A DNA stretch of 43,174 bases from Nitrospirota bacterium (GTDB lineage Bacteria; Nitrospirota; Thermodesulfovibrionia; UBA6902): NCBI GenBank assembly GCA_016215115.1, contig JACRLN010000041.1, positions 1 to 43,174 on the forward strand, given 5' to 3'. Under the pieces are notes generated by a model. The model ran no database searches. It saw only the letters and a list, made by a program, of their open reading frames with translations, and had not been told where the DNA came from. Below, one piece after another: positions 1-43,174 of this stretch. Positions within the stretch are counted from its first letter, which is position 1; every line of letters starts with the position of its first letter. The position numbers were made by a program, and so were the translations under genes.

Positions 1-97
1 GATTCCTGCGTCTCAAAACAGGGAAAGTACAGGCTGAAAAACAACGTTTTTTGCAAAGAACAATGAAAATATTTTCTAAAATTTATATTTTGTACTT
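1..97. other. Truncated start of a further integron cassette or spacer
   Basis: This AT-rich stretch lies beyond the attC-like hairpin, where the next cassette of a leftward array would begin. I see no open reading frame of useful length and no recognisable motif before the window ends. Its assignment to a cassette is inferred only from position. Confidence 0.3.
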
Positions 98-239
98 GAC
101 AACGTGGGAAGTAGTAAAGCTCAGTGAATCGAACCACTGAATGACTTCAAAGAGCAATAAAACTGATTTGCAAAACTCAAACTATCACCTGCCCAAAAAG
201 CGCCGTGTGGTTCGATTTCACTGCAGCGCATGGTTAGAC
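98..239 (-). repeat. attC-like recombination site (partly degenerate)
   Basis: Read on the minus strand, the site begins right after the cassette gene's stop with GTCTAAC (239-233), which fits the attC consensus RYYYAAC. A long inverted repeat follows: CAGTGAAATCGAACCAC (223-207) pairs with GTGGTTCGATTCACTG (137-122). One arm carries a single unpaired A, as extrahelical bases do in attC hairpins. The total length of about 140 nt is at the upper end for attC. The distal core is poor: the expected GTTRRRY appears only as GTTGTC near 103-98, so this half may have decayed. It could alternatively be an ordinary terminator-like hairpin, but its place opposite GTTAGAC at the other cassette end argues for attC. 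Confidence 0.55.
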
Positions 240-243
240 ATTT

Positions 244-1263
244 TTATTCTTCAATAAAACTCTTCAAAGTAATAATTTCCGGCAACCCATCTGTATTTTC
301 TAAATCATTATCCCAGCAAACAATGTAATCACAACCAGTCTTATCGTGCCCGTGAGATATAAAAGAACTTGCAACTACTTCAAACTCTATCTTTTTGGTA
401 TCTCTGTTTGAGTCCATTACGATAGCGTCTGGAAATTCATTTCGGATCTTTATGATATAAGGGAATCCCATGTCTCTATGAAAAAGAGAAAACAAGTAGA
501 CAACTTCTTGCTCATACTCAGGCTCAAATAAAATTCCTATCGAAGACAATGGCTTATTTAGCTTAAATTGAGACGAAGCAATTTTTTCTGGCGTTAAATT
601 CTCATATAGAAATTTGGCAAATAATGCATTGTTCCATCTTCTTAAATCAGCCTGAGAATTCTTGAAAGACAGTAGAGCTTTTTGTAATACCTCAAATTGT
701 TTCCCAACAGATAACATTTGAAATGATTTGCTAAATAATTCGTAGGACAGCTTCCCATAATCAACATTTAACTGATTACAGAATTGTTCAAGATGATTTG
801 TGCTCAATATGGGTAGAAAATCATCAGGGTAATAACAATATACAATTTTCTTGGCTATATTTTTATCACCGCCGAACCATTTAATCTTTTCCCACTCAGC
901 ATCAATTTTATCAGAAACTGATAAATCATCTTTTACAACAGTCTTCAATAAGTTAATAAATTTATCAGGGTTATCTCTGGCATTCTCTGCATAGAAAGCA
1001 TTACCAACACGAATTCTACCAAGGTCTTTCAATCCAAACTCGATATAATATAGAAAAGTTTTGTTATTGCCTTTCTGATATATAGCACTAGAAACTAATT
1101 TATCTATTTCTCCTGGTTTATCACGGAAAGGGAACAGTTCCACAAAATCGTCCAATTTCCGTAATGCGTCTACAACCGTACCTTTATTGTCAGTCTCATA
1201 TTGTTTTATATCATAATCAGTTAAGTTGAACATAGTGTTATCGCCAAAATGCTGCGTAGGCAA
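244..1263 (-). CDS. Integron cassette protein, possible PD-(D/E)XK nuclease-like, function unknown
   Basis: This 339-aa protein is the only gene in the first cassette. I do not recognise a named family for the first 230 residues, which are helical-looking and rich in aromatic and charged residues. The C-terminal part (about 265-325) has a predicted strand order FPDAIVMDSN...KKIEFEVVASSF...HGHDKTGCDYIVCWDND. The acidic residue after PDA and the E-x-E pair in a hydrophobic strand recall a PD-(D/E)XK nuclease core, although no clear lysine follows. The listed start is a TTG placed almost on top of AAAGGAGA. An ATG at 1233 would give 329 aa but has no clear ribosome site. The gene reads away from the integrase, as cassette genes do. 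A defence or nuclease role is speculative. Confidence 0.65.
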   Translation of the reverse strand: MPTQHFGDNTMFNLTDYDIKQYETDNKGTVVDALRKLDDFVELFPFRDKPGEIDKLVSSAIYQKGNNKTFLYYIEFGLKDLGRIRVGNAFYAENARDNPDKFINLLKTVVKDDLSVSDKIDAEWEKIKWFGGDKNIAKKIVYCYYPDDFLPILSTNHLEQFCNQLNVDYGKLSYELFSKSFQMLSVGKQFEVLQKALLSFKNSQADLRRWNNALFAKFLYENLTPEKIASSQFKLNKPLSSIGILFEPEYEQEVVYLFSLFHRDMGFPYIIKIRNEFPDAIVMDSNRDTKKIEFEVVASSFISHGHDKTGCDYIVCWDNDLENTDGLPEIITLKSFIEE

Positions 1264-1276
1264 TCTCCTTTCATAT

Positions 1277-1294
1277 GTCTAACAGATATTAGAC
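1277..1294 (-). other. attI-like core recombination site next to first cassette
   Basis: On the minus strand the 18 nt read GTCTAAT-ATCT-GTTAGAC. These are two inverted integrase-binding boxes with a 4-nt spacer, and the right box matches the GTTRRRY core cut after the G. The same box-spacer-box plan is seen in attI simple sites. The cassette starts at TTAGAC and runs left, and the integrase gene lies to the right and diverges, which is the normal integron order. A further inverted repeat, ACGGAAAG (1293-1300) with CTTTCCGT (1345-1352), lies just outside and could be accessory structure. Confidence 0.65.
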
Positions 1295-1717
1295 GGAAAG
1301 ATTGATATTGAATATGAAGCCATCCATATAGTATCAATATGCCGCTTTCCGTATAGCACAATATTGAAAAAAATTTATCTACAACTTATTGATTAATTTG
1401 GTTTTACAGAAAAGTCCGCCCCATAACAGGACAGCCCCCATGTACAACGAATTGGAAATCAAGAAGAGCGTGATTTAAGTTTACCGTATGTCAAAACAGA
1501 AAGGCAAGAAAAAAATGATGGTTGGAACGATTTAAAATTTATGGGTTTTTGGTATATAATTCTTGCAGGGAATAACGAATAGGGCATCTTTATAAGCCAT
1601 CAGCAAACAGCGATGAAAAGGAGAGGATGTGGATATCGTTAATCATAACGATGCTCATAACTTTTTTCCCAAAAGCTGAACGCTGAGAGCTGACAGCTAA
1701 AATCAGGAGGGGACATT
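1284..1717. promoter_or_regulatory. Integron control region between attI and intI
   Basis: This 434-nt stretch should hold the cassette promoter (leftward) and the integrase promoter (rightward). For intI there is a good -10 TATAAT at 1555-1560, with only a weak -35 (TTTAAA, 1531-1536, spacing 18). The intI ribosome site AGGAGGGG lies 5 nt before its ATG. I could not place a convincing leftward cassette promoter. Positions 1606-1702 contain the words CAGCAAACAGC and GCTGACAGCT, which belong to the degenerate 7-nt-period repeats seen elsewhere in the window. Confidence 0.45.
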
Positions 1718-3043
1718 ATGACGTTCAATTCAAAGGGCGATAGCCGCGTTTTTACTGTAAAAAAAGACCCGTGGGCTGAATATTTTCATTTCGCATTAAA
1801 AAAAGGCGTTACTGGGAAAGACGCAAGATTTTATGTGCACCGTGCAAAGCGGTTCTTCGAGTATATCAAAAAGCCGTTACGCAACTGCACCGCAAAAGAT
1901 GTAAAAGCCTTCCTTGATAATCTTTCACATGACAGCGCTATCGAACCGTGGCAGGTAGAACAGGCGAGGGATGCGCTGAGATTATTGTACAGGGATTTTC
2001 TGAAAGTTTCGTGGGCTGTACAGAAGCCCGTTGGGGCAATTCATGAATTGCCCCAACAATCAGGATTGTCATCAGAAGAAACAGTGTCAGTCAACAGCGA
2101 AATATTCAAAAAGCTGCAGATTGAGATGCGCTTTCGTCATTATTCCATTCGCACAGAAGAGACATATATTCAGTGGGTGAGACGCTTTTTGTATTTCCAC
2201 AGAACAAGATCAGCAGAAGACCTTTCTGCAGGAGATGTGAAAGTATTCCTTGAACATCTGGCGGTAAAAAAACAGGTTTCGGCTTCTACCCAAAATCAGG
2301 CGCTCAATGCAATCGTATTCTTTTTCGATCAGGTAATGAAAAAAGATTTGGGCGAGATTGGCGACTTTACAAGGGCAAAGCGTCCGTTGCGTTTGCCTGT
2401 TGTACTTGCAAAAGAAGAAGCGGACAGATTGCTCGGCGCTCTGACCGGAATATATTCATTGATGGCCGGACTGCTGTACGGAAGCGGATTGAGGATTATG
2501 GAGTGTGTGCGTTTGAGGGTAAAGGATATTGACTTTGCGCAAAATCAAATAATCGTCCGTGACGGAAAAGGACAGAAGGATCGTATAACTATCCTCCCGA
2601 AGCGTTTTCATCAGCCGCTCAAAGAGCGGTTGGATTTTGTAAAAAGCTTGCATGAAGAAGACCTTGCAAAAGGTTTTGGAGAAGTTTATCTATGGCTATC
2701 TATTGAACACAAGTACAAGAACGCCGCAAAAGAATTTATATGGCAGTATGTTTTCCCTGCCAATAATTTATCAGTGGATCCCCGAAGCGGTAAGGTTCGC
2801 CGTCATCATATAAATGAGAGCGCTCTGCAGAAAGAATTAAAGAAAACTGTTCAAACACTGGGTATCAATAAAAAAGTTAGCTGTCACACACTTCGTCATT
2901 CATTCGCCACGCATCTTCTTGAGAATGGCTACGACATTCGCACTGTGCAGGAATTACTTGGACATTCTGACGTATCTACAACTATGATCTATACGCACGT
3001 TTTAAACACGCCGGGGCTGGCAGTCAGGAGTCCGGTGGATTGA
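1718..3043 (+). CDS. intI: Integron integrase (tyrosine recombinase)
   Basis: The protein recombines attI and attC sites to capture cassettes. All catalytic residues are visible: R259 ([13 protein letters not shown]), H390 and R393 ([13 protein letters not shown]), H416 (LLGHSD) and the nucleophile Y425 (TTMIYTH). Residues about 315-368 carry the extra segment that separates IntI from other tyrosine recombinases, including WQYVFPA, DPRSG and RRHH. The C-terminus VRSPVD is also typical. At 441 aa it is longer than class 1 IntI (about 337 aa), because an additional SAM-like core-binding domain (about 18-96) precedes the usual one (about 128-212). The linker at about 104-115 ([10 protein letters not shown]) is encoded by a perfect 28-bp palindrome, 2030-2057, so a mobile short repeat has landed in frame. 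AGGAGGGG precedes the ATG. Confidence 0.93.
2030..2057. repeat. Perfect palindromic repeat inside intI
   Basis: A 28-nt perfect palindrome with outer arms GTTGGGGCAATTCA and TGAATTGCCCCAAC. It resembles the other window palindromes that end in GCCCCTAC. It encodes [10 protein letters not shown] in the linker of the integrase, between its two core-binding domains. Just before it, GGGCT (2013-2017) and AGCCC (2025-2029) form a second small hairpin. Confidence 0.8.
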
Positions 3044-3049
3044 AAAAAC

Positions 3050-3118
3050 AGCTTTCAGCTGTCAGCTATCAGCGAACAGCAAAGAATAAAAGCAGTCAGC
3101 GGTCAGCTCAAAAAGCAG
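3050..3118. repeat. Degenerate CAGCT-word repeats after intI
   Basis: Tandem variants of CAGCTGTCAGCTATCAGC follow the integrase stop. They are near inverted copies of words just upstream of intI (1669-1702) and recur at 15570-15603. They fit the window-wide class of roughly 7-nt-period arrays rather than an integrase-specific boundary. Confidence 0.6.
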
Positions 3119-3131
3119 GGACTAAGGATTA

Positions 3132-3461
3132 TTAAACCTTTACCTCTATTCCGCTTCTCGTTATCTCATCGAGAATAGTTCCGCGCTCAATTTTCTTTAA
3201 TTGAGACGGAGAAAAACCCAGTACCTCTATTGGATATGGGATTCCCCTGGCTGCCCTGCCAAGGTATCTTGCCCTTTCCCACAAATCCATCTTTTCAAAA
3301 TCTTTGGATATAACAGCAATATCAATATCACTATCCTCATTAAAAGTCCCTTTAGCCTGAGAACCGAATATAATTACTTTTTGGACATCGATTCCAAGCG
3401 ATTCAAGATTTCGAATATATCTCGAAACTACTGTTTTAATCTTCTGTCTTGTCTGAGCCAT
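3132..3461 (-). CDS. MNT-type nucleotidyltransferase-fold antitoxin
   Basis: This 109-aa protein has the minimal nucleotidyltransferase motif GSQAKGTFNEDSDIDIAVIS at about residues 33-52. It contains the GS pair and the D-x-D metal-binding aspartates. Such MNT proteins pair with HEPN proteins; in characterised pairs the MNT partner can neutralise HEPN by AMPylation. Its ATG lies inside the end of the upstream HEPN gene (34-nt overlap), so the two are co-translated, HEPN first. Activity of this pair is inferred from the family, not shown. Confidence 0.85.
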   Translation of the reverse strand: MAQTRQKIKTVVSRYIRNLESLGIDVQKVIIFGSQAKGTFNEDSDIDIAVISKDFEKMDLWERARYLGRAARGIPYPIEVLGFSPSQLKKIERGTILDEITRSGIEVKV

Positions 3462-3820
3462 CTTAAAGTTTTCCTCGTCATACTATAAACTTCTTCCGCC
3501 TTATTAAGGTTAAAATCTTTTGATATCTTCTTTAAGTCTTCGGGATATCTCGTCACAATGCTAACATTATCAATCTTGTCAATGAAGTCCTGAATATCAT
3601 CAGGAAATTGTATTGATATTTTTTGAGATAGATAAAGAAGACTGTGCGATTTTGGAGGAAGTTCCTTTATTTCCGTAGAAATAACAGCCTTAATCATTTT
3701 CTCAATTGCAAGGTGACACATAAAAACAACATAAATATACCTTTTGGATTTCAACATTGCTTCTGCAGTCTTCAAATCATAGTTAGACGTTGCCATCCAG
3801 TTTTTTGTAGCATTTGTCAT
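3428..3820 (-). CDS. HEPN domain protein, probable toxin partner of MNT protein
   Basis: From MTNATKNW the protein has about 130 aa and a HEPN pattern: W..A..DLKTAEAMLK, then CHLAIEKMIKAV, then a helix ending in TRYPED. I chose this ATG because upstream in-frame residues (SLAKKGSYSPR) are encoded by a short repeat (about 3862-3905) and are not HEPN-like. An ATG six codons earlier is also possible. HEPN proteins are often RNases with an R-x4-6-H motif; I do not see a clean one, so catalysis is uncertain. It is the upstream gene of the pair. Confidence 0.8.
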   Translation of the reverse strand: MTNATKNWMATSNYDLKTAEAMLKSKRYIYVVFMCHLAIEKMIKAVISTEIKELPPKSHSLLYLSQKISIQFPDDIQDFIDKIDNVSIVTRYPEDLKKISKDFNLNKAEEVYSMTRKTLRWLRQDRRLKQ

Positions 3821-3859
3821 AGATATATAAAATATCATAACCTGTATATTTAGACAATA

Positions 3860-3906
3860 ATTGGGGCGAGGAGAGTAGCTCCCCTTCTTTGCTAAAGAGG
3901 AGGGCC
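3860..3906. repeat. Short palindromic repeats upstream of nifU
   Basis: The stretch includes GGGGCGAGGAGAGTAGCTCCCC followed by CTTCTTTGCTAAAGAGGAGG, two overlapping inverted repeats of the kinds found elsewhere in the window. They separate the leftward HEPN gene from rightward nifU. Confidence 0.5.
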
Positions 3907-3947
3907 GCCTTGACAACAAAAACACGCTGTGTTAATAAATAAACACC

Positions 3948-4781
3948 ATGTGGGAATATACTGACAAGGTTAAAGAAACCTTCCTCCATCCTAAAAATGT
4001 CGGCGAGATTGAAAATCCTGATGCAGTCGGAGAGGTAGGCAGCATTGTCTGCGGCGACGCATTAAAACTCTACCTTAAAATCGACAAGGACACAAACAGG
4101 ATAATTGATGCCAAATTTCAGACCTTCGGCTGTGCAAGCGCCATAGCGTCATCATCTGCATTAACAGAACTGATAAAAGGCAAAACCCCTGACGAAGCGT
4201 TAAAAGTAACAAATAACGACATTGCAAAATTTCTCGGCGGCCTGCCGCGTGAAAAAATGCACTGTTCGGTAATGGGATATGAAGCGCTTGAGGCCGCTAT
4301 TGCAAATTACAGGGGGGAAAAGCCTCCCGAAGTTGAAGCAGGGGAAATAGTCTGTCAGTGTTTTGGGGTCACAGACCAGAAGATCAAGCGTGTGGTAAAG
4401 GAGAACAATCTGCATACCATTGAAGACGTCACAAATTTTACAAAGGCGGGAGGAGGTTGCGGGAGCTGCGTACCCGACATTGAGAAAATCCTGAATGAAG
4501 TCTGGGCCGGGAAGGTCCTCGCAGAAGCTGTTGCTCCAAAAAAGAAACTTACAAACATTCAGAAAATTGCTATGATACAGGAAATTATTGAGAGGGAAAT
4601 AAGACCGCTTCTCCAGGCCGACGGCGGCGATGTGGAATTGGCAGACGTTGAAGGCAATAAAGTGATAGTCTCGCTGAGAGGGATGTGTACAGGATGTCTC
4701 ATGGCAGACGTTACAATAAAGAACATTGAAAAGAAACTTAAAGAACTTGTGAGTGAAGAACTTATTGTGGAGGCTGAATGA
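3948..4781 (+). CDS. nifU: Fe-S cluster scaffold protein NifU (three-domain)
   Basis: NifU assembles Fe-S clusters from sulfur delivered by NifS. All three modules are present. The IscU-like scaffold (about 1-125) has C35, C62 and C106. A BFD-type [2Fe-2S] domain (about 132-185) has C136, C138, C171 and C174. A C-terminal Nfu domain (about 205-275) has the CTGC pair, C247 and C250. The 277-aa length is normal for full NifU. Its stop overlaps the nifS start by 4 nt (ATGA), so the two are one operon. No nitrogenase genes occur in the window; a NifUS system can serve general Fe-S maturation, as in epsilonproteobacteria, so a nitrogen-fixation role is not implied. Confidence 0.95.
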   Translation: MWEYTDKVKETFLHPKNVGEIENPDAVGEVGSIVCGDALKLYLKIDKDTNRIIDAKFQTFGCASAIASSSALTELIKGKTPDEALKVTNNDIAKFLGGLPREKMHCSVMGYEALEAAIANYRGEKPPEVEAGEIVCQCFGVTDQKIKRVVKENNLHTIEDVTNFTKAGGGCGSCVPDIEKILNEVWAGKVLAEAVAPKKKLTNIQKIAMIQEIIEREIRPLLQADGGDVELADVEGNKVIVSLRGMCTGCLMADVTIKNIEKKLKELVSEELIVEAE

Positions 4782-5944
4782 GAGTTGTTTATCTGGATAA
4801 CAATGCGACAACCCGCGTTGCCGATGAAGTAAGGGAAGCCATGCTCCCCTACCTCTCTGAACTCTATGGCAATCCGTCGAGTATGCACACCTTCGGCGGC
4901 CAGACACACAGGAAAATTGAGATTGCAAGAGAACAGGCTGCAGCGCTCATCAATGCGGATCCTGAAGAGATAATTTTCACAAGCTGCGGCACTGAAAGCG
5001 ATAACACTGCTGTCATGAGCAGCCTTGAATCCGTACCGCATAAAAAACATATTATTACGACACGGGTAGAGCATCCTGCAGTTTTAAACTTCTGCAAGGC
5101 AATGGCAAGAAGAGGTTACAGGGCCACTTTTCTGCCTGTTGGCAAGTCGGGGAAGCTTAATCTTGATGAATTAAAAACATCAATAACAGATGACACGGCT
5201 GTTATCTCGATAATGCACGCAAATAACGAAAGCGGCGTAATATTCCCTGTAGATGAGATTGCTGCATTTGTCAGTTCCAAAGGTGTGCTTTTTCATACAG
5301 ATGCAGTTCAGGCTGTCGGCAAGATAGCGGTTGATGTTAAAAAACTCCCTGTTGATATGATGTCCATATCGGGACACAAGATACATGCGCCAAAGGGAGT
5401 GGGCGCTCTTTATGTAAGGAGAGGTGTACGATTTTCCCCGTATATCATTGGAGGCCATCAGGAAAAAGGAAGAAGGGCCGGGACGGAGAATGTCGCATCT
5501 ATTATCGGATTCGGGATGGCATGCGAACTCGCCGGGAAACATCTTCAGGAATATACGAAAGTTAAAGAACTGAGAGACAGGCTCGAAAAAGGGCTTCTGC
5601 AGACATGCCCGGACTCAAGGATAAACGGCGATATTGAAAACAGACTTCCCAACACGACAAATATAAGCTTTGAATACGTGGAGGGGGAAGCCATCCTTTT
5701 GAGGCTCAATGAATACAACATCTGCGCATCATCAGGCTCTGCGTGCACATCAGGCTCTCTTGAACCGTCGCATGTGCTGAGATCGATGGGAGTGCCTTTC
5801 ACCGCCATTCACGGCTCTGTCAGATTTTCTCTGAGCGTATATAACACTAACGAAGACATTGATTTGGTCCTCAAAATAATGCCGGAGATTATAAAAGAAT
5901 TGAGAGAATTGAGCCCGTATGGACGGGAAGTAAAAGAAGTTTAG
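4778..5944 (+). CDS. nifS: Cysteine desulfurase NifS/IscS family
   Basis: This PLP enzyme removes sulfur from cysteine and passes it to NifU. The 388-aa chain shows the N-terminal YLDNNATT, H99 (VEHPAV), D175 (FHTDAVQ), the PLP-binding lysine K201 (SGHKIHAPKG) and the catalytic C323 in the loop SSGSACTSGS, which is typical of group I desulfurases. It is translationally coupled to nifU. Its stop codon abuts the stop of the convergent HD-GYP gene with no spacer, so there is no room for a terminator between them. Assignment to NifS rather than IscS rests on the NifU neighbour. Confidence 0.94.
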   Translation: MRVVYLDNNATTRVADEVREAMLPYLSELYGNPSSMHTFGGQTHRKIEIAREQAAALINADPEEIIFTSCGTESDNTAVMSSLESVPHKKHIITTRVEHPAVLNFCKAMARRGYRATFLPVGKSGKLNLDELKTSITDDTAVISIMHANNESGVIFPVDEIAAFVSSKGVLFHTDAVQAVGKIAVDVKKLPVDMMSISGHKIHAPKGVGALYVRRGVRFSPYIIGGHQEKGRRAGTENVASIIGFGMACELAGKHLQEYTKVKELRDRLEKGLLQTCPDSRINGDIENRLPNTTNISFEYVEGEAILLRLNEYNICASSGSACTSGSLEPSHVLRSMGVPFTAIHGSVRFSLSVYNTNEDIDLVLKIMPEIIKELRELSPYGREVKEV

Positions 5945-7162
5945 TTACAAATACATCTCGGGTTTGATACCAAGCTTCTCCGGTGATTCGTAACTGACGA
6001 TCCTGTCTTCGCCGCTTTTGCCTGAAGGCTGCGAAAGGTCCAGGTCATAAGGGAGCCTTAGAAAACTTCCATTTTTTGTGTTATAAACAATACGGACCAC
6101 AGGATGTAACAGGCTTTTCTCACCATGTTGAATAACCACTCCAACCATACCGCTTTCCATCCGGACTAATGTGCCAACAGGATAAATCCCCATACAGCAG
6201 ATAAATTGCTGAACCAAACTCCTGTCATAATGGTAACTGCTCCATTCGTAGAGCTTCTTTAATACATCGGTAGGCAGATATTTATTTTGATAACACCTTT
6301 TAGACGTCATTGCGTCATATACATCTACAATAGCCGTCGCCCTGGCGTAATAAGATATTTCTTCCCCTTTTAAACCGAGCGGATAACCGGTCCCGTCAAT
6401 ACGTTCATGATGCTGGGCCGCCAGAGTCAAAGCGCTGTCAGATATACCGTGAGTTTGTTCAAGCAGGGTCCGGCCGTACTCTGCATGTTTCCTCATCATC
6501 TCCAGTTCCTTTTCCGTTAACTTTTCTTCCTTGTTAAGGATCGCCTGAGGGACTATCATCTTCCCGACATCATGAAGCAGCGCCCCCATGCCGACCTCTT
6601 TTAACAGAGGGACCTCAAACCCGATATGTTTTCCAAAAGATATCATGAGCACTCCGACGCTCACAGAATGCATATATGTATATTCATCCTTTGTCTTTAT
6701 CCTTCCAAGACTGATAAGGGCCTCCTGATTGCGGAAGATCGAATCAATCATTTTATCTACAACTTGTCCGGCTTCTTCCGTCTTGATCTGTTTTCCGAAT
6801 CTTATGTCCTCCATTATGTTATGTATCGTTTTTTTCGCCTCGGTTTTAATCTCCTTTGCCTTAATAAATTCTTCCTGAAGGGAAACAGTATACCTGTGCG
6901 CCTTTTCCTGTCCAGCAATCCTGTTGATTTCAGTCTGAAGCTCCTGCCTGACTTCATCTTCTGTCGGCGCACCGCCAACATCATATCCCTTGTCAGTATC
7001 AATATAAATTTCCCGGATGCCGTAGTCGATAGCCTTTTTAATACTCTGCTCGTCATGGATTTTCATGCTGTTAGTCAAGAAAGGATGGTTCATCCAGCCG
7101 CAGTTAAAATCGTGGATAAACATTCCCTGCTTCAATTGTTCAACTTTAATTTTCTTAATCAT
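5945..7162 (-). CDS. HD-GYP domain protein, probable cyclic-di-GMP phosphodiesterase
   Basis: The 405-aa protein begins with a DUF3391-like region (about 1-130) and continues into an HD-GYP domain. The HD pair is at H197-D198 (LLHDVGK), and the signature HHERIDGTGYP lies at 251-261, so both motif groups for a working phosphodiesterase are present. No membrane segment is visible. It overlaps the upstream histidine kinase by 8 nt and closes a leftward operon with the kinase, prepilin peptidase and a coiled-coil protein, which points to surface or pilus behaviour tied to cyclic-di-GMP. The link to pili is inferred from neighbours only. Confidence 0.9.
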   Translation of the reverse strand: MIKKIKVEQLKQGMFIHDFNCGWMNHPFLTNSMKIHDEQSIKKAIDYGIREIYIDTDKGYDVGGAPTEDEVRQELQTEINRIAGQEKAHRYTVSLQEEFIKAKEIKTEAKKTIHNIMEDIRFGKQIKTEEAGQVVDKMIDSIFRNQEALISLGRIKTKDEYTYMHSVSVGVLMISFGKHIGFEVPLLKEVGMGALLHDVGKMIVPQAILNKEEKLTEKELEMMRKHAEYGRTLLEQTHGISDSALTLAAQHHERIDGTGYPLGLKGEEISYYARATAIVDVYDAMTSKRCYQNKYLPTDVLKKLYEWSSYHYDRSLVQQFICCMGIYPVGTLVRMESGMVGVVIQHGEKSLLHPVVRIVYNTKNGSFLRLPYDLDLSQPSGKSGEDRIVSYESPEKLGIKPEMYL

Positions 7163-8498
7163 GATACATTACGTCCGGAAAAGTTATGGTAAATACACTT
7201 CCCGCCCCTTCTTTGCTCTCAACCTCAATGACCCCGCCATGAGAGATTACAATCTTTTGTACAAGAGCAAGCCCAAAACCGATACCTTCAGGTTTTGTTG
7301 TATAAAAGGGAAGAAATATCTTTCGTTTTATGTCTTCAGGTATTCCGCAACCTGTGTCTTTAATGCTTATCTCCGCTTTATTTTGTATAACTCTTAATCC
7401 GATATTAATATTCCCTCCCTGCGGCATGGCCTCTACTGCATTGATAAAGAGATTTGACAGGGCCTGACGTAAAAGTACTGCGTCAGCCCTTATTGATACC
7501 ATGCATCCAAATTCCATTGAAACATTAACCGCTTTTTTGTCACTCGCAACAACCTCAACTGTATCTTTTATCAATTTGTTTAAATCTACCTCCTCCATAT
7601 TCAAAACAGTAGGTTTAGCAAATGCAAGAAGTTCGGATATAATCTTATCCATATTCTTTATCTCTTCCATGATTGCATTCACAGCAGGTTTGTTTGCCTG
7701 CTCTGTTTTTTTGCTGAGAAGTTTGGTATAACCGGAAACTACGGACATGGAATTTCTTAATTCGTGGGAAATGCCTGCCGACATCTCTCCAAGCTGGCTG
7801 AGCCTTTCTTTCAGCTCAATCTGCAACTGAAGCGCCTTTATATCGGTCAGATCTGTAAATACAAAAATAGAACCGATTATGTCTCCTGATGTATTTTTCA
7901 ATTCTGAAGCAGTAATGCCAAGCCAGACGTTTCTCTTATCGCCTGTTACATATTGATACTCGCCCCTTGAAACAGTCTTATTCTCTTTCATAAGAGTTAT
8001 CAAAGGTTCTTTAAATATATCCATGACGCTCTTATCAATTACATCTTTTGCATTTATGCCAAGTATATGACCGGCAGCCTGATTTATGCTTTTTATCTTC
8101 ATATAATTATCGATACTTATAACACCACTCGGGACACTTTGAAGGATATTTTCATTGTAAACCTCGAAACTGACTGCCTTCTCCTCGGCAAACGACCTTA
8201 ATCTTTCTAATTCTTTCTCCTTCTCTTTAAGCTTCCCGACAAGTTCATGAAACGTATCCACAACAAAACCAACTTCCGAATGCTCTTTTGCAGTTTCTGA
8301 GGTTTTGAGTGTTTTTCTTTGTTTAAAAACATAAATCATGACAGCAGGCAAAATCACTGCGGCGACAAAAGAAACACCAACGCCAAAAGTAAATTTTATA
8401 CCGGCTTTTTCCAGGTGCGGCACAAGAAAAACTCCAAGCATCATTCCTAGAAATGCAAACAAAAAGAGCATTAGTGCCCTGAAAAAGTTATCCTGCAT
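7155..8498 (-). CDS. PAS-domain sensor histidine kinase
   Basis: The 447-aa kinase has two N-terminal membrane helices (about 8-27 and 35-58), a coiled linker, a PAS domain (about 112-222) and a HisKA domain with phospho-accepting H245 in AGISHELRNSMS. The ATPase domain shows the N box (NLFINAVEAMP), DTGCGIP and GIGFGLALV. The layout is close to NtrB/AtoS-like kinases that phosphorylate NtrC-type regulators. No response regulator lies in the window, so the partner is elsewhere. It overlaps the prepilin peptidase gene by 11 nt and the HD-GYP gene by 8 nt. Confidence 0.92.
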   Translation of the reverse strand: MQDNFFRALMLFLFAFLGMMLGVFLVPHLEKAGIKFTFGVGVSFVAAVILPAVMIYVFKQRKTLKTSETAKEHSEVGFVVDTFHELVGKLKEKEKELERLRSFAEEKAVSFEVYNENILQSVPSGVISIDNYMKIKSINQAAGHILGINAKDVIDKSVMDIFKEPLITLMKENKTVSRGEYQYVTGDKRNVWLGITASELKNTSGDIIGSIFVFTDLTDIKALQLQIELKERLSQLGEMSAGISHELRNSMSVVSGYTKLLSKKTEQANKPAVNAIMEEIKNMDKIISELLAFAKPTVLNMEEVDLNKLIKDTVEVVASDKKAVNVSMEFGCMVSIRADAVLLRQALSNLFINAVEAMPQGGNINIGLRVIQNKAEISIKDTGCGIPEDIKRKIFLPFYTTKPEGIGFGLALVQKIVISHGGVIEVESKEGAGSVFTITFPDVMYHD

Positions 8499-9288
8499 GA
8501 AGATACCTCAACCACATGTGGAAGACTTCCTGTCCCCAGAAGAGACTGACTATGGCTCCGGCGGTGAGATAGGGCCCGAAAGGTATTCTGGCCCCCCACT
8601 CCCTGCCTTTCAGTATGATAAGAGAAACTCCTATAACCGAGCCCAAAAAGCTTCCCATAAAGGTCGTAAGGATCACGCCCTTCCAGCCTAATAAGCCTCC
8701 GACCATTGCCATCATTTTTATATCTCCACCACCCATCGCTTCCTTCTTTAAAATTGCTTTACCCATAACAGCTATAAGGTAAAAAGAACCGCCTCCGGCC
8801 AGAAACCCGATGACAGACGATTTAATTCCAAGCAATTCATTTCGGGAAAATGGGTCAGGCAATATGGCAGAGCCCAGAACAACGGCAAGCGGAATGCCCG
8901 GCAACGTTATGCTGTCAGGGATTATCTGATGATCGAAATCAATGAAGAAGATTACTATAAGCGCTGAAATAAAAATAAAATAAATTAATAAAACTGCCGG
9001 GGAGCCAGCACCAAACCTGTTGAGCGCAACAACATATAAGACAGCATTCAACAATTCTATGACAGGATACCTGATAGACAGCTTTGACTTGCAGGCCCTG
9101 CACTTTCCCATGAGTATCATATAGCTTAATATCGGGATGTTGTCGTAAAACTTAATCGGGGCGCCGCATGAGGTGCATCGTGAAGAAGGGGTTACTATTG
9201 ATAAGCCCTGCGGCAGACGGTAAATGCATACATTAAGGAAAGAGCCTATTAATGCGCCAAAAATAAAGATGGAGATATAAAGTATCAT
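8488..9288 (-). CDS. pilD: Type IV prepilin peptidase / N-methyltransferase
   Basis: This polytopic inner-membrane aspartyl protease cleaves and methylates type IV prepilins and type II pseudopilins. The methyltransferase half has the two Cys pairs C38/C41 and C63/C66. The protease half has aspartates in FFIDFDHQIIPD (D119/D125) and the GGGD motif with D188. The 266-aa length is normal. It overlaps the coiled-coil gene upstream by 4 nt and the histidine kinase downstream by 11 nt. No pilin gene is in the window. Confidence 0.94.
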   Translation of the reverse strand: MILYISIFIFGALIGSFLNVCIYRLPQGLSIVTPSSRCTSCGAPIKFYDNIPILSYMILMGKCRACKSKLSIRYPVIELLNAVLYVVALNRFGAGSPAVLLIYFIFISALIVIFFIDFDHQIIPDSITLPGIPLAVVLGSAILPDPFSRNELLGIKSSVIGFLAGGGSFYLIAVMGKAILKKEAMGGGDIKMMAMVGGLLGWKGVILTTFMGSFLGSVIGVSLIILKGREWGARIPFGPYLTAGAIVSLFWGQEVFHMWLRYLHAG

Positions 9289-9599
9289 TCCGGAAGCTTG
9301 CTCAAATCTTTTGCCTGGTTTCTATATTCTTCCGCTGCCTCTTTCAGGTGTTTGATATCATCAAGCGCCTGCTGTATAACAAAATCTTTCCATATGACTT
9401 TTTCCCCCTTTTCCTTGATCTCCAGGACCCTTTTGCCGATGTCCCTGTAAAGGTCCTCAATCTTGCCCTCAATTTTGGTGCTCTCAAAAAGAAGCCTGGC
9501 AATCTCGGTCTCCGCCTTGGTCCTTTCCGCGAGAAACGTTGCAAACCATTTCACCTGATCAAGCCCCCTGTCTAAACTTTTTCGTATTTTGTCTATCAT
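9285..9599 (-). CDS. Small coiled-coil protein of unknown function
   Basis: This 104-aa, highly charged helical protein has no signal peptide or membrane segment. Heptad-like spacing of I, L and V runs through most of its length (for example EIARLLFESTKIEGKIEDLY). I do not recognise a family. It is the first gene of the pilD-kinase-HD-GYP operon and overlaps pilD by 4 nt, so coupled expression is likely. Confidence 0.75.
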   Translation of the reverse strand: MIDKIRKSLDRGLDQVKWFATFLAERTKAETEIARLLFESTKIEGKIEDLYRDIGKRVLEIKEKGEKVIWKDFVIQQALDDIKHLKEAAEEYRNQAKDLSKLPE

Positions 9600-9614
9600 A
9601 AATCCTCCGATGTT

Positions 9615-9690
9615 AGTGAAGGGCGAGGCACCGCCTCGCCCCTACATAACTCATAACCCATAACTCCTAACTCTTAACTAACTCAAGCCT
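9615..9690. repeat. GC-rich palindrome plus TAACTC-word array after recG
   Basis: Positions 9621-9645 hold GGGCGAGGC-ACC-GCCTCGCCC ending in CTAC, identical to the copy at 17680-17704. It is followed by 7-nt-period words (ATAACTC, ATAACCC, CTAACTC) that run up to and into the end of recG. The palindrome could act as a terminator or REP-like element. Confidence 0.65.
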
Positions 9691-11796
9691 TCCCATCCAT
9701 TTTTTTTGTAACGTCTCTTTGAGGAGCGGATAGCTTTTCAGGTCAGGCTCTGCATCAATAAAAGCAAACGCCTCTTTTCTCGCACTCTCAAGTACGTTAA
9801 TATCTCTTATTATATTGGCAACTCTTAAATCAGGAATACCTGACTGGCGCGTGCCAAAGAAATCACCGGGGCCCCGTATTTCAAGGTCTTCTTCTGCAAT
9901 CTTGAATCCATCGCCTGTGGACTCCATCGCCTTCAGGCGTCTCTTTGCCTCCTCGCTGAAAGGCGGATACGACATGAGAAGGCAGTAGGAATCATAACCG
10001 CCCCGCCCTATTCTTCCCCTGAGCTGGTGCAGTTGTGCAAGTCCGAATCTCTCGGCATGGACAATGAGCATAAGAGAGGCATTTGGCACGTCTATGCCCA
10101 CTTCGATAACCGTAGTCGCCACCAGTATATCAATCTCTCCTGACTTAAATTGCGCCATAACAATTTCTCTTTCATCACGGAGCATTCTGCCATGTACCAG
10201 TCCAACCTTCCTGTCAGGGTAAATTTTCTTTAACGCCTCGGCGCCGTCAATTGCTGATTTCAGATCAAGTTTTTCAGATTCCTCAATGAGAGGATATACA
10301 ATGTAAACCTGTCTTCCCTTTGACAGTTCATCTTTTATCAGGGAATAAATCCTATCCTTCTGCGCCGGGAAAAACACCTTTGTGATAATCGGCTTCCTCC
10401 CTGATGGAAGCTCGTCGATTATAGATATGTCAAGATCTCCATAAAGGGTTATCGCCAGGGTCCTCGGTATAGGTGTTGCCGTCATGATAAGTATATCCGG
10501 ATTAAATCCCTTGCGTCTGATATTTGCTCTTTGAACAACGCCGAATTTATGTTGCTCGTCAATTATTGCCAGTCCGAGCTTATTGAACTTCACCTGTTCC
10601 TGTATGAGGGCATGAGTTCCTATGACAATCTGAGCGGTTCCCTGAGAAATATCATCAACAGGCTTTCCCTTGCTGCTTGACGTCAACAGCACTATTTTCA
10701 GTCCCAGCGTCTCGATCATCTTGTGTATATTGATAAAATGCTGCTCGGCAAGAAGTTCGGTTGGTGCCATCAGGCACGCCTGATATCCGTTTTCAACAGC
10801 GATAAGCATAGACACAAGTGCGATAACGGTCTTGCCGCAGCCGACATCACCGTGAATGAGCCTGTTCATCGGCACAGGGCGCTGCATGTCCGACATTATC
10901 TCGGCAATCACTCTCTTTTGCGCTCCGGTCAGTTGAAAGGGCAGGGACTTTAATAGTTTATCCACAAGATAATTTTCCACCTTAAAGCTTATCCCATGCT
11001 CTAAGACCTCTTTCTTCTTTAAAAGCGCAAGTCCGAGTTCCAGCAGAAAAAATTCATCGAATGCCAGACGTCTGTGCGCAGGGCTTGAACCTTTATTTAA
11101 TGAGGCAACATCAGTAAATTCTTCAGGGAAATGCATTTCCTTCACAGCCCCCGGCAATGGTTTAAGGCCGTGTCTTTTCAGGACCTCTTCAGGTAAATAA
11201 TCATCTATCAGGAATAAATAATTATTCACGGCATTAAACATAAGCGTTCTTATCTGCTTTGGGGATATCCCTTCAGTGGCTTTATAGACAGGCACTATCC
11301 TTGAGGTATGGATAAATTTATCTTCATCACCGACAAGCTCAAAATCAGGATTTTCCATTTCAAGTCCGGACCTGGAATAAGGATTGCCTTTTACAACTCC
11401 GCTCAAAATAACCTTCTGTCCCTTCCTGAAATACCTCTCCAGGTAAGGCTGGTTAAACCACTTTGACTTTAGAAAACCTGTTTGGTCAGTAACAGTTATT
11501 TCAAAGATTTTCATCTTCTTTCTTGGAGTGGTAATAACTTCTGCTGACAATACTTCACACATTGTTGTCTCGATATTCCCGTAACTCAGTTCATTTATCT
11601 TTTTCAGACTCTTCCTGTCTTCATAACGCCACGGGAAATAGAAAAGCAAGTCTTCAAGGATTTTAATGCCAAGACGTTCAAGGATTTTAGAGCGTGCAGG
11701 GCCGACTCCTTTCATATACTGGACGTGGGTGTCTTTTGTTATTTGAGGGGTGTAATTTGAATTTTTCTTATGGGTGAGGTTTTTAACCTTGTCCAT
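9667..11796 (-). CDS. recG: ATP-dependent DNA helicase RecG
   Basis: RecG remodels stalled replication forks and branched recombination intermediates. The N-terminal wedge region includes an OB-like domain (about 60-160). Walker A is GDVGCGKT at 316-323; the DEQHKFG motif near 415, MTATPIPRT, and the C-terminal QLRGRIGRG and ESTGDGFKIAEEDLEIRGPGDFFG-type segments are all present. The length, 709 aa, is typical. No good ribosome site precedes the chosen ATG, which sits directly against an intergenic repeat; a later start at M28 (MKGVGPARS) cannot be excluded. Confidence 0.95.
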   Translation of the reverse strand: MDKVKNLTHKKNSNYTPQITKDTHVQYMKGVGPARSKILERLGIKILEDLLFYFPWRYEDRKSLKKINELSYGNIETTMCEVLSAEVITTPRKKMKIFEITVTDQTGFLKSKWFNQPYLERYFRKGQKVILSGVVKGNPYSRSGLEMENPDFELVGDEDKFIHTSRIVPVYKATEGISPKQIRTLMFNAVNNYLFLIDDYLPEEVLKRHGLKPLPGAVKEMHFPEEFTDVASLNKGSSPAHRRLAFDEFFLLELGLALLKKKEVLEHGISFKVENYLVDKLLKSLPFQLTGAQKRVIAEIMSDMQRPVPMNRLIHGDVGCGKTVIALVSMLIAVENGYQACLMAPTELLAEQHFINIHKMIETLGLKIVLLTSSSKGKPVDDISQGTAQIVIGTHALIQEQVKFNKLGLAIIDEQHKFGVVQRANIRRKGFNPDILIMTATPIPRTLAITLYGDLDISIIDELPSGRKPIITKVFFPAQKDRIYSLIKDELSKGRQVYIVYPLIEESEKLDLKSAIDGAEALKKIYPDRKVGLVHGRMLRDEREIVMAQFKSGEIDILVATTVIEVGIDVPNASLMLIVHAERFGLAQLHQLRGRIGRGGYDSYCLLMSYPPFSEEAKRRLKAMESTGDGFKIAEEDLEIRGPGDFFGTRQSGIPDLRVANIIRDINVLESARKEAFAFIDAEPDLKSYPLLKETLQKKWMGRLELVKS

Positions 11797-11878
11797 CTGT
11801 TAATAATTAACAATGAGCAATGAATAATTATCAGTTAATGAATTACTCATTGTTCATTACTCATTCTGTAACCATTCA
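11797..11878. repeat. Mirrored array of TTAACAATGAG-type words
   Basis: Words such as CAATGAGCAATGAATAAT (about 11810-11828) are followed by their approximate reverse complement, ATTACTCATTGTTCATTACT (about 11843-11862). The RNA could form one long hairpin. It lies between recG and nusA, both leftward. It ends in GTAACCATTCAGTTACGGG, a word that recurs near 43046. Confidence 0.65.
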
Positions 11879-11899
11879 GTTACGGGTTGCAATAATTGT

Positions 11900-13093
11900 T
11901 TAAAGCGTGTCATCCCCGCAGTCCTTTGAGCGGGGATCCAGTTCTCTGGTTTCTGGATTCCCGCTTAACAGATCGCGGGAATGACAATCCAAATAGTTTT
12001 TTGTCACTTTCTTCCCCTGTATATCTTCAAGCTGCGCCTCGGCCTCTCCTTTTTTCATCTTGTTGTATTCTGTCTCGCTGAATATTTCAATGTCCCAGCC
12101 TGTCAGTTTCATTGCCAGTCTGACATTCTGTCCCCTTTTGCCGATAGCCAAAGAAAGCTGTTGATCATTCACAACAACTATTGCAGATTTTCCTTCTTCA
12201 TTAATTCCGATGCTCTCAATAGATGCAGGACTTAAAGCCTTTGCAATAAGCACTCTCAAGTCCTCTGTCCAGGGGATAATGTCAATCCTTTCCCCTTTTA
12301 ATTCCCTGACAATAGACTGCACACGTGTACCTTTCATCCCGACACACGCTCCGACAGGGTCTACCATTGGGTTTTTTGAATAAACCGTCAGCTTGGTGCG
12401 GTCCCCTGCTTCCCTTACAATATTCTTTATAACGACTAATCCTTCATAGATTTCAGGAATTTCCATCTTAAAGAGTTCCATTACATAGTTGGGATGTGTC
12501 CTCGAGAGAAGAATAAGAGGGCCCTTGGGAGTTATTTTTACCTCTTCTATATAGGACCTGACTGTTTCTCCTCTTTTAAGGTTCTCTGTAGGCAATGTAG
12601 ACTTTATCGGGAGCGTCGCTTCAGCCCTTCCAAGAGCTACATAATAATTTCCTTTTTCCTTGCGTATTACAACACCGCTTACTATCTGTCCGGCCTTGTC
12701 TTTATATTCTTCAAAAATTGCCTCCTTTTCAGCCTCCCTGACACGCTGAAAAAGCACCTGCTTTGCAGTTTGAGCAGCTATTCTCCCGAAATTTTCAATA
12801 GCAATCGGTGATTCGACCATGTCGTCAATTACTTTTGACGGATCTATTGCCTGTGCATCCTTCAGAGATATCTCCTCTATCTGGTTAGTGGCCTTTTGAA
12901 CGACTTTTTTCAATGCAGTTATTGAAATCTCACCTGTTTTGTTATCAATTTTTATTTTTATTTCTAATTGCATCCCGTATTTTTTTCGTACTGCGGATAA
13001 AAGGGCGGATTCAAGCGTTCCAACAATAGATTCCTTCGGAATACCTCTTTCTTTGCTCATCTGTTCAATAATGTGAATTAGTTCCCTGTTCAT
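11900..13093 (-). CDS. nusA: Transcription termination/antitermination factor NusA
   Basis: NusA binds RNA polymerase and nascent RNA. The 397-aa protein has the N-terminal polymerase-binding domain (about 1-125), an S1 domain (about 135-200) and two KH domains (about 230-350), including GACVGMKGTRVQSIVRELKGE and LAIGKRGQNVRLAMKLTGWDI. It lacks the C-terminal acidic repeats of enteric NusA, as usual outside gammaproteobacteria. The last 30 or so residues (from about DCHSRDLLSG) are encoded by a CGGGAATCCAG-type mobile repeat that has replaced or extended the natural C-terminus. The gene follows rimP directly. Confidence 0.95.
   Translation of the reverse strand: MNRELIHIIEQMSKERGIPKESIVGTLESALLSAVRKKYGMQLEIKIKIDNKTGEISITALKKVVQKATNQIEEISLKDAQAIDPSKVIDDMVESPIAIENFGRIAAQTAKQVLFQRVREAEKEAIFEEYKDKAGQIVSGVVIRKEKGNYYVALGRAEATLPIKSTLPTENLKRGETVRSYIEEVKITPKGPLILLSRTHPNYVMELFKMEIPEIYEGLVVIKNIVREAGDRTKLTVYSKNPMVDPVGACVGMKGTRVQSIVRELKGERIDIIPWTEDLRVLIAKALSPASIESIGINEEGKSAIVVVNDQQLSLAIGKRGQNVRLAMKLTGWDIEIFSETEYNKMKKGEAEAQLEDIQGKKVTKNYLDCHSRDLLSGNPETRELDPRSKDCGDDTL
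11908..11986. repeat. CGGGAATCCAG-type element forming the end of nusA
   Basis: The element begins TGTCATCCCCGCAGTCC and ends GCGGGAATGACA, with internal inverted GGATCCAG / CTGGATTCC. Related copies are at 20331-20464, 22830-22884, 32375-32439 and 41293-41426. Here it lies inside the nusA reading frame and supplies its tail. Confidence 0.8.
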
Positions 13094-13561
13094 TTATACC
13101 TCCACCTCCAGTCTTGCCTTTGAAATGTTTTTATACGGTATAATGACTTTCCTGTCTTTCGGTAAAAGAAACGATATCTCATTGTCCCCGACATCAATAA
13201 TCTTTCCAATAAAAAACGTCTGTTTATCTATTGGTTCATGAGTAATAACCCTGACTGTCTTCCCGGAATACCTTTTAAAATCATTTAGTTCCTTAAGCGG
13301 CCTGTCAAGGCCGGGCGATGATACCTCTATGATATAAGAAAAGGGAATGGGGTCTTCAACATCAAGCACAGCCTCTATTTCACGACTGACGCGTTCGCAA
13401 TCATCAATTGTCACCCCATCCTGTTTCTCAATAAAAACTCTCAAAAGACCTTTACTTTTCATCTTACTGAATTCAACATCGTAAAGTTCAATCCCTATGG
13501 CATTGATTACAGGTGTTATAATTTCTGTTATCTTATTTTTTATTTCCTCAATATTCTTCAT
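13094..13561 (-). CDS. rimP: Ribosome maturation factor RimP
   Basis: RimP assists late assembly of the 30S subunit. The 155-aa chain has the family pattern GIELYDVEF near residue 22 and VSSPGLDRPL near 81, followed by a C-terminal SH3-like domain (about 90-155) with a basic strand. Its stop is adjacent to the nusA start, giving the conserved rimP-nusA order. A terminator-like hairpin sits in its 5' leader. Confidence 0.93.
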   Translation of the reverse strand: MKNIEEIKNKITEIITPVINAIGIELYDVEFSKMKSKGLLRVFIEKQDGVTIDDCERVSREIEAVLDVEDPIPFSYIIEVSSPGLDRPLKELNDFKRYSGKTVRVITHEPIDKQTFFIGKIIDVGDNEISFLLPKDRKVIIPYKNISKARLEVEV

Positions 13562-13574
13562 TTATTAAACCTAC

Positions 13575-13606
13575 CAAAAACAAAAGAGTGGGAAGGCCCA
13601 CTCTTT
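13575..13606 (-). terminator. Terminator-like hairpin in the rimP-nusA leader
   Basis: On the minus strand AAAGAGTGGG, CCTT and CCCACTCTTT form a 10-bp stem with a 4-nt loop, followed by TGTTTTTGG. It lies 14-45 nt before the rimP ATG. Similar GTGGGC/GCCCAC hairpins occur ahead of rimP in other bacteria, where they are thought to attenuate the nusA operon. Confidence 0.65.
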
Positions 13607-13683
13607 CAAATAAACTGCCAGGTATGAGAAAAACTATTAAAAGAATAACACTATTAATGTAAAAAAACAACCCCTTCTTCTGA

Positions 13684-13742
13684 GCTTAATATTTCGGAGT
13701 GCATTCGGGGCAGAGGGAGTATTATTCTCTCGCACCTTAAGC
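13684..13742 (-). ncRNA. Candidate structured leader RNA upstream of rimP
   Basis: On the minus strand GCTTAA (13742-13737) pairs with TTAAGC (13689-13684). Inside it GGTGC (13736-13732) pairs with GCACT (13702-13698) using one G-U pair, and GAGAG can pair with CTCCCTC inside that. A CCCC run (near 13707) and a downstream GGGG followed by a T tract (near 13665-13675) could form an alternative pairing. I do not match it to a known riboswitch class; it may be only a folded UTR. Confidence 0.3.
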
Positions 13743-13848
13743 GCCTATGAAAACCTTAACTATTTGTTTTTACTGTATTAATATACCTCATTTCGAGATA
13801 TTTTGCATCATGTCTAATAAGGTCGGACTTTCGGTTCTCCTGTATTCT

Positions 13849-14214
13849 TTAAACCGCTATCTCTAAGGCAATCCGGTCATATTTAATTACCGGCGCTGTT
13901 TTATTGTCCGTCTCTTTTTTCTCAATTAACTCTATTTGCTCAAGATATCTTACGTCATCTGCAACATTCTTGACGTCCCTTTTTGCTATCCGAGCAAGTT
14001 CATTGATAGATGAAGGCTTCCGGGTCTTGATTATGTGCAGAAGTTCAAGCCTCTTAGGTGTCAATACTTTTCTGAATGCCTCAAAACTGGTAAAGTAAAC
14101 GCCGGTCTCCTTTTTCACCTTCTCGCCCCGCTCAATAGCCTCTGCCCTATCTGCAAATTCTGCCAGGGCCGTCTTAACGTCTTTAAAGCCTATTTTTATT
14201 TTTTTAATTCTCAT
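13849..14214 (-). CDS. Winged-helix DNA-binding protein, TumA-like antitoxin
   Basis: The 121-aa protein has a winged helix-turn-helix at about 45-105 (TPKRLELLHIIKTRKPSSINELARIAKRDVKNVADDVRYLEQIELIEKK). This pattern matches the HVO_A0114-type family that acts as antitoxin to TumE. It overlaps the upstream toxin gene by 4 nt (ATGA), so it is the second gene of a coupled pair and probably represses its own promoter. Family assignment is from memory of the motif. Confidence 0.75.
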   Translation of the reverse strand: MRIKKIKIGFKDVKTALAEFADRAEAIERGEKVKKETGVYFTSFEAFRKVLTPKRLELLHIIKTRKPSSINELARIAKRDVKNVADDVRYLEQIELIEKKETDNKTAPVIKYDRIALEIAV

Positions 14215-14501
14215 AACTTGCCTCCCTTGAATTTCTCAATATCTCTGTAAAAGTCATGTATCAATTTTCTAACATTGTTAAACCTGTAAGGTTGTTCATT
14301 CCCTCTGATATGCCTATGGTCCCCCTTCCCCTCTGCATTGTCATAACCGATTACCCGGATGTCGTCAACAATATAAACCAGTGAGTATTTATAACCGTGT
14401 GGTCTGTCCTCTGTGACTTCCGGCAGTCTCCACAATTTTATTTCGATGGTGTTTCCCGAATCGTCAATAATCTTTGTATGTTCTATCAATTCAGCTCTCA
14501 T
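14211..14501 (-). CDS. TumE-family (DUF6516) toxin
   Basis: This 96-aa protein has the pattern of the TumE/DUF6516 group: an N-terminal strand pair, IKLWRLPEV, RPHGYKYSLVYIV, GYDNAEGKGDHRHIRG and PYRFNNVRKLIHDFYRDI. The KGDHRH segment (about 60-65) is the most characteristic part. It is the first gene of the pair, with the toxin upstream of the antitoxin. Members are considered RNase-like toxins; I infer the same here. Confidence 0.75.
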   Translation of the reverse strand: MRAELIEHTKIIDDSGNTIEIKLWRLPEVTEDRPHGYKYSLVYIVDDIRVIGYDNAEGKGDHRHIRGNEQPYRFNNVRKLIHDFYRDIEKFKGGKL

Positions 14502-14653
14502 ATTGGTATATGATACCTATAATTTGTTTTATATGTCAATAAAACACAGGTATAAGAAAATTTGGCAGAAAATAATCGCAGTGTGGTTGATTTACAAACT
14601 ATTACAAAACTCTACAGCACATCTAACTTACTGAAAACAAATTAAAGTAATAA

Positions 14654-14729
14654 TCGGGGCGAGCCGATTCGAACGGCCGACCTCTCGCACCCCAAGCGAG
14701 TGCGCTAAACCAGGCTGCGCTACGCCCCG
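14654..14729 (-). tRNA. tRNA-Pro (GGG)
   Basis: The minus strand folds as a full cloverleaf: acceptor arms CGGGGCG and CGCCCCG, D arm, an anticodon arm with loop TTGGGGT giving anticodon GGG, and a T arm with GTTCGAATC. CCA is not encoded (the 3' end is followed by ATTA). The anticodon reads CCC and CCT proline codons. Confidence 0.93.
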
Positions 14730-14745
14730 TATTTTGTTAAATGAT

Positions 14746-14834
14746 AAAGGGTTCGAGGATTCAAGGATCCGAGGATTCAAGTGAAAAAAAACAATTCCTT
14801 TACTTGAACCCTTGTCCACTCGACCACTTGAATC
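14746..14834. repeat. Mirrored array of GGATTCAAG-type words
   Basis: Words GGTTCGAGGATTCAAGGATC are followed after an A-rich loop by their reverse complement form (TTGAACCCTTGTCC, CACTTGAATCC). The array fills the gap between tRNA-Pro and the MerR gene and resembles the copy at 34020-34115. Confidence 0.7.
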
Positions 14835-15176
14835 CTATTTTAATATACTCAGTATCTCCTTAAGTTTCCGCCTGACCTCGTGAATCGTCTTTAAGGAAAC
14901 AGTGTTTTTTCTGGTTGTACTTTCTCCAAACTTATTTCTGACACCTGCAATTGTATATTTTTCTTTATATAGAAGGTTCTTTATCTGAAGGATAATTTCA
15001 AGGTCCTTCCGTGTATAAACTCTCTGCCCTGTTTTATTTTTTCGGGGCTTAAGAAATGGAAACTCTGTCTCCCAGTATCTCAGGACATACGGTTCTAATT
15101 CTGCTATTTCACTGAGTTCCCCGATCTTATAGAAGAGTTTGTCTGAACTGACATTCTTTCGGGATGAAGCTCCCAT
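14835..15176 (-). CDS. MerR-family transcriptional regulator
   Basis: The 113-aa protein has the MerR DNA-binding domain at about 14-85: FYKIGELSEIAELEPYVLRYWETEFPFLKP, then RVYTRKDLEIILQIKNLLY. A short C-terminal helix follows with no effector domain or metal-binding cysteines. It directly follows the IHF gene in the same direction (6-nt gap), a common arrangement in which a short MerR protein accompanies ihfA. Target genes are unknown. Confidence 0.88.
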   Translation of the reverse strand: MGASSRKNVSSDKLFYKIGELSEIAELEPYVLRYWETEFPFLKPRKNKTGQRVYTRKDLEIILQIKNLLYKEKYTIAGVRNKFGESTTRKNTVSLKTIHEVRRKLKEILSILK

Positions 15177-15182
15177 GAGGAA

Positions 15183-15461
15183 TTATACCTTTTCAACAAG
15201 ATCTTTAAATTGCAAACTTGGTTTAAAAGTAACAACTCTTCTCTGCTCTATTTCAAGCTCTGTTCCTGTCTTCGGGTTTCTCCCCCTGCGGGAACCCTTT
15301 TTCCTGACAAGGAAGGTTCCGAATCCGGTTATCTTTATAGATTCGCCTTCTGAAAGGATACTTTTCATTGATTCAAAAAGCGTCTCAACGATTGCAGTTG
15401 CTTCTTTTTTGGGAAGACCGATTTTTTCATAAAGCCTGTCAGCTAAATCCGCCTTAGTCAT
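15183..15461 (-). CDS. ihfA: Integration host factor alpha-type HU/IHF protein
   Basis: This 92-aa histone-like protein bends DNA. It has the HU/IHF fold pattern: MTKADLADRLYEKIGLPKKEA, then IKITGFGTFLVR, the beta-arm GRNPKTGTELEI with the intercalating proline, and RRVVTFKPS. The RNPKTG plus RRVVTFKPS combination is closer to IHF-alpha than HU. A clean ribosome site GGGGG lies upstream. It is the first gene of the ihfA-merR pair. Confidence 0.88.
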   Translation of the reverse strand: MTKADLADRLYEKIGLPKKEATAIVETLFESMKSILSEGESIKITGFGTFLVRKKGSRRGRNPKTGTELEIEQRRVVTFKPSLQFKDLVEKV

Positions 15462-15569
15462 AGTAACCCCCTGTTGATTTTTTATAAATTATAAAAGGAC
15501 ATATCCTCGTTGTCAAGACAATCTGGTTTAAATAAAATTATATTTTATTCCAACAATTTATGCAAATAT

Positions 15570-15603
15570 TAAAGCTGACAGCTAATAGCTGACAGCTATC
15601 AGC
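15570..15603. repeat. CAGCT-word repeat between ihfA and dgt
   Basis: The words AGCTGACAGCTAATAGCTG and ACAGCTATCAGC occur here, the same word family that flanks intI. The array abuts the end of the dGTPase gene. Confidence 0.6.
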
Positions 15604-15604
15604 C

Positions 15605-16633
15605 TCAAAAAACCAGCCATGGCTGTGGAAGGAAAAGCTTTTCATACATAATAAGCGCAAACCTGTCAGTCATTCCTGCTATAAAATCACAAACCATCCG
15701 TTCTTTACCATTAATTGTTTCTTTTGTAAATTCCTTAAATACTTCTTCCGTATGTTCCATATAGTAATTATATAAATCAAGAAGGATCTTGCGTGCCTTT
15801 TTAAATTCTTTCTTTGAAGATTCGCTTTCATATACATTTTTGTAGAGGAAATCTCTTAGGGAATGGGTGATTTCTTTCATTGACTCACTCATCTTAACTT
15901 CTTTGTATCCTGCTAATGAGGAATTGTCTATTACATCCCTGACCATAGCCCCTATTCTCTTTGCATGGGTCTCTCCTATTTTGAGAAAATCTGACGGGAT
16001 ACCGGAACGCTTAAGCACTCCTGCACGGATAGAATCATCAAGGTCGTGATTCACATATGCGATAACATCAGAAACCCTGACTATCTGCCCTTCAAGGGTT
16101 TCGCTTTTGTCACGGGGAGAAAATATTGCGCCCTTTCCTTTTGAGTGCTTTACTATCCCATCTCTTACCTCTTGCGTTAAATTCAGTCCCTGTCCGTTTC
16201 TTTCAAGGACATCAACAACACGAAGGCTCTGCTCGTAGTGTTTAAAACCGCCGGGATAGATTTCACGCAAGACATCTTCCCCCGCATGTCCAAAAGGCGT
16301 ATGCCCCAGATCATGTCCGAGCGCAATTGCCTCTGTCAGGTCTTCATTGAGTCTGAGTGCCCGTGCAATGGTCCTGGCAATCTGAGACACCTCAAGCGTA
16401 TGCGTAAGCCTTGTCCTGTAATGATCGCCTTTGGGCGCAAGGAAGACCTGTGTCTTATGCTTTAATCTCCTGAAGGCCTTTGAATGTATTATCCTGTCCC
16501 TGTCACGCTGAAAGCAGGTCCTGATGTCATCCTCTTTTTCCTTCCTCTGCCTGCCCTTACTCTGCGAACTAAGACACGCCTTTGGATGAAGGATTTGTTT
16601 TTCTATTTCCTCTGTCTGTTCACGGATGGTCAT
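15605..16633 (-). CDS. dgt: Deoxyguanosinetriphosphate triphosphohydrolase-like protein
   Basis: This HD-superfamily enzyme converts dNTPs, classically dGTP, to nucleoside and triphosphate. The 342-aa protein has [22 protein letters not shown] near 43-64, [15 protein letters not shown] with H78, and the metal-binding H107-D108 in [15 protein letters not shown]. This is the shorter, type 2 form. Its start lies 3 nt from the stop of the methyltransferase gene, so they may be co-transcribed. dNTP hydrolases can also limit phage replication, but nothing here shows such a role. Confidence 0.92.
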
Positions 16634-16636
16634 AGT

Positions 16637-17653
16637 CTATTTTGTACTGCTGATCAACACCGAATCATCAATTAACTTCTCTCTTATATCTTTCATCCCC
16701 ATCTTTAAAAACCAACTCTTCATTTCATCCGGAGAATAACATCTGCCGCCTTCTGTATTGACAAGCATATTCACTGAAAATAGAGCGCTGTTTGGAGGCT
16801 GTGTCAGATCTGATGATATTTTAAATTCCTGAATAACTATCCTTCCGCTTTTATTCAGCGCCTTTTTGCATTTCTTCAAAAGCATGATATTATCTTTCTC
16901 AGAATTTGCGTGTAATATCTGACTGGCAAATATCAGGTCATAACCATTGCTGATATCGTCATGGATAAAATCGCCCTGAATAAAGTTGATGTTATATTTG
17001 TTAAATCCCCCCTCGCCCCTCTTTGAAAAAGAGGGGTTAGGGGAGATTTTGCATGAATGTAATTCTTCTTTCACAACTTTCTTTGCAATCTCAACTGTCT
17101 CCGGCCTGTCAAATAACGTTACTTCTATACCCTTCTTTGCCATCTCTATTGAATATGTTCCGGGGCCGCCACCGAGGTCCAGTGCCGTCTTTACCCCTTT
17201 CAAACCTATCGCCTTTAGTACTTTCTCAACTTTGAGGGATGCCAGATCATGCATGCCAAGAATGAATGCCTCATGGTCATGCGCTTTGCGACCGGGCTTT
17301 CCGGTCTTCATAATTTCATCAAGCACTGACCAGTTCTGCCACAATGTTTCTGCATGTCTGATAATATTGCCCTGATAGTATGGACTTTTTGAGACAAGAT
17401 ATTTGGATGCGAGACTTATGTTCTGATACCTGTCATTTTGTTTTTTTATAAAACCAAGCCCTGTCAGCGCATCAAGCAATATACTGGTTGCTCTTGAATC
17501 TGTATTGAGCTTTTTTGCAATTGTACCTGCTGATAGAGGTTTTTCCAGATAGTCAAATATCCTGTAGTTATTTGCTGTAAGAAGTACCCTCGCCTGCCTG
17601 AAGGCCCCCCATATCCTTCTTATTTTTATAGACTGTTTAAGAATGTTTGACAT
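16637..17653 (-). CDS. SAM-dependent O-methyltransferase family protein with repeat-encoded insert
   Basis: The 338-aa protein has an N-terminal winged-helix dimerisation domain (about 10-90) and a Rossmann methyltransferase domain. SAM motif I is ALDLGGGPGTYSIEMAKKG near 156-174. The layout is that of the O-methyltransferase/acetylserotonin group that includes methyltransferases of small aromatic or tetrapyrrole-like substrates. No catalytic residue fixes the substrate. Residues about 204-222 (KISPNPSFSKRGEGGFNKY) are encoded by a CCCCTCTTTG-type hairpin at 17001-17050 and look foreign to the fold, so they probably form a surface loop. Confidence 0.85.
   Translation of the reverse strand: MSNILKQSIKIRRIWGAFRQARVLLTANNYRIFDYLEKPLSAGTIAKKLNTDSRATSILLDALTGLGFIKKQNDRYQNISLASKYLVSKSPYYQGNIIRHAETLWQNWSVLDEIMKTGKPGRKAHDHEAFILGMHDLASLKVEKVLKAIGLKGVKTALDLGGGPGTYSIEMAKKGIEVTLFDRPETVEIAKKVVKEELHSCKISPNPSFSKRGEGGFNKYNINFIQGDFIHDDISNGYDLIFASQILHANSEKDNIMLLKKCKKALNKSGRIVIQEFKISSDLTQPPNSALFSVNMLVNTEGGRCYSPDEMKSWFLKMGMKDIREKLIDDSVLISSTK
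17001..17050. repeat. CCCCTCTTTG hairpin inserted in a methyltransferase gene
   Basis: The inverted repeat has AATCCCCCCTCGCCCCTCTT pairing with AAGAGGGGTTAGGGGAGATT around a short loop. It keeps the reading frame open. Related hairpins occur at 22001-22038 (in dinG) and 29386-29422 (intergenic). Confidence 0.8.
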
Positions 17654-17679
17654 GATTGCATTCTATCCTTTCTTCAAAA

Positions 17680-17704
17680 GGGCGAGGCACCGCCTCGCCC
17701 CTAC
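17680..17704. repeat. GC-rich palindrome, copy of 9621-9645
   Basis: This 25-nt repeat has arms GGGCGAGGC and GCCTCGCCC and a terminal CTAC, identical to the copy after the recG-upstream operon. It lies between a 92-aa gene and the methyltransferase gene. Confidence 0.75.
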
Positions 17705-17712
17705 CAAATACC

Positions 17713-17991
17713 TTACAACCCCATCTTCTTTAACGCCTCATTGCCTACATCCTGTGTTTTCGGCGCCTCTTCAGGAAGATAAAGCATAACGCCTCCCTTG
17801 ACAGGCCTGATTACAATCTTACCTTCCGCAGCAAGCTGGTTCGTCACCTTTATAGGGTCTTCGTTGTCAAAATATTTCTTAAACGCTGTATTAAAACCGG
17901 AATAAACTGTATGAATTCCCTTATACCCCTCTTTTCTCAGGCTTACAATAGCCTTTTTTATAAACTCCTCATGACTTAATTTTTCCGACAT
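17713..17991 (-). CDS. Conserved-looking 92-aa protein of unknown function
   Basis: The protein begins MSEKLSHEEFIKKAIVSLR and has a small mixed fold with KYFDNEDPIKVTNQLAAEGKIVIRPVKGGVMLYLP, which suggests a winged-helix-like wing. No cysteines, signal or membrane segment are visible. A strong ribosome site, AGGAGG, lies 5 nt before the ATG. I do not recognise it and assign no function. Confidence 0.7.
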   Translation of the reverse strand: MSEKLSHEEFIKKAIVSLRKEGYKGIHTVYSGFNTAFKKYFDNEDPIKVTNQLAAEGKIVIRPVKGGVMLYLPEEAPKTQDVGNEALKKMGL

Positions 17992-18063
17992 AGTAACCTC
18001 CTTCTTTTAGTGGTTAAAAGTTATTGTTTACTTTCTGAAAAAAATTGTTTTTACCGCATACTT

Positions 18064-19485
18064 TTATCTTTCTGGACTGCCCATGAAAAATTCGGCATCT
18101 CTCGGCGCCTGGTCTATCTGTTCCAGTACAGGTATTTCATTTGCTCCAGCAACACCAAGCTCTTTAAATTTTCTTACAGAAGGCAATATTCGCGACTCCA
18201 TCGAACCGATGATCTTATTATATGCTGTAATTGTTTTTTCAATAGCAGACCCCATATCATCAAAATATTTTGCGAGAGTGCTGACCCTGTCATATAACTC
18301 TTTACCTAACTGGCTTATTTGCTGTGCGCTCTTTGTCACCTGCTCCTGCTGCCACCCATACGCAACTGCCTTCAGCAGGGCAATAAGGGTCGTCGGTGTC
18401 GCCGGTATTACCTTTTTGAGACTGCTGTCCTCAATAAGTTTATGGTCATGTTCTATAGCGGCACTGAAGAACGATTCGCCGGGCATAAACATCACCACCA
18501 TTTCCGGTGATTTCGGAAACTGGTCCCAGTATGCTTTTGAGCCGAGGGCATTCATATGATTCCTCACCTGCGTTACATAGTGGGTCAGCGCCTTCTGCCT
18601 GCCTTCTTCAGATGCTTCCGCTATCGCCTTCAGATATGCGTCTACCGGCGCTTTTGCGTCAACAACGATCTCCCTGCCGTTGGGCAGTCTGACAATCATA
18701 TCCGGTCTAAGCCTCCCGCTTTCAGTGTCCACTGAAACTTCCTCATAGAAATCGCAGTGTGCCGTCATGCCTGCAAGTTCTGCCGTCCTTTTTAATGTAA
18801 GCTGCCCCCACGACCCGCTGACCTGCGGCTTTCTCAGCGCAGTCACAAGGCTGCTTGTTTCTTTCTGTAATTGCTGATGGGTTGTCGAAAGTATCTTGAT
18901 CTGCTCGTCCAGACTGGTATAATCCTGCCTGCGTTTAACCTCTAAAGAATGCAGATACTCCTCATACTTTTTTAAAGCCTCCTGAAGAGGCCTTACAAGA
19001 CCGTCCATTGCAGCCTGATGCTCGCCGAGTTTCCCCTTTGTATCAGTCACTACATTGCCGAGATGTTCCTTTGCAAGCCTGATAAAGTCTTCACTGCTGC
19101 TTTTTAATGCTGCAGATGAAAGTGCATTGAAAGTATCCGTCATCTCTTTTTTCATAGTTTCAATTAACGATTTTTGTTCTTCAAGATTCTTTACAGATTC
19201 TTTCAACTCGGTTAAAGCTTTTACTTTCTCCTGTTGTTCCATAGTTAATTCATTCCGGATCTTCCCGATATCCAAGTCGTTCCGGGCGGTCTGCTGCCTG
19301 AGTTCTGTATTCACTGCCTCAAAGCTTTTTGCCTTGCTTTCAAGTTCCGTTATTTGGCCTGAAAAGCTTGTCTGAAGATCTGCAATCTGCTTTGTATAAA
19401 TTGACTGTAAACGTGACTTTGTGAACAGCCAAACTATAATCCCAACAATTATGACAGCAGAAATTATGTATGCCGGTGTTGTCAT
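18064..19485 (-). CDS. rmuC: DNA recombination protein RmuC
   Basis: RmuC limits recombination between inverted repeats and carries a nuclease-like fold. The 473-aa protein has one N-terminal membrane helix (about 4-22), a long coiled coil (about 25-210) and the RmuC domain (about 215-440) with SGSWGQLTLKRTAELAGM, GRLRPDMIVRLPNGREIVVDAKAPVDAY and VVMFMPGESFFSAA. The DAKAP segment is the best-known signature. It is preceded by VapBC in the same direction with a 17-nt gap. Confidence 0.95.
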   Translation of the reverse strand: MTTPAYIISAVIIVGIIVWLFTKSRLQSIYTKQIADLQTSFSGQITELESKAKSFEAVNTELRQQTARNDLDIGKIRNELTMEQQEKVKALTELKESVKNLEEQKSLIETMKKEMTDTFNALSSAALKSSSEDFIRLAKEHLGNVVTDTKGKLGEHQAAMDGLVRPLQEALKKYEEYLHSLEVKRRQDYTSLDEQIKILSTTHQQLQKETSSLVTALRKPQVSGSWGQLTLKRTAELAGMTAHCDFYEEVSVDTESGRLRPDMIVRLPNGREIVVDAKAPVDAYLKAIAEASEEGRQKALTHYVTQVRNHMNALGSKAYWDQFPKSPEMVVMFMPGESFFSAAIEHDHKLIEDSSLKKVIPATPTTLIALLKAVAYGWQQEQVTKSAQQISQLGKELYDRVSTLAKYFDDMGSAIEKTITAYNKIIGSMESRILPSVRKFKELGVAGANEIPVLEQIDQAPRDAEFFMGSPER

Positions 19486-19502
19486 TTAAACTCCATTCAG
19501 GA

Positions 19503-19901
19503 TTAAATCTCTTCAAAACCTTCCTGTCTGAAATGTCCATCCAGTGAAAGGCATTTTAATAACTTCAACCTTTTCATTACAACAAAACTTGTGCAGTCAG
19601 TAAAACTGTAAGCTTTGTCTTTCCTTGACACAAAAAGCTCCCATGCCTGTTTCTCATCTGAAGAAGTAATCCATATCTTCTCTATCTGCGGAGATTTGTG
19701 CAGGATATTCCCCACATAAACCGCCTTATCATGACCCACACGTGCCAGGACCAGAGTCACGATTTCATCAAAGATGTAATTTGTAATATATATCTTCTCT
19801 TTAAAGCCGGTTAAATATTTTTTTATCCTCTGATGGTCAGGGTCCTTTATATTTATATAGGCATAAATCGCACTGGTATCAACAAAAATATGTTCCTTCA
19901 T
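19503..19901 (-). CDS. vapC: PIN-domain toxin, VapC-like
   Basis: This 132-aa PIN-fold RNase has the acidic residues expected at the active site: D8 (FVDTSAIYA), E46 (NYIFDEIVT), D102 (FTDCTSF) and D121 (SLDGHF). VapC toxins cut tRNA or rRNA. Its ATG overlaps the antitoxin stop by 4 nt. A target cannot be told from sequence. Confidence 0.88.
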   Translation of the reverse strand: MKEHIFVDTSAIYAYINIKDPDHQRIKKYLTGFKEKIYITNYIFDEIVTLVLARVGHDKAVYVGNILHKSPQIEKIWITSSDEKQAWELFVSRKDKAYSFTDCTSFVVMKRLKLLKCLSLDGHFRQEGFEEI

Positions 19902-20116
19902 TTTTTCTTATAGAGCCACTTATCATGGTCTTTTCCATAAGCCTCAGCATCCTCAGCTATGCCTGCAATGGAGGAAAAGGAATAGATATTGGACTTTTTA
20001 GAATAGCTTTCAATGATTTCCCTCAGCACCTGAGAGATACTTTTCGCTTTTTCCCTGGACAGTTTTTTTAAAAATTCATACTGTTTTTCTTCAAGTAATA
20101 TTTGTGTTCTATGCAT
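19898..20116 (-). CDS. vapB: Ribbon-helix-helix antitoxin, VapB-like
   Basis: The 72-aa protein begins MHRTQILLEEKQYEFLKKLS and continues with a helix pair, KSISQVLREIIESY. This is a ribbon-helix-helix DNA-binding pattern, and the C-terminal tail (DAEAYGKDHDKWLYKKK) should bind the toxin. It is the first gene of the VapBC pair and probably autoregulates it. Confidence 0.82.
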   Translation of the reverse strand: MHRTQILLEEKQYEFLKKLSREKAKSISQVLREIIESYSKKSNIYSFSSIAGIAEDAEAYGKDHDKWLYKKK

Positions 20117-20181
20117 TCTACATCACCTCTCGTTACATCATACGGCATTACATTATTAAAATCAATTAAAATATCCTTGTT

Positions 20182-20330
20182 TCAGCACAGTATTTGAGGC
20201 GTTTTTCTCCACTCCACCGCCCATTTATCGTCCCGGTACGAGTCGCTTCCGTCTTCAAACCTTCTCAAGCATACAACGCCGTCCATTTTAAAGTCTATTA
20301 AATTATTCTCTTTCAAAATGATATTTAAAT
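20182..20330 (-). pseudogene. Possible remnant of a gene 3' end
   Basis: An open frame reads NIILKENNLIDFKMDGVVCL and then RRFEDGSDSYRDDKWAVEWR, with a stop at 20182. Codon use looks protein-like. It continues upstream only into a mobile repeat (20331-20464) and has no convincing start; the internal ATG would give 34 aa. I read it as the tail of a gene cut by the repeat or as a chance frame. I do not recognise the family. Confidence 0.3.
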
Positions 20331-20464
20331 AGAGTCTGTTTATAAACTCTGCCTGTCTGTCATTCCGGCAGTCCTTAAGCCGGGATCCAGTTTGTATTTT
20401 CTGGATTCCCGCTCAACATACTGCGGGAATGACGCTTCAGTGTTTGACTTTATGGACAGACTCT
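20331..20464. mobile_element. MITE-like element with terminal inverted repeats
   Basis: The ends are AGAGTCTGTTTATAAA (20331-20346) and TTTATGGACAGACTCT (20449-20464), inverted with two mismatches. The direct repeat AAAT flanks both sides and could be a target duplication. Inside are the CGGGAATCCAG-type hairpins found at four other places. The element's last bases help form the TAG stop of the neighbouring DUF1284 gene. At 134 nt it encodes no transposase and would need one supplied in trans. Confidence 0.65.
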
Positions 20465-20867
20465 AAATAGACTTGTTTCTCAATCTTTGATAATAATGAT
20501 TTTTTTCGCATGCCTTTTTCCAATCGCATTCAATGCAATATTTTCTGAACCACTGAGGGAAGATTTCCGGCATATTCCCTTTTATTTTATCCCAGCAAAC
20601 TATTGAGTTTTTTCTAATTGCAAGCAGATTCAGCGCAGTATCATCCATTTCTTTTATTTCTTCATCTGCATGTTCATCGAACTGGCATTTATAATCTTTG
20701 AGATAAGGACATTTTTCACATATTTCATCTGCTTCATCGCAGATTTCAACATTTTCAGTTTCTGCTCTTTCTAAAACATCCTTGAGATTTTCTATAAAAA
20801 TATCGTCATAACCTTCTCCGCTGAAAAAATTAAGACATATGAGATGATGTCCCCTGAGTCTCAGCAT
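20463..20867 (-). CDS. DUF1284 cysteine-rich protein
   Basis: The 134-aa protein opens with LRLRGHHLICLNFFSGEGYD, the signature of DUF1284, and carries CEKCPYLKDYKC plus CIECDWKKAC, so it probably binds a metal or Fe-S cluster. It overlaps the end of the upstream DinG-like helicase frame by 7 nt and is likely co-transcribed. Its stop codon uses bases of the adjoining MITE-like element. Function is unknown. Confidence 0.82.
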   Translation of the reverse strand: MLRLRGHHLICLNFFSGEGYDDIFIENLKDVLERAETENVEICDEADEICEKCPYLKDYKCQFDEHADEEIKEMDDTALNLLAIRKNSIVCWDKIKGNMPEIFPQWFRKYCIECDWKKACEKNHYYQRLRNKSI

Positions 20868-22819
20868 ATATTCTTGACTCCTTTATTACACTGCCTCATT
20901 ATATCTTTTTTCATCTTTTTTGTAGTAAGGGCGGGGTTCAACCCCGCTCCTGCCTGATTTTCAGGCACAGATTCAAAAAATTTCCTGACATCCTCAATGT
21001 CATGCACAATATCCATCTCCGGCAGGGAAGAAATAACGGCTCTGCCGTATGAACTATTCACAAGCCGTGTATCAAGGATAGCTACAACGCCATAGTCATC
21101 CGTGCTTCTTATAAGCCTTCCAACACCCTGTCGCAACTGTAATATTGCAGATGGAAGTGCAAGATCGTTGAACCACCTGTCTCCGAGCCTTCTGCACCGT
21201 TCATCGTATACCGGATCCCCCGGGGAACCGAACGGCATCTTTACGATAATCACGAGGCTCAAATCTTCGCCCTTGATATCAATCCCCTGCCAGAAAGTCG
21301 CGGTTGCAAGGAGAACTGAATTAGCAGTATCTTTGAACCACCGTATTAGTCTTGCGGGCGGTATATCTCCCTGGGATTTACAGGGATAGTCTGTTTTAAT
21401 ATTTTCAGACACAAACCGTAGATGACTGTATGAAGTAAAGAGCACAAGCGCCCTTCCCTTTGATGCATTGACAAGCCCCTCGATAACCTTGAGACCCTGC
21501 TGCTGAAAAATCTCATTTTTCTCCTTAACAGGACGCGGCAGTTCATTATCAAGATACAGAAGCGCCTGCCTTTTGTAATTAAACGGCGACCCAATCACCA
21601 TATCTTCAAACCCTTTTTCTAAATCCGTAATGCCAAGCCTCTCTTTTATATAATTAAAATCTCCGGCTGCCGTCAATGTGGCAGACGTCATAACCACGCT
21701 CTCATAACCGCTCATCAAGTCACAAAACGGTTTCTTCGACTCGACAAGATTGCTTTTCAGTTCCAGAGCCTTTTTATTGACCGTCATGAAATAAACCTTT
21801 CCCACATCTTCCCGAGCTATAAAATCATCAATAGTATTTTCAAGAGACCTCACATAAATCATTGTCGTTTCTGCCCTGTCCCTCAACTCATCGCTCTCAG
21901 CCGCATCTTTATAAAGATTCAACCTGTGAATAACCTTATCAAGGGAAAGCTGATCCTTCAATTTCTCCAATCCTTCGATAATCGCAACAGGGATACTTTC
22001 ACCCCCCTTTGACAAAGGGGGGATGGGGGGATTTTTAAAAAACCTCTCGACATCTTCAAACAAATGATCAACTGCAATCTTCAAACCTCTCAAACGATAA
22101 AGCAGCCATATTACATGTGGATAACTCAGTACGCTGCCAAAAACATGTGAAATAACATTCTCAATCTGGTGCGCCTCATCTATAATTAACTGTTCATGGA
22201 AAGGCAGGATATTGAATCCGGAAAGAAGGTCATACATAAGAAGGTGGTGGTTGACCACAACGATATCCTTCTTATAGAGACTCCTGAAATGCCTGTAGTA
22301 GAAACACTCGCTGTAAGACGGGCACTGAGTGGAGCTGCAGTCATTTGATTCACCACAAACCCTGGACCAAAAATCAGGGATAAACGATAGTTCATCCTTA
22401 TCGCCTGTGTCTGTTTCGAACATCCACTCGCGAAACTTCATGTATGATTCAGTCAGCTCTGAAAACTCTCGTTCACGCTTCATGCAGAGATAATTGTTCT
22501 TCCCCTTAAGCATGGCAAAAGAAAACATCTGCGGCAACACCTTTTGCAGAAAAAATAAGTCCTTGTTTATCAGTTGATCCTGAAGGGCTATCGAGGCTGT
22601 TGAGACAATGGTCTTTTCATTTGACAGTATCGCGGGAATCAGATAAGCAAATGATTTCCCGACCCCTGTCCCAGCCTCAACAAGAAACCTATTGTTATTT
22701 TTCAAACAGTCAAAGACAGCCTCCGCCATCTCCACCTGCTGCGGCCGGTCTTCGTAGTCAGGGAAGCTTTTCTTTAGAATGTTGAATGCAGTTTTAAGGT
22801 TGTTCAAATGCGTCTCCAT
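20861..22819 (-). CDS. dinG: DinG-family ATP-dependent Fe-S DNA helicase
   Basis: This XPD-like helicase unwinds DNA, RNA-DNA hybrids and D-loops. Counting from an upstream ATG at 22834, Walker A is AGTGVGKS (54-61), the Fe-S cysteines are C117, C166, C171 and C177 with DinG-like spacing, and the DEAH box is IIDEAHQ (218-223). The C-terminal motif QGVGRLIRS is present. I prefer the second ATG (METHLNN, 22819) because the first lies within a mobile repeat. Two repeat-encoded inserts occur: NPPIPPLSKGGES near 268-280 and AGAGLNPALTT near 634-644. Both keep frame. Confidence 0.9.
   Translation of the reverse strand: METHLNNLKTAFNILKKSFPDYEDRPQQVEMAEAVFDCLKNNNRFLVEAGTGVGKSFAYLIPAILSNEKTIVSTASIALQDQLINKDLFFLQKVLPQMFSFAMLKGKNNYLCMKREREFSELTESYMKFREWMFETDTGDKDELSFIPDFWSRVCGESNDCSSTQCPSYSECFYYRHFRSLYKKDIVVVNHHLLMYDLLSGFNILPFHEQLIIDEAHQIENVISHVFGSVLSYPHVIWLLYRLRGLKIAVDHLFEDVERFFKNPPIPPLSKGGESIPVAIIEGLEKLKDQLSLDKVIHRLNLYKDAAESDELRDRAETTMIYVRSLENTIDDFIAREDVGKVYFMTVNKKALELKSNLVESKKPFCDLMSGYESVVMTSATLTAAGDFNYIKERLGITDLEKGFEDMVIGSPFNYKRQALLYLDNELPRPVKEKNEIFQQQGLKVIEGLVNASKGRALVLFTSYSHLRFVSENIKTDYPCKSQGDIPPARLIRWFKDTANSVLLATATFWQGIDIKGEDLSLVIIVKMPFGSPGDPVYDERCRRLGDRWFNDLALPSAILQLRQGVGRLIRSTDDYGVVAILDTRLVNSSYGRAVISSLPEMDIVHDIEDVRKFFESVPENQAGAGLNPALTTKKMKKDIMRQCNKGVKNIC
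20926..20953. repeat. GCGGGGTTCAACCCCGC palindrome inside dinG end
   Basis: The 17-nt palindrome (20931-20947) with outer AGGAGC / GCTCCT-like flanks encodes AGAGLNPAL near the helicase C-terminus. The same peptide is familiar as a repeat-derived insert in environmental genomes. Confidence 0.65.
22001..22038. repeat. CCCCCTTTGACAAAGGGGG hairpin inside dinG
   Basis: Arms ACCCCCCTTTG and CAAAGGGGGG pair around AC. On the minus strand it encodes KNPPIPPLSKGG. It is the same class as 17001-17050 and 29386-29422. Confidence 0.75.
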
Positions 22820-22829
22820 ATATTTAACT

Positions 22830-22884
22830 GTCATTCCGGCTTGTCCGGAATCTTTCCGTCATTCCCGTGAAAACGGGAATCCAG
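22830..22884. repeat. CGGGAATCCAG-type element upstream of dinG
   Basis: Two adjoining hairpins, TCATTCCGGCTTGTCCGGAA and TCATTCCCGTGAAAACGGGA, end in ATCCAG. The element separates the accessory island's last small gene from dinG and overlaps an unlikely dinG start. Confidence 0.7.
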
Positions 22885-22887
22885 TTT

Positions 22888-23034
22888 TTATTCATTTTTT
22901 AGCCTTTCAACTTCTTTCCTTATTTCACCAACAACTTCAGAATTCTGAATTACTTTCTTCTTATCTTCTTTTACTGAGATGATATAAAACACTTTACCGT
23001 CCAGAGGTATATGAGCAAAGTTTAGGCAACTCAT
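22888..23034 (-). CDS. 48-aa protein at the end of the restriction-modification operon
   Basis: This short frame begins ATGAGTTGCCTAAAC and is preceded by GGAGAG at a 5-nt spacing. It encodes MSCLNFAHIPLDGKVFYIIS and then a Lys/Glu-rich helix (VKEDKKKVIQNSEVVGEIRK) with no stops until 22888. It overlaps the end of the GIY-YIG-like gene by 41 nt in another frame. The composition and ribosome site suggest a real gene, but the family is unknown and a chance frame remains possible. Confidence 0.5.
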   Translation of the reverse strand: MSCLNFAHIPLDGKVFYIISVKEDKKKVIQNSEVVGEIRKEVERLKNE

Positions 23035-23677
23035 ATTTCTCTCTCCACTTCTTTTCTATATATTCTAAAAACAACTGCTCCGAGCCTCTTATAAAATAGA
23101 CCACAAATTTGAAGTTTCTATGTTTTTTATCAGAAACGTTAATACCATTCCTGAAGAAGAAATCCGTTTCAACACTATTTGTAATATATTTTTTCTCTTC
23201 CCTCGACAAAAATAGAAAAGAAAGCAAATCTTTGGTTCTAATAGGCTCATTCTTTAAATCACAAGCAACAAATGGAACCTTTCCATTAGGTGACATTGCT
23301 TTTTTTCTATGTGATTGTGATTTAGATTGGTAAATATCCAAACTTATACCTGACCATCCAGCATCTATTTCACCTAATAAATGATGTTTAATTCTTAGCC
23401 TAACGTTATCTTTTGCAATACCGTTATATATAATTTCACCATTCTTAATTTTTGAAGGAATTAGTTTTTTATGTAATCTATGATTAACAGGTTCATTTGT
23501 CCAAATCCAATAGCAACCACCCCTATCGGGTATTTTTTTAAGGTCTGTTTCTTTTTTTATCAATACGAAATCAACGTTATCCAACTTCTCATTAGGTATT
23601 TTTATTTCTTTTTCAAGAACCTTAAATTTATCCTCTTGCTTCTTCCAATATACTGAATTTTTATTGGCTATTTTCAT
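22994..23677 (-). CDS. GIY-YIG-like nuclease, probable restriction endonuclease
   Basis: The 227-aa protein has the GIY-YIG order in variant form: G54-C-Y56 (DRGGCYWIWT), Y84-N-G86 (IIYNGIAKDN), then R93/R95 and H99 (VRLRIKHHLLG), with a candidate metal-binding glutamate late in the chain (near E200-E205, GSEQLFLEYIEKKW). Similar folds occur in type II enzymes such as Eco29kI. It overlaps the upstream methyltransferase gene by 17 nt, which supports a methyltransferase-nuclease pair. Cutting specificity is unknown. Confidence 0.68.
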   Translation of the reverse strand: MKIANKNSVYWKKQEDKFKVLEKEIKIPNEKLDNVDFVLIKKETDLKKIPDRGGCYWIWTNEPVNHRLHKKLIPSKIKNGEIIYNGIAKDNVRLRIKHHLLGEIDAGWSGISLDIYQSKSQSHRKKAMSPNGKVPFVACDLKNEPIRTKDLLSFLFLSREEKKYITNSVETDFFFRNGINVSDKKHRNFKFVVYFIRGSEQLFLEYIEKKWREKYELPKLCSYTSGR

Positions 23678-24950
23678 TTTTCCTAATACTTAAAAATTTC
23701 TTTTTGTAGCTATATTCAAAACCTTCATCAATAAGTGCCAATTTATTTTTTATCAAATGAGCATTGATGAATGTTTTGTTCTTCAGATAGAGATAGCACA
23801 AAAGATTGCCGCTATCGTCATACTTGACAGCATCATATTTGAGAAACACTTTCTCGCCATTCAGTTTTTCTTTTAAGAACTGAATCGCCCTCCCGTTTAT
23901 TTCCTTTCTCTCTTTGATGCCAAGCAACCTGACTTTCAAATCATTATTCAGAATGACAATCTCAGGACTTATTATTTCTTTGACGGAATAATAAGTCTCT
24001 CTATGCTGATATGAACCGTTGTCTATCTTCGAACCGAATTTCAGTTTCTTCGGATCAATCTTTTTATCAAACCTGACAGGGTCCTTAAAGACATAGGGTA
24101 ACTTGAGGATTTCTTCCTTAAAGTTTGTGACTTTCTTTTCCTGAGTAATTACTTCAAAGTTTTCGGGGTGTTTCTTTATATCAAGCTTCTCTTTGATTAC
24201 AGGTAAAAAATCTTTGTTAATCTCATATCCAACAGAGTTTCGTCCAAGCTTCCTTGCAGCAAGACAGGTGGTACCGCTTCCTAAAAATGGATCAAGGACT
24301 GTATCACCGACAAAGCTGAACATCTTTATTAATCTCTTAGGCAACTCCTCAGGGAACATTGCAAGATGTTTATCCTGTCTCTCACCGGAGAAGTTCCAGT
24401 GACCGTAAAAATATTCATTCCATTCTTCAGTGGTAAGTTTGGATTTCTCTTTTATATCTCTGCTAACTTTTGGAGAGTCACCGAGCTTCTTGAATATCAG
24501 GATGAATTCATAGTCGAGTTTGATAATCCCGTTACGCGGATATGGAAAAGATCCCATAACCGTAGCCCCGCCTGTTGTATTGCATGTCGTAACCTTCTGC
24601 CAGATAATCGCGCCCATATAATCAAATCCAATCGTCTCACAGAACTTGATTATCTCTTCTCTTATGGGAATAATTTTATATCTCCCGTAATAGACAGAAC
24701 GGGCAAACTGGTCTCCGATGTTGACGCACAAACGGCAACCTTTGTGTAAAACCCTGTAACATTCCTTCCAGACAAGGTTAAGGTTGTTAATGTAGTCTTC
24801 GTATGAATCATTGAACCCTATCTGACTACCATTGCCGTAGTCCTTCAATTGCCAGTATGGCGGAGATGTGATAGTGAGATGAACGCTCTCATCCTTCAGC
24901 TCATCCATCCTTCTGCTATCGCCGATGATTATGGTTGTGTTGGAATTCAT
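23661..24950 (-). CDS. Site-specific DNA methyltransferase fused to a degenerate SNase-like domain
   Basis: The 429-aa protein has an N-terminal amino-methyltransferase domain (about 1-255) with TSPPYW at 28-33 and DPFLGSGTT at 220-228. The order, catalytic motif first and SAM motif last, is the beta class, and SPPYW favours N4-cytosine or N6-adenine methylation. The C-terminus (about 333-415) resembles staphylococcal nuclease: VRLLGI, then AIQFLKEKLNGEKVFLKYD, then LLCYLYLKNKTFINAHLIKNKLA. The SNase metal aspartate (GID in active enzymes) is GIK here, and the catalytic GR in the later loop is GN, so this domain is probably non-catalytic and may bind DNA. Confidence 0.85.
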   Translation of the reverse strand: MNSNTTIIIGDSRRMDELKDESVHLTITSPPYWQLKDYGNGSQIGFNDSYEDYINNLNLVWKECYRVLHKGCRLCVNIGDQFARSVYYGRYKIIPIREEIIKFCETIGFDYMGAIIWQKVTTCNTTGGATVMGSFPYPRNGIIKLDYEFILIFKKLGDSPKVSRDIKEKSKLTTEEWNEYFYGHWNFSGERQDKHLAMFPEELPKRLIKMFSFVGDTVLDPFLGSGTTCLAARKLGRNSVGYEINKDFLPVIKEKLDIKKHPENFEVITQEKKVTNFKEEILKLPYVFKDPVRFDKKIDPKKLKFGSKIDNGSYQHRETYYSVKEIISPEIVILNNDLKVRLLGIKERKEINGRAIQFLKEKLNGEKVFLKYDAVKYDDSGNLLCYLYLKNKTFINAHLIKNKLALIDEGFEYSYKKKFLSIRKNENSQ

Positions 24951-24990
24951 AACAACTTTCCTTTAAAGCAATAATTTATTTTTCAACTCT

Positions 24991-25875
24991 TTATATTTGC
25001 ACTAAATTAGTGCTGATTGATTTCAATGCACCCCATGCATCAAGTGCTGTTTTAAATCTATATTCATGATGACGTCTTAATAAGATTGCAATGAAATCTC
25101 CTAACGTTGTGCCGATTTCTTCTGCTTCTTTACGAGGGATCCCAGCTATTATCATTTCACTTATTTGTGTTACATCCATACTTTCATCAAAAGGCAATTT
25201 CCCTTTTAATGAATATAACAATACAAGTCCTAAGTGATATAAATCAGACTGTTCATTTGTATATCCATATTCAGGCAGTAATAGTTCAGGAGGTATAAAA
25301 CAGGGATGTGCAATATTAGTGTTACAAATTTTTGATTTCCATAGATCGAAGAATTCCTTGCTGATACCAAAATCTGAAATTTTAAATAATGGCCCTCTAC
25401 TTTGAGGCCCTTCAAATACGAGAGTATTATAAATAGTAATGTCTCGTTGTATCACACCTTCTTTATGAATAAAATATATAGCAAAAAGCAATTGTCTCGC
25501 GATTTCAATGACTATTGCATCTTGCAAAGGTTTAACAGCTTTAATCCAATCACATAGATTACCCCATGCACGTTCAAGCACAATATAAAAAAGATTATCA
25601 CAAATAAACGCATCGTATATAGCAACAACATTTTGATGACGTAATTTTTTGAACAGTTGGGTTTCTTTAGCCCATTGTTCTTGCACTTCTTCAAAAGGGC
25701 GATTTGCTGGTTTAAAAATCTTTAAGGCGACAGAATTCTTAAAAAAATCTAAGCCCTCAAATACCAGTGCATATCCACCGGAATTGATAGGCTGTCCTAT
25801 AGTATAAATCATACCTGCCTGAGTTGTAATCGTATTCCCTGCTATTGGCCAAATAACTTTTTTATCTTCTGCCAC
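24991..25875 (-). CDS. Hanks-type Ser/Thr protein kinase in the accessory island
   Basis: The 294-aa protein is essentially one kinase domain with no membrane segment. Visible motifs are the glycine loop (NSGGYALVFEG), K52 (VALKIFK), E71, catalytic D145 and N150 (IQRDITIYN, with Q in place of the usual H), D168-F-G170, and PPE in place of APE. All core catalytic residues are kept, so it is probably active. The start is GTG with AGAGGG just upstream, inside the intergenic 9 nt after the methyltransferase. Its place between two methyltransferases suggests it regulates or triggers the neighbouring system. Confidence 0.88.
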   Translation of the reverse strand: MAEDKKVIWPIAGNTITTQAGMIYTIGQPINSGGYALVFEGLDFFKNSVALKIFKPANRPFEEVQEQWAKETQLFKKLRHQNVVAIYDAFICDNLFYIVLERAWGNLCDWIKAVKPLQDAIVIEIARQLLFAIYFIHKEGVIQRDITIYNTLVFEGPQSRGPLFKISDFGISKEFFDLWKSKICNTNIAHPCFIPPELLLPEYGYTNEQSDLYHLGLVLLYSLKGKLPFDESMDVTQISEMIIAGIPRKEAEEIGTTLGDFIAILLRRHHEYRFKTALDAWGALKSISTNLVQI

Positions 25876-25884
25876 AACACCCTC

Positions 25885-26922
25885 TCATACCCCCACACCC
25901 TTCCGCCATCCCTTATTTCGCGTGTTATAATTCACTTTATCCTCCATTAAAACCATCTCTTGTTGTCTTCTCGTAATCTCAATCGTTTGTTCATAAGACA
26001 GAGCATTATTCCAAAATTCGCCAAGCTCATCGTTTGACATTTCGTCTAAGAACCGGAATGACGAGGCTAATAAGTAGTTTTTGTCTTTTTCAAAAGCGAT
26101 CCAATATCTACCGGAATTTTCAGCCGCTGCCCCACTTGTATTTGACCCGGCAAAGATATCAAGAACAACATCCCCCGGTTCGGTAAGGAATTGAATAAAG
26201 AAAGCCGGGAGCTTCTCAGGAAATCTTGCTGGATGAGCTTTAATATTAATGGAGGTGCAGTAACGCAGGTATTGCGAATTACTTTCAGTATTAGGAATCT
26301 GCAAAAGATTTGGTGGTATCGCTCCCCCATTGTTTGATGAAAACTTACTGCTTATATCATGTCCTGAAGGTCGTTTCTTAGGGCGATAGAATCTTTCGCT
26401 ATCTTTCAATAATTTTTTCATTCGTTCTGAATAAGGTGCGAGGATATTGCGCACGTCAGCTTTTGGAAAATCGGTTTTTGAAAGCCACCATACAGTGTTA
26501 ACAGAATCCTTAACGCGTATTTTTCTCTTGTTTACCCATTCAATAGGTGATGGCAACTTAGCAGGATTGTGCCAGAAAAACTCCTCTGCCAGACGAAAAC
26601 CATGTTCATCACACAATCTCAACAGAACTCTGAAATTATAAAGCGATCTTACTGGCCTCCCGCTTTCGTAAGCTCCTCCTAAGTCAAGTACAAAACTTCC
26701 CGTTGGCTTGAGGACACGCTTTATAGGCTCTGCAAAACTAAGTAGCCAATCCACATAATCATCCTGACTCTCATTTCCGTACTCCTTCTGCCGTTGCAGC
26801 GCAAACGGAGGCGAGGTAATTATCAGGTCTACAGATTCAGGCGCAAGTCCTTTTAGAAGCTCGATCGAATCTCCGACATAAGCCTTTCCAAACTGAGTTT
26901 TATAAAGCGATTCGGGAAGCAT
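25885..26922 (-). CDS. DNA methyltransferase (TSPPF type)
   Basis: The 345-aa enzyme has the catalytic motif TSPPF at about 36-40 and the SAM-binding motif LDIFAGSNTSGAAAE near 254-268, again beta-class order. SPPF is frequent in N4-cytosine methyltransferases. A strong ribosome site, GGAGG, lies 9 nt before the ATG but inside the end of the upstream HEAT protein gene, with only 1 nt between the two genes. I infer that it protects sites cut by the HEAT-repeat protein upstream. Confidence 0.9.
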   Translation of the reverse strand: MLPESLYKTQFGKAYVGDSIELLKGLAPESVDLIITSPPFALQRQKEYGNESQDDYVDWLLSFAEPIKRVLKPTGSFVLDLGGAYESGRPVRSLYNFRVLLRLCDEHGFRLAEEFFWHNPAKLPSPIEWVNKRKIRVKDSVNTVWWLSKTDFPKADVRNILAPYSERMKKLLKDSERFYRPKKRPSGHDISSKFSSNNGGAIPPNLLQIPNTESNSQYLRYCTSINIKAHPARFPEKLPAFFIQFLTEPGDVVLDIFAGSNTSGAAAENSGRYWIAFEKDKNYLLASSFRFLDEMSNDELGEFWNNALSYEQTIEITRRQQEMVLMEDKVNYNTRNKGWRKGVGV

Positions 26923-26923
26923 T

Positions 26924-28390
26924 TTAATATTCCTCCAGATTATAGACCCAACTATTTATGACTTTCCATAACACCGTGACAGCAAAATAAACTTCAGGGT
27001 TATGCATCCGCAATGTTTCGATTTCGTTGATATATTGTTCAGGGTTTTGCGTTCCTAAAATATATGCTGCCCACCTCCGAGCATCATCATCTACCATGAT
27101 ACGAATGAGGTCATCAATTTCAATCCTGCCGGACTTACTAACTGCCCAAGCAATTCCAGCTCTCTGGTCTTCCTTAGATGGCGGAAGCTTTGAGAGAACA
27201 TCAACTGTGGCAATCCCGGAAATCTTGCGTAGAGCTCTCGCCGCTTCAATCCGTATCGGTTCAGACAATTCCATAAAAGATTGAATAAGAGCATCTATAC
27301 TCTTCGGCTGTTTTAATTCGCCTAATGCCCATGCTGCTCCTGCGCGAATTTCAGGATGCTGCTCTTTATTTAAAAGGGCTGTGGTCAGTATCTTTTGCGA
27401 TTCCGGCAAATGAATCTCCCCCAGAATAATAATACCTTCAAGACGGTGTTCCAAATATTCACCATGAAGAGTCTGCGTAATAAATTCCAGTCCACTGCTT
27501 TGCTTCAAGCGCGTAAGTCCGGCAGCCGATTCCAATCTAACATAAATATGTTCTCTCGCGTCATTCATTCGCTCTTTCAAAGCCTCTGAGATTGTACTAT
27601 TTTCAAAATTAGAGAGAGCCTTTACAGCAGTATAACGGTCTGTCACTGATGGAGATGTAACCATTTCAAGAAATGTCTTTGCGTTAGAATTGGATTGACA
27701 AGTGAAAGATGAAAAAATGGGGATTACAGAAGCAACTATCTGTCCTGTGATTATAATATCATCTCTTTTAACCAATAGTTGTAGTGGAATAGTTTTTTTA
27801 GAGAGACTTAGTGAAATTGTTCGATTATCTGACCTTCGATTAAATTTCAACCGTGAAGTAGTTACTTCTTTAATTATGCCATCACTACTGGCAATTGCAC
27901 TTGGCCATGTAACTCGAAGCTCAAATCCCTCTCCTGCTCCTTTTGGTTTTTCGATGACTACCCGTTTTTCATCAAAAGCCTTCCTTAGTTCTCGCACTGA
28001 AACATACTGAATCAGAGAATCAGCTTGCCAATCTATTGGTTCTTCCCCAACCTTCCTGCATATCGAAAGAGCAACAACATCATAATCGGTGAGCCCTTTA
28101 TCCCAACCACGTTCAGGATCGGAAAGAGAATGGGACATGCTGATTTCCAATTTTGTTTTTGCACGTGCTTCAACCCTTGTTGCACAATTCAGACAGAGGA
28201 TATCAGGAACACGTAGCCGCTTAATTTTAATGTTTTTCCATATCTTGTAATTCATCGAACCACGTTCCAACTCAATAGGCTTATGCCCTTGCTTCATAAG
28301 ATCGGCAAACACCGCACGAGTGCCTATAGCTCCGATTGCAAGCTTTTCTAAGAAACTCTCGTCTGTCTTAAATGAACGGCGGTTAGGCAT
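26924..28390 (-). CDS. HEAT-repeat protein with possible PD-(D/E)XK nuclease N-terminus
   Basis: The 488-aa protein has two parts. Residues about 10-115 include RVPDILCLNCATRVEARAKT, in which P62-D63 and E74/K78 could form a nuclease core, followed by ISMSHS and WDKGLTDYDVVAL. Residues about 240-470 are HEAT-like helical repeats (TDRYTAVKALSNFENSTISE, VRLESAAGLTRLKQSSGLEF, EIRAGAAWALGELKQPKSID, PIRIEAARALRKISGIATVD). Such repeats can wrap DNA or protein. Its stop lies 1 nt from the start of a methyltransferase gene. A restriction endonuclease role is inferred, not shown. Confidence 0.7.
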   Translation of the reverse strand: MPNRRSFKTDESFLEKLAIGAIGTRAVFADLMKQGHKPIELERGSMNYKIWKNIKIKRLRVPDILCLNCATRVEARAKTKLEISMSHSLSDPERGWDKGLTDYDVVALSICRKVGEEPIDWQADSLIQYVSVRELRKAFDEKRVVIEKPKGAGEGFELRVTWPSAIASSDGIIKEVTTSRLKFNRRSDNRTISLSLSKKTIPLQLLVKRDDIIITGQIVASVIPIFSSFTCQSNSNAKTFLEMVTSPSVTDRYTAVKALSNFENSTISEALKERMNDAREHIYVRLESAAGLTRLKQSSGLEFITQTLHGEYLEHRLEGIIILGEIHLPESQKILTTALLNKEQHPEIRAGAAWALGELKQPKSIDALIQSFMELSEPIRIEAARALRKISGIATVDVLSKLPPSKEDQRAGIAWAVSKSGRIEIDDLIRIMVDDDARRWAAYILGTQNPEQYINEIETLRMHNPEVYFAVTVLWKVINSWVYNLEEY

Positions 28391-28407
28391 TCACGTTCTT
28401 CCTGTTC

Positions 28408-29286
28408 TTATTTTTCATTTTTCCGTCTTAATCCTGGAGAAAGTAATCCTACTGCTTTATTATTGGGAGAAATAGCATAATTAGTGGATAAAGCAGGAAG
28501 TTCACTTAACGCCGGAGCATTACTTAATAATCCCTTAAAAGGATTAGATGCTCGTTTCTTTTTTTCTATTTCCATTTCATACGTAACCAATTCAAACCCG
28601 ATATCAGATAACTGACATCCTCCATAAGTTTGTAGATGTGTTATAAGCACTTTTTTTCTGAGACTTCTTATTGTAAGATTTATATCCCTCTGTCTCATTC
28701 TATATTTAGTTTGTAACAAATTATCTAAATCAATATAAGTTATAAAACCGTTTTTCTTATCGCTTAGGTCTAAACAGATCTTTTTAAGTTTTTCATCAAG
28801 TGATTCTGAATACTTTGCGATGTCTTTCATAGGTATATCTTTTTGTTCTATGTTCTTTTTACCAAACCAACCTGCATGTTTTAAGTCTTTGATAAACAGT
28901 GTGATAGCCTTTACAATTGATCTGATATTATTACGCTCAAAAAGGATGTACGGTTTCTGATCAATTGCTGGAAGACTACAGTTATTATCTACCAAATAAA
29001 TTACTTTTTCTGGACTATTCTCGAATTTTGCCTTTGCCATTGCCATTTCGGCAGATAGACTTGGAGACGGATAAAATTTCCTCATTCTTTCTGACCCGGG
29101 AGTAATTAAAAAGATTGCACCATCAGCAGATTTAAAATAGCGGTCTTCTTTGTCCTGAAGAGTTTTTTCAGCATCAGGCAAGAGAGGTATCATTTTTATC
29201 TTAATATCAAATTCCTCAAGCATGTCTTTAAAATCGCGAGCTAAATCCTCTTCTTGTGTGTCATATAACAATAAAATATTATTCAT
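28408..29286 (-). CDS. TIR-like domain protein, possible NAD-cleaving effector
   Basis: The 292-aa protein starts with ILLLYDTQEEDLARDFKDML, has GAIFLITPGS near 56-65 and a glutamate (E80) in SPSLSAEMAMAKAKF, the spot of the catalytic glutamate in TIR NADases. The TIR-like part ends near 135. The rest includes a winged-helix-like stretch (about 175-240), rich in basic residues, and a disordered tail. A clean ribosome site, GGAGG, lies 4 nt before the ATG. It is the first gene of the methyltransferase-kinase block. TIR effectors often kill infected cells; that role here is inferred. Confidence 0.7.
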   Translation of the reverse strand: MNNILLLYDTQEEDLARDFKDMLEEFDIKIKMIPLLPDAEKTLQDKEDRYFKSADGAIFLITPGSERMRKFYPSPSLSAEMAMAKAKFENSPEKVIYLVDNNCSLPAIDQKPYILFERNNIRSIVKAITLFIKDLKHAGWFGKKNIEQKDIPMKDIAKYSESLDEKLKKICLDLSDKKNGFITYIDLDNLLQTKYRMRQRDINLTIRSLRKKVLITHLQTYGGCQLSDIGFELVTYEMEIEKKKRASNPFKGLLSNAPALSELPALSTNYAISPNNKAVGLLSPGLRRKNEK

Positions 29287-29385
29287 ATTTCCTCCTTTTT
29301 ACCTTTCTTTCCTCACTCCCTTGAACGAATCCTTATCCGCCGTCTGGTCAAGGAATCTCATCTAAAATCCACTCAAAGAAAGACA

Positions 29386-29422
29386 CACCCCTTAATCCCC
29401 TCTTGATAGAGGGGAAAATCCC
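29386..29422. repeat. CCCCTCTTGATAGAGGGG hairpin before the TIR gene
   Basis: A CCCCTCTT / AGAGGGG inverted repeat with flanking ATCCCC lies in the 137-nt gap between the STAS-like gene and the TIR gene. It could act as a weak terminator, splitting the island into two transcripts. Confidence 0.6.
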
Positions 29423-29423
29423 T

Positions 29424-29984
29424 TCACACCTTCTCGTACACCCACACTCTTGCGCCGTTTCGCATTTCATCTGTTTTCTTAACCAATCTTTTTTTGTGAA
29501 GGTTCAGTAAACGAGTACCGCTTGTATTGGCCTCGATTTTTTTGATCTCTGAAAGTTCTTTCGCGGTTATCTTTCCTTTTTTCTGAATTACATCAAGCGT
29601 ATTTATCAAATAATTGTTCAAAGCACCGAGAAGAATCCTCATCCCGTCTCTCATCTCCGCCGCTACAGCCAGATCTTTTCTCTCAAGCGCAACCTCGATG
29701 TTTTCTTTCTGATTATCGTTAAGCCCTGTGAGAAGAATATATTTATCTCCATACTCGTTACTCAATAAACGTGAAATTAGTTTTGCCACGATCTCATCAG
29801 CACATGAGTAATCAATAACCCCTATCTTTGAGAAATCGAGGGCAATGACCTCCCCGTTGTCTTCTTCAGTGATATCACGCTCAATCCGTTCCCGTATCAC
29901 CCGTCCTGACCACCTGGTAACAAGATCGGATGAGCCGTTTTTGAGTTCTTCCTTGAGAAGTTTATAGATGTTGTAAGTAATCAT
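29424..29984 (-). CDS. STAS-like (DUF4325) protein with winged-helix C-terminus
   Basis: The 186-aa protein has the STAS-like pattern EVIALDFSKIGVIDYSCADEIVAKL near 44-68, resembling DUF4325, and a C-terminal winged helix (about 115-186) with GKITAKELSEIKKIEANTSG and VYEKV. STAS-like proteins often take part in partner switching with GHKL kinases; such an ATPase lies at 30.7-31.6 kb. It overlaps the upstream 115-aa gene by 23 nt. Confidence 0.75.
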   Translation of the reverse strand: MITYNIYKLLKEELKNGSSDLVTRWSGRVIRERIERDITEEDNGEVIALDFSKIGVIDYSCADEIVAKLISRLLSNEYGDKYILLTGLNDNQKENIEVALERKDLAVAAEMRDGMRILLGALNNYLINTLDVIQKKGKITAKELSEIKKIEANTSGTRLLNLHKKRLVKKTDEMRNGARVWVYEKV

Positions 29985-30309
29985 AATCTTTCAATGTTAA
30001 ATTGTTTTCAAACAAATCATTCTCAATCTTTCCACTTCGCCCGTTTCTCAATATTTCAGCAACGAATTGTGATCTTGTCTCACCAATATTTTTAAGATTA
30101 TTTTCACTGCAATATGCCAATAGTTCGTAAATATCAATATTCACTGTAACAGGTTCAATCCCTTCTGCCCTCATATTCGAAATTAGTCTTGTAATCCCTT
30201 TCAGCCATTTCTCGTATACTTTTTCCATCATATCGATATCATCAGCCGTTTCAAGCAGTAATGGCCATTGATCCTTTTGATAAAAACCAATACCGATAAG
30301 TTTGTCCAT
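29962..30309 (-). CDS. 115-aa protein of unknown function
   Basis: The protein starts MDKLIGIGFYQKDQWPLLLE and has a helix-rich body with TVNIDIYELLAYCSENN and TRSQFVAEILRNG. I see no catalytic motif, signal peptide or membrane helix. Its end overlaps the STAS-like gene by 23 nt, which implies coupled translation. Family not recognised. Confidence 0.65.
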   Translation of the reverse strand: MDKLIGIGFYQKDQWPLLLETADDIDMMEKVYEKWLKGITRLISNMRAEGIEPVTVNIDIYELLAYCSENNLKNIGETRSQFVAEILRNGRSGKIENDLFENNLTLKDYDYLQHL

Positions 30310-30355
30310 TTAATGGTTACCTATGGCTATCGCCGATGATTATGATTTAAAAACC

Positions 30356-30592
30356 CTATGTATAAAATCCCTCCCACTCATCTTTTAACTCTTCATATGC
30401 CTCGCAGATAAACATCTGCCCGCAATCAGGGCAGAAGCCGTCGCAGCAACTATGATCAACATAATCAAACCCATATTCAGTTAGAATTGCCTGTAATTTT
30501 TCCATGTCATGAGAGCATTTCTCATATCTCTCATACTTATTGAAAATGCCTCTTATGTACGCCTTCTGTACTTCCCTGTTAAAGTTGTTCAT
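30356..30592 (-). CDS. Small cysteine-rich protein, first gene of island operon
   Basis: I choose the ATG at 30592 (MNNFNREVQKAYIRG), which has AGGAGA 4 nt upstream; a longer frame exists but would start inside the palindromic operator. The 78-aa product has CCDGFCPDCGQMFIC, a compact Cys cluster suited to zinc binding. A promoter with a palindromic operator lies upstream. Function unknown; an autoregulatory or signalling role is possible. Confidence 0.65.
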   Translation of the reverse strand: MNNFNREVQKAYIRGIFNKYERYEKCSHDMEKLQAILTEYGFDYVDHSCCDGFCPDCGQMFICEAYEELKDEWEGFYT

Positions 30593-30645
30593 AGGCTCTC
30601 CTGTTTCAAGGGTAGTATCTCTAAGTCCCCGTTTGCATGGGAAAG

Positions 30646-30695
30646 ACTTATGATTCAATTGAATCAATTGAATCATAAGTTACAGCTTTTGTCAA
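30646..30695 (-). promoter_or_regulatory. Promoter with perfect palindromic operator
   Basis: On the minus strand TTGACA (30695-30690) is followed after 17 nt by TTCAAT (30672-30667), a plausible sigma-70 promoter. The -10 is inside a perfect inverted repeat with 15-nt arms, ACTTATGATTCAATT and AATTGAATCATAAGT, separated by GAATC (30646-30680). A dimeric repressor bound there would block the promoter. It drives the Cys-rich gene and probably the island. Confidence 0.65.
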
Positions 30696-30745
30696 GAGGT
30701 TTTAACTTATAGACTTGGGTATTTCTGGACTTCCATACTTCCGTC

Positions 30746-31588
30746 CTAAACCTCCGGCAGCATGATGTTAATCTGCGCTCCGGGGAAATAAGTAAGATTC
30801 GATTCTATTTCTTTTCCCCAGGCCCATTCCGGTATTATTGACAGTTTTGCCGTTCCCGAGCGGATCGAAAGTTTCCCGTTCCATTGATTGACAAATCTTC
30901 TGACTGCCGCCAGCCCATGTCCCCTTCCTATGTCTTCATATCTGGACATTCCTTGAAGCAACGCCTTTTCTATAGCATCAATATCATTCTTGATTGAAAC
31001 CCTTTCTGAAAGAGATCCTTTGAAACCTATCCCCAAATCCATAACCGCAATCTTCACAACATTCCTGTTTATCTTTTGAAAATGATATTTCTGAATGCCG
31101 ACATAACCTGTATTTCCGCTGTGTTCAATTATGTTCTGGCACACCTCTGAAAGCGCAACGATAAAACCATTTATGGCCCGTTCATCATAGTGGAGATGTT
31201 TTTCAAGGATTTTATGTGCTCTTTTTTTAGCCCTGCCGACAATAAAGTGGATATCGTCTGATTTCTCTATCGGTGTAATTTCGAGAAGAACATCAGTAAA
31301 AGAACTCCTCATATATTTGTCGGATGCGGCCGGCGTTTCAGAAACAATGTTGAAATAACGGTCTGCAAATCTGAAGAAATCCATCCGTTCAAGGTATTTA
31401 AGCACATCTCCCGATTCAGGAAGAATCATGGTTCTTCTTTTATTATTAGAAACAAGATATCTTCCAGCTTCAAGCAAGCCAACCATTCCGTAGGGGTCCA
31501 TGAAGGTCATCTTCTGCAAGTTGATTGTATCCTGGCTTAACAGAACTGCAAGAAATGTCTCAAAGGTATCGTCGGACAGATGAGTCAT
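30746..31588 (-). CDS. STAS-like/GHKL ATPase protein (anti-sigma-kinase type)
   Basis: I prefer the start at MTHLSDD (31588) because the earlier ATG is in an intergenic repeat. Counting from the earlier ATG, an N-terminal STAS-like part (about 12-95) has LQKMTFMDPYGMVGLLEAGRYL and YLERMDFFRFADRYF. The C-terminal GHKL ATPase part (about 140-285) has N-box E155/N159 (SEVCQNIIEHS), D191 (DLGIGF) and GRGHGLAAV. Proteins of this kind phosphorylate or sequester regulators. It lies immediately upstream of the island operon, and the STAS-like protein there is a natural candidate partner. Confidence 0.78.
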   Translation of the reverse strand: MTHLSDDTFETFLAVLLSQDTINLQKMTFMDPYGMVGLLEAGRYLVSNNKRRTMILPESGDVLKYLERMDFFRFADRYFNIVSETPAASDKYMRSSFTDVLLEITPIEKSDDIHFIVGRAKKRAHKILEKHLHYDERAINGFIVALSEVCQNIIEHSGNTGYVGIQKYHFQKINRNVVKIAVMDLGIGFKGSLSERVSIKNDIDAIEKALLQGMSRYEDIGRGHGLAAVRRFVNQWNGKLSIRSGTAKLSIIPEWAWGKEIESNLTYFPGAQINIMLPEV

Positions 31589-31596
31589 AAAAATAA

Positions 31597-31676
31597 GTGA
31601 TGAAGTCAAGAAGTGAGAAAGTGGAGAAGTGAAGAAGTAATAATCTCCCTGACCTCATCACTTCCTCGCTCCATCA
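31597..31676. repeat. Mirrored GAAGTGA-word array before lolD end
   Basis: Words GAAGTCAAGAAGTGAGAAAG are followed by their approximate reverse complement CATCACTTCCTCGCTCCATC. The array fills the 60-nt gap between lolD and the GHKL gene and touches the end of lolD. Confidence 0.7.
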
Positions 31677-32348
31677 CTCTATTATTCTTCCGTCTTTCAT
31701 CCGGAGGACTCTTCCACACCTTGATGCAAGACTTTCGTTATGTGTTACGATAATAAATGTCATTTCCAGCTTATTTAATTCCATCAGGAGTTTGAATAAT
31801 TCTTCACCCGTCTGCGTATCAAGATTCCCTGTTGGTTCATCAGCCAATACGACTTTTGGATCAAGCATGAGAGCCCTTGCAACAGCAACCCTCTGCTGCT
31901 CACCGCCTGAAAGCTCACCCGGCTTGTGCAGCAATCTTCCGGAAAGGCCGACATCTGTCAATATTCTTTTCGCCTTTTCACTTGATTCTTTATGTTCTAA
32001 ACCTCCAATAAGAGCCGGCATCATGGTGTTCTCAATCATGTTAAACTCCGGCAAGAGGTGGTGAAACTGGAATACAAATCCAATGGCCCTGCTTCTGAAG
32101 TATGCCAGTGCATCATCTCCAAGTTCAAACACGTCTCTCCCCTCATACGAAACACTTCCTGACGTAGGCCTGTCGAGTGCGCCGAGTATATGAAGCAAGG
32201 TGCTCTTGCCGACGCCAGACGGCCCCATAAGTGCAATCATTTCCCCTTTATACACATCAAATGCGATGTCTTTCAATACATGAAGACTGCTGCCTGGTGT
32301 TATAAATGTTTTACTTAAATTTTTTACGCTTATTAACGGTTGCATCAT
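31674..32348 (-). CDS. lolD: Lipoprotein-releasing system ATP-binding protein LolD
   Basis: This ABC ATPase powers release of lipoproteins from the inner membrane to LolA. The 224-aa protein has Walker A GPSGVGKST near 40-48, Q loop, signature LSGGEQQRVAVARAL near 140-154, Walker B VVLADEPTGNLD and the H loop IIVTHNE. Close family members (MacB, FtsE) look alike, but the lolC-type permease upstream points to Lol. A gap of about 112 nt with a mobile repeat separates it from the 85-aa gene. Confidence 0.9.
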   Translation of the reverse strand: MMQPLISVKNLSKTFITPGSSLHVLKDIAFDVYKGEMIALMGPSGVGKSTLLHILGALDRPTSGSVSYEGRDVFELGDDALAYFRSRAIGFVFQFHHLLPEFNMIENTMMPALIGGLEHKESSEKAKRILTDVGLSGRLLHKPGELSGGEQQRVAVARALMLDPKVVLADEPTGNLDTQTGEELFKLLMELNKLEMTFIIVTHNESLASRCGRVLRMKDGRIIE

Positions 32349-32374
32349 TTAGTATTTTATTCCAATTGCATTAA

Positions 32375-32439
32375 TGTCATTCCCGTGGAAACGGGAATCC
32401 AGTTCATTGCCTGGATTCCTGCCTTCGCAGGAATGACAC
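32375..32439. repeat. CGGGAATCCAG-type element between the 85-aa gene and lolD
   Basis: Begins TGTCATTCCCGTGGAAACGG and ends with CAGGAATGACAC, with internal ATCCAGTTC...CTGGATTCC. It is one of five copies in the window. Confidence 0.75.
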
Positions 32440-32460
32440 AAAGTACCTTTACCGTAAACT

Positions 32461-32718
32461 CTATTTACTTTTTCTGTTATCTTCATGCTTTTCAGGAGAA
32501 ACCGTGTCTTTAATTTCCTCATATGTCTTCTTTATTTTATGACTACCTGCCTTTACATCATCAATATAATCACCAAGCCTTTGTATAATCTTCCCTGTAG
32601 TAACTGTCTTTTCCCCTAACCATCTGAAAGGCTCCCCTCCTTTCCATACAGCAATCCCTATTGATATGAATATTACAAAAACAATTATAAATATTGTCCT
32701 GAAAATCAACTTAAACAT
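32461..32718 (-). CDS. Small single-span membrane protein of unknown function
   Basis: The 85-aa protein has one N-terminal membrane helix (about 5-25: LIFRTIFIIVFVIFISIGIAVW) and a charged helical tail facing one side (KIIQRLGDYIDDVKAGSHKI). No lipobox. It sits between lolC and lolD in the same direction and may be co-expressed. I assign no function. Confidence 0.7.
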   Translation of the reverse strand: MFKLIFRTIFIIVFVIFISIGIAVWKGGEPFRWLGEKTVTTGKIIQRLGDYIDDVKAGSHKIKKTYEEIKDTVSPEKHEDNRKSK

Positions 32719-32734
32719 GTTTCTCTCTTAATGT

Positions 32735-32792
32735 ATAACCCATCACCTATTACCTCTTACTCCATAATCCTTAACCCATAACTCATTCATAT
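32735..32792. repeat. ATAACCC-word array after lolC
   Basis: Words ATAACCCATCACCTATTACC and CATAATCCTTAACCCATAAC fill the gap between lolC and the 85-aa gene, ending at the lolC stop. Same class as 9646-9682. Confidence 0.6.
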
Positions 32793-34015
32793 CTCAACGG
32801 TTCCACAGGATCCAGTTTTGCTGCCTGCCAGGACGGATAAACAGTTGCAAGAAAACTGATGAGAATTGCAGCAGCAGGAACAATGATGAAATCAAAGAGA
32901 CTGATCTTTACAGGGAGATAACTCAGATAATATACGTCTGCCGGAAGGGTAATGAATTTATATGTTTTCAGGAGTTCACAGAGTATATATCCTCCGAAAA
33001 CACCTATTGCGGTGCCGGTAATCCCTATGATGAGCCCATGTATCATGAAAATCGACATAACTCCCCTGCTGGTTGCACCCATTGCCTTCAAAATGGCTAT
33101 CTCCCTCGCTTTCTCAATGACAATCATAATTAGATTGCTCACTATATTAAAGGAAGCCACGAGGATTATAAGTGTAAGGATTATGAACATCACTATCTTT
33201 TCGAGTTTAAGAGCGGAGAAGAGATTTCTGTTCATCTGCATCCAGTCCCGTGCTGCATATGGCAGAGAGAGAATATTTTCAATTTTTGAAGCTACGTTAG
33301 CAGCGTTATATGGATTATCTATCTTAACTTCAACTGCCGTGATTTCATCACGCAATCCAATAAATTTCTGGGCAGTGTGTATGTTTATAAAGGCAAGTGT
33401 TGAATCATATTCATACATGCCTGCCTCAAAATAACCAACAACTTTAAATTTCTTCATTTTGGGAATCATACCTAAGGGCCCAAGTTCGCCAATTGGTGAT
33501 ATCATCTCAATCTCATCACCAACAAACAGCCCCAGGTTTCTTAATAGTTCCCTGCCGATTATTATCCCGGGTATTTCTCCTTCTTCTTCATTCAGGCTGT
33601 TGATATTGCCTGCCTTGAGTTTATTGAGAAGGTCCGTCGTATCCCTCTCAATTCCAGGGTCAATACCCCTGATAACAACTCCGGCAGCCCTGTTGCCAAA
33701 ACGCAGCATGACCTGTCCATAAACAACGGGAGAAGAACCGATAACACCTCCAATCCTGTTTATTTTCTCTCTTACTGACTGATAATTTTTTATCCTGCCC
33801 TCGTAATTCTGCACGATAACATGTGCATTGGCGCCAAGAATTTTTCCCTGCAGGTCTTCATGAAAACCGCTCATTACTGAAAGTACTGTTAAAAGGGTCA
33901 TTACGCCAAGAGCGACACCGGCAATGGAAATGAATGTGTTGATAGAGATCCCGCCGTGCTTCTTTTTTGATTTGAAATAACGGAAAGCTATGAAGAATTG
34001 ATAGGGGAATTTCAT
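32783..34015 (-). CDS. lolC: Lipoprotein-releasing system permease LolC/LolE family
   Basis: The 410-aa permease has one N-terminal membrane helix (about 25-45), a large periplasmic domain (about 50-260) and a three-helix FtsX domain (about 270-400). The opening FIAFRYFKSKKKHGGISINTFISIAGVALGV and the C-terminal YPSWQAAKLDPVEPLRYE are typical of LolC/LolE. Only one permease is present, as in organisms with LolF-type homomeric systems, so the exact name is uncertain. It is followed by the 85-aa gene and lolD. Confidence 0.92.
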   Translation of the reverse strand: MKFPYQFFIAFRYFKSKKKHGGISINTFISIAGVALGVMTLLTVLSVMSGFHEDLQGKILGANAHVIVQNYEGRIKNYQSVREKINRIGGVIGSSPVVYGQVMLRFGNRAAGVVIRGIDPGIERDTTDLLNKLKAGNINSLNEEEGEIPGIIIGRELLRNLGLFVGDEIEMISPIGELGPLGMIPKMKKFKVVGYFEAGMYEYDSTLAFINIHTAQKFIGLRDEITAVEVKIDNPYNAANVASKIENILSLPYAARDWMQMNRNLFSALKLEKIVMFIILTLIILVASFNIVSNLIMIVIEKAREIAILKAMGATSRGVMSIFMIHGLIIGITGTAIGVFGGYILCELLKTYKFITLPADVYYLSYLPVKISLFDFIIVPAAAILISFLATVYPSWQAAKLDPVEPLRYE

Positions 34016-34019
34016 TGTT

Positions 34020-34115
34020 TATCAGGATTCGAGGATTCGAGGGTTCGAGGGTTCGAGTGAATGGGAGCTTAACTTTAATCTTATCACTTGAATCCTTGAC
34101 ACCCTTAACCCTTTT
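34020..34115. repeat. Mirrored GGATTCGAG-word array between lolC and lysS
   Basis: Words GATTCGAGGGTTCGAGGG then, after a loop, CACTTGAATCCTTGACACCC. It is the same word set as 14746-14834. Confidence 0.65.
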
Positions 34116-34122
34116 TATTATG

Positions 34123-35616
34123 TTATTGTTCCGGTTTCAACTGGGGAAACAGTATCACATCTCTTATCGAAGATGTATTTGTCAAAAGCATGAACAGCCT
34201 GTCAATACCTATTCCCTCACCTGCAGCAGGAGGCATGCCGTATTCAAGCGCCCTGACAAAATCTTCATCCATAAATCCTGCCTCTTCATCTCCCTGTTGT
34301 CTTGCATCAACCTGTTCAAGCAACCGTTCTCTCTGATCAGCAGGGTCATTCAGCTCTGAAAATGCATTTGCAACTTCTCTTCCGCCAATAAACAGTTCAA
34401 ATCTCTCGACAAGTTCCGGTTTATCCTTTCTCCTTTTTGCCAGGGGAGAAAGCTCTACGGGATAGTCAGTGATAAAGGCAGGCTGAATAAGTTTAGGCTC
34501 CACTTTTTTCTTGAATATTTCGTCAAGAATCTTTCCATGAGTGGTTTTTCTGTCAACATCAATCCTGTTATCAAGGGCAAACTGCCTCGCTTCTTCCACA
34601 TCTTTGAAGACAACAGGGTCCACGCCTTCTCTTGCCATGGAATCAATCATGCTTAACCGGGGCCATGGAGGAGTAAAGTCAATAACTACCCCGCTGTCAC
34701 CTTCAGAATCGCCAAAAGGGACACTCAAGCTGCCATTGATTTCCTTGCAGAGAAAAGGGATAAGCTCTTCGGTAAAATTCATCAGATAGTTATAATCCTC
34801 ATAGGCGACATAGAACTCGACCATGGTAAATTCAGGATTGTGTTTTGAAGATATACCTTCATTTCTGAAATTTTTGTTAATCTCATATACCTTTTCATAC
34901 CCGCCCACAAGGAGTTTTTTCAGATAAATCTCGGGGGCTATTCTCAGGTAAAGATCCAGCCCTAATGCATTATGGTGTGTCTTGAAAGGACGTGCGGTTG
35001 CGCCTCCGGGAATCAGGTGCATCATTGGAGTTTCAACTTCTATAAATCCCCTGTCGTCAAAGTAGTTCCTTATTGCCTTTATCAGCCTGCTTCTTTTGCT
35101 GAAAAGATCCCTTACATGAGGATTCACAATAAGGTCAACATACCGTTGTCTGCAGCGGGTTTCAATATCTTTCAGGCCGTGCCATTTCTCCGGCAGGGGT
35201 CTGAGAGATTTACAAAGCATTGTGATATTGGTGACCTGAATGGTGAGTTCATTTGTCTTGGTCCTGAATAATTTTCCGCTTACCCCGATAATGTCTCCTA
35301 TGTCAAGGTTTTTAAAAACATCCTGATTGCCGGTAATTATATCTTTTGAAAAATAAACCTGTATCTTGCCGGTAGCGTCCTGAATATGCGCAAAGGCTGT
35401 CTTGCCGAAATCCCTGAATGAAATCATCCGGCCCGCAATAGTGCATTGCTCACCTCTTGGTTCAAGATCTTCCTTGGACAATCCGCCAAATTTATCTGTA
35501 ATGTCTTGAGCTTTATCTTTAACGGCAAAAGGGATACCGTAAGGCTCAATTCCGGCGTCTTTGAGTTTGTTAAGTTTTTTTATTCTTTCCTGTATAAGTT
35601 CGTTAGTTTCTTCCAT
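34123..35616 (-). CDS. lysS: Lysyl-tRNA synthetase (class II)
   Basis: LysS charges tRNA-Lys. The 497-aa protein has the N-terminal OB anticodon-binding domain (about 60-150), motif 2 YEINKNFRNEGISSKHNPEF near 240-260 and motif 3 PAAGEGIGIDRLFML near 465-480. Length is normal. The spacer AAAGGTAATTC precedes its ATG. It lies upstream of lolC in the same direction, a common neighbourhood in Gram-negative genomes of this sort. Confidence 0.96.
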   Translation of the reverse strand: MEETNELIQERIKKLNKLKDAGIEPYGIPFAVKDKAQDITDKFGGLSKEDLEPRGEQCTIAGRMISFRDFGKTAFAHIQDATGKIQVYFSKDIITGNQDVFKNLDIGDIIGVSGKLFRTKTNELTIQVTNITMLCKSLRPLPEKWHGLKDIETRCRQRYVDLIVNPHVRDLFSKRSRLIKAIRNYFDDRGFIEVETPMMHLIPGGATARPFKTHHNALGLDLYLRIAPEIYLKKLLVGGYEKVYEINKNFRNEGISSKHNPEFTMVEFYVAYEDYNYLMNFTEELIPFLCKEINGSLSVPFGDSEGDSGVVIDFTPPWPRLSMIDSMAREGVDPVVFKDVEEARQFALDNRIDVDRKTTHGKILDEIFKKKVEPKLIQPAFITDYPVELSPLAKRRKDKPELVERFELFIGGREVANAFSELNDPADQRERLLEQVDARQQGDEEAGFMDEDFVRALEYGMPPAAGEGIGIDRLFMLLTNTSSIRDVILFPQLKPEQ

Positions 35617-35637
35617 GAATTACCTTTGTAAAAAAAT

Positions 35638-35736
35638 AAAAACTGAGAACTGAGAACTAAAAACCGGGAACGAGGAATATTTCATCTTCTGTTTTTTTCA
35701 GTTCTCAGTTTTGAGTTCTGAGTTCTCAGTTATATT
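35638..35736. repeat. Mirrored GAGAACTGA-word array between lysS and zapA
   Basis: AACTGAGAACTGAGAACTAA pairs in reverse complement with AGTTCTCAGTTTTGAGTTCT across a 50-nt middle. A long imperfect hairpin is possible. Confidence 0.7.
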
Positions 35737-36001
35737 ACTCAAGAAAACCCGATAGAATCCTGGTCTTCTCCTCAATCAGCCTGTCTATATGCTGCAACTC
35801 TGTCCTAAGCTTGAAAAGTTCATCGGCTATGCCAAAGGCAGTCATTACCATGGCCCTTGACTGATTTATATTGGGTGCAACGCTGTATATCTCTTTCAAT
35901 TTTTCATCAATATATTTTGCCAGAGATTTGATATACTTCTCATCTTCATCAGTCCTTATCGAATAACTCTGGCCCAGTATCTGAACTTCAATAGAATGCA
36001 T
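35735..36001 (-). CDS. zapA: Cell division protein ZapA
   Basis: ZapA bundles FtsZ protofilaments. I choose the ATG at 36001, which begins MHSIEVQILGQSYSIRTDED and has GTGGAG upstream; an ATG at 36025 would add eight residues. The 88-aa protein has the family start, DEKYIKSLAKYIDEKLKEI and a C-terminal coiled coil. It follows a coiled-coil gene that looks ZapB-like. Confidence 0.87.
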   Translation of the reverse strand: MHSIEVQILGQSYSIRTDEDEKYIKSLAKYIDEKLKEIYSVAPNINQSRAMVMTAFGIADELFKLRTELQHIDRLIEEKTRILSGFLE

Positions 36002-36005
36002 AGAA

Positions 36006-36275
36006 TCACAACTCCACTGACTCAAGCTCCTGAATCAAACTTTCCAGTTGAGACTTTACAGTCTCGCGTTCGCTGTTAAGCCTTTCTATATCTGTCTTGA
36101 GTGTATCAGCGTTTTTAATTTCACGCTTAAGTGCTGCTATTTCTTCATCCTTGTCAACCAACTCATCCTGAAGTTTATTTGTTTTGGCGTTTAATTTATC
36201 ATTTTCCTCTGCAAGTACTTTAATCTTCTCGATGACCTTTGCTATTTTTTCTTCAAGCATCTGTATTTTTTCCAC
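36006..36275 (-). CDS. Coiled-coil protein, possible ZapB-like partner
   Basis: The start is the GTG at 36275 because AAGGAGGG lies 8 nt upstream; longer frames lack a site. The 89-aa protein is almost entirely coiled coil (VEKIQMLEEKIAKVIEKIKV onward). Its position directly before zapA suggests a ZapB-type divisome partner, but low-complexity coiled coils cannot be identified by sequence alone. Confidence 0.7.
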   Translation of the reverse strand: MEKIQMLEEKIAKVIEKIKVLAEENDKLNAKTNKLQDELVDKDEEIAALKREIKNADTLKTDIERLNSERETVKSQLESLIQELESVEL

Positions 36276-36360
36276 AGATGTTCCCTCCTTAAAATTATTA
36301 AACAGACCTTGTTGCATGAGCAATGTAACTTATCAAAATCAGGGTAAAAAGTAAACCCCG

Positions 36361-36405
36361 CAGGAAGTTAAGAGTTCAGTGTTATGAGTTATGAGTTAAG
36401 TGAAA
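36361..36405. repeat. GAGTTAT-word array
   Basis: TTAAGAGTTCAGTGTTATGA and GTTATGAGTTAAGTG show 7-nt spacing. It lies between the transglycosylase and the coiled-coil gene, both leftward. Confidence 0.6.
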
Positions 36406-36419
36406 ATTGCTATCAGCAA

Positions 36420-38537
36420 TCAGGGTCTTCCCTGTGCGACCACTTGAGACGTTTCCACTGGCAGGCCGTTCATCGTGCGGTAGCGCCAGTAACTTCTTAA
36501 TACTTTTTTTACATACAATCTTGTTTCTTTATATGGTATGTTTTCTATAAATTCTATTATATCGTTTTTGTTGTATTTCGCCATCCATCTTTTCAGGGCA
36601 TTTTCTCCTGCGTTATAGGCTGCAATAGCGAAAGGAAGCTCCTTGAATTCCTTTATAAGTCCTGATAAATAGTGCGTTCCCAGAAATATATTTTTTTTAA
36701 CATCGTGAATTTCCGAACTGTCTTTAAGACGCAGTTTTATATCTTTCTTCACCCTGTAAGCAGTAGCCGGCATGAGCTGCATCAGCCCCATGGCGCCGGC
36801 CCATGAAACTGCGTCAGGGTCAAAGCGGCTCTCTTCCCTGATTACAGCGGCTACAAGATATTTATCCACACCCCTTGAATCAACAGCCTCTTCAATGATA
36901 TCCCCAAAGCCAAAAGGGAATGAATAGGGTAAGAACTCCCTGTCAGTTTCTTTTTCGGCAAACGCAATTATTTTCCTGTACTCACCTAACTGCATTGCTT
37001 TATAGCCAAGATACAGGAAGTCATTTTTGTTCTTATTCCGTTTTAATAAATCAATTATCTCATTTACCGCCTCATCCCTCATACCAAGCAGAGCCAACAC
37101 TTCTATTCTCTCGTATACTTCTCCCTCCGGTTTTACCGGCTTTGAAACTTCAATCCTGTCAGTCAGTACATGTGATGACGAACGCATTTTTATAAGATAC
37201 CCATAAAAACTTCTGTCTGAAGGAAGTCCGCTGAAAAAGTTATTACCTTCACCGTCGCATACTCCCTTATCATTGAATTGCAGCGATACTTTCTGCTGCC
37301 GGCACTTTTCAGTGGCCTTTTCATTACTCCTCGCATTCCAGTAAAGATACTTGTAATAGTTTTCGCTTTTTTCGTAAGTCGCAAGTTGTGAAAAATAATA
37401 CGATGAGTTTTTGTAATTGCCTGATACATAGTTCATCCACCCCAGTCCCCATAAGGCATCTTCTGCCCTGGCAGGAAAACTGTTTAGAACTTCCTTAAAG
37501 CTTTTCTCCGCATCATTAAAGTTGTCCTGTATCCTGAAATCTTCAGCCTCCATAAACAACAAAAGGGCCAGCCTTTCATCATTCGGATAATTACTTTCAA
37601 ATTCCTTCTTGATCTTTATAAATCCATCTCTCTTATCGATTCTGTAAAATGAATAAGCCTGCCAGTACAGAGCCTCAGGCGTATTAATCAAGCTGAAACT
37701 CTTAGCTGCCTTATCATATTGTTTCAATCTGAACCGGCACATGGCAATTGCCAATCCGACCTTGTCCTTCTCGTACTCATTTACAAGCGTCAGTGCCTTC
37801 TGATATTCGATCTCCGCCCTCTGGAAATTATTTTTCTCAAAAAGATTATCGGCCCTTTTTAGTATTTCATCTTTTGTAAAAATATCCGCCTTCAGTATCT
37901 TTAGCTCTGTTAATGCGCCGTTAGATAAAGGCACGGCATTTATATATACCTCTTTCAGAAGAAGGACTGCCAGATCAATTTTGCCATCGTTTTTCAGAAG
38001 CGCGGCAAGGGTCAACTTATAATCCCATTCAGAGGGATAATTTTGAACGTATTGGGATAGCGCCTCTACAGCCTCTTTTTCTCTCTTTAAAGAAAGTAAC
38101 GCTTTTATCTCAGACTGTCTTGAATATTGCAGCAAGAGGCTGTTTTTAATCTGCCGTGCAGTACCGATAGCTTTTTCATATTTTCCGGCAGTCATATAAA
38201 TTTCAGTCAGAACTTTCAGGGCATAATCTTTGAGTAATGGATAAGCACCAGCAGCTTTTATTAAATAGTTTTCAGCCTTTTCAAATGAACCCTCTTCCCT
38301 GTAAAGCCTGCCGAGCAGAAAATACGCCTTTTGCTTTTCAGGGAGACCATCACCTTCAATATCAAGCAAAATGTGCTCTGCATCTTTATAAGATCGTTTA
38401 CTTATAAGTTCCACTGCTTTCTTAAGACGGTTTTCAGTTGCACCTGTTACGTCTGATGCAGGACCAGAAGCTGTACAAAGGCCGGCTAACACGAAAAGCA
38501 TAACAAATGAAAGCAGGGAAATAGTCTTTATTTTCAT
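36420..38537 (-). CDS. slt: Soluble-type lytic murein transglycosylase with TPR-like repeats
   Basis: The enzyme cleaves peptidoglycan glycan strands in the periplasm. From the second ATG (MKIKTISLLSFVML) there is a signal peptide of about 23 residues. TPR-like helical repeats fill about 35-540. The C-terminal SLT domain (about 560-690) has AAVIREESRFDPDAVSWAGA with the catalytic glutamate, GLMQLMPATA and IAAYNAGENALKRW. The length, about 705 aa, is close to Slt70. The earlier in-frame ATG gives four more residues. Confidence 0.92.
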   Translation of the reverse strand: MKIKTISLLSFVMLFVLAGLCTASGPASDVTGATENRLKKAVELISKRSYKDAEHILLDIEGDGLPEKQKAYFLLGRLYREEGSFEKAENYLIKAAGAYPLLKDYALKVLTEIYMTAGKYEKAIGTARQIKNSLLLQYSRQSEIKALLSLKREKEAVEALSQYVQNYPSEWDYKLTLAALLKNDGKIDLAVLLLKEVYINAVPLSNGALTELKILKADIFTKDEILKRADNLFEKNNFQRAEIEYQKALTLVNEYEKDKVGLAIAMCRFRLKQYDKAAKSFSLINTPEALYWQAYSFYRIDKRDGFIKIKKEFESNYPNDERLALLLFMEAEDFRIQDNFNDAEKSFKEVLNSFPARAEDALWGLGWMNYVSGNYKNSSYYFSQLATYEKSENYYKYLYWNARSNEKATEKCRQQKVSLQFNDKGVCDGEGNNFFSGLPSDRSFYGYLIKMRSSSHVLTDRIEVSKPVKPEGEVYERIEVLALLGMRDEAVNEIIDLLKRNKNKNDFLYLGYKAMQLGEYRKIIAFAEKETDREFLPYSFPFGFGDIIEEAVDSRGVDKYLVAAVIREESRFDPDAVSWAGAMGLMQLMPATAYRVKKDIKLRLKDSSEIHDVKKNIFLGTHYLSGLIKEFKELPFAIAAYNAGENALKRWMAKYNKNDIIEFIENIPYKETRLYVKKVLRSYWRYRTMNGLPVETSQVVAQGRP

Positions 38538-38549
38538 AACGAGGCACAT

Positions 38550-38780
38550 AACTTATATTAATCCAAATGTCTTTTCTAAACAATAGCCACGCTTAAATGC
38601 AGAGGAAGTAAGAAGTAGACAGTAGACAGTAGGCAGTAAGCACTATAAAAGGTACTGCTTACTGCTTATTGCTTACCCCTTACTCCTTACTACTTATCAC
38701 TGTATTCGGCAACACGATATAAAATATTCTTTTAAAGTAATTGAGAACAAATGAAAGATAGAAATTCAGGAGGTGATAAA
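38550..38780. repeat. Mirrored GTAAGCAGTA-word array between slt and tRNA-Cys
   Basis: Within this 230-nt gap, about 38600-38695 holds AGTAGACAGTAGACAGTAGG then TACTGCTTACTGCTTATTGC and TTACTCCTTACTACTT, a long imperfect hairpin. The remaining sequence (38700-38780) is AT-rich and I see no gene in it. Confidence 0.7.
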
Positions 38781-38855
38781 TGGAGGCGGCGAGCGGATTC
38801 GAACCGCTGAATAAAGGTTTTGCAGACCTCCCCCTTGCCACTTGGGTACGCCGCC
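38781..38855 (-). tRNA. tRNA-Cys (GCA)
   Basis: Cloverleaf on the minus strand with acceptor arms GGCGGCG and CGCCGCC, an anticodon loop CTGCAAA with anticodon GCA, and a T arm with GTTCGAATC. The 3' end encodes CCA. It lies in tandem with tRNA-Gly, about 123 nt apart. Confidence 0.95.
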
Positions 38856-38861
38856 GGTTTT

Positions 38862-38975
38862 AGTTAAGAGCTAAGAGGTTAGAGTTAGGAGTTAAGAGTT
38901 AAGTGGCTGATAGCTTTTTACTATTACTTCCCATCATTCAGCTCTAAACTCATAACTCAAAACTCTTAACTCTAA
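38862..38975. repeat. Mirrored GAGTTAAGA-word array between two tRNAs
   Basis: Left words AGTTAAGAGCTAAGAGGTTA and right words ATAACTCAAAACTCTTAACT are approximate reverse complements. It may form a long stem between tRNA-Gly and tRNA-Cys, possibly involved in processing or just a parasite. Confidence 0.7.
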
Positions 38976-38978
38976 AAT

Positions 38979-39053
38979 TGGAGCGGGCGAGGGGGCTCGA
39001 ACCCCCGACCCCAACCTTGGCAAGGTTGTGCTCTACCACTGAGCTACACCCGC
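38979..39053 (-). tRNA. tRNA-Gly (GCC)
   Basis: Cloverleaf on the minus strand with acceptor arms GCGGGTG and CGCCCGC, anticodon loop TTGCCAA giving anticodon GCC, and a T arm with GTTCGAGCC. CCA is encoded. Confidence 0.96.
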
Positions 39054-39066
39054 TTGATTAAGCAGT

Positions 39067-39109
39067 GGCGTATGGCAATACGCCCCTACAATCGTCTATA
39101 ATAGACTTT
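39067..39109 (+). promoter_or_regulatory. Palindrome and likely trpE promoter region
   Basis: GGCGTAT/ATACGCC forms a palindrome ending in CCTAC (39067-39089), a relative of the GCCCCTAC family. It is followed by a -10-like TATAAT (39097-39102) in a small palindrome GTCTATAATAGAC. No good -35 is seen. This promoter would give a leader of about 30 nt before the preferred trpE start. Confidence 0.4.
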
Positions 39110-39139
39110 TATAGTAAAGAAAAAAAACGGATTTTGTCA

Positions 39140-40624
39140 ATGATATACCCTGATCTCAACGAATTCAAAAAGAAAGCAGCTGAAGGGAATCTTATCCCTG
39201 TCTACAGGGAAATCCTTGCAGACCTTGAAACCCCTTTATCTGCATTCCTTAAATTGAAGGGGAAAACAGGTTTTCTGCTTGAGAGTCTTGAAGGCGGGGA
39301 GAAATGGGCCAGATATTCCTTTATCGGAAGCAATCCGTCTTTGATAATCGAAGGCAAAGGGAAAAACCTGATAATCAAAAAAGGAGCTCGGAAAGAAAAG
39401 GCTGGTTTCGTCAAAGACCCCTTTGAAGTAATATCAGCGGAATTGAAAAAGTATAAGCCTGTTATTATGCCCGGACTGCCAAGATTCTTCGGAGGTTTTG
39501 TAGGTTATATCGGATACGATTCAGTGCGTCACTTTGAAAAACTGCCGGACAAACGTCATACCGGGCTTAATCTCCCGGATATATTCCTGATGTTCACTGA
39601 CACGCTGCTGGTTTTTGACAATCTGACGCATAAAATTAAAGTAATTTCAAATGCACACATTGAAAACAGCCCTGATGAAGCATATGAAAAAGCGCTGGCA
39701 AAGATCGATTCCATAGTCGGAAAGCTTAAAGCAAAAGCTGTTATACCGAAGATCTTATCATCTCACAATAAACCGGCAGCGAAAGCAACAACCTTCACAT
39801 CAAATTACTCAAAAGATGATTTCACTAAGGCTGTGGAAAGAACTAAAGAATACATAATGGCTGGAGACATTATTCAGGCTGTAATATCTCAAAATTTCGA
39901 AAGAGATACAGATATCCAGCCGATAAATGCATACAGGGCGCTTCGCGTTATAAATCCTTCACCATACATGTATTATATTGAGACAGGAAAATGCACACTC
40001 GTCGGATCTTCACCTGAAATACTGGTCAGACTCGAAGGAGATACCATTGAATTAAGACCCATTGCGGGAACCAGGAGAAGGGGTTATACAAAAGAAGAAG
40101 ACCTGTCAATGGAAGAAGAACTCAAGGCAGACCCAAAAGAAAAAGCAGAACATATTATGCTTGTTGATCTGGGAAGAAACGATGTAGGAAGGGTTGCAGT
40201 TACCGGCAGCGTAAAGGTTACGGAATTGATGACAGTAGAAAGGTATTCCCACGTCATGCATCTTGTATCAAACGTGGTTGGGAAATTGAGAGACGGTTAT
40301 GACGCCTTTGATGTCATCAGGGCATCATTCCCTGCCGGTACAGTAACAGGCGCTCCAAAGATAAGGGCTATGGAAATTATCGAAGAGCTTGAGCCCACAA
40401 AGCGCGGACCTTACGCCGGATCTGTTGGATACTTTGATTTCTCAGGTAATATGGACATGTGTATTACGATAAGGACGATTATTTTTAAAGACAAGAGAGC
40501 ATATATCCAGGCAGGGGCGGGAATAGTTGCAGACTCTGATCCTGAAAAAGAATACCAGGAAACAGTCAACAAGGCTAAAGGCATGTTCAAAGCCATAGAA
40601 ATGGCGGAGAGGGAGTTGAGTTAA
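39140..40624 (+). CDS. trpE: Anthranilate synthase component I
   Basis: TrpE makes anthranilate from chorismate with ammonia from TrpG. I prefer the ATG at 39140 (MIYPDLNEFKKKAAEGNLIP), because 25 upstream in-frame residues (AYGNTPL...) come from a palindromic repeat and a promoter. The product is about 494 aa. LLES in GFLLESLEGG is the tryptophan feedback site. The chorismate-binding domain has IQAVISQNF, PSPYMYYI, LRPIAGTRRRG, DLGRNDVGRV and PAGTVTGAPKIRAMEII. PabB is less likely given trpG-trpD downstream. Confidence 0.94.
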   Translation: MIYPDLNEFKKKAAEGNLIPVYREILADLETPLSAFLKLKGKTGFLLESLEGGEKWARYSFIGSNPSLIIEGKGKNLIIKKGARKEKAGFVKDPFEVISAELKKYKPVIMPGLPRFFGGFVGYIGYDSVRHFEKLPDKRHTGLNLPDIFLMFTDTLLVFDNLTHKIKVISNAHIENSPDEAYEKALAKIDSIVGKLKAKAVIPKILSSHNKPAAKATTFTSNYSKDDFTKAVERTKEYIMAGDIIQAVISQNFERDTDIQPINAYRALRVINPSPYMYYIETGKCTLVGSSPEILVRLEGDTIELRPIAGTRRRGYTKEEDLSMEEELKADPKEKAEHIMLVDLGRNDVGRVAVTGSVKVTELMTVERYSHVMHLVSNVVGKLRDGYDAFDVIRASFPAGTVTGAPKIRAMEIIEELEPTKRGPYAGSVGYFDFSGNMDMCITIRTIIFKDKRAYIQAGAGIVADSDPEKEYQETVNKAKGMFKAIEMAERELS

Positions 40625-40668
40625 GAGTTTTGAATTTTGAGTTTTGAGTTTTGAGTTAGGAGTTTAAG
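40624..40668. repeat. GAGTTTT-word array between trpE and trpG
   Basis: TTTTGAATTTTGAGTTTTGA and GTTTTGAGTTAGGAG show a 7-nt period and include the trpG ribosome site AGGAG. Here the array has one orientation only, without the mirrored half. Confidence 0.65.
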
Positions 40669-40671
40669 ATT

Positions 40672-41244
40672 ATGTTATTAATGATAGACAATTATGATTC
40701 CTTTACATATAACCTTGTTCAGTATCTTGGTGAACTCGGTGAGGATATACGAGTATTCAGAAACGACAAGATTACAATCCCGGAGATAGAAAAATTAAAC
40801 CCTGACAAAATTGTTATTTCTCCCGGACCCTGCACTCCGAAAGAAGCCGGCATATCCATAAAAGCAATACAGCATTTCACCGGGAAAATTCCAATCCTCG
40901 GCGTATGTCTCGGTCATCAATCAATCGGCGCAGCCTATGGAGCCGAGATAGTTAACGCACCGAGATTAATGCACGGTAAAACATCCATGATACATCATGA
41001 CGGAAAGACAATATTCAAAAACCTTGCCAATCCGTTCGAAGCAACACGTTACCATTCTTTAATTATCAAGAAAGAAACGCTGTCAACCGATTTCGAGATC
41101 AGCGCATGGACGGATCAGGATGAAATTATGGGGATCAGGCACAAAAGATTTATCCTGGAAGGCGTGCAATTTCATCCAGAGTCAATACTTACAAATGCAG
41201 GAAAAGACCTGTTGAGGAATTTTTTAAAGCTGAAGGTATACTGA
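40672..41244 (+). CDS. trpG: Anthranilate synthase component II (glutamine amidotransferase)
   Basis: TrpG releases ammonia from glutamine for TrpE. The 190-aa protein has the class I triad: C79 in GVCLGHQSIG, and H/E in GVQFHPESIL near 166-172. MIDNYDSFTYNLVQYLGELG is the usual start. AGGAG lies 10 nt before the ATG, encoded within the intergenic word array. The enzyme may also serve PabB. Confidence 0.95.
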   Translation: MLLMIDNYDSFTYNLVQYLGELGEDIRVFRNDKITIPEIEKLNPDKIVISPGPCTPKEAGISIKAIQHFTGKIPILGVCLGHQSIGAAYGAEIVNAPRLMHGKTSMIHHDGKTIFKNLANPFEATRYHSLIIKKETLSTDFEISAWTDQDEIMGIRHKRFILEGVQFHPESILTNAGKDLLRNFLKLKVY

Positions 41245-41292
41245 ATATGCTGCCTAATTATACATAGCGTCATAAATAATTGCGCATAAATC

Positions 41293-41426
41293 GTCTTTCC
41301 CGCAGTCCTTAAGCGGGAATCCAGAAACAGTTGACTTGAAAGAATACTGGATTCGTCCCCGAAGGTCTTTATCGGGGATAAAAAACTTCGGGAATGACAA
41401 CTAAATCAGGTTTATAAACTGACTCT
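41293..41426. mobile_element. MITE-like element after trpG
   Basis: Contains CCCGCAGTCCTTAAGCGGGA plus ATCCAG, CTGGATTCGTCCCCGAAGG, and ends TTTATAAACTGACTCT (41411-41426), matching the terminal repeat at 20331-20346 in reverse. The left end lacks a clear partner. It fills most of the 279-nt gap before the next gene. Confidence 0.6.
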
Positions 41427-41523
41427 AATTGTTCATGCAACAAAGCGCTTTGTTCTAAAGTTTATTGAAATTAATCCGATAAAAGAAAAGCTACTTTAAG
41501 GATAAATCAGTTACAATTATAAT

Positions 41524-41979
41524 ATGAAACCAGGTTATCACATAGCATTTTCAACAATACTTTCAGGCATTTTGTACATGGTGTCAAAATCGTGGGGAAT
41601 GACTGCAGCCTGTTTAATTTCAGGAATATTAATTGATTTGGACCATGTACTGGATTTTTTTATAATATATGGATGGACTTTCACCTTGAAGAGATTTTTT
41701 CAGGTCTTTTATCATGAGCTGCAATTTAAGCAAATATACCTTTTCTTTCATGCATGGGAATGGATGATACTCTTGTTTGTATCGGCCTGGATGACAGGCT
41801 GGAACCCATGGTTTATCGGAATGTTCATTGGGATCGGTCACCATATGATCCTTGATTACATTAACAACGGCGGTTATCTGTGGAGCTATTCCCTGATATA
41901 TCGATGGAAAAACAACTTTGACTTTGAAACAACCTTCCCCGGACTGCTCAAATACAGGGGAAAAGTGAAGAACCAATGA
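41524..41979 (+). CDS. Polytopic membrane protein, possible metal-dependent hydrolase (DUF457-like)
   Basis: The 151-aa protein has about four hydrophobic segments and His/Asp motifs near them: GYHIAFSTI (H6), LIDLDHVLDFF (D38/D40/H41/D44), FFHAWEW and GIGHHMILDYINNG. These suggest a membrane metal-binding hydrolase of the DUF457/YdjM type. It overlaps trpD by 4 nt and thus sits inside the trp operon, though a link to tryptophan synthesis is not apparent. Confidence 0.65.
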   Translation: MKPGYHIAFSTILSGILYMVSKSWGMTAACLISGILIDLDHVLDFFIIYGWTFTLKRFFQVFYHELQFKQIYLFFHAWEWMILLFVSAWMTGWNPWFIGMFIGIGHHMILDYINNGGYLWSYSLIYRWKNNFDFETTFPGLLKYRGKVKNQ

Positions 41980-42986
41980 TAAAAGAAGCAATAAATCTGC
42001 TTGTACATGGCAAAAATCTTTCTGAGGAGGAAATGATTAATTCCATGAGAGATATTATGGAGGGGCAAGCGACCAACTCCCAGATTGCTTCTTTTCTGAC
42101 GGCCCTCAGAATAAAAGGAGAGACCGTAGAGGAAATCACAGGGGCAGCAAAAGTAATGAGAGAGAAAGTTACGAGAATTAAAGCCCCTGTCCGTACAGTC
42201 GATACCTGCGGCACAGGCGGAGATATGTCCCACACTTTCAATATTTCTACCACTGCTGCAATTGTTGCCGCAGCATGCGGCGTGCCTGTTGCAAAACACG
42301 GAAACAGGTCAGTGTCAAGCAGTTGCGGGAGCGCTGATGTGCTTGAAGCGCTGGGGATAAAGATAGACCTTGAGCCGGGAAAGGTTGAAAAATGCCTCGA
42401 TTCGACCGGTTTTGGTTTTATGTTTGCGCCCCTGTTTCATCCAGCGATGAAATATGCAATAGAACCAAGAAGGGAAATGGGAATAAGAACCATATTTAAT
42501 ATGTTGGGCCCGCTAACAAATCCAGCCGGTGCAGAAAGGCAGGTAATGGGGGTTTTTCATAATGCGCTTACGGAAAAACTTGCGCAAGTGCTTGCCAATG
42601 TCGGCGTCAAACATGCTTTTGTAGTTTATGGTGAAGACGGTCTTGATGAAATTACGAACACGGATAAAACAAAAATTTCAGAACTAAAAGACGGTAAGAT
42701 TGATACCTATTTCATAACCCCCGAAGAAATTGGCATTAAAAGAGCTGAAAAATCAGATCTTATCGGGGGAAATGCGCAAGACAATGCAAATATAACAATT
42801 GATATACTGAAAGGTAAGAAAGGCCCGAAGAGAGATATTGTAATTATGAATGCGGCAGCAGCTCTTATCACCGGGGACAAGGCAACGACTTTTCCGGAAA
42901 CAATAAAAATTGTGACTGAGGCAATAGATTCAGGTGCGGCTCTAAAGAAATTGGAAGAGATAAAAGTTGTTAGTAATAATCTGTAG
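41976..42986 (+). CDS. trpD: Anthranilate phosphoribosyltransferase
   Basis: TrpD transfers phosphoribose from PRPP to anthranilate. The 336-aa protein has the PRPP-binding loop DTCGTGGDMSHTFNIST near 73-89, KHGNRSVSSSCGSADVLEALG near 104-124, and PRREMGIRTIFNMLGPLTNPA near 163-183. It is coupled by a 4-nt overlap to the upstream membrane protein gene. trpC would be expected further right, but the window ends. Confidence 0.95.
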   Translation: MIKEAINLLVHGKNLSEEEMINSMRDIMEGQATNSQIASFLTALRIKGETVEEITGAAKVMREKVTRIKAPVRTVDTCGTGGDMSHTFNISTTAAIVAAACGVPVAKHGNRSVSSSCGSADVLEALGIKIDLEPGKVEKCLDSTGFGFMFAPLFHPAMKYAIEPRREMGIRTIFNMLGPLTNPAGAERQVMGVFHNALTEKLAQVLANVGVKHAFVVYGEDGLDEITNTDKTKISELKDGKIDTYFITPEEIGIKRAEKSDLIGGNAQDNANITIDILKGKKGPKRDIVIMNAAAALITGDKATTFPETIKIVTEAIDSGAALKKLEEIKVVSNNL

Positions 42987-43174
42987 CCTGACACTTTTCA
43001 TTTCTCATTTTTTGACATTTCTAACGTGGCTTGACAAAAGCGTAACCATTCAGTGACGGGGGGTAATTGTAACCATTCCATTAAATAAATAGCCGCAAAG
43101 TTTGCTTATCTCTGCTTAAATTCCATTTAATCTTCCGAATCAATTAGTTGTTTTCATTTATCGTGTTTTTTATC
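42987..43174. other. Intergenic end of window with a shared short repeat
   Basis: No gene is seen. About 43044-43060 contains GTAACCATTCAGTGACGGG, nearly the same as GTAACCATTCAGTTACGGG at about 11871-11889, and part of it repeats at 43069-43078. Confidence 0.45.

Follow-up and report, generated by a model that had tools for sequence, protein, structure and literature searches.

The integrase end of a probable sedentary chromosomal integron in a Nitrospirota bacterium and its recurring attI module

The window analysed here is a stretch of 43,174 nucleotides from a Nitrospirota bacterium, and its first nucleotide coincides with the end of contig C20 in a genome of 2.82 Mb and 57 contigs. At this end lie an integron integrase gene (intI), one gene cassette on the opposite strand and, between them, a module that we assign to attI. 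The features are as follows.

1-141, no strand assigned: overlap at the contig end, with the start of the next cassette and part of an attC, identical to C35:2891-3031
97-239, minus strand: attC of the window cassette, with R'' at 233-239 and R' at 97-103 (model R1, covariation)
103-1282, minus strand: complete gene cassette of 1180 bp, bounded by G|TTAGAC (1283/1282) and G|TTGTCA (103/102)
244-1263, minus strand: cassette gene, 339 aa
1277-1520, minus strand: attI module of about 245 bp, with a conserved upstream part (possible Pc promoter) and the attI core; left edge ATTTTTTTCTTGCC, right edge the crossover
1278-1380, minus strand: attI core, with imperfect direct repeats, an inverted copy and then CTAATATCTG|TTAGAC (model R2, alignment A4)
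1282-1283, minus strand: predicted attI x attC recombination point G|TTAGAC, from the sequence and its complementarity with the R'' box of the cassette
1718-3043, plus strand: intI, integron integrase, 441 aa
1763-2008, plus strand: additional domain at the N-terminus of IntI, duplicated from the core-binding (SAM-like) domain (profile-profile comparison, N-domain HMM)
2030-2057, no strand assigned: palindrome with many copies in the genome, here in frame within the linker that joins the two core-binding domains (genome matches)
2105-2353, plus strand: core-binding domain Phage_int_SAM_4 (PF13495, best stretch residues 130-212)
2405-3004, plus strand: catalytic domain of IntI (PF00589, alignment A1)

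To identify the integrase, we compared it with curated models, and it turned out that it reaches 464 bits against the integron-integrase model TIGR02249 (cut-off 265), while the XerC and XerD models give 166 and 155 bits, both under their own cut-offs. The closest PDB match is 2A3V (VchIntIA; E 1e-84, residues 133-440). In alignment A1, where one row carries one mistyped residue near the N-terminus, R259, H390, R393, H416 and Y425 are invariant and the IntI-specific patch around WQYVFP is present in the window IntI. A maximum-likelihood tree separates this IntI and 88 other IntI rows from the genome's two Xer proteins with a split support of 100/100. An earlier note on this DNA had claimed an IntI with its specific segment and named clustering with XerC/D as what would speak against it; score, patch and tree all bear the claim out, and the integrase groups with IntI. 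That it is instead an Xer or phage-type recombinase beside an incidental hairpin, for which the tyrosine-recombinase fold in common with XerA and XerH might speak, is already contradicted by the profile score, the tree and the covariation of attC, and has practically no chance of being right. The system resembles V. cholerae IntIA (2A3V) and its chromosomal integron in fold, catalytic residues, IntI patch and attI/attC logic, but 2A3V lacks the extra N-terminal domain of the window IntI, and the array here is short, unlike that of V. cholerae.

The IntI had also been described as long, which holds at 441 aa, and the cause of the length can now be specified. In the window IntI 127 residues precede the core, and a profile-profile comparison matched the first ~125 residues, as a profile from 39 integrases, to the core-binding profile with a probability of 98 and an E of 2.6e-13 (0.3 for the reversed control). 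In each IntI scanned, the HMM of this N-terminal segment also matches the true core-binding domain, mostly with E of about 1e-5 to 1e-14. In the AlphaFold model, which is moderate (pLDDT 69) and was used just for the helix pattern and the match to 2A3V, four helices (18-28, 33-50, 59-70, 77-94) stand ahead of the four of the core-binding domain. As read from these profiles, the extra length is a duplicate of the core-binding domain. Integrases with the duplicated domain are found among Delta-, Gamma- and Zetaproteobacteria, and many relatives of this genome have them as well.

A long IntI group, "clade 15", mainly from Deltaproteobacteria, was reported to be about 120 aa longer on average, which was put down to a single gene fusion (Nemergut et al. 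2008, PMC2426708); the same study found more than one intI in 20% of bacteria. The window IntI matches this length, so the extra length itself is already known; the new part is its identity as a duplicated core-binding domain and the presence of that domain also in Nitrospirota-like, Gamma- and Zetaproteobacteria. A single clade of all long IntIs is not rejected (p-AU 0.38). A Xer-rooted tree suggested that the duplicated domain is ancestral to all IntI, but we rejected this idea given the unrejected single clade and the long outgroup branch. Besides, the palindrome in the linker (core GGGGCAATTCATGAATTGCCCC) has dozens of further short matches in its own genome, and the linkers of related IntIs contain similar or other repeat-like peptides (GAIHELPLQ, SPSPSPARGEG).

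As the earlier note had it, intI (plus strand) diverges from the cassette gene (minus strand), the limits read from the sequence enclose one full cassette, and the hairpin after the cassette gene proved to be an attC. The window attC scores 122 bits against model R1 (E 1.5e-32 in the genome), being itself among the sequences of R1. Strong R1 matches in the whole 2.8-Mb genome number only 12 (one in the window, nine on C35 and two on C15), nine of which served to build the model. The consensus of nine attC from the window and C35 has 26 pairs, 12 of them still paired through changes on both sides. The single-strand DNA folding energy of the attC is unexceptional (z -0.88), so we dropped the fold as stand-alone evidence and used the covariation and the R'/R'' complementarity instead. 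The cassette opens with GTTAGAC, which is exactly complementary to GTCTAAC, its own R'' box, and this is the signature expected when cassettes are excised and joined at G|TT; the same holds for cassettes 1-3 of C35, while cassette 4 of C35 is not complementary.

The cassette protein has no Pfam or NCBIfam match. Its C-terminal FPD...EFE domain is shared with a C35 cassette protein, and its middle part has a weak similarity to PD-T4-1 (34.8 bits); it might be regarded, very tentatively, as a candidate defence gene, possibly a phage-defence nuclease.

The array had been said to run off the window, with attC copies to be looked for beyond 1-243. The copies on C35 and C15 supply them, those of C35 lying between 870 and 11337. 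The link between C20 and C35 is an assembly overlap and not a read-spanning join; its 141 bp are about the length expected at an assembly-graph fork, and the array thus most likely runs on into C35. The C35 genes include pairs of PIN-domain, HicB-like or other toxin-antitoxin type, besides genes for secreted or hypothetical proteins. The proximal part of C35 differs, with an IS110-type end and three cassettes ahead of the fork, which suggests a duplicated cassette or two population variants.

nifU-nifS are among the neighbours, and trp genes lie further along the contig, which fits the chromosomal location claimed before. No transposon genes were found beside intI, that is, no sign there of the plasmid or transposon carriage by which mobile (class 1-3) integrons are defined. 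Directly after intI (3132-3925) there is a gene pair of nucleotidyltransferase (MNT) and HEPN type, likely a toxin-antitoxin module. At the right end of the contig (43042-43174) a multi-copy insertion sequence terminates, which has 23 further places in the genome, and many contigs break there.

Between intI and the cassette, the earlier note had placed an attI of simple box-spacer-box form. The attI stands, while the simple form does not: the core consists of imperfect direct repeats (CTATRCAGAA..GGCATATTG) and an inverted copy before the crossover. In class 1 integrons attI is laid out as direct repeats with an inverted site, and the core repeats here resemble this layout. The window core matches model R2 with E 3e-26 in the genome, the window site being among the sequences from which R2 was built. 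By its position and sequence the site at 1278-1380 is assigned to attI: it adjoins intI, it has the crossover G|TTRRRY, and the module lies beside intI in six genomes of the genus. A scan for a consensus sigma-70 promoter called none for Pc, at background level, while promoter-like spacing is conserved in the module. A leader attenuator between Pc and attI was rejected (no covariation, z-scores near zero).

A second candidate attI family, C35:138-244 and its many relatives, turned out to be the terminus of an IS110-family element located at attC cores and was not counted as attI. On the left side of this repeat there are recurrent, divergent starts of an IS110-family transposase, and one copy is inside an mscS-like gene. 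For instance, G013:C50 carries a whole element with a 454-aa transposase (PF01548, PF02371), which is located within a cassette array at an attC core. Insertion sequences are known to target attC (PMC11187229), among them the IS1111-attC elements (Tetu and Holmes 2008, as cited in PMC11187229). These are elements with DEDD transposases at attC ends and explain the C35:138-244 repeat, whose element is of IS110 or IS1111 type; they are not part of the window's attI. Identical IS110-family ends stand before two different toxin-antitoxin cassettes, on C35 (L016:138-244) and C9 (L065:33-139), which suggests recent movement. The C35 module also has a promoter-like start and a GTT edge, and the window module might likewise be an insertion-sequence end. 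We consider this very improbable, since the window module is upstream of intI in six genomes, carries motifs both repeated and inverted ahead of G|TT, and had no IS110-type transposase directly beside it.

We also summarized the other integron and attI loci in this genome, where, as judged from sequence, intI occurs at a second locus and no fewer than three attI sites lack it. The second intI (C46, 456 aa) is beside asnS, and a multi-copy insertion sequence cuts into its upstream side; at this AsnS locus G000 has intI2 and G003 has attI only. C37 contains the upstream part of attI, and after it come the start codon region and the linker left from a deleted intI. On C51 and C21, attI stands next to a small gene resembling a nuclease and to a VapBC-like pair, and intI is absent. 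At the M1-peptidase locus, attI is accompanied by different cassettes in G000 and G003; six further genomes of the genus lack attI beside this locus, and in G004, G006 and G007 the two flanking genes directly neighbour each other. At the MidA locus attI occurs in this genome only, and the locus was discarded as a clean empty-site test because MutS was not found beside MidA in other genomes.

Among relatives, model R2 matched all ten genomes of the genus, G015 and G030, with a weak match in G024 and none in the other 27 relatives examined. Modules with no intI next to them are widespread in the genus and also present in two relatives that are more distant. No intI was found in G002, G004, G007 and G030 at E 1e-60, yet attI is kept; the genomes compared are fragmented MAGs, and some solo attI are at contig ends, where intI is possibly missing from the assembly. 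In G003, G008, G002 and G030, a solo attI is followed by one gene and then an attC. Module copies within one genome are alike: 128 of 130 positions are identical between C57 and C53 of G009, whose solo contigs end inside the module, and C102 and C20 of G008 share 91% identity. Nothing similar remains to the left of a common starting nucleotide in these copies, which have the same left edge and unrelated flanks. The identity of attI cores is 0.81 within genomes and 0.74 between genomes (p 0.0004 by label shuffles, one antisense row included).

Downstream of nifS in G030:C51 (L132:5238-10872), three attI cores alternate with four attC without an intI, and one cassette there seems to end in an attI core and not in an attC. 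Besides, an attI module and an IS110 end both follow immediately on a short palindrome, CTATTTGCGCAnnnnTGCAAATAACG (L092, L105 in G003, L112 in G001), which is possibly a shared insertion target.

The best explanation, to which we give a probability of about 85%, is that positions 1-3043 hold the integrase end of a chromosomal integron that is sedentary and has a recurring attI module. The IntI with the duplicated core-binding domain would recombine folded single-stranded attC with double-stranded attI at G|TT, so that cassettes could move, and transcription of captured genes would probably start at a promoter within the attI module. This module, probably a promoter with IntI-binding sites, is found repeatedly across the genus as a discrete unit. 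Most solo attI probably mark places where an integron has lost its intI, as the AsnS locus and the deleted intI of C37 indicate, and some could perhaps be used in trans by a remaining integrase.

It is possible, though doubtful in our view, that all solo attI are dead remnants of ancestral loci, unused now, and that their likeness within genomes reflects shared ancestry or chance conversion. C37 and the AsnS locus in G003 are clear relics of this kind, and loss of intI with cassettes kept is common, as in CALINs (PMC9024848, PMC12444791). The 98% identity within a genome with unrelated sequence directly outside the module, the patchy presence of attI and the different cassettes at the M1-peptidase locus, and the greater likeness of cores within genomes argue against it. 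We regard it as rather unlikely that the module of promoter and attI is itself mobile or copied, so that one long IntI, perhaps aided by its duplicated domain at an extended attI, would serve scattered attI and cassettes would land at many chromosomal places.

Related systems are known elsewhere. In Xanthomonas, an ancestral chromosomal integron progressively lost integrase activity while its cassettes persist (PMC12444791), and likewise here; the Xanthomonas integron occupies one conserved locus, whereas the attI copies here are at several chromosomal places. The delta-attI-type cassettes of mobile integrons (PMC12901181) also have attI away from its usual place, comparable to the cassette ending in G030, but the present loci are environmental and chromosomal, contain whole attI modules, and no resistance genes were seen in them. 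In a survey of complete genomes, Nitrospirota had few integrons, namely two CALINs (PMC9024848).

In conclusion, the integron system itself is of a known kind, and the dispersed attI modules are its unusual part. The usual picture of integrons is one integrase with one docking site. A genus with attI and a putative promoter at many places, even where no integrase is detectable, offers a natural test of the use of attI in trans and of the spread of attI, and the duplicated DNA-binding domain in long IntIs raises the concrete question of how attI and attC are recognised.

Follow-up and report, generated by a model that had tools for sequence, protein, structure and literature searches.

The window analysed here is a whole contig of 43,174 bases, which cuts off a cassette array at base 1. 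Close to this edge lies a gene that the first-pass annotation described as an unrecognised integron cassette gene with a possible nuclease-like C-terminus, and whose location on the minus strand it missed. On that strand an open frame spans exactly positions 244–1263; read on the plus strand, the same positions contain many stops. The frame stays open up to a TTG at 1263 (339 amino acids), while an ATG at 1233 with the stop at 244 yields 329 amino acids. The ATG is the likely start, because an archaeal homologue begins at about the same place. All three motif strings quoted in the annotation are found in the protein: PDAIV within FPDAIV (residues 267–272 in 329-residue numbering), EFEVVASS within KIEFEVVASS (281–290) and CDYIVCWDND (301–310).

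The archaeal homologue, from an Archaeoglobaceae MAG, is 56% identical over residues 18–338 of the 339-residue frame (E 3.9e-122 for that genome). Hence, judged by this conservation, the frame is a real gene and no chance ORF. The archaeal copy is the sole other full-length copy found. With one full-length copy on each side, the two-domain pair (Table 1) therefore occurs in both bacteria and archaea.

Table 1. Features of the cassette gene and its surroundings (window positions).
Feature	Position	Strand	Basis
Putative attC L' arm (forms a 19-bp stem with the L'' arm; two bases bulge out)	119..137	-	stem
Putative attC L'' arm	207..227	-	pairs with the L' arm
GTCTAAC (complement of GTTAGAC), putative attC R'' box just downstream of the gene	233..239	-	sequence match
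Cassette gene, 329 aa from ATG (339 aa from TTG 1263)	244..1233	-	frame and homologue
C-terminal PD-(D/E)XK-like domain, residues 225-329, ExE variant	247..561	-	alignment, model, fold matches
H294-x-H296 (H296 in 11/11; H294 in 10/11, gap in L031)	346..354	-	C-domain alignment
E283-F284-E285, ExE in the usual ExK place, invariant 11/11	379..387	-	C-domain alignment
P268-D269, 'PD' of the motif, invariant 11/11	427..432	-	C-domain alignment
E241, helix glutamate, invariant 11/11	511..513	-	C-domain alignment
N-terminal putative sensor domain, residues 1-223, PD-T4-1/McrB type, all-helical model	565..1233	-	PADLOC, homologues, model
GTTAGAC immediately upstream of the gene, putative core site at the 5' end of the cassette	1277..1283	-	sequence match
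Gene for the integron integrase, transcribed away from the cassette gene	1718..3043	+	TIGR02249, 464 bits, E 2.6e-139

The gene takes the first cassette position, head-to-head with the integron integrase. The stem and core sites beside it make a probable, not a proven, attC. No R' box is seen beyond the stem, where one would be expected, and the hairpin energy is unexceptional (z -1.47; 14 of 200 shuffles fold equally well). The window shows no enrichment of GTTRRRC (25 observed vs 31.7 expected), and a scan of the own genome with one canonical attC pattern gives 0 matches, the reversed control 1. For positions 1–2000 Rfam returns three chance matches, all sub-threshold. At the archaeal locus (L004) a single GTCTAAC (751–757) lies distant from the gene (5977–6972). 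The integrase, core sites and stem agree with the annotated cassette status, but the R' box does not appear.

The integrase itself has 441 amino acids. Its best TIGR02249 stretch begins at residue 130, leaving an N-terminal extension of about 129 residues that resembles an extra core-binding (SAM-like) domain (window 1718–2100). Where the extension gives way to the usual integrase, the coding frame contains GGGGCAATTCATGAATTGCCCC, a perfect 22-bp palindrome (2033–2054). It has 52 sites in the own genome at up to two mismatches (reversed control 0) and occurs once in the window and not in shuffles, a repetitive palindromic element within coding sequence. Short AGCTGACAGCTG-like repeats, seen by eye, flank the integrase gene on both sides (1660–1710 and 3045–3115).

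Beyond the integrase, an NTP_transf_2 nucleotidyltransferase gene and a HEPN gene overlap by 34 bases on the minus strand (3132–3925), probably an MNT-HEPN toxin-antitoxin pair. They are the only defence-type genes near the cassette gene in the window. Integron cassettes often carry toxin-antitoxin genes, and defence genes are known as integron cargo.

The C-terminal domain

The C-terminal domain of about 105 amino acids is predicted to fold as a PD-(D/E)XK core, nearest to NucS/EndoMS. The model (114 amino acids, 11 sequences) has a pLDDT of 86.8, a pTM of 0.80 and the helix-strand order alpha-beta-beta-beta-alpha-beta. The top Foldseek match is the Pyrococcus abyssi repair nuclease 2vld, which we take to be NucS (E 0.013, prob 0.99); all matches have E values above 0.001. 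With VIA, EndoMS/NucS again comes first (Z 7.3 over 85–86 residues, rmsd 2.8–2.9, 13–16% identity), followed by AF1548 (6.1), VRR_NUC and SdaI (5.6), LlaBIII and 3dnx (5.5), I-Ssp6803I and MspJI (5.0), and FAN1 and Hjc (4.9); all these values lie below 8, the tool's caution line, and can reflect common arrangements. Going by their titles, most rows are PD-(D/E)XK-type nucleases. The nuclease-like C-terminus of the annotation is thus borne out by the predicted core, and the structure prediction and fold search that it had proposed did not yield a fold unrelated to PD-(D/E)XK.

From NucS/EndoMS, the nearest solved fold, the domain differs not only in its low identity. The window protein has no NucS N-terminal domain, and it carries ExE in place of the ExK of NucS.

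This missing lysine, already remarked on in the annotation, is general: Glu stands at position 285 in all 11 aligned copies, which come from bacteria, archaea and two viral contigs. By this alignment the loss is a family trait and not damage to the window copy. The same 11 sequences (alignment A4, which underlies all invariance counts) also keep E241, P268-D269, E283-F284, F291, H296, D302 and V305-C306-W307, among others. Left out of the alignment are a copy with a stop inside the domain (L010), one with the tail only (L013), a match at E 6.3e-4 (L036) and two divergent relatives (L017 and L020), both of which retain ExE and HxH, L020 with TD for PD. The lysine of (D/E)xK varies between PD-(D/E)XK families, and BamHI is a true nuclease that uses ExE.

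Libraries hold no significant model for the domain: Pfam, NCBIfam and PADLOC, run on all 11 members, return chance-level entries (PDC-M63A, E 0.012, one member; DUF6772, E 0.089, one; Staph_FadB, E 0.14, two). Among four full-length proteins, PHROGs gives one weak match outside the domain (L005, E 0.0071). Searched by sequence with both domains, the PDB yields nothing significant (best E 0.21, 1.9 and 0.74). Predicted viral structures match the C-terminal domain weakly (best E 0.024), several of them being nucleases.

The N-terminal domain

The annotation overlooked a recognisable N-terminal domain, and it is this domain that points to function. The PADLOC model for PD-T4-1 (PDLC04021) matches it at E 2e-9 (residues 135–237 of the 339-residue frame) and matches the archaeal homologue at E 1.1e-6. 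The own genome encodes a full-length PD-T4-1 with a NOV_C C-terminus (L039, 8012–10411; 229.5 bits), which is 27% identical over residues 49–227 (E 3.5e-4) and adjoins a Shedu SduA gene (362.8 bits). Within the phylum the PD-T4-1 family model matches 7 of 295 genomes, only three of them over the N-terminal part, and among the controls it matches 1 of 14; the N-domain profile has matches in 4 of 345 genomes.

The second link leads to McrBC. Searched with the full protein, 72,556 plasmid records give one match, an Acaryochloris AAA ATPase (26% identity, E 4e-4) adjoining McrC. Using the N-domains of PD-T4-1 and of L024, we also find ATPases of Marinomonas and Acinetobacter baumannii, and with that of L024 one of Acinetobacter sp. 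NCu2D-2, each beside McrC. The domain thus heads an AAA ATPase directly beside an annotated McrC in four of the eight plasmid records inspected, with Acaryochloris matched directly by the window protein and the other three indirectly. Of the remaining records, one has a Peribacillus ATPase with an unnamed gene after it, one a Salmonella DUF3883 gene and one a short Sinorhizobium gene that is not annotated as an ATPase; in the fourth, from Klebsiella, the stretch is unannotated, and the N-domain and GTPase parts occupy separate frames.

These matches indicate that the N-terminal domain is remotely homologous to the N-terminal domains of PD-T4-1 and of McrB-type ATPases beside McrC. A KFGIY-like segment present in 13 other aligned members is absent from the window and archaeal copies. 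The same domain also heads a protein at L028 (775–1977, minus), whose other, nuclease-looking C-terminus (AFEIESTTS) has no Pfam match at E 0.1, a further unnamed cutter partner.

The structural model of the N-terminal domain (223 amino acids, 7 sequences) is all helical, with a pLDDT of 85.9. Among the 46 VIA rows with Z of at least 2, 31 are HhH-GPD DNA glycosylases and three others represent DUF2419, a queuine salvage enzyme, with a top value of Z 6.5 (rmsd 4.2 over 155 residues) among all rows; the rows were preselected by Foldseek, many repeat one enzyme, and helical models reach such or higher Z by chance. The rows that we take to be HhH-GPD glycosylases are Ogg2, MagIII, EndoIII, Mag1/2, OGG1, AGOG, MutY and AlkA. 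The best Foldseek match is MjOgg (E 0.72). By eye, the segment IKWFGGDKNIAKK...LPILSTNHL resembles the HhH...(V/I)DxH segment of Ogg2, except that another residue stands in place of the Asp; at the position of the catalytic Asp, matched by eye only, the domain would have T, E, P or K.

Profile-profile comparison with Ogg2 and EndoIII gives probabilities of 0.1–0.3 percent in five of five comparisons, with 7 and then 15 sequences, whereas the positive control, Ogg2 against EndoIII, scores 92 percent and an integrase, as the negative control, 0.2. Pfam finds no glycosylase or HhH match in the seven members of the domain alignment (A8). We do not adopt the glycosylase fold as a conclusion because of the chance Z of helical models, the null profile comparison and the lack of a Pfam HhH match.

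We keep it as a tentative lead, more doubtful than credible. The N-terminal module of PD-T4-1, some McrB-type ATPases and the cassette enzyme may be a repurposed HhH-GPD fold, probably without the catalytic Asp, which would flip modified bases as a sensor and license NOV_C, McrB-McrC or ExE cutters. If true, type IV restriction would have a new class of reader for DNA modifications, here spread by an integron, and the fold would tell how the PD-T4-1, McrB and cassette systems see phage DNA. Uracil DNA glycosylases, a different superfamily, are described in excerpts of two papers as defending against T-even phages (PMC11078745; PMC13160076).

Distribution and partners of the C-terminal domain

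Among near relatives 3 of 101 genomes match, the own genome included, and the other two share the C-terminal domain only. The C-domain profile finds 7 of 295 genomes in the same phylum (own included; one, G293, with the tail only) and 4 of 294 in the phylum of the archaeal homologue. Searching 246 genomes of the latter phylum with the full protein gives five matches: the archaeal copy, two via the C-terminal domain, one via the N-terminal domain, and G520. We rejected the G520 match as chance, since it falls within an apparent acyl-CoA dehydrogenase (by eye).

Phages searched with the full protein give no match, and a C-domain query taken from L005 has no match at 1e-5 in either plasmids or phages. 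A direct search of viral contigs finds none, while profile A1 finds two loci there (L031 and L032). Each of these viral contigs also has an apparent D12-type methylase (by eye).

Across these copies the domain architectures indicate that the C-terminal domain is shuffled. In the own genome it also stands alone (L002). It follows homing-endonuclease-associated repeats (Pfam PF18780) in L005 (E 8.9e-11) and L016 (E 2.6e-20); by eye L009 and L011 have a similar layout, and L010 is interrupted by a stop. In L006, L012 and L032 it precedes an EVE-like segment, which is sub-threshold in Pfam for L006 (E 0.063) and L032 (E 0.073) and, lacking a Pfam match in L012, is placed there by similarity. One such protein belongs to a restriction-modification cluster (L006/L040) with the order Type II MTase (254.8 bits), Type II REase (324.3), C-domain plus EVE-like protein, D12 MTase (MTase_II, 220.7). 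At L020 (1399–2490, minus) the divergent relative, with an ELE motif, forms the end of a longer protein, which has no Pfam match at E 0.1; the part before it resembles GHKL/Hsp90 by eye.

The annotation had suggested looking for the gene near other defence genes. Relatives of each domain do occur in such surroundings, but the immediate neighbours of the two full-length copies include no recognised defence gene. For the archaeal copy, the adjoining gene has neither a Pfam match above the cut-off nor a PADLOC match.

Proposed function

On balance we favour reading the cassette gene product as a single-chain, type-IV-like restriction nuclease that joins a sensor of the McrB/PD-T4-1 type to a different cutter. 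The N-terminal domain, as a specificity module common to PD-T4-1 and McrB-type ATPases, would recognise something in the invading DNA, with a modified base as the likeliest candidate. The PD-(D/E)XK domain would then cut the recognised DNA using E241, D269 and E283-x-E285, with H296 assisting.

The literature on PD-T4-1, McrB, EVE-PD(D/E)XK enzymes and glycosylases suggests that the protein would recognise foreign DNA carrying modifications or other marks and then cut it. In the excerpts available, PD-T4-1 counts as a system of direct defence (PMC11618068), and a PD(D/E)XK nuclease is listed for it (PMC10952713). The screen that named the PD systems states that each candidate lowered plaquing of its selecting phage, in a text that does not name PD-T4-1 as such (PMC9519451). 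Further excerpts describe McrB N-terminal domains as specificity modules (PMC11090510) and EVE-PD(D/E)XK enzymes as sensor and cutter in one chain (PMC7641849). By analogy with these systems we infer that the cassette protein is enzymatically active, that modified phage DNA is its substrate and that it protects the host directly.

The position of the C-domain plus EVE-like relative, between the Type II MTase/REase pair and the D12 MTase, counts for the type-IV reading. The remoteness of the N-domain link (26–27% identity), the absent KFGIY-like segment and the absent catalytic lysine count against it, as do the modest Foldseek and VIA values of the C-terminal domain and the neighbours of the two full-length copies.

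The protein resembles each known system in part. With PD-T4-1 it shares a homologous N-terminal domain, the single gene and a C-terminal nuclease listed as PD(D/E)XK. However, the own-genome PD-T4-1 (L003) ends in a NOV_C/DUF3883-type domain with ExK (IEVKS; NOV_C E 1.2e-13), whereas the window protein has no NOV_C match and ends in the ExE family. The N-domain family is common to it and to AAA ATPases encoded beside McrC. In contrast to McrBC, it has no AAA+ GTPase domain match and its cutter is fused straight to the sensor; no McrC lies beside it up to the contig start at base 1, the nearest genes being intI and the HEPN/MNT pair. EVE-PD(D/E)XK enzymes, as far as the excerpt describes them, likewise combine sensor and PD-(D/E)XK domain in a single chain (PMC7641849), and the EVE-like segments of L006, L012 and L032 add to the likeness, but the sensor of the window protein is of the PD-T4-1/McrB type, not EVE.

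The partners of the C-terminal domain also suit another reading, which we consider unlikely: a sequence-specific (type II or homing-like) endonuclease, in which the mobile C-terminal domain cuts a fixed sequence and the N-terminal domain reads sequence instead of modification. The homing-associated repeats, the Type II cluster and the homing enzyme I-Ssp6803I among the fold matches all fit it. Yet the window protein has no match to the homing repeat family, no recognised methyltransferase gene adjoins the cassette gene, and the N-terminal domain is of the type found in McrB and PD-T4-1. Both of these act without a partner methylase.

Less probable still is that the C-terminal domain is a catalytically dead PD-(D/E)XK fold serving in DNA binding or dimerisation. 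Every relative aligned over the motif lacks the lysine, as a dead family might, but dead copies would be expected to lose D269, E283, E285 and E241 as well, all invariant in 11 of 11, and some true nucleases such as BamHI use ExE. It is most improbable that the protein is a toxin or cassette-stabilising nuclease acting on host DNA, a role that the frequent toxin-antitoxin cassettes could suggest, given that no second ORF of at least 50 amino acids lies between the two putative core sites and that the sensor domain points to target selection.

As a type-IV-like nuclease, the fusion is probably a previously undescribed anti-virus enzyme; among the open-licence papers that literature searches brought up, no title or abstract opening describes this fusion or this C-terminal domain. 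By the modules that they have in common, it ties PD-T4-1 defence to McrB specificity domains and to an uncatalogued nuclease family, and being encoded by one gene it provides a minimal version open to testing. For integrons in a lineage that has been little studied, it extends the possible defence cargo by a likely restriction-type enzyme.
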